Part shown: positions 1-32,092 of the stretch, piece after piece
How the letters are laid out: every line of letters starts with the position of its first letter
Position numbering within the stretch: the stretch's first letter is position 1
NCBI GenBank assembly: GCA_023263995.1
Contig: JALQTQ010000012.1
Location: forward strand, 1-32,092
Length of the DNA: 32,092 nt
Direction of reading: 5' to 3'
Source: Akkermansiaceae bacterium
GTDB lineage: Bacteria; Verrucomicrobiota; Verrucomicrobiia; Verrucomicrobiales; Akkermansiaceae
Translations under genes and position numbers: made by a program
The notes under the pieces: model-generated
The model's database searches: none
What the model was told of the DNA's origin: nothing
The model's input: only the letters and a program-made list of their open reading frames with translations

Positions 1-1825
1 TGCCATTGCCGCCCCTGAGGATGATCTGGTTGAAGGTTTCGGTCGGTGCGTCGGCCCCGAAGAGGGGAAAGCGAAGACGTCCGGCACCGTAGTCGTTGCG
101 GAAAGCCAGGCGGAAGTTGTGCTTGCCGCGGTTCGGGCTGCGGGAGGCATTGCCATTCATGCGCATGCCGGCGTTGAGCTGGATGGGCCGACCATCCTCG
201 AAGTCCATCACTTCAACCGAGACCGGACGTTCCGACGCTTCCCCGGCGTCCTGTGGGTTGACTTGGATTCCAGTCTGTTGGTCGAAAAGGTTGTCGATGT
301 CGGTGACAATCGAAATCGTGGGAATATCGCGCAGAGCTTCTTTCAGTTCCTCGCGGCTGTAGATGGACCCGACCACTTGCGGGTCCATCTGAAAGTCGCC
401 GGGGATGGTGGCACCACTTCGGGTGCGCCACGGGTAGGGATATCCAGCGGGTTGGAGCGGTTGGTTGAGGACATCGTCGAGAAAGAGGTAGGTTTGGGTG
501 TCGATGTTGGTTGGACGCAGTCCGCTCTTGAAGGCGGCGACCCGCAGCGCGGTGGAGGTGGTGATGTTGACCGTGGCGACTGGGGGAAGGTCGTGGTGTG
601 CGGCTGGCACGGAGGTGCCGTTGCTCGGAGTAGGGTCGCTGCCATCGGTGGTGTAAATGATGGTGGCCCCGGGAGTGGGGCAGGTGATGGTGACCGCAAA
701 GGGGGCATCGAAAAAACCGCGATCGACATCGAACGAGGTGTCACCCACGAGTCCGACATGTTCGATGCTGGCATTGGGGGCCCCGGGGGTGGGCTCGAGG
801 AGGTACCCGGACAGGAGACCGCCGGAAAGGTCCTGCGTTTCCCCGCGAAGTTGTGGAACCAGAAGGACGTCGGAACTGCGCGCACTGCCATTCAGGATCT
901 GAAAAGAAAGGATGTTTTGACCGGCTTGCAGTTTGCCGGCGAAGTCGAGTGGAAAGACTTCCATGACATCGTCCTGCCTAATTTCGCCTTGAGCGGTCGC
1001 TTGCGAGTCGAAGCGAAGGGGATCGGGCACGTTGGCCGAGGCGACCAGTTGGCCGTTGAGATAGGCCGCAAAGCCATCTTCATAGAACAACTCGAGATTC
1101 AGGGTGACCACTTCGGCCGGGTCGTCGACTTGAAAGGGAATGCGGACGTAGGCACTGGGTGCGATTCCAAGCATCGCGGTCCGGGTGTCGCCGCCGGGCC
1201 CGATAAAGCCGGGAAAGCTGTATCCGAAGCCGATCCCGGTCTGGGCGGAATTCCACGTGGCATCGTCGTATCCCCTCAACTGCCAGGCCTGTCCAATCTC
1301 GGAAGTGGCCGCGATCCAAGTGGCGGAAGCGGGCCATGGAACAAAGGTGACTTCCTCGGTCGTGGAGTTGGTTCCCACGCCGTAGGCCACCCCGAAGAAC
1401 TGGTTGGGAAATTCCGGGGTGAATTGGCTGAGCGGAGTGAAGCCATCGCGGTCGATGAGGGCAAGGGATTCGCCGGCCGCGGAAAGCGAGAAGTTGGTGT
1501 GCAGGTCATCTTGGGAATCGCGCCGGTCCTTCCCCGAGGCGAAGACAACAAGGTAACCGCCAGCCGGGATGGTCAGGTCAGGCAGCGCCCATTGGGTCGG
1601 GTTGGCCGGGGTGTCGGTGAGGTAAAGGCCCGCCGTCGAGACCGGGGTGGTGCCTGGATTGTGGAGCTCGAGCCAGTCGGAGGCCTCGCCATCCGAATCG
1701 AGAAAAGACCCATCATTGTCGGCGACGATTTCGTTGAGGCGAAGTTGCCCGGGGCTGCTTCCGGGAAGCATCGCTGCCAGAAGGAGAAAGGAAGAATTGC
1801 GGGTAAAAAGAGCAGAAATCGTCAC
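1..1825 (-). CDS. Secreted lamin-tail / CotH-like protein (3' end cut by window edge)
   Basis: The minus-strand frame is open from the upstream gene's stop at 1892 to base 1, giving 608 codons with no stop. GTG at 1825 is the best start: it gives a signal peptide with the hydrophobic core SSFLLLAAML and no upstream ATG exists in frame. A lamin-tail-like domain follows at about residues 27-105 (RLNEIVADNDGSFLDSDGEA, then DWLELHN). Next is a beta-sandwich-like region near 160-290, then a chitobiase-type segment around 370-450 (TIIYTTDGSDPTPSNG). From about 500 it resembles the start of CotH-kinase-family proteins (GMRMNGNASR, FRNDYGAG). Such large surface proteins are common in Verrucomicrobiota and Planctomycetota. 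Their substrates are mostly unknown, and the CotH kinase core would lie beyond the edge. It starts 66 bp after the DUF1501 gene on the same strand, so co-transcription is likely. Confidence 0.82.
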   Translation of the reverse strand, partial: MTISALFTRNSSFLLLAAMLPGSSPGQLRLNEIVADNDGSFLDSDGEASDWLELHNPGTTPVSTAGLYLTDTPANPTQWALPDLTIPAGGYLVVFASGKDRRDSQDDLHTNFSLSAAGESLALIDRDGFTPLSQFTPEFPNQFFGVAYGVGTNSTTEEVTFVPWPASATWIAATSEIGQAWQLRGYDDATWNSAQTGIGFGYSFPGFIGPGGDTRTAMLGIAPSAYVRIPFQVDDPAEVVTLNLELFYEDGFAAYLNGQLVASANVPDPLRFDSQATAQGEIRQDDVMEVFPLDFAGKLQAGQNILSFQILNGSARSSDVLLVPQLRGETQDLSGGLLSGYLLEPTPGAPNASIEHVGLVGDTSFDVDRGFFDAPFAVTITCPTPGATIIYTTDGSDPTPSNGTSVPAAHHDLPPVATVNITTSTALRVAAFKSGLRPTNIDTQTYLFLDDVLNQPLQPAGYPYPWRTRSGATIPGDFQMDPQVVGSIYSREELKEALRDIPTISIVTDIDNLFDQQTGIQVNPQDAGEASERPVSVEVMDFEDGRPIQLNAGMRMNGNASRSPNRGKHNFRLAFRNDYGAGRLRFPLFGADAPTETFNQIILRGGNG

Positions 1826-1891
1826 GCTTCCGTCACGCTGTGTTTCCGGCCTCGTCTTCGCAAGCTCAAAAGAGGGAGCGGAAGTGATTGA

Positions 1892-3343
1892 CTAGGAAAG
1901 GATGGGGGTGACGACATGACCGTGGACATCGGTGAGGCGGAAATGGCGGCCTTGGAACTTGTAGGTAAGCGTGGTGTGGTCGAGCCCCAAGAGATGGAGA
2001 ATGGTGGCCTGAAGATCGTGGATGTGGACCGCGTCCTCGTGATACTTGTGTTTGTCGGGCGAGATGGGGGCCCCCGATTTGTCGACCAGGTTGTAGCCGT
2101 AATCGTCGGTTTGTCCGAAGGAGAAGCCTGGTTTGACGCCGCCTCCGGCCATCCACATGGTAAAGCAGCGGGGGTGGTGGTCGCGTCCGAAATTGGACCC
2201 GTTCAGCTTGCCTTGGGAGTAGTTGGTGCGGCCGAATTCGCCTCCCCAGATAACGAGGGTGTCTTCGAGCAGTCCGCGCTGTTTGAGGTCGGTGACGAGG
2301 GCGGCGGAGGCTTGGTCGGTTTCCCGGCATTGCTTTTGGAGTCCCCCCTTGAGTCCCCCGTGTTGGTCCCATCCCTGGTGGTAGAGTTGGATGAATTTCA
2401 CCCCGCGCTCGGCGAGTCGGCGGGCCATCAAGCAATTGGCGGCAAAGGTGCCGGGAGTTTTGGAATCTTTTCCGTAAAGCTCGAACGTGGCTTCTGTTTC
2501 GTCCTTGAGATCCACCACCTCGGGCACGCTGGCCTGCATGTTGAAGGCCATTTCGTATTGCTTGATGCGATCCTGAAGGGCTGCTTCGGGTGCCATTCCG
2601 TGTTGGTGCTGGTGGAGTTCGGCGAGGCGGTCGAGGAGAAGCCGCCGGGAGGTATTGGAAACCCCGGGTGGGTTGTTGAGGTAAAGCACCGGGGCCTTGC
2701 CCGACCGGAAGCGGACCCCTTGGTATTCCGAGGGCAGGAAGCCGGAGCCCCAGAAGCGGGAGAGGAGTGGTTGCCCGCCCTTCCCTTGGGTGGTGAGGAC
2801 GACAAAGGACGGCAGGTTGTTGTTTGAGGAACCGAGTCCGTACTGCAGCCAGGCTCCCATCGACGGGCGGCCTGCGATTTGGGACCCGGTTTGCAGGTAG
2901 GTGACCGCCGGGCCATGGTTGATGGCCTCGGTGTACATGTTTTTCACGATGCAGAGGTCGTCGGCGATCTTTGCGGTGTGGGGCAGGATCTCCGAGAACC
3001 ATTGGCCGGATTGGCCATGCTGCGCGAACTGAAAGGGCGAGCCCGCGAGGGGAATCGAGGATTGGTTGCCCGACATGGTCGAGAGGCGTTGGTTGCCCCG
3101 GACTTCCTTTGGTAGCTGTTCCCCGTGCTTTTCCTTGAGAAGCGGCTTCGGATCGTAAAGATCGAGTTGGGAGGGGCCACCGGATTGGCAGAGAAAAATG
3201 ACCCGCTTGGCTCTGGCGGGAAGCTTGGGAGACCCACCCAGGGAAGACCTTTCGGCCGCGAGGAGGTCGGCGAGTGCGAGACTACCGAAGCCAAGAGCGG
3301 ATTTCTGGAGGACTTCGCGTCGGTTGAGCAGGTCGGGCGTCAT
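1892..3343 (-). CDS. DUF1501 domain protein, exported
   Basis: A 483-residue protein of the DUF1501 family, which has a sulfatase/alkaline-phosphatase-like fold and is abundant in PVC bacteria. The N-terminus carries a twin-arginine-like signal (NRREVLQKSALGFGSLALAD), which suggests Tat export. Family features are visible: RAKRVIFLCQSGGPSQLDLY near residue 45, an internal LVIWGGEFGRTNYSQG segment, and a C-terminal HIHDLQATILHLLGLDH block. No enzymatic activity is established for the family. Its genes very often lie beside DUF1549/DUF1553 cytochrome genes, as here, where only 5 bp separate them. The start has no clear Shine-Dalgarno sequence, so translational coupling to the upstream gene is likely. 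Length is normal for the family. Confidence 0.95.
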   Translation of the reverse strand: MTPDLLNRREVLQKSALGFGSLALADLLAAERSSLGGSPKLPARAKRVIFLCQSGGPSQLDLYDPKPLLKEKHGEQLPKEVRGNQRLSTMSGNQSSIPLAGSPFQFAQHGQSGQWFSEILPHTAKIADDLCIVKNMYTEAINHGPAVTYLQTGSQIAGRPSMGAWLQYGLGSSNNNLPSFVVLTTQGKGGQPLLSRFWGSGFLPSEYQGVRFRSGKAPVLYLNNPPGVSNTSRRLLLDRLAELHQHQHGMAPEAALQDRIKQYEMAFNMQASVPEVVDLKDETEATFELYGKDSKTPGTFAANCLMARRLAERGVKFIQLYHQGWDQHGGLKGGLQKQCRETDQASAALVTDLKQRGLLEDTLVIWGGEFGRTNYSQGKLNGSNFGRDHHPRCFTMWMAGGGVKPGFSFGQTDDYGYNLVDKSGAPISPDKHKYHEDAVHIHDLQATILHLLGLDHTTLTYKFQGRHFRLTDVHGHVVTPILS

Positions 3344-3348
3344 GGGCT

Positions 3349-6303
3349 TCAGAGCTTGGTGTTGACTTCGTGGAGGTTGAGGAGAGCCTGGGCAACCACG
3401 GTGAGGGCGGCCAGTTCGGGTGAGGGTGACTTGGCTTTGGTGTGCCCCTCGGCCAGGAAGGACTGGGTCTCATCGGGGTGATTCTTGAAATGCAACAGCT
3501 GTTCAGCGTGGATTTTCTGCAAGGTGGAGAGTTCGGTCTCGTCGGGTTCCCGGGAGGCGAGCTTGAGAAACATATCCCGCACGGTGGCCGCGAGATCATC
3601 GGGATGGTTGTCCGAAGCGGTTTCGGCGAGGTGGCGAGCCGCCTCAACAAACTGAGTGCCATTCAGAAGAACGAGAGCCTGAAGCGGGGTTGAAGTGGTT
3701 TCTCGTTTGGCCGAGCAGACGTCGCGTTTCACTGCATCGAAGGCCATCATGGCCGGCGAAGGGCCGGTCCGTTTCCAGTAGGTGTAGAGCGAGCGCCGGT
3801 AGAGGCCTTCGCCCAGAGTGGGATTGGAGGGCTTGAAGGACTCGGCAAGGTCGTAGGGATGAACGGGTGGCCCGCCGATTTTTGTGACCAGCAAGCCGGA
3901 AGCCGCGAGGGCCTGGTCCCGGATCACCTCGGCGGGGAGACGGTGGCGGGGACCGCGGGCCAAGAGGCGGTTTGCGGGATCTTGCTCTGCTTCCAAGGAA
4001 TCGGCATACGAATCCTGCTGGTAAACCCGGGACATCACGATCTCCTTGATCAAAGCCTTGGTATCCCAGCCGTTGGCGATGAATCGGGCCGCTAGTTCAT
4101 CGAGAACCGCCCGGTGTTCGGGGCGTTCGCCCTGGATCCCGAAATCCTCCGAGGTCCCGACGAGGCCTCGTCCGAAGAGGGTCTGCCAGAAGCGGTTCAC
4201 GGTCACCCGGGCGGTGAGGGGATGATCCGGGTGGGTGAGCCAGCGGGCCAAGTCGAGGCGGTTGCGCGGCTGAAATCCGAGGTCGGGCAGAAAGGCCGGG
4301 AAGGCGGGATTGACGGGCTCACCGCGGGCGTCGTAGGAGCCTCGTTTGAGAAGGTAGGCCTGTTTGGGCTTCGCCATTTCCTCCATCACCATGATCTCGG
4401 GGATGGATTCCTGGAGACGGTTGTAGGCGGCGCGCTTGGCTTGCAGGTTACGGCAGGCCTCGGTTCCGAAGGTGCTTGGTCCCGAAGTGCCGGAGGCGGC
4501 CTTTTCTTTGGCCAGGGGATTGTGAAGGAGCGCTATTTCACGGGGCCCGAGCTGGTGGTCGAAGACTTTGAATTCGTCGATCAGTCCGTCTTTGAATCCC
4601 CGGTCCCGCATGCGTTCGCCGAGGCGAATGTGCGGGTTTCCGCCGCCCTTGATCTGACGAGTGAGGTGGTCCCGGACCACCTTGATTTCGGCGGGTTTTC
4701 CGTTGAGGTGAATGGCGAGACCGGCGGCGGTAGATGATCCGTCGTTGCTCACGGTGACATGAACCCACTCGCCCGGCTTAATCGTCTCGGTGGTCTCGAT
4801 CGAGATGGCATTGCCGGGCCAAAAGTGGATGAGAGACCAACGGAGGTGGTTGTTGACGAGGAGGAGTTCATACCCGCGGGAAGCGGCATCGTGCCAGGCC
4901 CTGGATCGCGAGAAGATGACGGCTCGGTCCTTGATGTCGGGTGTCTGCATCCAAAGTGAAATGGTGAAAGGTTGTTCGCGGTGAAAGTCACCGACCTTGG
5001 TGCCAATGGCGTCATCCCCAGTGAGCTGGACGGCCTTTCCCACCGTGCCCGGCACCGGTTTGTTGGGACCATTCGGGCCCTCCTTTTCGAAATCGAGATG
5101 GAGGACAGGTTTACCGTAATCGGGTGCCGGAGTTGCTCCCTGACTGGTTCTGGAGGAGGCGAGCCATGCCGCCTTTGCTTCTTCCACCTCCTTCATTTTG
5201 AGAGCGAGTTCTTGTTCCTGATCCGGCGTGGGCAAAGAAAGGGCGGGGGTGGGAGTGGCCTCGGCGTTGAAGAAGGAGTAGAGGCCGGATTCGTCGATGT
5301 CGTCGAAGAAGGCAAAGAGAGAATAATAATCTTTGGCCGTGGTGGGGTCGTATTTGTGATCGTGGCAGCGCGAACATTCCATGGTGAGTCCGAGGAAGGT
5401 TGTTCCGAAGGTGTGGACTCGGTCGGCGACATACTCGACGCGGAATTCTTCGGGGACCGAGCCGCCCTCGACTTTTTGTTGGTGAAGGCGCGAGTAGGCG
5501 GTGGCAATGCGGGTTTCCCGGGTGGCGTCAGGCAGGAGGTCTCCGGCAACCTGTTCATGGATGAAGCGATCGAAAGCCTTGTTTTCGTTGAAGGATTGGA
5601 CGACGTAATCGCGGTAGGGCCAGACCCGGCGGTTGCGGTCCTGCTGGAAACCGTAGGTGTCGGCGTAGCGGGCCACGTCGAGCCAGGGCGTGGCAAGGTG
5701 TTCCCCGAAAGCCGGCGATGCCAGGAGTTGATCGATGAGCGCCTCGGGGTTGTTGGGGTCGAAGCTCTTGATTTGCTCGAGGGTCGGGGGCATTCCGGTC
5801 AGATCAAAGGTCAAGCGCCGAAGGAGCTGATGGGAAGGAGCCTTCGGTTTCAGGCGGCGTTTTTCGCGGGCCAGCCGGTCCTCCACCAGCTCGTCAATGG
5901 ATTTTCCCGACGCCTCGGGTAGGCTGGTGAAAGCCCAGTGGGCGGTGTATTCCGCGCCTTCCGCAATCCAGCGCCTGAGGAGTTCCTTTTCTCGTGCACT
6001 GAGTTTGCGATTGGAGTCCGGTGGCGGCATCTGGTCGTCCGGGTCAGTCGCATGAATGCGGGAAATCAGCTCGGATTTTTCGGGCTTGCCGGGGACGATC
6101 GCTCCCGTATCGAGGGCATCGTCGCGAAGATCCAGCCGCAGATCTCCTTCACGATGGGAGGGATCTGTCCCGTGACAATAATAACAGTTTTCGGAAAGGA
6201 TGGGCTGGATGTCGCGGTCAAACGAGATCGGCTCGTCTGCTCGCAGGGCCAGGTTGCCGACAAACAAGATTAGGACGGAGCAAAGGAGGGGGAACATGAT
6301 CAT
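3349..6303 (-). CDS. PSD1 / planctomycete cytochrome c protein with DUF1549, LamG and DUF1553 domains
   Basis: A 984-residue exported protein. A signal peptide (LLCSVLILFVGNLALRA) precedes a planctomycete-type cytochrome c domain with heme site CYYCH at residues 40-44. A DUF1549 domain (about 145-350) follows, with a second CxxCH, CSRCH at 310-314. A LamG-like concanavalin sandwich is inserted at about 395-595 (FTISLWMQTPD, LIDEFKVFDHQL). DUF1553 fills about 680-950 (NRFWQTLFGRGLVGTSEDFG, ANRLLARGPRHRLPAEVIRD). The two heme sites imply covalent heme and periplasmic electron transfer. The family co-occurs with DUF1501 and polysaccharide-utilisation genes in marine PVC bacteria, but its reaction is not established. 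The start at 6303 has a GAGAGG Shine-Dalgarno 4 nt upstream; a second ATG at 6297 is equally possible. It is the first gene of the leftward cluster. Confidence 0.95.
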   Translation of the reverse strand: MIMFPLLCSVLILFVGNLALRADEPISFDRDIQPILSENCYYCHGTDPSHREGDLRLDLRDDALDTGAIVPGKPEKSELISRIHATDPDDQMPPPDSNRKLSAREKELLRRWIAEGAEYTAHWAFTSLPEASGKSIDELVEDRLAREKRRLKPKAPSHQLLRRLTFDLTGMPPTLEQIKSFDPNNPEALIDQLLASPAFGEHLATPWLDVARYADTYGFQQDRNRRVWPYRDYVVQSFNENKAFDRFIHEQVAGDLLPDATRETRIATAYSRLHQQKVEGGSVPEEFRVEYVADRVHTFGTTFLGLTMECSRCHDHKYDPTTAKDYYSLFAFFDDIDESGLYSFFNAEATPTPALSLPTPDQEQELALKMKEVEEAKAAWLASSRTSQGATPAPDYGKPVLHLDFEKEGPNGPNKPVPGTVGKAVQLTGDDAIGTKVGDFHREQPFTISLWMQTPDIKDRAVIFSRSRAWHDAASRGYELLLVNNHLRWSLIHFWPGNAISIETTETIKPGEWVHVTVSNDGSSTAAGLAIHLNGKPAEIKVVRDHLTRQIKGGGNPHIRLGERMRDRGFKDGLIDEFKVFDHQLGPREIALLHNPLAKEKAASGTSGPSTFGTEACRNLQAKRAAYNRLQESIPEIMVMEEMAKPKQAYLLKRGSYDARGEPVNPAFPAFLPDLGFQPRNRLDLARWLTHPDHPLTARVTVNRFWQTLFGRGLVGTSEDFGIQGERPEHRAVLDELAARFIANGWDTKALIKEIVMSRVYQQDSYADSLEAEQDPANRLLARGPRHRLPAEVIRDQALAASGLLVTKIGGPPVHPYDLAESFKPSNPTLGEGLYRRSLYTYWKRTGPSPAMMAFDAVKRDVCSAKRETTSTPLQALVLLNGTQFVEAARHLAETASDNHPDDLAATVRDMFLKLASREPDETELSTLQKIHAEQLLHFKNHPDETQSFLAEGHTKAKSPSPELAALTVVAQALLNLHEVNTKL

Positions 6304-6307
6304 CGGG

Positions 6308-6313
6308 CCTCTC
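6308..6313 (-). promoter_or_regulatory. Shine-Dalgarno site of the PSD1 gene
   Basis: GAGAGG on the minus strand lies 4 nt before the ATG at 6303 and 10 nt before the ATG at 6297. It is one of the few strong ribosome-binding sites in this window. It supports a start at one of these two codons but does not decide between them. Confidence 0.5.
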
Positions 6314-6334
6314 AGCGGGCCAGTGCCATCGCAT

Positions 6335-6364
6335 GTTACCCCAGATGAATCGTTCCGCTGTCAA
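6335..6364 (-). promoter_or_regulatory. Candidate sigma-70-type promoter for the PSD1-DUF1501 cluster
   Basis: On the minus strand a perfect TTGACA (-35, bases 6364-6359) is followed after 18 bp by GGTAAC (-10-like, 6340-6335), about 30 bp before the PSD1 start. The -35 match is strong and the -10 match weak (3 of 6). The position in a divergent intergenic region, just after an A/T run, is what a promoter would need. This is inference from motif and position only. Confidence 0.3.
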
Positions 6365-6451
6365 AAAAAACGTCTGAAAAGCTGCTGGGAAAAGGTGATT
6401 CGGTGAAAGCAATTTCGATAGTTGCCCTTAGCGGTTGGCGTAGTTTCCCGC

Positions 6452-9400
6452 ATGTCAGCTCAATTTCCCCCTGAAATCCGGAACGGCCTGCTCGCGCTTC
6501 GGCGTCGCATTCGTCGGATCCGTCTCTTTCGTGGCCTTCTGCGGCTGGTTGGGGTAACGCTGGCCGGGCTCCTCGTCATCGTGGCTCTCGACTTCTTGCT
6601 GGCCCCGCTTCCCTCCTCGGCCCGGGCGGTTCTGTTTTTTGGCTGGCTCGCCGCGATCGTGGTGGCGGCTGTCGTCTTTTTGGTCGTTCCGCTGATGTCG
6701 CCGCTTCCGTTGGTTAGGCTGGCTCGCTGGCTCGAGGAACACCACCCGGAACTGCAAGAGCGGATCAGCACCACCCTGGAGTTGGCCGACCATCCCGAAG
6801 GAATCTCCCCGGCCTTGCTCGAAGAATTGTCCGAGGAGGCCGCGGCCGATATGACCTCGCTTGATCCCCGTCAGGAAGTGCAGACAAGACGGGTGCGGGC
6901 CTCGATGTGGCCGGCTCTCTCTAGCTTGGCTGCGATGGTGGTTCTTTTGGTGATCTGGCCCCAGGAGATGGGACGGCTTCTCACCCGTGCCGTCCTGCCT
7001 TTTTCCGAATTGGGAAATGCCGGGGCCTTCCGCTTTGAGGTTGCTCCCGGTGACCTCGAGGTTCTCGAGGGCGATGAATTCACTCTGGAATTGACCTACA
7101 CCGGCGAATTGCAAGGGCCTCTGGAACTGATCATGGACCGCAATGGAGAACGCGTGGTGGAAGAGCTGACGCCTGATGCGACGGATGATCGCACTTACCA
7201 TTACCGCTACACCGTGCACTCGGCCGCCGAGGGTTTTCGGTATTCGGCTCGGGTGGCGCGCGATGAAAGCGATCGCTTCGAGGTGAAGGTCTATCCCATT
7301 CCCCGCCTCCTTGAGCCGGTGGTCAGTCTTGCTTTTCCTGATTATACTGGGTGGCCCGACCGCGAGCTTCCCCTTGGCATGGGAATTCAGGCGCTGGCCG
7401 GGACCGAAGTTACCTTGCGTGGTCGCCTCGACACCCCGGTCAAGGGGGGCGAGGTGGTCTTTGGTCATCATTCGTTCGGAGAGCTCGGGTTGGAGCGAAA
7501 CGCTCGGGGAACCCTTGTTGAGTGGGTGGAAACTCTCCAGCCAGGGCAGGACGGGTCCGCCGTGATGAATGTCACCCACCAACTGGGTCGCGACTTTGAG
7601 GCCGCTCGTTTTGCCCTTGTCGCCACCGAGGATCCCGCCCCCGAAGTCCGCATCCTGACCCCGCTGGAGCGCAAGTTCCAGGTCCAGCCCAACGATCAGG
7701 TGATCATCACCTATGCCGTGACCGAGGAAATCGGCATCGACCGCACCGAGATCGAGTTGGAGATCGATGGGAAAGCAGTTGAGTCGCTCAGTGAGGTGCC
7801 CCCCGAGCGGGTCGACCTCGAGAACGGAAATCGCTGGGAAGGGGAGGCCATGGTCTACTTGGGTAGCCTGGTTTCCAGATACCCCGAGGCCACTCATGTG
7901 AGGATGCGTTTGAAGGTGAGCGATAATCGGCCCGCCGCATTGGCAGGCCCGGGAGTGGGCTTTTCCTATTGGTTGGAATTTCGACTGAACAAGGGTGCCG
8001 AGTCACTGGTGCGCCAAAAGCTCCGCAACCAAGATGCCGACCTCAAGAAGACCATCAACGATGTCGTGCGCAAAGTCCAGAACGCCCAAAACCGTATGCA
8101 TGAGGCCAAAGGACACCTCCGCCACGAAGAGGTCACCCGTCAGGCCGAAGAAGCCTTGGCCGCCACCCGCGATACCTTGAAGGAAGCGCGTTCCGAGTTG
8201 GCCGACTTGAGCGAGCGGATGGAAGAAGGTGTGCAGGCGCATCGCCGAGATGATGTCGCGCGCGCCTCCGAGAAGCTGGCGGAAGCGCAGATGGCCATCG
8301 AGAACGCCCCGCTCCAAGACAGCCCGGAGGCGCGACAGGATGAGGTCGACCGCGCCCGCGCGGAAAGCGAAGACGCCATCCGCGAATTGCAGAATCTCAA
8401 ACAAGACGTGGAACAGGATCGCGGGAAAATCGAGGACCTTGCCCGTTTGCAGGAAATGGCCCAGCGACAAGACGAGTTGGCTCGTCAGGCTGAGCAAGGT
8501 GAGCGCAACGAAAATTGGCAACAACAACAGGAACAACTTCGCGACGAATTGCTGAACCGAGTCAAGGAGTCTCCCGAAGCCAAGGCCGCCGCCCTTCGGG
8601 CTCAGGCCGAGGAGGCTCTTGAACTGGCCAAAGAGGCCGGGGAACTGCAGAAAGCTCAGGAAAATCTTGCCGAAGCGAGTGGGCAGGTCGGGGAAACGCC
8701 TTTCGACCTGAACGAAAATCAGGTTCGCGAGGCTCTGGCCAATCAACAGGAGAAAGTCGCCGCCGAAGCACGGCAGGAACTCAACGAAGCCCGTCGCGAT
8801 GACGAGCAAGAACGGATCCGGGATTTGAGCGAGGCAGTGGCGGAAAGCCAGCAGGCCGCTCGGCAGACCAGAGAGGCGAACGTGGAGGAGGCCGCTCGCA
8901 AGGCCGAAATGGCCGCCGAGGATCTGGAACGCCTCGCCGACGAGTCACCCACTCAGAAATCACTCGCCGAGAAGCAGGAAAAGATTGCCGAAGCACTCCA
9001 AGATCTCGCCGAGGGAAATCTCGACGAGGCCCGCTCAGCCGTCGCTGACCTCCAGAACAACCCGACTCTTCGGGAGCTTGGAAATGAACTAGCCGCTGAG
9101 CAGGAAACTGCGCTGAACCAAGCCAAGGAAGAATTGCAGCAAGCCCGCGACCAGCAGGACGAGCGTGCCGCCGACCTCCCCGCCGCCGTCGAAAAAGCCA
9201 ACGAGGCCCTCGCTGGTGCCCGCGAAAATCAACCCGAGAAGGCCGCGCAAGCCGCGAGCGAGGCGGCCGAGCAACTCGCGAAAGGCGAAGAGAAATCCCT
9301 CTCGCAGGAGGCGCTCCGCCAGAAGCAAGAAAAACTCGCCGAAGCGTTTGAGGCACTGGCCGAAGGTGATGGCGAAAAGGCCCGGGAGGCCCTCGAGGAC

Positions 9401-10834
9401 GCTCGGAACGTGCCCAGCCCCGAGGGGCTTGCCGAAGCGCTGGCCCAAGCCCAGCAGGATCTTCAGCAGGGAATTAAAAAGGCACAGGAGCAAGCGAGCG
9501 AAGCAGGCGAGGATGCCCGCGCCGAGTCCCTCGCCAAAGCGGCCAACGATGCCGGAAAAGCTTCGCAAGAGGCTCGGTCAAATGATGCCGAAGGTGCGGC
9601 TGAAGCGGCCAAAGAAGCCGCCGGTGAGCTCGCCGACGGGGTGGAAGGTCGCCTGTCCCAGAAGTCTCTGCAAAACCAGCAGGAGTCACTCGCCGAGGCC
9701 TTCGAGGCTTTTGCCGAAGGCGACCTCGAAAAAGCGGCCGAGGCGCTCGAGGCGGCGCAGGCCGAGCGTCTCTCCAACGCTCTGGAGCAAGCTTTGGCCC
9801 GTGAGCAGGAGGCCATTGTGGAAGGAGCCCGGCAGGAACTGAGCGATGCCCGCGAAGCGCTGGAAGATCGCGCCAATCATCTGCCGGAAGCCCTCGCGCA
9901 GGCACAGGCCGCTCTCGAGCAGGTCAAGCAGGGCGATCTGCCCGCCGCCGTTGCCGCTGCCCAATCTGCCGCATCCGAACTCGTCGAAGGATCTGAGATT
10001 TCGGCCTCGCAGGCCGGCTTGCAGGACCGTCAGGAGCAACTGGCCGACGCCCTCGAACGTCTGGTCGAGGGTGATCCGGCATCGGCACTGGCAGCCTTGC
10101 AGCAGATGCAAGCCGAGCGTGCCGAAGCTCTTGCCGAAGCGATTCAGGGAACTCCCCCGGTCGAAGGTAATCCATTGGGTGAAGCCGGACAGCAGGCCGA
10201 AGGAGGCGCGCAACAGGCCCAACAGGCGTCGCAGTCCCAACAAGCCGGACAGAATGCCCAGGCCTCGCAGCAGCATCAAGCGGCCGCCGAGCGATTTGCC
10301 CAGGCCCAGCAGTCGCTTGAAGGTGCTTCCGCCCAGATGGCCAGCCAAGCCCAGCAGGCGGCCCAACAAGGAGAGAACCCCAACAATGCCAACGCTCCGG
10401 GCGAGCCTCTTGCCGACGCCTTGCAAAATAGCTCGCAAGCCGCGCAAGCCGGCCAGAGCGGCCAACAACAATCCGCAGCGGAAAAATCGCGCTCGGCAGC
10501 CCAGTCTCTTCAGCAAGCTGCCAACCAAGCGATGTCGAACATGCAGCAGGGGAATCAGCCGGGAGACGCCATGGCGCAATCCGACCAGCCCCAGCCCGGG
10601 GAAGGAAAAGGAGAGTCGCCTCCACCGGACGAAGCAAAGGAGGGCATTCGGCAGGCCCAAGGTGACAAGGGGGTGCCCCCAGAACTCGCCAAGCTGGGCA
10701 TCAATACCAACGATTGGGAAAAAATCCAGGCCACGCTGAAAACCGATGTGAGCGGAGCTCGCGGCGCGGCTATTCCGGAAGACTACCGCGGGTTGGTGAG
10801 GAAATATTTTGAACAAATCTCGAAGGAAAAATGA
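6452..10834 (+). CDS. DUF4175-like giant membrane protein with tandem coiled-coil modules
   Basis: A 1460-residue protein starting at ATG 6452; a TTG at 6422 would add ten unlikely residues. An arginine-rich N-terminus precedes two membrane helices (about 29-51 and 58-82). A third lies near 150-170 (LSSLAAMVVLLVIW). Beta-rich Ig-like segments occupy about 185-520. From about 525 to the end it is a very long, Ala/Glu/Gln-rich helical region, including three full 117-118-residue repeats (residues 832-1183). A low-complexity Gln/Ala stretch follows, then a compact C-terminus ending DYRGLVRKYFEQISKEK. The N-terminal layout and C-terminal motif resemble DUF4175-type proteins of PVC and related bacteria, which have no settled function. 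The long helix would project from the membrane and could span the envelope. The next gene overlaps its stop by 4 bp, so the two are coupled. Confidence 0.85.
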   Translation: MSAQFPPEIRNGLLALRRRIRRIRLFRGLLRLVGVTLAGLLVIVALDFLLAPLPSSARAVLFFGWLAAIVVAAVVFLVVPLMSPLPLVRLARWLEEHHPELQERISTTLELADHPEGISPALLEELSEEAAADMTSLDPRQEVQTRRVRASMWPALSSLAAMVVLLVIWPQEMGRLLTRAVLPFSELGNAGAFRFEVAPGDLEVLEGDEFTLELTYTGELQGPLELIMDRNGERVVEELTPDATDDRTYHYRYTVHSAAEGFRYSARVARDESDRFEVKVYPIPRLLEPVVSLAFPDYTGWPDRELPLGMGIQALAGTEVTLRGRLDTPVKGGEVVFGHHSFGELGLERNARGTLVEWVETLQPGQDGSAVMNVTHQLGRDFEAARFALVATEDPAPEVRILTPLERKFQVQPNDQVIITYAVTEEIGIDRTEIELEIDGKAVESLSEVPPERVDLENGNRWEGEAMVYLGSLVSRYPEATHVRMRLKVSDNRPAALAGPGVGFSYWLEFRLNKGAESLVRQKLRNQDADLKKTINDVVRKVQNAQNRMHEAKGHLRHEEVTRQAEEALAATRDTLKEARSELADLSERMEEGVQAHRRDDVARASEKLAEAQMAIENAPLQDSPEARQDEVDRARAESEDAIRELQNLKQDVEQDRGKIEDLARLQEMAQRQDELARQAEQGERNENWQQQQEQLRDELLNRVKESPEAKAAALRAQAEEALELAKEAGELQKAQENLAEASGQVGETPFDLNENQVREALANQQEKVAAEARQELNEARRDDEQERIRDLSEAVAESQQAARQTREANVEEAARKAEMAAEDLERLADESPTQKSLAEKQEKIAEALQDLAEGNLDEARSAVADLQNNPTLRELGNELAAEQETALNQAKEELQQARDQQDERAADLPAAVEKANEALAGARENQPEKAAQAASEAAEQLAKGEEKSLSQEALRQKQEKLAEAFEALAEGDGEKAREALEDARNVPSPEGLAEALAQAQQDLQQGIKKAQEQASEAGEDARAESLAKAANDAGKASQEARSNDAEGAAEAAKEAAGELADGVEGRLSQKSLQNQQESLAEAFEAFAEGDLEKAAEALEAAQAERLSNALEQALAREQEAIVEGARQELSDAREALEDRANHLPEALAQAQAALEQVKQGDLPAAVAAAQSAASELVEGSEISASQAGLQDRQEQLADALERLVEGDPASALAALQQMQAERAEALAEAIQGTPPVEGNPLGEAGQQAEGGAQQAQQASQSQQAGQNAQASQQHQAAAERFAQAQQSLEGASAQMASQAQQAAQQGENPNNANAPGEPLADALQNSSQAAQAGQSGQQQSAAEKSRSAAQSLQQAANQAMSNMQQGNQPGDAMAQSDQPQPGEGKGESPPPDEAKEGIRQAQGDKGVPPELAKLGINTNDWEKIQATLKTDVSGARGAAIPEDYRGLVRKYFEQISKEK
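8945..10123 (+). repeat. Tandem 117-118-residue coiled-coil modules inside the DUF4175-like gene
   Basis: Three consecutive modules occupy 8945-9295, 9296-9649 and 9650-10000, and a shortened fourth begins at 10001. Each opens with a related block: TQKSLAEKQEKIAEALQDLA, SQEALRQKQEKLAEAFEALA, SQKSLQNQQESLAEAFEAFA, then SQAGLQDRQEQLADALERL. Each block is followed by an EG-[DN] turn. A half-module without the opening block lies just upstream (about 8700-8944). The repeats are diverged at DNA level and align without gaps over the opening blocks, so they look like old internal duplications, not an assembly artefact. Confidence 0.75.
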
Positions 10835-11880
10835 GACGATTTTTGACCATTCTTTTCGTTCTCGAAGCTTCTCTGTCCTTCGCCCAGGCACAGACCGAGA
10901 CCGTCTTTGCCAAGTGGGAGGAGAAGGTTGACCCGGCGGTTGAGCGCGGCCTGGAATACCTCGCTCTCGTTCAGGAGGATGACGGCAGCTACCCCGGAAG
11001 CTATGGGAATTCCTGCGGAGTGCCCGCCCTCGCCGGCATGGCCTTTTTATCGCGAGGACATCTGCCCACCGAGGGGGTCTACGCTGCTCCGCTGAATAAG
11101 ATCATTGATTTCCTCCTCAGTCGACAGGACCGCGCCGGTCTCTACACCGGCGGTCAGTATGGCAGCGGCCCGATGTATGGACACAACATCGCGACCCTCT
11201 TCCTTTCCGAGGTCTCAGGAATGGTCGATCCAGACCGCCAAAAGAAGATCAATGAGAGCCTGCCGCGGGCCCTTGCCCTCATCCTGAGAGCTCAGGCAGT
11301 GGACAAAAGTGAACGTCACCAGGGGGGCTGGCGCTATCATCCCAATTCACGCGACTCCGACACCTCGTGCAGCGGCTGGGCTCTCATGGCCCTCCGCTCG
11401 GCCAAGTTGAACGGGGCCGATGTGCCCGATCAGGCCATCGCCGACGCCATCGCTTACCTCTACGGAAACTTCTCGGAAACGAATGGACACTTCGGTTACT
11501 CAAGCCCCCACAATCAGAAGAACTCGCTCACCGGCATGGGGCTCCTCTGTCTCGAACTCTGCGGAGAACACGGGAAGCCGTCGACCATCAAGGCTGCCGA
11601 TTTCATCCTCGAGAGCTTCCGTTCACTCGAAGGAGCTCAATTCGAATTTTACGGCAATTATTACAACGCCCAAGCCATGTTCCAGATCGGTGGGAAGTAT
11701 TGGGACACCTACGCGAACTGGATGTATGACACTTACTTGAAAACCCAGAAGGATGACGGGTCATGGCCCAGTCGGGAAGCCGGCACGGTGTATGGCACCG
11801 CGATGATGACCCTCGCCTTCACCGTGCCTTACCGTCAGCTCCCGATTTACCAGCGTGACGAGACGGTGGACGAGGAGTAG
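10831..11880 (+). CDS. Secreted prenyltransferase/squalene-oxidase-repeat (alpha/alpha toroid) protein
   Basis: A 349-residue protein with a clear signal peptide (FLTILFVLEASLSFAQA), then repeats of the squalene-cyclase / protein-prenyltransferase alpha/alpha-barrel type. Recognisable repeat cores are YLALVQEDDGSYPG, GGWRYHPNSRDSDTSCSGWA and a C-terminal YLKTQKDDGSWPSREAG. I see no DXDD catalytic motif of hopene or squalene cyclases, and export to the periplasm argues against terpene chemistry. The fold may bind a ligand or partner protein. Its ATG overlaps the stop of the coiled-coil gene (ATGA), implying translational coupling and a shared role. The TPR gene follows after 9 bp. Exported toroid proteins of this kind recur in PVC genomes without a known function. 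Confidence 0.85.
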   Translation: MRRFLTILFVLEASLSFAQAQTETVFAKWEEKVDPAVERGLEYLALVQEDDGSYPGSYGNSCGVPALAGMAFLSRGHLPTEGVYAAPLNKIIDFLLSRQDRAGLYTGGQYGSGPMYGHNIATLFLSEVSGMVDPDRQKKINESLPRALALILRAQAVDKSERHQGGWRYHPNSRDSDTSCSGWALMALRSAKLNGADVPDQAIADAIAYLYGNFSETNGHFGYSSPHNQKNSLTGMGLLCLELCGEHGKPSTIKAADFILESFRSLEGAQFEFYGNYYNAQAMFQIGGKYWDTYANWMYDTYLKTQKDDGSWPSREAGTVYGTAMMTLAFTVPYRQLPIYQRDETVDEE

Positions 11881-11889
11881 GGTTCGCCC

Positions 11890-12465
11890 ATGCCCGAGAT
11901 CGACGAGCTTTACGAAGCGTTGGAGGAAGCCCGCGACGCTGACCAGGTGGCCAGCGCCTGTGTCCTCTACGAGGAAATCCTGACTCACGACGACGAAGAG
12001 GAGATTCCCTCGACCCTCCTCTACGTTCAGGATCTTACCGACCTTGGGAACTACGGGCAGGCCTTCGCTACCCTGCAAAGGATCGAAGACCTCGTGCCTC
12101 AGCCTATCGAGGCCACCTTTCATTGGGTCAAAGGTACGGTGCACCAGGAAATGGGGGACTTTGCCGAGGCGGAAGCCTGCTATCGCGAGGCCGACAAGCG
12201 GGAAACTGAAAACCGCGGCGACTACCTTGTCCAGGCCGCGGGCATGGCCTTTCATCGGGGTGAGCCCGCCCGGGCCGAATACCTCGTGCGGGAGGCCTTG
12301 AAAAAAGAGTGCGAACGCGACGAAGCTCTCGGGAACCTCGCGACCTACCTTGCCAGTCAACGCCGCTTCCCGGAGGCCCGCGACGCCTTCCAGGAGGTCC
12401 TCGAGATCGATCCCGAAAACGAGATCGCCCGCGAGTGGCTTCTCGACCTTGACCATCTGGTCTGA
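11890..12465 (+). CDS. Tetratricopeptide-repeat protein
   Basis: A 191-residue, acidic, wholly helical protein without signal peptide or membrane segment, so probably cytoplasmic. TPR-like helix pairs are visible: LGNYGQAFATLQRIEDLVPQ, MGDFAEAEACYREADKRETE, RGEPARAEYLVREALKKECE and SQRRFPEARDAFQEVLEIDP; the last is a canonical TPR. It is the third gene of the unit beginning at 6452, 9 bp after the toroid gene. It probably acts as a protein-interaction scaffold, but its partner is unknown. No strong Shine-Dalgarno precedes the ATG. Confidence 0.85.
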   Translation: MPEIDELYEALEEARDADQVASACVLYEEILTHDDEEEIPSTLLYVQDLTDLGNYGQAFATLQRIEDLVPQPIEATFHWVKGTVHQEMGDFAEAEACYREADKRETENRGDYLVQAAGMAFHRGEPARAEYLVREALKKECERDEALGNLATYLASQRRFPEARDAFQEVLEIDPENEIAREWLLDLDHLV

Positions 12466-12570
12466 CAGGCAGGGCCAGTCCGCCGTTTTTTTGCTCCAAG
12501 CAGGATTTCCACGTGGGCGGTTGGCTTTTTGACGCTGGCGATCGGTGGTTAGGCGTCCGGCATGGGGGGG

Positions 12571-13305
12571 TCACTCCGGGGTGAGGTCGTCATCGCTGGC
12601 CTTTCCGTCCGGTCCCAGCGAGCTTAGGCGAGGTTTGCCATTCACCAAGCGATACTGGTAGCGGTTGCCCCAGGGGTCGATGAAGACCTCGGGCCTGCTG
12701 ACGTTTTGGACCCAACGACGGGGGCGGGGTGCTTTGGTGGGTCTTTCGAAAAGGGAATCGAGGCCTTGCTCATTGCTCGGATAAGTTCCGCCGATTGCCT
12801 TGTATTGCTCGAGCGCCGCTTTGAAGCTTTGCAGGTCGGTTTGAGCGGTCTCGATCCTTGCTTGGGCAATCATCTTTTCGGCGGCCTCCGGATCAAACTG
12901 CCAGCGCTCTCCTGCTTTCCTTGCCGGAAGGAGTGCCTTTTCCTCGCTCACGATCATGCCGCGAGAGGGATCATCCGGGGTCTCCTCGAACGAGAGGTGC
13001 TTCTTTTCGGCATAAACGGCCGCAGCGAATTGTTTTTCGAAATCATCGCCTTCTTTCATCATTTCCTTGATGGTGTCGATGTCGTCAGCATTGATAAACG
13101 AATTTCGAAGTGATCTTCCGGTGTCCTTGGCCACTTCGGCCCACTTCAGGAGCTCTTGGACGGCAGGGTGGACTTTCGTCTGTCCCTCGTTCTTCGGCTC
13201 GGCCCATGAGGGGGCGAAGAGCAGGGCCAGGCAGGTAAGAGGGTGAGGATGTTCGTCATTCCTCAACAAAGAGACCGGATTTGCCCGAAAGGCGAGCAAA
13301 ACCAT
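12571..13305 (-). CDS. Exported GspG C-domain-like protein (signal peptide apparently frameshifted)
   Basis: The C-terminal half resembles the periplasmic domain of the major type II secretion pseudopilin GspG: ALEQYKAIGGTYPSNEQGLD, then FIDPWGNRYQYR and a final LGPDGKASDDD. In GspG this last segment forms the calcium site. The N-terminal half (about 110 charged residues after the signal) is not pseudopilin-like, and no prepilin cleavage motif with its hydrophobic helix is present. The start is uncertain: the open frame allows ATG 13305 (used here) or 13389. Neither gives a good leader, although TCLALLFAPSWA followed by EPKNEG looks like the end of one. An ATG at 13259 in another frame supplies MTNILTL, and a one-base change near 13236-13241 would join the two into a perfect signal peptide. 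The gene converges on the TPR gene. Confidence 0.7.
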   Translation of the reverse strand: MVLLAFRANPVSLLRNDEHPHPLTCLALLFAPSWAEPKNEGQTKVHPAVQELLKWAEVAKDTGRSLRNSFINADDIDTIKEMMKEGDDFEKQFAAAVYAEKKHLSFEETPDDPSRGMIVSEEKALLPARKAGERWQFDPEAAEKMIAQARIETAQTDLQSFKAALEQYKAIGGTYPSNEQGLDSLFERPTKAPRPRRWVQNVSRPEVFIDPWGNRYQYRLVNGKPRLSSLGPDGKASDDDLTPE

Positions 13306-13409
13306 CGGGTGGGCCGGGCCCGGAGTGGATCCCGCGAAAAGAGGCTTTTCGCGGCCTGACGGGGAGATAGATTGAGGGTTCCACCGCAAGGAATGCTTCT
13401 GCCTTCCGT

Positions 13410-16400
13410 ATGGAGACCATCACTCAAACCGTCATGAAATTTCTCGCCGCTGTCGCCTTCCTTTTTCTTCCGGGCCTCTCGCTCGTCCATGCCGCTCCCT
13501 TCTGGATCTGGTCATCGAAACAACCGGGGGAAAACGACCAGGTGACCTTCCGGAAATCCTTTCTCATTCCCGACGGAGGCGTTTCGATTGCCAAGCTCGA
13601 ATTCACCTGTGACAACGGTGCGACGGCCTACCTCAATGGGAAGAAGGTCATGGTCAATCCGGACTGGCAGCAGCCTTCGTCGATCGACCTCACCGATGAA
13701 CTCAAGATTGGTCGAAACCTGCTGACCTTCGAGGCCACGAACAAGGGAGGCACGGCCGGCTTCATTGCGCGCCTGACTCTCAAGGATAAAAACGGAAAAA
13801 CGGCCTCGATCGAGTCGGGAAAAGACTGGGAGGCCCGTCCGAACGGGTCGAGCGACTGGGGTGCCGCAAGCGTCCTAGCCCGGTATGGCGAGGGGCCGTG
13901 GAACCGCGCCCTGGATGCGCCGGCCGCCGGCGCCTCGGAACCGGTTTCGGGCGAGGTGGTCACGTTGCCCGGATTTGAAGCCGAGCAGATCTACACCGTC
14001 CCGAAGGGGCAGCAGGGGTCTTGGGTTGCGATGACGGTGGATCCACAGGGACGGATCATCACCGGTGATCAATACGGCGGGCTTTTCCGGATCACCCTGG
14101 GAGCCGATGTCCCCGAGGTCGAGAGACTCAAAGTCACGGTCGAGGGCGCGCACGGGCTTTGCCATGTCTTTGATTCCCTCTATCTCTTGAAAAACGAGCA
14201 GCAGGGAACCCGCGGGCTCTACCGTCTTCGTGATACCAATGGGGATGATCAATATGACGAGGAAAAGTTACTCCGAGAGTTTCAAGGCGGTGGAGAGCAC
14301 GGGCTCCACAGCATTGTTCCCGGCCCCGACGGTCGTTCACTCTACCTTGTTTTCGGTAACCACACCAACGAGCCAGCGGAACTCGACCATTCCCGGGCCG
14401 CCCGGGTGTGGTCCGAAGATCACCTTCTTCCCCGCATGTGGGACGCCAACGGCCACGCTCGCGGCAAGCTTGCTCCGGGCGGCTTTATCCTCAAAACCGA
14501 CCCCGAGGCCACCGAGCTTGAAATGATCTCCTACGGATTCCGCAACCCCTTCGACGCCGCCTTCGATCAAAATGGTGAACTCTTCACCTATGATGCCGAC
14601 ATGGAGTGGGATCTCGGGTCGCCTTGGTATCGTCCCACCCGGGTTTATCATTCCGTCAGCGGATTGGATGCGGGCTGGCGTTCCGGGACTGGCAAGTGGC
14701 CGGCGCATTATCCGGATACCTTACCACCGGCGGCCGATATCGGACCGGCCAGCCCCACCGGGGTGGTGATGGGAACGGGGGCGAAATTTCCAGCCAAATA
14801 CCAGCGCGCTTTATTCATCAACGACTGGACCTACGGAACAATGTATGCTGTGCACCTCATTCCAGATGGGGCTGGCTTCAAGAGCTCGGTCGAGGAATTT
14901 GTCAGTGGACGCCCGCTGCCCCTCACCGATGTCATCATTCATCCCAAGGACGGGAGCATGTACTTCATGGTGGGAGGGCGCCGGACGCAGTCGGCGCTTT
15001 ACCGCGTGAGCTACACCGGAAACGAGTCGACCGCTCCGGCCGCTACCCCGGAAGTGGCACCCGAGGCTGCCTTGCGTCGCGAATTGGAAGAACTTCATGG
15101 TAAATCGCTCAGCTCTTCCGAGCTTGAGAGGGTCATCAAGCATCTCGGGCATTCGGATCGCTTCATCCGCCACGCGGCCCGCGTCGCTTTGGAAAACGTG
15201 ATCGCGTCTACCAGCAAAATCCCGTCCGAGCTGAAGTCCTCGCTCTCGGTCAAGAATCCCTGGACCATCATCGAGTCGGTGGTCGCCGTCGCACGGACCG
15301 GCAAGAAGGAAAGCCAGGGCGACTGTCTGGCGTTTCTCGGTGAGCTCGATCCGAAAGCCCTTTCCCGGGAGCAACTCCTGGCTTGGCTCCGGGCGCACTC
15401 GCTTCTCTTCACCCGGATGGGGGCTCCCGGGAGTCCGCAGGAAATCATTGATCGCTTCCTGCCGCTTTATCCTTCGGGCGACGATCTCACCGACCGCGAT
15501 CTCACTGAACTCCTCGTGTTTCTCGGCGAGCCCTCGGTGGTTCCCAAGGCGCTGCAACTGATGGCCACCGCGAAGGATGATCATACCGATCTGATCAACG
15601 AGGGCGTGCTCGCCCGCAACGATCAATACGCCAGTGCGGCCCGGGCCACCCATGAAAGCCGGCCCAATCTCCAGCAATACAGCCTGCTCTTCATTTTACG
15701 CAACGCCAAGGCCGGCTGGACCGCCGAGCTTCGGCAAACCTACTTCAGTTGGTTCCCGCGAGCTTCGGCCTGGAAGGGCGGCAACAGCCTGAAGAAATTT
15801 ATCGAGAACATCCGCAATGAAGCCCTCGCGAACATTGCCCCGGAGAGCGAAAAAGGGGCGCTGGATGAACTCTCGAGGAGCGCCCCGGCGGCAACAGCCA
15901 ATGCCGTGGCGGCTAACGGGCCCGGGCGGGCGTGGACCGTGAACGAGAGTGTGGCCGAACTGGAGAAGCGCAGGACGGGGCGCGATTTCAAACGGGGCAA
16001 GGAACTTTACCATGCCTCGGCCTGTGCCAGCTGCCATCGCATGGCCGGCGAGGGGGGCGGGATCGGTCCCGATCTCACCGGTTCCGGTAATCGCTACACC
16101 CTCGGCGATCTCATGGAAAACATCATCGATCCCTCAAAGGTCATCTCCGATCAATACGGCAGCGAAACCATCACCAAGACCGATGGCTCCACCGTGACTG
16201 GCAGGGTCGGTAGCGAGGACAAAGAGGCCATTTCGCTCATGACCAATCCCTTCGCTCCGGAGTCGCTGGTGAAGATCCCGCTCAAGGCGATCAAATCGCG
16301 CGAGGCTTACCCGGTATCGATGATGCCGCCGGGATTGGTCAACACCATGAATCCGGACGAACTCGCGGATCTTGTGGCTTACCTGATGGCCGGGGGCGAT

Positions 16401-16424
16401 CCCGACCATCCGGCCTTCAAGTGA
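13410..16424 (+). CDS. PVC-type heme-binding CxxCH protein (beta-propeller plus cytochrome c)
   Basis: A 1004-residue secreted protein. The signal peptide (FLAAVAFLFLPGLSLVHA) is followed by a galactose-binding-like sandwich (about 30-150), typical of these proteins. A soluble glucose-dehydrogenase-like propeller lies at about 185-545 (PGFEAEQIYTVPKGQQGSW, ISYGFRNPFDAAFDQNGELF). A helical HEAT-like region (about 550-850) precedes a C-terminal cytochrome c domain with heme site CASCH at 872-876 and a likely axial methionine in SMMPPGLVNTM. The architecture is characteristic of Verrucomicrobiota and Planctomycetota. Sugar or other small-molecule oxidation coupled to periplasmic electron transfer is plausible but unproven. 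ATG 13410 gives a longer n-region; ATG 13434 gives a more classical leader, and neither has a good Shine-Dalgarno. It converges on pyc with 21 bp between stops. Confidence 0.93.
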   Translation: METITQTVMKFLAAVAFLFLPGLSLVHAAPFWIWSSKQPGENDQVTFRKSFLIPDGGVSIAKLEFTCDNGATAYLNGKKVMVNPDWQQPSSIDLTDELKIGRNLLTFEATNKGGTAGFIARLTLKDKNGKTASIESGKDWEARPNGSSDWGAASVLARYGEGPWNRALDAPAAGASEPVSGEVVTLPGFEAEQIYTVPKGQQGSWVAMTVDPQGRIITGDQYGGLFRITLGADVPEVERLKVTVEGAHGLCHVFDSLYLLKNEQQGTRGLYRLRDTNGDDQYDEEKLLREFQGGGEHGLHSIVPGPDGRSLYLVFGNHTNEPAELDHSRAARVWSEDHLLPRMWDANGHARGKLAPGGFILKTDPEATELEMISYGFRNPFDAAFDQNGELFTYDADMEWDLGSPWYRPTRVYHSVSGLDAGWRSGTGKWPAHYPDTLPPAADIGPASPTGVVMGTGAKFPAKYQRALFINDWTYGTMYAVHLIPDGAGFKSSVEEFVSGRPLPLTDVIIHPKDGSMYFMVGGRRTQSALYRVSYTGNESTAPAATPEVAPEAALRRELEELHGKSLSSSELERVIKHLGHSDRFIRHAARVALENVIASTSKIPSELKSSLSVKNPWTIIESVVAVARTGKKESQGDCLAFLGELDPKALSREQLLAWLRAHSLLFTRMGAPGSPQEIIDRFLPLYPSGDDLTDRDLTELLVFLGEPSVVPKALQLMATAKDDHTDLINEGVLARNDQYASAARATHESRPNLQQYSLLFILRNAKAGWTAELRQTYFSWFPRASAWKGGNSLKKFIENIRNEALANIAPESEKGALDELSRSAPAATANAVAANGPGRAWTVNESVAELEKRRTGRDFKRGKELYHASACASCHRMAGEGGGIGPDLTGSGNRYTLGDLMENIIDPSKVISDQYGSETITKTDGSTVTGRVGSEDKEAISLMTNPFAPESLVKIPLKAIKSREAYPVSMMPPGLVNTMNPDELADLVAYLMAGGDPDHPAFK

Positions 16425-16445
16425 CCCGGCTGGTCTCTCGGGGCC

Positions 16446-19400
16446 TTATTCGAAGACCACGAGAAGATCCCCGGTGTCGGCTGATTTGCCCTTGGTGAGG
16501 AGGACCTCGGCGATGGTGCCGTCGGCCGGGGCGCTCACCGTGGTGAGCATTTTCATCGCCTCGAGCACGACCAGCTTGTCGCCTTCCTTCACGGTGTCGC
16601 CGGGCTTGACCGCGACCTCGCTGATCATGCCGGGGAGGGGGGCTCCGACATGGCGGGAATTTCCAGTTTCGGCCTTGGGATTGGCGGTGGTTTCCTTGCC
16701 CAAGGACCTGTCGACGACGACGCATTCACGGGGCATGCCGTTGAGTTCGTAGAACAAAGTACGACGTCCTTCATCGTCAGCCTCCCCGATGTTGAGGAGC
16801 TTGATAAAGAGGGTCTTGCCGGGGGCAATATCGACGTGGATCTCCTCCCCGACGTGGAGGCCGTAAAAGAAGGCGGGAGTCGGAAGGACGGTCAGGCGAT
16901 CGTATTCGGCCAGCGAGTCTTGGTAGTCTCGGAAGACCTGAGGATACATCAGGTGGCTGTAAAGGTCGTCGTTGTCCGCTTCTCGCCCGAGTTGCTCGCC
17001 GAGTTGCTTTCTGGTTTCCTCGAGGTCGCAGGGCGGGGCAAGTTCTCCGGGCCGCACCGTGACCGGGACGCGCCCACCGAGGACGCGCTTTTGGATTTCG
17101 CGGGGCCACCCCCCGTCAGGTTGTCCCAATCCGCCGCCGAGCATGTCGATCACGGACTCGGGGAAGTCGAGCACCGGGACGTCTTCTTTGAGAAGGTCGT
17201 CGGCCTTCAGTCCCTGCGTGACGAGGAGCATGGTCATGTCGCCGACCACTTTGGAGGAGGGCGTGACTTTCACGATGTCTCCGAAGAGTTGGTTGACGTC
17301 GGCATAGGTGTGGGCGATTTCCTGCCAGCGGTGGCCGAGGCCCATCGCGTTGGCCTGCTCTTTGAGGTTGGTGTATTGGCCGCCGGGCATTTCGTGGAGG
17401 TAGACTTCGGCGGTTCCGCTTCGGGGAGCGGAATAGAAGGGTTCGTAGTGAGTCAGGATTTCCTCCCAGTAGTCGGAAATTTCATTGAGGCTTTCGACGT
17501 CGAGGCCGGGGTTGCGGTCGTGCCCGCGCAGGGCCGCACAGACCGAGTTGAGATTCGGCTGACTGGTGGAGCCCGACATCGAGGCCAGGGCCATGTCGGC
17601 GATGTCGACTCCGGCCTCGGCGGCGGCCATGATGGAGGCGGCATTGAGGCCTGAGGTATCGTGGGTGTGGAAGTGGATAGGGAGTCCGATTTCTTGTTTC
17701 AGGGTGGAGACCAGTTTGGTCGCAGCGGCCGGGTGGCAGAGTCCGGCCATGTCTTTGATGCAGAGGATGTGGGCCCCCATTTTCTCGAGTTCCTTCGCCT
17801 TGTTGACGTAGTATTGCAGGGAGTATTTTGCCCGGTCCGGGTTGGTGATGTCGCCGGTGTAGCAGACCGCGGCCTCGCAGACCGCTTTGCCGTGTTCGCG
17901 GGCGGCTTCCATTGCGACCTTCATGTTGGGAAGGTAGTTGAGAGAATCGAAGATACGGAAGATGTCCATGCCGGCGTTTGCGGCGTGCGTCACGAATCCG
18001 GCCACCACGTTATCGGGGTAATTGGAATAACCGACCGCGTTGGACCCTCGGAAGAGCATCTGGAAGCAGATATTGGGGATGCGTTCGCGAAGTTCGCGCA
18101 AACGTTCCCATGGGTCTTCCTTGAGGAAGCGCATCGCGGTATCGAAAGTCGCGCCACCCCACATTTCCATCGAAAAGAGATCAGGAGTGCGCTTGGCATA
18201 GGCCCCCGCGATGTTGAGCATGTCGAAGGTGCGCATGCGGGTGGCGATCAGCGACTGGTGGGCATCGCGCATCGTGGTGTCGGTGACCAGAAGGCGCTTG
18301 TCGTTCTTGATCCAATCGGCGAAGGCCTCGGGGCCATGGTCGAGAAGAATCTGTCGGGAACTCCGGAAGGAATCGGAGGAAAAGTGAGCGGGGGCAGGTT
18401 CTGGGGCGGGGATCCTTGGCTGGGCGAAGGGCTTGCCGGGGCGCCAGTTTTTGGCTCCCGGGTTGCCATTGACGGTGAGGTCCGAGAGGTAGTTGAGCAG
18501 TTTGGTGGCGCGATCTCGTTTTGGGACGAACTCGAAAAGGCTGGGTTGCGAATCAATGAGCTTGGTGTGGGCATCCCCCGAGCGGAAGGTGGGGTCCTCG
18601 ATGACGTTTTCGAGGAAAGGGATGTTGGTTTTGACGCCGCGGATGCGGAATTCCCGCAGGGCGCGATCCATGCGCTGGCAAGCGGTCTCGAAGTCCCGTC
18701 CGGTCGCGGTGAGCTTCACCAGCATCGAGTCGTAGTAGGGGGTGATGACCGCCCCGGCATCGCCATTGCCGGAATCGAGTCGGATCCCGAAGCCGGCAGC
18801 CGAGCGGTAGTTGGTAATGCGACCGTAGTCGGGGGCGAAGCCTTTGGCGGGGTCCTCGGTGGTGATTCGGCACTGGATTGCAAAGCCGTTGCAGGGGATG
18901 TCTTCCTGTGCCGGGATCCCGATCTCGGGGTCGTGCAGTTTTTGTCCCTGTGCCACCAAGATTTGGGAGCGAACAAGATCGATACCGGTGACGCACTCGG
19001 TCACGGTGTGTTCGACCTGAATGCGGGGGTTCATCTCGATGAAGAACCACTCTTTGGAATCCATGTCATAGAGGAATTCCACCGTGCCGGCATTGTTGTA
19101 AGCGATCTCGCGCGCCAGGCGAGCGGCTGATTCGCACAGTTCCGCGCGCAGGTTTCCGGGGAGGTCGATTGAGGGGGCGATTTCGACCACCTTTTGGTAG
19201 CGTCGTTGCACCGAACAATCTCTCTCGTGGAGGTGGACGACGTTGCCGTGGCGGTCGCCGAGGACTTGTACTTCGATGTGCTTCGCCCGTTTGATGTATC
19301 GTTCCAGGAAGACGGCGGGATTGCCAAAGGCGTTTTGGGCTTCCTCTTGGGCCTCGGTAAGGCGAGCCTGAAGCTCGGAGGGCTTTTCCACGATGCGCAT

Positions 19401-19907
19401 GCCGCGTCCTCCTCCGCCAAAAGCGGCCTTGATGATGAGGGGGAAGCCGACCTCGTGGGCGATGGTGAGGGCCTCGTCGGGGTCGGAAATGGCTTCATCG
19501 GTTCCCGGGAGTACCGGGACCTTGGCCGCGATAGCCTGGGCCCGGGCCGCGGTCTTGTCTCCCATCGAGCCGAGGAGGTCGGCCGAGGGCCCGATGAAAG
19601 TGATGCCTTCGCGATCGCAGGCCCGGGCGAAGTCGGCATTTTCTGAGAGAAAACCGTATCCCGGGTGGATCAAAGTGACGCCCTTGGCTTTGGCCAGAGC
19701 AACAATGCCTTCGTAATCGAGGTAAGCACCCACCGGACCCTTGGCCTGGTCGAGTTGGTAGGCTTCGTCTGCCTTGAAGCGGTGCCGCGAGAAACGATCT
19801 TCCTCGGCGTAGATGGCGACCGTGGGGATGCCGAGTTCGGTGGCGGCGCGAAAGACTCGGATGGCAATTTCGCCGCGGTTGGCTACGAGAAGTTTGTCCT
19901 GACCCAT
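16446..19907 (-). CDS. pyc: Pyruvate carboxylase
   Basis: This enzyme makes oxaloacetate from pyruvate, bicarbonate and ATP, replenishing the TCA cycle and feeding gluconeogenesis. At 1153 residues it is the full-length single-chain form. The biotin carboxylase part spans about 1-450 (LLVANRGEIAIRVFRAA, ATP-grasp glycine loop FGGGGRGMR, FIEMNPRIQVEHTVTE). The carboxyltransferase barrel begins near 540 with DTTMRDAHQS. The C-terminal biotinyl domain carries EAMKM with the biotinylated lysine at 1119. All key motifs are intact. It lies alone on the minus strand, divergent from valS across 199 bp. A biotin ligase must act on it but is not in the window. No Shine-Dalgarno is evident before ATG 19907. 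Confidence 0.98.
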   Translation of the reverse strand: MGQDKLLVANRGEIAIRVFRAATELGIPTVAIYAEEDRFSRHRFKADEAYQLDQAKGPVGAYLDYEGIVALAKAKGVTLIHPGYGFLSENADFARACDREGITFIGPSADLLGSMGDKTAARAQAIAAKVPVLPGTDEAISDPDEALTIAHEVGFPLIIKAAFGGGGRGMRIVEKPSELQARLTEAQEEAQNAFGNPAVFLERYIKRAKHIEVQVLGDRHGNVVHLHERDCSVQRRYQKVVEIAPSIDLPGNLRAELCESAARLAREIAYNNAGTVEFLYDMDSKEWFFIEMNPRIQVEHTVTECVTGIDLVRSQILVAQGQKLHDPEIGIPAQEDIPCNGFAIQCRITTEDPAKGFAPDYGRITNYRSAAGFGIRLDSGNGDAGAVITPYYDSMLVKLTATGRDFETACQRMDRALREFRIRGVKTNIPFLENVIEDPTFRSGDAHTKLIDSQPSLFEFVPKRDRATKLLNYLSDLTVNGNPGAKNWRPGKPFAQPRIPAPEPAPAHFSSDSFRSSRQILLDHGPEAFADWIKNDKRLLVTDTTMRDAHQSLIATRMRTFDMLNIAGAYAKRTPDLFSMEMWGGATFDTAMRFLKEDPWERLRELRERIPNICFQMLFRGSNAVGYSNYPDNVVAGFVTHAANAGMDIFRIFDSLNYLPNMKVAMEAAREHGKAVCEAAVCYTGDITNPDRAKYSLQYYVNKAKELEKMGAHILCIKDMAGLCHPAAATKLVSTLKQEIGLPIHFHTHDTSGLNAASIMAAAEAGVDIADMALASMSGSTSQPNLNSVCAALRGHDRNPGLDVESLNEISDYWEEILTHYEPFYSAPRSGTAEVYLHEMPGGQYTNLKEQANAMGLGHRWQEIAHTYADVNQLFGDIVKVTPSSKVVGDMTMLLVTQGLKADDLLKEDVPVLDFPESVIDMLGGGLGQPDGGWPREIQKRVLGGRVPVTVRPGELAPPCDLEETRKQLGEQLGREADNDDLYSHLMYPQVFRDYQDSLAEYDRLTVLPTPAFFYGLHVGEEIHVDIAPGKTLFIKLLNIGEADDEGRRTLFYELNGMPRECVVVDRSLGKETTANPKAETGNSRHVGAPLPGMISEVAVKPGDTVKEGDKLVVLEAMKMLTTVSAPADGTIAEVLLTKGKSADTGDLLVVFE

Positions 19908-20095
19908 AAGTGGAGCGGGAACCTAGGGGAGGGCAGTGGCGCTTTCGAGGATAAAATCCTGTCCCGTAAAGTCATCCCGCTGGGGAAGGAGGAGAGTCTT
20001 TGCTGGTGGGGCTAAGGTTGCGCGAGTCAGCGCTGCACTTGTAAAAGGCAGGCAGGTGTGCGTGAGGCTTGCCCCGGGTGTCGGTCTCGTTTACG

Positions 20096-20099
20096 GAGA
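20096..20099 (+). promoter_or_regulatory. Shine-Dalgarno site of valS
   Basis: GGAG lies 7 nt upstream of the ATG at 20107, close to ideal spacing. It decides the valS start against the longer open frame beginning at 19936. Confidence 0.6.
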
Positions 20100-20106
20100 C
20101 CTCGCG

Positions 20107-22803
20107 ATGTCTGAGTTGCCCAAAGCTTACGAACCCACCGAAGTTGAGAAGTCCTGGTATCAGGCATGGCTGGATGCGAAGTGTTTTGAAGCTGATCCCG
20201 CCTCGGAGAAGCCGGCCTACTCCATCGTGATCCCGCCGCCGAATGTCACCGGAATCCTCCATTTGGGGCACGTTCTCAACAACACCATTCAGGACATCCT
20301 GGCGCGGCGGGCCCGCCAAAAGGGATGCGAGGTTCTCTGGCTGCCCGGGACTGATCACGCCGGGATCGCGACCCAGACCAAGGTCGAGCGGCAACTGCGC
20401 GAGGAAGAGGGAAAAACCCGCCGCGATATCGGAAGGGAGGCTTTTCTGGAAAAGGTCTGGGAGTGGAAAGAAAAGCACGGCGGCATCATCATCAAGCAAC
20501 TGAAGCGCCTCGGGTGCTCGTGCGATTGGAGTCGAGAGCGCTTCACGATGGACCAGGATTATTCCCGGTGGGTCTCTCAGGTCTTCGCGGAATTGTTCAA
20601 CGAGGGGCTGATTTACCGAGGCAAGCGGATGGTGAACTGGTGCCCGGTTTCGCTGACGGCCCTCTCCGATGAGGAGGTCATCCCCAAGAAGCAGAACTCC
20701 AAACTTTACTATCTCAAGTATGAGCTGGTCGATGAACCCGGGAAATATCTCGAAGTGGCCACGACCCGCCCGGAAACCCTGATGGGCGATGTGGCGGTGG
20801 CGGTGAATCCAAAGGATGAACGCTATGGCAAATATGTCGGCAAGCTGGTCCGACGACCCTTTCCGGAGGCCGAGATTCCAGTCCTGGCCGATGATCATGT
20901 CGATCCGGAGTTCGGAACCGGGGCCCTCAAGATCACGCCGGCTCACGACAAGGCCGATTTTGAAATCGGGGTTCGCCATGAGCTTGAGATCATCGATGTC
21001 TTCCATCCCGATGGGAGCGTCAATTGTCCTGAAGTGCCGGAGCTCGATGGTCTGGACCGCTTTGTGGCCCGCAAGAAGGCGGCCGCGATGCTGGAGGAAA
21101 ATGGCCTTTTGATCAAGGTGGAGGAACATGAGAACAACGTCGGCTTTTCCGAGCGGGCGGACGTCCCGATTGAGCCCCGCATTTCCATGCAGTGGTTTCT
21201 GAGGTATCCTGAAACCGAACGCACCGCGAAGGCGGTGGCCACGGGGCGCATTCAATATCGTCCGACTCGTTGGGCCAAGACGCATGCCAACTGGATGGAT
21301 GGTATCCAGGATTGGTGCGTTTCCCGACAGCTTTGGTGGGGGCATCGTATCCCGGTGTGGTATCGCAAGGAAAAAGTGGCCGCCCTGCGGGACGCCGAGT
21401 CCCTCACCTTGGCCGATCTTGAGGCGGGAGATCTGCACGTCAGCGAGGAACCTCCGTCCGATCCCGAGAACTGGGTGCAGGACGATGATGTCCTCGACAC
21501 CTGGTTCAGTTCTTGGCTCTGGCCTTTTGCCACCATGGAAAAACCGGGTGAGGAATCCGATCTCGTCAAAAAATTTTATCCCACCACCGATCTGGTGACT
21601 GGCCCGGACATCATTTTCTTCTGGGTGGCACGCATGATTATGGCGGGCTTTCGCTTCAAGGACGAACTACCGTTCCGCAATGTCTTTTTCACCTCGATCA
21701 TCCGCGACATCCAGGGCCGCAAGATGAGCAAGTCGCTGGGGAACTCGCCAGATCCCATTGATCTCATGGAGAAATACGGAGCCGACGGGCTGCGCTTTGG
21801 TCTCATGAGGACTGCCCCCATCGGGGCTGATCTGCGATTCGATGAGGCCCAGATTGAAGAGGGACGAAATTTCGCTAACAAGATCTACAATGCTTGCCGG
21901 TTCCGCCGGATGTCGGGAGCAGAGGCCCGGGTCGATTTTCAGGCCTCGTCGTGTGACCACCTCCGCCCCTATCATCTCGATATTCTCGCGAAGTGCGATG
22001 AGCTTGCGGAAAAGGTTGAGGCCGCCTTCGCTGATTACCGCTTCAACGAGGTTGGACAACAACTGTATGAGTTCTTGTGGAGTGAGTTTTGTGACAAGTT
22101 TCTTGAAGCGGTGAAGGGTGATCTGCGCGAGGAGGCCGAGCCTGCCCGCCGTGAGGCTACCCTTGGAGTCTTTGATGTGGTGATGGCACGCTATTTGCAA
22201 CTTTTGCATCCCTACATGCCCCACCTCACCGAAGAACTCTGCGCGCGTATGGGCTACCAAGCCAAGGGGACCTTTCTGATGGAAAAAACGCTTCCGGAAG
22301 CGGGTCTGCTCGACGGGGTGGAGTCGGCAATGATCGATGATGGTCGGGGGCGGGCCACGGCGGTTTACGAATCGGCGGCCCGGCTGCGGAACCTGAAGGC
22401 GGAATATCGGCTCGCCGCTCGCAAGGATGTTCGCTTTGTGGTGCGTCACGGGGCCGACTGGCTTGAGGCGGAGGCTGACATCCTCGCTCTGCTCTCCGGG
22501 GCCGCCGAGGTCACTCGAGCGGAAGAATACCAACCGGAGCAAGGAACTCCCGGGGCGGTCACCTCCGCCGGTGAGATCTTCATGCCTTTGGATGGGCTGA
22601 TTGATGTCGAGGCCGAGAAGATCCGTCTCGATAAGGAGATCGAAAAAAACACCAAGGAAGTCGCGAAATCCAAGGGGAAGCTGGGGAACGAGAAGTTTAT
22701 CGCCAATGCCAAGCCCGAGGTAGTCGCGTTAGAACGTCAAAGGCTCGTCGAATGGGAAGGCAAACTTGGGCAATTGCAAAAAATGCGAGATAATTTGGGA
22801 TAA
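20107..22803 (+). CDS. valS: Valine--tRNA ligase
   Basis: A class I aminoacyl-tRNA synthetase charging tRNA-Val in the cytoplasm. From ATG 20107 it is 898 residues, the usual size, and begins MSELPKAYEPTEVEKSWYQ, a standard ValS start. The 57 extra codons upstream look non-coding. HIGH-type motif HLGH is at residues 52-55, the valine-specific editing (CP1) domain lies in the middle (TTRPETLMGDVAVAVN), and KMSKS is at 539-543. The anticodon-binding domain and a C-terminal coiled coil (IRLDKEIEKNTKEVAKSKGK) complete it. No T-box leader is seen in the 199 bp between it and pyc. The next gene starts 33 bp downstream on the same strand. Confidence 0.98.
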   Translation: MSELPKAYEPTEVEKSWYQAWLDAKCFEADPASEKPAYSIVIPPPNVTGILHLGHVLNNTIQDILARRARQKGCEVLWLPGTDHAGIATQTKVERQLREEEGKTRRDIGREAFLEKVWEWKEKHGGIIIKQLKRLGCSCDWSRERFTMDQDYSRWVSQVFAELFNEGLIYRGKRMVNWCPVSLTALSDEEVIPKKQNSKLYYLKYELVDEPGKYLEVATTRPETLMGDVAVAVNPKDERYGKYVGKLVRRPFPEAEIPVLADDHVDPEFGTGALKITPAHDKADFEIGVRHELEIIDVFHPDGSVNCPEVPELDGLDRFVARKKAAAMLEENGLLIKVEEHENNVGFSERADVPIEPRISMQWFLRYPETERTAKAVATGRIQYRPTRWAKTHANWMDGIQDWCVSRQLWWGHRIPVWYRKEKVAALRDAESLTLADLEAGDLHVSEEPPSDPENWVQDDDVLDTWFSSWLWPFATMEKPGEESDLVKKFYPTTDLVTGPDIIFFWVARMIMAGFRFKDELPFRNVFFTSIIRDIQGRKMSKSLGNSPDPIDLMEKYGADGLRFGLMRTAPIGADLRFDEAQIEEGRNFANKIYNACRFRRMSGAEARVDFQASSCDHLRPYHLDILAKCDELAEKVEAAFADYRFNEVGQQLYEFLWSEFCDKFLEAVKGDLREEAEPARREATLGVFDVVMARYLQLLHPYMPHLTEELCARMGYQAKGTFLMEKTLPEAGLLDGVESAMIDDGRGRATAVYESAARLRNLKAEYRLAARKDVRFVVRHGADWLEAEADILALLSGAAEVTRAEEYQPEQGTPGAVTSAGEIFMPLDGLIDVEAEKIRLDKEIEKNTKEVAKSKGKLGNEKFIANAKPEVVALERQRLVEWEGKLGQLQKMRDNLG

Positions 22804-22836
22804 TTCGAATCTGGGGTTTCCTGATCGGACCATTCG

Positions 22837-23844
22837 ATGTTTACTCGTCCTGCTACAATGTCGTCAGCTCTTCTTCATCAGATTCCGGGAATCGATTCCC
22901 AAGGAGTTGAGCTCCTTCAGGCGGTTGGTGTCGAGAGCCTTGGGACTCTCTCTCAAAGCGAACCGGCAACGCTTCTTGAGGAAATGGAACAGGCCAACCG
23001 GCACCTCGAATTGGTTGGAAACCTTCCCTCAGTCGATGACTTGATTTCCTGGATTGAAGCGGCTCGGCACATTGATGGGATCGAGGGTCCGCCATTGGTC
23101 ACCCGCCTCGAGGGGGCCGTCGAGTGGGTTCCCATCGATGTTTTGCCAGCACTTCCGGTTCTGCCCGAAACAATGAAGGAGAACAACATCAGGGTTTCGG
23201 AGGTCCCCGAGATGACTGAGTTCCTTGCCAAGGAAGATCTGTTCGAGGAGCGCTCTGTCGAGGTTGGCGAGTCAAAACCGGTCAGTGTGCCGGTGCGGGA
23301 AATCACCCCCAAGTCAATCGGGCGCGAGGAAGAAGGAAGGTCTGATCAAAGGGAGAGAGCCAAGATCGACCCCCTGAAGCGCAATCCAGGCTTTGACATC
23401 CGCAAGACCGCTTCCCCGGAACTGAACGTCGGACGGAAGTTGCACTCGCGCCGCTACATCCGCGGGGTCTTGCATCCGACCCCGGGGCGGGTCAAGATCG
23501 GGGGCTTCTTTGCCTTTTGCTCCATCATTCTCTTTCCCCTGAACTTCGTGGCCGGGGGGCTGGTCCTGACTCTTTTCAAGGATTGGGACCTGGGACATAA
23601 GCTCTGGCTGCTCGCTGTTCCCGCCGCGTTTGTTGCCTTCGGCTTATGCTATCTCGTGATCTCCCGACCGGTGAAGTGCCGGGTCTGCGGTCAGCCCCTG
23701 TATATTTCCAAGGCCTGCCGACGGAATCCCAAGGCTCACCACGTGCCGCTGCTGGGCTATATCCTCCCCACGGTCGTTCATCTCCTGATTTTCCACTGGT
23801 TCTGCTGCATGTATTGCGGAACTTCCGTGCGTCTGAAGGAGTGA
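22837..23844 (+). CDS. Membrane protein with HhH-like domain and membrane-split zinc ribbon, function unknown
   Basis: A 335-residue protein I cannot assign to a characterised gene. Residues 12-75 resemble a helix-hairpin-helix / DUF4332-type domain (IPGIDSQGVELLQAVGVESL, then LPSVDDLISWIEAA). A charged, probably disordered linker covers about 115-195. Three membrane helices follow, at about 220-247, 255-275 and 303-322. Two CxxCG knuckles, CRVCG at 281-285 and CMYCG at 324-328, lie on either side of the third helix; further cysteines are at 294 and 323. The knuckles could form a zinc ribbon only if the segment between them folds back. The gene follows valS by 33 bp and may be read through from it. 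It could start at ATG 22837 or 22858. Confidence 0.7.
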   Translation: MFTRPATMSSALLHQIPGIDSQGVELLQAVGVESLGTLSQSEPATLLEEMEQANRHLELVGNLPSVDDLISWIEAARHIDGIEGPPLVTRLEGAVEWVPIDVLPALPVLPETMKENNIRVSEVPEMTEFLAKEDLFEERSVEVGESKPVSVPVREITPKSIGREEEGRSDQRERAKIDPLKRNPGFDIRKTASPELNVGRKLHSRRYIRGVLHPTPGRVKIGGFFAFCSIILFPLNFVAGGLVLTLFKDWDLGHKLWLLAVPAAFVAFGLCYLVISRPVKCRVCGQPLYISKACRRNPKAHHVPLLGYILPTVVHLLIFHWFCCMYCGTSVRLKE

Positions 23845-23845
23845 G

Positions 23846-24298
23846 TCACTCCCGCTTTCGCGAGTCGATGAGAATGGTCACTGGCCCATCGTTGACAAGG
23901 GTGACCCGCATCGCTGCCCCGAAAGTCCCTCGGCCCACCTGATGCCCTAGCTCGCGTGAAAAGGCCTCGCAGAACTCCTGAGAGAGGGGCTCGGCATGGC
24001 CGGGCCGGGCCGCCCGCACGTAACTCGGTCGATTCCCTTTCTTCGTTGAGGCGTGGAGCGTGAACTGACTCACTACCAGTGCCGAACCACCCCGGTCTTT
24101 GAGGTCGAGATTCATTTTGCCGTCCTTGTCGTCGAAGATCCGCATGCGTAGGATCTTCGTCACTAACCAAGCGAGATCTCCAAGGTCATCAGCTTCCTCG
24201 ATTCCGAGGAGGATGAGGAGGCCGGGCCCGATTTCGGAAATGCGGGTTCCCTCGACCTCCACCGAAGCCTTGAGCACTCTTTGAATCACGGCGCGCAC
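23846..24298 (-). CDS. dtd: D-aminoacyl-tRNA deacylase
   Basis: A 150-residue protein, the typical DTD length, which hydrolyses D-amino acids (and glycine mischarged on tRNA-Ala) from tRNA, protecting translation. The start MRAVIQRVLKASVEVEG is canonical. The two family signatures are present: SQFTLHA at residues 77-83 and the cross-subunit NDGPVT at 136-141 with the Gly-Pro pair. It acts as a homodimer in the cytoplasm. It lies 16 bp after the DUF2339 gene on the same strand and is probably co-transcribed with it. Its stop is 1 bp from the stop of the convergent membrane-protein gene, leaving no room for separate terminators. Confidence 0.98.
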   Translation of the reverse strand: MRAVIQRVLKASVEVEGTRISEIGPGLLILLGIEEADDLGDLAWLVTKILRMRIFDDKDGKMNLDLKDRGGSALVVSQFTLHASTKKGNRPSYVRAARPGHAEPLSQEFCEAFSRELGHQVGRGTFGAAMRVTLVNDGPVTILIDSRKRE

Positions 24299-24314
24299 GG
24301 CGGAATCATCGGTT

Positions 24315-26990
24315 TCAGAGGATTTGTTTCAAGCGATCTTGCCATCGATTGTAAACGAAACCCAGCCCGAGCAGTCCGAGGCCCAGGGTGAGGAAGGACG
24401 CGATCCGTGGGAGTGGGTCGAGCTTGACAGTATCAATGATCATGAGGTGTCCCAAGCTGGCCGCGAGCATGATGAGGCCAAACAGGCGGAAGCAGCGGCT
24501 CTTCATCGGAAGGCCGGTGAGGAGGAGAAGAATGCCGGCCACGGCCCAGACCGCGGCAAGAGGCAGCGAACCGGCGTCCCTCGTGAGCTCCGCCCAGAGG
24601 ACCAGCAGCGACAACAAGGCGACCGGGGCCCAGGTTTCCTCGCGGCCCAAAAAACTCCGGACAAGGTGGAGGATCAGCAAAGGTGCGAGAGCCCAGTAGA
24701 TCTCGTGTGGCTCACCCTTGACGGAGGCGAAGAGAAGCGCGAGTGCCAAGAGGGGAAGGCTGGCCGAAGCGGTGAGCCATTTCCCGAAGTAGGAGTCTCG
24801 GAGGAAGAGCGCCGTCGCGGTCAGAGCCAAGGGAAGACCGGGGGCAGGGAAGAACTCGATCAGGAAGGCCACCCAAAAGGCCGAGGCCATCAAGAAGAGC
24901 ACCTTCTGAAGAAAGATCCTTCCGGGCACGGTGGTGAGTTTCTGAAGAAGGGCGTAGTGCCCTGACGTGAGCACGCTTCCGAAGAAAAATGCTCCTGGGG
25001 TGATCGGGGTGGCGGCGAAAACGAGAAGATAAAAGGCAAAGGGAATAAGGGAATGGGCACCCAAGCGAGTGCGGGAGGCCACAAGGGTGCCGATGACCGG
25101 GATGGTCAGAACAGCGGTCAAGCGGACCCAATCCGAACCCTCGCTTTCGCGCAGCGCCAGCCAGAGGAAGGCTAGTGACAGGGCGAGGAAAGCTCCGCAA
25201 GCTCCGTGCAGTCCTTCACGCCAGGTCCCCGACTCGCGGCGAGTTGCAATGACGGCGGGTGACACCGACGCAAGCAGGGCGAGGAAAGCGACCGTGAACC
25301 ATTGCGAGGGAGTGGCCGAAGGCATCTCAAGCAGTTGCACCAGCGCCACAAGGCCTCCGAGAGCAAAGATGCCACAGGTTTCCGGGCTGATTCGTCGCAC
25401 CAGCCTCGAAAGGAAGGCTAAGCTGGTGGCGGTGCCTAAGATGCTCAGCGCAAGACCCTGATGCCAGATCGACCAACCCGAGGTCCAACCGAAAGCCAAC
25501 AGAACAAGGGCCACCAGTGATGCGGCGAGCGCGGGGGCCTCGAGTTGGATTTCAGAACCTTTTTCCCCGGACTGCCGTTGCAGGGCCCCGAGAGCGACCC
25601 AGGCTATGGCTCCGAAGATCCAAGTGACCGCCGGGACATCGGACGGTGAAAGATCGTGAAGGGCAAGGAGGGAGAGGAGGGCGGCCCCCCAGGCGGCGAT
25701 CCCGCCGAGCGGGTGAGTGAACTTGCGCGAGAGAACCATCAAGAAGAGAGCTTCCAAAAGGAGTGCGACGAACAAGTGGTGACCATCGAGCAAGAGGGCC
25801 AGTCCCAGGGTCATCACGCTGATGCCTTTGACAAGGTGAACGATCCGGGACTTTTCCGGGAAGCGGTTCCGGGAAACGAAAGCCAACCCGATCAAAAGGA
25901 TCCCGAAGACAAAGCAGAAGAGCCAATGCCTCTCCATCCAGGTTCCGGTCCCAAAGCGGTAGGAAAAAAGGAGGAAGAAGGAGGAGTTGTTCAAGCTGGT
26001 AAAGAGGAGGTGCCGATCGGCGTCGGCCAGTTGCCCTTTGGTCAGGGAGGCTCCGGCGAATAGAAGCCAGTAGGCCGGAAGGAACCAATGGGACAGAGAA
26101 CTTTCCCCTTGATGAACTGTGAACTGCCACCAAAAAAAGGAAAAGTAACTTCCCAACAGAACAAGGAAACCAACCTCGACCCAGCGATGCCGCACCATCA
26201 TGGCGATCCCGAAGGCCGAGAGCATGAGGGCGGAGAGACAGGCCATCCAGCCCATCGGATTGACCGAAATGCTGTAAAAGGCCAGAGCGAGGCTGGTGCT
26301 GAGCATGACCCGAGACTCCCGCCAGAGAGACATGCCGCAAAAGAGACCAGCACTGGCAAAGAGGAGCAGAGAGGCCACCACGGGATTCTCGATGACTCTG
26401 AGGGCCTCGACATTGTGGGCCGCAAAGCTGCAATAATAGACCGCGGCCAGCCCTCCCGCTGCGACAATGCGACCATAGGTTTCGAGGGAGGATTTCCATC
26501 GTTCGCAAAGCAATCCGCCTCCGGTGATGAGAAAGGACAGAAGATACATGATGGTCAGGCGAATGCCGGGACCGAGCTCGTGCACAAAATGGTCGTAGGT
26601 GTAGCGGCTCAGGAAGACGAGACCCGTGGTCAGGAGAACGATGCCCAACCGAACCGACCAGACCCGCCCGAGCTGGAGTTCGAGATCACGCGAACGCCCT
26701 TGCCCCGCGACAGGCTTCTCGGGCGAAGTGAGGGGGAGGTGCTTTGGCGAAGAAGAAAGGAGAGGTGGCGGGGCGACCTTGGGGGGCTTCGGGGAAGCCG
26801 GGTCAGCAGTTTCGATGGTTGGAGCTAATCCCTCCGAGGGTGAGTCGGGCTTTTGAGGCTCCTCCGAGGGCATGCTCCAATGGATTTCGCTCTTGAGCGT
26901 GGACAAGGTCTCGCTCAGTCGATTTGTGGTGAGGCGCAGGGAGGCCAACTCGTCTTCGGCACACTTGAGCCGCTTGGATAGGGAGTCCAT
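24315..26990 (-). CDS. DUF2339 multi-pass membrane protein
   Basis: An 891-residue protein from ATG 26990; a TTG at 27008 would add six residues. It opens with a short coiled coil (LSKRLKCAEDELASLRLTTN), then a Pro/Ser-rich linker to about residue 100. More than twenty predicted hydrophobic membrane segments follow, starting with VRLGIVLLTTGLVFLSRYTY. The sequence matches the DUF2339 family, large integral membrane proteins of unknown function seen in many bacteria. The signature region GGLAAVYYCSFAAHN lies near residue 175. It is the first gene of a two-gene unit with dtd and is divergent from the LysR-type regulator 98 bp away, so that regulator may control it. The pairing with dtd gives no obvious functional link. 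Confidence 0.9.
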   Translation of the reverse strand: MDSLSKRLKCAEDELASLRLTTNRLSETLSTLKSEIHWSMPSEEPQKPDSPSEGLAPTIETADPASPKPPKVAPPPLLSSSPKHLPLTSPEKPVAGQGRSRDLELQLGRVWSVRLGIVLLTTGLVFLSRYTYDHFVHELGPGIRLTIMYLLSFLITGGGLLCERWKSSLETYGRIVAAGGLAAVYYCSFAAHNVEALRVIENPVVASLLLFASAGLFCGMSLWRESRVMLSTSLALAFYSISVNPMGWMACLSALMLSAFGIAMMVRHRWVEVGFLVLLGSYFSFFWWQFTVHQGESSLSHWFLPAYWLLFAGASLTKGQLADADRHLLFTSLNNSSFFLLFSYRFGTGTWMERHWLFCFVFGILLIGLAFVSRNRFPEKSRIVHLVKGISVMTLGLALLLDGHHLFVALLLEALFLMVLSRKFTHPLGGIAAWGAALLSLLALHDLSPSDVPAVTWIFGAIAWVALGALQRQSGEKGSEIQLEAPALAASLVALVLLAFGWTSGWSIWHQGLALSILGTATSLAFLSRLVRRISPETCGIFALGGLVALVQLLEMPSATPSQWFTVAFLALLASVSPAVIATRRESGTWREGLHGACGAFLALSLAFLWLALRESEGSDWVRLTAVLTIPVIGTLVASRTRLGAHSLIPFAFYLLVFAATPITPGAFFFGSVLTSGHYALLQKLTTVPGRIFLQKVLFLMASAFWVAFLIEFFPAPGLPLALTATALFLRDSYFGKWLTASASLPLLALALLFASVKGEPHEIYWALAPLLILHLVRSFLGREETWAPVALLSLLVLWAELTRDAGSLPLAAVWAVAGILLLLTGLPMKSRCFRLFGLIMLAASLGHLMIIDTVKLDPLPRIASFLTLGLGLLGLGFVYNRWQDRLKQIL

Positions 26991-27000
26991 GGCGAAAGGC

Positions 27001-27052
27001 TGTCGCAAAATCGCAATCCTGTCGCATTGATATCCCGTCTGAAAACATTGAT
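27001..27052. promoter_or_regulatory. Repeat-rich divergent regulatory region between DUF2339 and LysR genes
   Basis: The short divergent region holds CATTGAT twice (27025-27031 and 27046-27052), spaced exactly 21 bp, about two helical turns. TCGCA occurs three times (27003, 27011, 27022), two of them within TGTCGCA (27001 and 27020). Same-face repeats in a LysR/target divergon are what an operator would look like, but no typical T-N11-A palindrome stands out. Function is inferred. Confidence 0.3.
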
Positions 27053-27088
27053 TGAAATGATGAGAGAAAAGAGTGAGTCTGGCTGGTG

Positions 27089-27991
27089 ATGAATATTCAC
27101 CACCTCGAGCTCTTTTATTTTGTCGCCAAATTTGAAGGGATCACGGCGGCTGTGAGAAAGATGCCGTATGGGATTCAGCAGCCAGCAGTCAGTGGGCAGA
27201 TTCTGCAATTGGAGGAAAAGTTGGGGGTGAAGTTGTTCAACCGCCGCCCCTTTGCCCTGACTCCGGCAGGCGAGGAGTTGTATGACTTCATTTATCCCTT
27301 TTTTTCGAGATTGGACGACCTCGAGGAAAAATTGCGGGGTGAGGAGAGACGGCATCTCAGGCTGGCGGCCACTGCCTCTACTCTCCGGAATCATCTGCCC
27401 GACTGTCTCGAAAAGCTGAAACTTGAGGAGCCGGCCCTCAAGTTGTCCCTGCGCGAGGTGGCACCATCCGATGTGCATGCCCTGCTCACTTCCCAGCAGG
27501 TTGATGTGGCCATCGGGGTCATGGGCGGGAAGATGTCGGAAGGCTTGCGGGCTGAGCCCTTGATGAGTATTCCCACGGTTTTGTGGGTGCCCGCGAGGTC
27601 GCGAGCAAAGTCGTGGGAGGAATACCTTGAAAGGAATCCTTATTCGAAAGGGGGGCGCCTCGGGAGAGAACCGCTCATCGGCTTGCCGGCCAACGAGGTG
27701 CTCCAGCAGCTTTTTCAAAAGGAATTCGACCGTCGGGAAATCAACTGGCCGGTTTCGGTCGAGGTCAATTCGACTGACGTGATTCGCGACTTCGTGGCCC
27801 GTGGCTTCGGGGTGGGGGTGGGAATCTTCATCCCCGGCGTTGACGGGATGAGAGGGGTGAAGGCCCTGCCGCTTGACGGGTTTCCCCCCTTGGTCATCGG
27901 AGCGATGTATCAGGGACGCCCGAAAGGAGTGGTTTTGGATTTCCTCAGGTTGGCCAAAGAGCATGCCCGGTCACTGACACAGACCACGTGA
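27089..27991 (+). CDS. LysR-type transcriptional regulator
   Basis: A 300-residue regulator. The N-terminal winged helix-turn-helix (about 1-60) shows the family pattern: NIHHLELFYFVAKFEG, QQPAVSGQILQLEEKLGVKL and FNRRPFALTPAGEELY. The rest is the periplasmic-binding-protein-like effector domain (VDVAIGVMGGKMSEGL, VIRDFVARGFGVGVG), whose ligand cannot be told from sequence. ATG 27089 is chosen over the GTG one codon upstream. It is divergent from the DUF2339-dtd unit and 106 bp upstream of purU on the same strand. LysR regulators commonly act on a divergent gene and on themselves, so both neighbours are candidate targets. Confidence 0.93.
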   Translation: MNIHHLELFYFVAKFEGITAAVRKMPYGIQQPAVSGQILQLEEKLGVKLFNRRPFALTPAGEELYDFIYPFFSRLDDLEEKLRGEERRHLRLAATASTLRNHLPDCLEKLKLEEPALKLSLREVAPSDVHALLTSQQVDVAIGVMGGKMSEGLRAEPLMSIPTVLWVPARSRAKSWEEYLERNPYSKGGRLGREPLIGLPANEVLQQLFQKEFDRREINWPVSVEVNSTDVIRDFVARGFGVGVGIFIPGVDGMRGVKALPLDGFPPLVIGAMYQGRPKGVVLDFLRLAKEHARSLTQTT

Positions 27992-28088
27992 TCCCGCCCG
28001 ATCGGCTCGGTGGGGGATGCTCAAGTTGTCGGGCGGGCGACCGCTTTGGGAGCGGGTCTCGCTTGATGTTTTCGCCCGTTCGGTGCAT

Positions 28089-28094
28089 GGGAGG
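28089..28094 (+). promoter_or_regulatory. Shine-Dalgarno site of purU
   Basis: GGGAGG lies 3 nt before the ATG at 28098. The spacing is short, but the sequence is strong and supports this start over the longer open frame from 28017. A GTG at 28083 lies before the site and is not favoured. Confidence 0.4.
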
Positions 28095-28097
28095 CTG

Positions 28098-28952
28098 ATG
28101 CGTGAAGGATTGATCTTGAAATTGAGTTGTCCCGACAAACCGGGGTTGGTGGCCCGGATTGCCAGCCATGCCTCTGAGTTCCAGGCCAACCTTGTGGAGT
28201 TCAACCAGTTCATCGAGCAGGAACGCGGGGTTTTCTATGCCCGCTTGGAAATCGACACCGCCAGCCTCGAGGTGCCAGTGGAGGACTTCATTGCCAGCTT
28301 CGAGGTTTTGGGGCGGGCCATTCAGGCCAACTGGCACTTTCGTCGGTTGCCCTACACCATGCGGACGGCGGTCCTGGTGACGAAAACCGATCATTGTCTC
28401 AATGAAATTCTCTGGCGGACGCAATTGGGTGAACTGCCCATCGAGATCACCTCGGTGATTGGGAACCGGACCGATTGCCGGGAAATCGCCGAGACCGCCG
28501 GATTGCCCTTTCATCACGTCGAAATGACCGGCGACAAAGAAGAGGGCTTCCGTCGCATCGAAGCCTTGCTCGACAAGCAGGAGGTCGAGTTGGCAGTCCT
28601 TGCGCGCTTCATGCAGATCATTCCGCCCTGGATGTGTGAAAAGTACGAGGGACGTATGATTAATATCCATCACAGCTTTCTCCCGGCCTTCATCGGGGCC
28701 AATCCTTACCGCCAAGCCTACGAGCGGGGCGTCAAGTTCATCGGAGCCACGTGTCACTACGTCACCGGAGACCTCGATGCCGGACCGATCATCGAGCAGG
28801 AGGTCGAGCGGGTCCAACACCACCACAGCGTACAGGACCTCGTGCGCCTGGGGCGCGATTGCGAGCGCTCGGCCCTCGCCCGGGGAATCCGTCACCACGT
28901 CCATGACCGCACCATCATTGACGGTCGACGGGCCTTGGTTTTTCCGGACTGA
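28098..28952 (+). CDS. purU: Formyltetrahydrofolate deformylase
   Basis: This enzyme hydrolyses 10-formyltetrahydrofolate to formate and tetrahydrofolate, balancing one-carbon pools and supplying formate for PurT-type purine synthesis. From ATG 28098 it has 284 residues, near the usual 280. An N-terminal ACT domain (about 1-80; LKLSCPDKPGLVARIASHAS) precedes the formyltransferase-fold catalytic domain. The catalytic region INIHHSFLPAFIGANPY and the following ATCHYVTGDLDAGPIIEQ contain the expected Asn, His and Asp. It converges on an aminotransferase gene with 8 bp between stops. The LysR gene upstream is on the same strand. Active-site motifs separate it from methionyl-tRNA formyltransferase and PurN. 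Confidence 0.96.
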   Translation: MREGLILKLSCPDKPGLVARIASHASEFQANLVEFNQFIEQERGVFYARLEIDTASLEVPVEDFIASFEVLGRAIQANWHFRRLPYTMRTAVLVTKTDHCLNEILWRTQLGELPIEITSVIGNRTDCREIAETAGLPFHHVEMTGDKEEGFRRIEALLDKQEVELAVLARFMQIIPPWMCEKYEGRMINIHHSFLPAFIGANPYRQAYERGVKFIGATCHYVTGDLDAGPIIEQEVERVQHHHSVQDLVRLGRDCERSALARGIRHHVHDRTIIDGRRALVFPD

Positions 28953-28960
28953 TTTGCGGG

Positions 28961-30043
28961 CTAGGAAAGAAACTTGGGCAATTCGGTGTCGAGGGCGTCG
29001 AGGAGTTCCTGCATCGTTTCTGCGGTTTCGTTGCCCATGTTGGAGATTCTAAAGGTCTGGCCCTTGATCTTGCCGTAGCCGCCATTGATGGCGAAGCCGT
29101 GATTCGCGATCACCGACTTGATCCAGCCGGATTGGTCAAGGTTTCCCGGGGTGACGAAACAGGACAGCGAGAGCGAGCGGAAGCCCTCGGGCGGAAGGAG
29201 ATCGAAGCCGTGTCGGGCACCCCATTCGTGGACCATGCGGTTGTTTTCGCGGTGTCGCTCGTAGCGTTCCTCCAAGCCTTCGGCCATGATGACTTCAACT
29301 CGCTCGCGCAAGCCATAGAGATGGGGAATGGCGGGGGTCGATGGGGTGTTGTGCTTGGCGTCGTTTTTGGCGAACTCGCAGAAGTCGAAATAATACCCGC
29401 GATCGGGCACCGAGGCTGCCCGTTCCAAGGCGGCCTCCGAGGTGGCGAAGACGGCGAGCCCGGGAGGAAGGGCAAGGGCCTTCTGGACACCGGCGAGGAG
29501 GACATCGAGGCCGAGTTCATCGAAGCCGATGGGCATCGCCGAGAGCGAGGAGACCGTATCCACTACCATGAGGACATCATCGAAGGACTTCACCACCTCG
29601 ACGATTTCCTTGAGTGGGTTGAGGACTCCGGTAGAGGTTTCGTTGTGCACCAGGGTGACCGTGTCGAAGCCACCTCCAGAGAGCTTTTCCCGGACCATCT
29701 CGGGATCGATGGGTTGGCCCCATTCCACCTGGATTTTCTCGGCCTCCTTGCCGCAACTGAGGGAGACATCAAACCACTTGTCGGAAAAGGCTCCGCAGCA
29801 GAGGTTCAGGACCTTTTTTTTCACCAAGTTGCGGACGCAGCCTTCCATCACTCCCCAGGCCGAGGAGGTTGAAAAGAAGACTGGACGGGTGGTGCCCACG
29901 ATCTTGCGGATGCCCGGCTGGATGGAAGCGTAGAGTTCCTCGAAGTCCGCTCCGCGGTGTCCGATGGTCGGACCGGCCATGGCGGCATAGGTTTCCGGGG
30001 CAACGTCGACAGGACCTGGGATAAAGAGCTTGGGTTTGGACAT
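28961..30043 (-). CDS. Class V aminotransferase, alanine/serine-glyoxylate type
   Basis: A 360-residue PLP enzyme of the alanine-glyoxylate / serine-glyoxylate aminotransferase family, expected in the cytoplasm. The start MSKPKLFIPGPVDVAPETY is characteristic; an upstream codon at 30067 is less likely. HRGADF at 29-34, the STSSAWGVMEG cofactor loop near 58, HNETSTG at 133-139, the PLP-ring aspartate D162 and the Schiff-base lysine K188 in GVQKAL are all present. Substrate cannot be fixed from sequence: alanine-glyoxylate, serine-glyoxylate, and phosphoserine transamination of the class V type are all possible. It converges on purU and is divergent from the deacetylase gene across 109 bp. Confidence 0.9.
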   Translation of the reverse strand: MSKPKLFIPGPVDVAPETYAAMAGPTIGHRGADFEELYASIQPGIRKIVGTTRPVFFSTSSAWGVMEGCVRNLVKKKVLNLCCGAFSDKWFDVSLSCGKEAEKIQVEWGQPIDPEMVREKLSGGGFDTVTLVHNETSTGVLNPLKEIVEVVKSFDDVLMVVDTVSSLSAMPIGFDELGLDVLLAGVQKALALPPGLAVFATSEAALERAASVPDRGYYFDFCEFAKNDAKHNTPSTPAIPHLYGLRERVEVIMAEGLEERYERHRENNRMVHEWGARHGFDLLPPEGFRSLSLSCFVTPGNLDQSGWIKSVIANHGFAINGGYGKIKGQTFRISNMGNETAETMQELLDALDTELPKFLS

Positions 30044-30152
30044 GGGCCGGGAAAGTGGCCTCCTCAAGCCCTTCTGTCGAGTGGTTTCGAGTCCCCGGAA
30101 TCAGGGGAAAAGCGTGACAAAGAGCCATTCCCCAGTCATTCTCCGGGCACGG

Positions 30153-30995
30153 ATGATGAAGCGACGCAACATTCTAAAATTGGGATCGGGGGTGGTGATC
30201 ACTCTGCCCTCCTGTAGTGGAGGGCAGAAGACGGAAAAGGCGGTTGGCAGAAAGTTGGAGTCAAACCCCGCGCCTGCCGTGATTGGGAAGACCGGAGCCA
30301 ACACCCAGTATCGTCAACCCGCCTACGTCAACCGGGGGTTGCGCAACCCCACCATGAATCTGCCCTCGGAATTTGGTGGGGCCACCGTGACCCACTCCCG
30401 TGGGCTCTCGGGGCAGCCCCACGTGGCCATGACCTTCGATGATGGGCCACACCCCCAAAATACCCCGCGGTTACTCGACATCTTGCGGGCTCGGAATATC
30501 AAAGCCACTTTCTACGTCATCGGCCAGAACGTCGATCGTCATCCGGGCATCGTCCGCCGTATTGTGGCGGAGGGCCACGAAATCGGCAACCATACCTACA
30601 CCCACCGCAAACTCACCGCGCTCGGCAATTCCGAGGTCGAGAGAGAGATGATGAAGACCGAGGAGGCCATCATTCGGGCTGCCGGGGTCAAGCCCCGGAC
30701 GATGCGGCCACCCTACGGCGCGCTCTTGCAGCAGCAGCGACGCATGATCTTCTCCAGCTTCAGCTATCCAACCATTATGTGGTCGGTTGACCCGAACGAC
30801 TGGCGTCGTCCGGGTCCCTCGGTGGTGGCCTCGCGTATTCTCAGCGGGGCTCACAACGGAGCCATCATCTTGGCCCACGACCTGCATTCGCCCACCGTGG
30901 ACGCCATGCCGCGAACTTTCGACGGGCTCTTGTCGCGCGGTTATCAGTTCATCACGGTTTCTCAGCTGCTTGCCCAAAAAAGTCAGCAGGCCTAA
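30153..30995 (+). CDS. Polysaccharide deacetylase, probable lipoprotein
   Basis: A 280-residue NodB-type (carbohydrate esterase family 4) enzyme removing N- or O-acetyl groups from a cell-wall or exopolysaccharide. All five catalytic motifs are present: TFDDGPH with D96/D97, the metal-binding GNHTYTH (H147, H151), RPPYG at 185-189, MWSVDPNDW and ILAHDLH. The N-terminus MMKRRNILKLGSGVV then LPSC has a double arginine and a lipobox-like cysteine at 21. Proline at -2 makes the lipobox atypical. The protein is therefore probably exported and perhaps lipid-anchored. ATG 30153 (or 30156) is chosen because upstream codons would put an unrelated basic stretch before the leader. The substrate is unknown. 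Confidence 0.92.
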   Translation: MMKRRNILKLGSGVVITLPSCSGGQKTEKAVGRKLESNPAPAVIGKTGANTQYRQPAYVNRGLRNPTMNLPSEFGGATVTHSRGLSGQPHVAMTFDDGPHPQNTPRLLDILRARNIKATFYVIGQNVDRHPGIVRRIVAEGHEIGNHTYTHRKLTALGNSEVEREMMKTEEAIIRAAGVKPRTMRPPYGALLQQQRRMIFSSFSYPTIMWSVDPNDWRRPGPSVVASRILSGAHNGAIILAHDLHSPTVDAMPRTFDGLLSRGYQFITVSQLLAQKSQQA

Positions 30996-31030
30996 CGGGC
31001 GGTGGGGCGTTGCCTTGACCGCTGAGATTT

Positions 31031-32092
31031 ATGTTCGGGGAACGCTACTTCGCAACGCGTGGACGCCTGAGCAAGGTCGTCGACGCCACCTTGGCCTTGG
31101 GTCGTGATTGCGGTGCCGGGTTGCTGGCCGATCAGCTTGGCGGGGTGGCCGGTGGGGGTGAAGATGCTCTGCAGGGATTGCGACGCCCTTTTCTCTTTTT
31201 GGTCTGCGGGGAGGTCAATGCAGGCAAGTCGAGCTTTCTCAACGGCTTGTTTGGTGTCGAGCTGTGCCAAACCGGCGAACTGCCGTTGACCTCCAGAGTG
31301 ACCCACTACCATTGGAACGGGGAATCCTCGGAGGGAGAGGGAGAAGGTGGGGTTCTCTTTTGCGGGAGGGCGCAGGCCTTTTTGCGTGATTTCGAGGTAG
31401 TGGATACCCCGGGAACGAATGCCCGTTCGGGAGACCACCTCCCCCTGGTCGATGATTACCTTCGGCGTGCCGACATCATCTTCTTTGTCTTCCCGGTTGA
31501 TAATCCCTGGGGTGCCGGAACTTGGCAATTAGTGGCGAGGATGCCGGAGGAGCAACTGGACAATGCAGCCTTCGTTCTGCAGCAGAGTGATTTGCGAGAT
31601 GAGGGGGACTTGGAGGTCATCTCCGGTCACATGCGCACCTTGGCCGAGCAAAAGACGGGGCGGACTCCTCAGATTCACGTGGTTTCGGCCAAGCAGGCCT
31701 TGCAAGCCCGGCAGAGCGACCCGATGCTCTCCCACCTGTGGCGCAAGAGTGGTTATGCCGGGCTGGAGCGCTTTGTTTCTGATCGAGTCAACTGCAATGC
31801 TGATCGGTTCACGGTCTTGCGGGAGGTCCGGAAGGCCACGCAGGAGACCCTGCGGATGATCGAAGAACACATCGAGGAGCGGACCGACCGTCTCGATGGG
31901 GACGAACGTTTTCTCGCGGAGCTGGAAAACGAGGTGGATAACCGTCGCGAAAAACAGGCCACGGTACTTTCAGCCCGTCTGATTGATCTGGGCGGGGTGT
32001 TCCTACGGCAGGGCCAGTTGGCCGCCCGGGATTTGGGGCATCGGATGGCTTTCCTCCAAAGTCTGGTTTCCTTGTTCCGGCGGGAGAAACTA
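31031..32092 (+). CDS. Dynamin-like GTPase (3' end cut by window edge)
   Basis: The frame is open from ATG 31031 to the window end, 354 codons without a stop. The GTPase domain has a P-loop in GEVNAGKSSFLNGLFG (near residue 60), a switch threonine in LPLTSRVTH and the G3 motif VVDTPGTN. The G4 position is a non-canonical QQSDLR, not a [NT]KxD. A helical, charged segment with coiled-coil character follows (LREVRKATQETLRMIEEHI, then EERTDRLDG) and a more hydrophobic stretch begins near the edge. This order fits bacterial dynamin-like proteins, which remodel or protect membranes; the full length and membrane-binding part cannot be seen. It follows the deacetylase by 35 bp on the same strand. Confidence 0.85.
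   Translation, partial: MFGERYFATRGRLSKVVDATLALGRDCGAGLLADQLGGVAGGGEDALQGLRRPFLFLVCGEVNAGKSSFLNGLFGVELCQTGELPLTSRVTHYHWNGESSEGEGEGGVLFCGRAQAFLRDFEVVDTPGTNARSGDHLPLVDDYLRRADIIFFVFPVDNPWGAGTWQLVARMPEEQLDNAAFVLQQSDLRDEGDLEVISGHMRTLAEQKTGRTPQIHVVSAKQALQARQSDPMLSHLWRKSGYAGLERFVSDRVNCNADRFTVLREVRKATQETLRMIEEHIEERTDRLDGDERFLAELENEVDNRREKQATVLSARLIDLGGVFLRQGQLAARDLGHRMAFLQSLVSLFRREKL

Follow-up and report, generated by a model that had tools for sequence, protein, structure and literature searches.

Three tightly packed genes in a Verrucomicrobiota contig raise the question of whether they form an envelope-spanning system of their own, as a preliminary description had suggested, or belong to a larger gene set. 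The window analyzed here (the whole stretch of 32,092 nucleotides) is the entire contig C33 of genome G000 (3.85 Mb, 562 contigs, 81% complete), and the three genes are laid out in it as follows:

6452..10834, plus strand: gene A (A1), 1460 aa, ATG start; predicted inner-membrane protein with two transmembrane (TM) helices, a cytoplasmic segment, a third TM helix, three Ig-like domains, a helical rod and a C-terminal tail
10831..11880, plus strand: gene B (B1), 349 aa, start inside ATGA (4-bp overlap with A); predicted exported alpha/alpha-toroid with the terpene-cyclase fold
11890..12465, plus strand: gene C, 191 aa, 9-bp gap after B; TPR protein without signal or TM segment, an accessory, clade-restricted neighbor

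The open reading frames, strands and spacing are all as first described (an upstream TTG start of A at 6422 is possible, although unlikely). Orthologues of A and B span the full length without internal stops in dozens of genomes, and the 4-bp overlap is found again in most A-B pairs of relatives, so these reading frames are not chance. Upstream of A, on the other strand, are genes for DUF1501 and PSD1 proteins, and downstream of the trio are genes for T2SSG-like, cytochrome-c, pyruvate-carboxylase-like and valyl-tRNA-synthetase-like proteins; a dynamin-family GTPase gene (31031-32092) runs off the contig end. As noted earlier, no MoxR, DUF58 or von Willebrand (vWA) gene is present among the scanned genes of the window (a 150-aa ORF at 23846-24298 and small overlapping ORFs being left out of the scan).

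Gene A encodes the largest of the three proteins, and two further features were identified in it:

8963..10310 (boundaries approximate), plus strand: about four tandem 117-118-aa helical repeats (self-comparison, repeat HMM)
10640..10831, plus strand: conserved C-terminal tail, GVPPELAKLGI..DWEKI...(I/V)PEDYRGLV.KYF

Hydropathy gives hydrophobic segments at about residues 25-58, 55-92 and 150-170. An AF2 model of residues 1-560 only, built from a 27-sequence alignment (mean pLDDT 87.6, pTM 0.62), contains in order a TM hairpin, a helical segment predicted to be cytoplasmic (about 85-145), a third TM helix (about 150-170), three tandem Ig-like domains (about 190-515; Foldseek and VIA-align matches are confined to about 190-511) and the beginning of a helix. 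The hydrophobic segments and the confident model agree with the proposed membrane anchor. The proposed very long coiled coil is borne out as a helical rod, part of which is made of the 117-aa repeats instead: self-comparison gives 113 at offset 118 and 91 at offset 117, whereas heptad-shuffled controls reach about 58 at most. The repeat HMM finds four strong copies in A of the window, three to five in close relatives and fewer or none in others (the HMM was built from the window's own units, so counts in distant relatives are lower bounds). At the DNA level, a search for tandem repeats missed the array, indicating that the copies have diverged in DNA. Repeat number differs even between very similar species (e.g. 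G014 and G019; loci L033-L041). A straight helix rises 0.15 nm per residue, and residues 519-1330 as one straight helix would span about 120 nm, far beyond the width of the periplasm; the rod must therefore fold back or stack as repeats. Nearly every full-length A1 orthologue ends in this tail at its extreme C-terminus, three A3-like paralogues carry it in shortened form, and no similar motif was found outside A proteins in the fetched loci.

The label DUF4175-like, given to A before, applies to a paralogue rather than to A itself. We found no match of A to Pfam DUF4175 (PF13779) at the gathering cut-off, and an orthologue (L050) scores 17.7 bits against a cut-off of 27.3, whereas the class-3 paralogue A3 passes with 46 bits. 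A is about 22-27% identical to the class-3 paralogue over the N-terminal 400 or so residues and differs from it in having its own extended C-terminal tail and the 117-aa repeats; A as a plain DUF4175 protein was rejected, the curated cut-off not being reached. AdvA, a DUF4175-domain protein required for division in Acinetobacter (PMC7481262), is for this reason a distant functional lead for A at best.

B matches Pfam SQHop_cyclase_C (31.2 bits, cut-off 26.1), and its model is an alpha/alpha-toroid (pLDDT 90.2), which together with the signal-like N-terminus of the B1 family supports the earlier view of an exported toroid. Its closest fold is squalene-hopene cyclase (Z 27.7, rmsd 2.6 over 277 residues, 19% identity). 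B shares the fold and cyclase-family sequence similarity with class II terpene cyclases (SHC/OSC); unlike the C-terminal domain of squalene-hopene cyclase, it is a single exported toroid without DxDD. None of the 33 B1 sequences has this class II cyclase motif, and B as an active cyclase was rejected on that ground; B is also far below the cut-off of NCBIfam cyclase models (34 vs. 323 bits). The thioester motif CGEQ is absent as well, although C3 chains appear among the fold matches, and a thioester protein (alpha2-macroglobulin/C3) was likewise rejected. With neither the cyclase acid nor the thioester motif, B is probably a binding module and not a cyclase. The B1 family has a common C-terminal segment (R.LPIYQRDE) and invariant positions Y116, E127, Q155, W167, R168, Y169, D177, Y223, Y274, Y277, Y278 and Q281; two tandem B1 copies lie side by side at G064:C52:15747-17953.

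The same features allow another reading, in which B would be a periplasmic enzyme acting on glycans or isoprenoids, A its membrane scaffold, and a MoxR head (the upstream genes found in relatives, below) would mature or load the enzyme as NorQD does NOR. Terpene cyclases, GH76 mannanases, sugar epimerases and AprG all have the alpha/alpha-toroid fold, and the Tyr, Trp, Asp, Glu and Gln positions of B are unusually conserved; the missing DxDD and the distance from the cyclase cut-offs speak against it, and we consider it unlikely, though the best of the alternatives.

As for gene C, the TPR repeats and the lack of a hydrophobic segment fit the cytoplasmic TPR protein described before. Its orthologues occur in 22 genomes of the window's genus, a single weak match lies in another family, and C adjoins B in one subclade only (it is unlinked in G001, G002, G006, G008, G009 and G017); within the window's subclade the gap between B and C is nearly constant at 8-9 bp. 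The trio as one conserved unit is ruled out by this clade restriction. Rare adjacency of the three genes, named in the preliminary description as the observation that would speak against the unit, is what we found for C and not for A and B, which are adjacent in 31 of the 33 assessable loci from three families of one order (exceptions: G068 and G076). Of 36 loci counted, three were set aside (a duplicate, one with A frameshifted or broken, and one at a contig end), which leaves the 33. In L042 (G016:C151), A is apparently frameshifted or broken near the contig end. A and B stay adjacent although their surroundings change between loci, and they are a real, closely coupled unit. The proposed spread of parts across cytoplasm, membrane and periplasm accordingly narrows to A-B in membrane and periplasm, with C no stable member. 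Judged by its distribution, C is a recent local neighbor of A-B; it may encode a cytoplasmic TPR adaptor peculiar to this lineage, or be unrelated to A-B and simply transcribed with it.

Kinship to other genomes suggests that the window belongs to the Verrucomicrobiales, family Akkermansiaceae. Orthologues of A1 extend beyond the window's genus to several more genera of its family and to two other families within the order. B1 has the same spread; when the class was sampled evenly, B1 turned up in four genera of this family only. One of the loci (L031/L062, CAMAUV010000036.1, G068:C36) is in a 4.7-Mb MAG titled Akkermansia muciniphila that falls in a different family of the order from the window's, and the label looks doubtful. 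In sister genera and other families we observed the run MoxR - DUF58 - BatA/vWA/PA14 - vWA/MG2 - A - B, with A-B at the 3' end; head and tail are joined in this way in L051, L053, L056, L057, L058, L060, L063, L088 and L091, and L052 has the joined run up to A, where the contig ends. DUF58, BatA and almost all of the vWA1 proteins examined retain the MIDAS motif (DxSxS), which is not matched in the vWA1 of L058. From this gene order, A-B is very probably part of a six-protein MoxR/vWA system.

In the window's genus the four head genes are found together elsewhere, with unrelated genes after vWA1 (L073-L077, L082). The window's own genome has an orthologous head on contig C50, separate from A-B, and this contig ends inside vWA1, so that the 3' neighbor of vWA1 is known here from relatives only. 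The C50 proteins share 83% (MoxR1), 68% (DUF58), 49% (BatA) and 52% (vWA) identity with those of the sister genus, and the MoxR1 value is well above the eight other MoxR matches in the genome (best 58-59%; nine matches in all). The trio had been taken to stand apart from MoxR, DUF58 and vWA genes, which fails on two counts, the head directly preceding A-B in relatives and its orthologue being on C50. By these comparisons the window's A-B is the separated tail of a MoxR/vWA operon whose head is on C50.

Among 97 genomes, 51 have A/B and vWA1, two have A/B only, two have vWA1 only and 42 have neither (counts read by hand from homologue listings). Fisher's test gives p of about 1.5e-22, a value that ignores kinship and thus overstates independence. 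The two A/B-only genomes (G003 and G015) do have MoxR1, and the two vWA1-only genomes (G017 and G086) are 78% and 86% complete. These counts bear on a second alternative, that A-B-C is an autonomous three-gene system with merely common ancestry with the MoxR operon. The movement of A-B away from the head in several lineages with its own integrity kept would suit it, as would the near-constant spacing of C; yet head and tail are lost or kept together across the 97 genomes and C is not a stable partner, which makes an autonomous trio improbable. In a concatenated tree (rooted at midpoint), joined loci occupy the base as well as several branches, and split ones are in the window's genus, G033/G045 and G048. 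Read directly from this placement on the tree, the order with head and tail joined is most likely the original one, with at least three separate breaks since. A-B has relocated repeatedly, and it may be in part independent of the MoxR head.

A third alternative, that in split lineages A-B serves another machine (a type IV pilus or a type II secretion system, for example), draws on G002, G005 and G009, where A-B directly follows PilB-like (T2SSE/MshEN), PilC-like (T2SSF) and ABC ATPase genes (L044, L046 and L043, respectively; domains scanned in G005, gene sizes matching in the other two), and on archaeal T4P loci, which carry vWA/MoxR pairs and in Thermococci also a squalene cyclase (PMC4858521), but it is very improbable, as this neighborhood was confined to a single subclade, neither the window nor its closest relatives show it, and genomes that have it still keep the MoxR head (L074, L075).

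The six-gene run resembles several known systems. It shares MoxR AAA_3, DUF58, a double-TM BatA-like vWA protein and a second MIDAS vWA protein, in series in relatives, with Bat-type operons, and differs from them in the Ig/rod protein and the exported toroid, which are encoded elsewhere in the window's genus; in the joined operon L051, none of the six genes matches BatD of the classical BatABCDE set. NorQ-NorD and RavA-ViaA likewise pair a MoxR-family ATPase with a MIDAS vWA partner, whereas here several vWA proteins go together with Ig, PA14, MG2, rod and toroid modules outside the cytoplasm. MoxR1 also clears the bpMoxR model, at 41-44 bits. For the MoxR-vWA-beta-propeller ternary conflict system, no propeller was found among the operon genes, and an anti-phage or conflict system was rejected for want of a PADLOC match. 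We found no paper joining MoxR with DUF4175, nor one linking MoxR to a toroid in PVC bacteria. The claim of an undescribed envelope-spanning system therefore survives in part: the function of A-B is not described in the literature searched, and the pair is no orphan, being the tail of a MoxR/vWA operon.

This operon has paralogues. In the window's genome, a class-3 set on G000:C55 (L065) consists of MoxR, DUF58, BatA, a GATase1-like protein and A3 (assigned to the DUF4175 type from its L069 relative), and by sequence relationship the window's A-B belongs to one of at least two parallel MoxR/vWA sets in the genome. Further exported toroid genes are on C14 and C218 of G000, and another paralogous locus is G000:C259 (L066). 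In L067 (G005:C140) a class-2 pair A2/B2 is followed by three genes whose products (575, 495 and 458 aa) match nothing in Pfam.

Putting these together, our main reading (probability roughly 0.6) is that A and B belong, as its two distal parts, to a MoxR/vWA envelope system of six proteins whose operon is split in the window's genus, working as follows. A cytoplasmic MoxR ring would act through the MIDAS vWA proteins to remodel a membrane assembly, a step suggested by the intact MIDAS motifs and by analogy with NorQD, a MoxR/vWA pair reported to exert force on a partner region, the ATPase twisting and stretching the linker of its vWA partner (PMC13036017). The cytoplasmic segment and TM helices of A would pick up this action at the membrane, and A would pass it to the periplasm via its three Ig domains and repeat-built rod; such transmission through A, argued by analogy, is a tentative step. 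The conserved tail of A and the toroid B would form the distal end of the assembly, with B serving as a ring that binds a ligand or peptide and not as a cyclase. That the tail binds B is a rather doubtful proposal from sequence conservation, and such binding is not general, since the class-2 pair A2/B2 is without the tail. The fullest version, a Verrucomicrobiota machine powered by MoxR/vWA in which ATP-driven remodeling would be carried by an Ig-rod A of variable repeat length to a cyclase-fold binding ring B, draws on models and analogy and is speculative, with the odds well against it.

In place of an orphan trio, the locus now offers a defined six-component system in which A-B is the stable distal module, and the conserved tail of A and the conserved residues and C-terminal segment of B are candidate contacts. 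MoxR/DUF58/vWA sets are numerous and few of their envelope targets are known, and a concrete periplasmic end-point would help.
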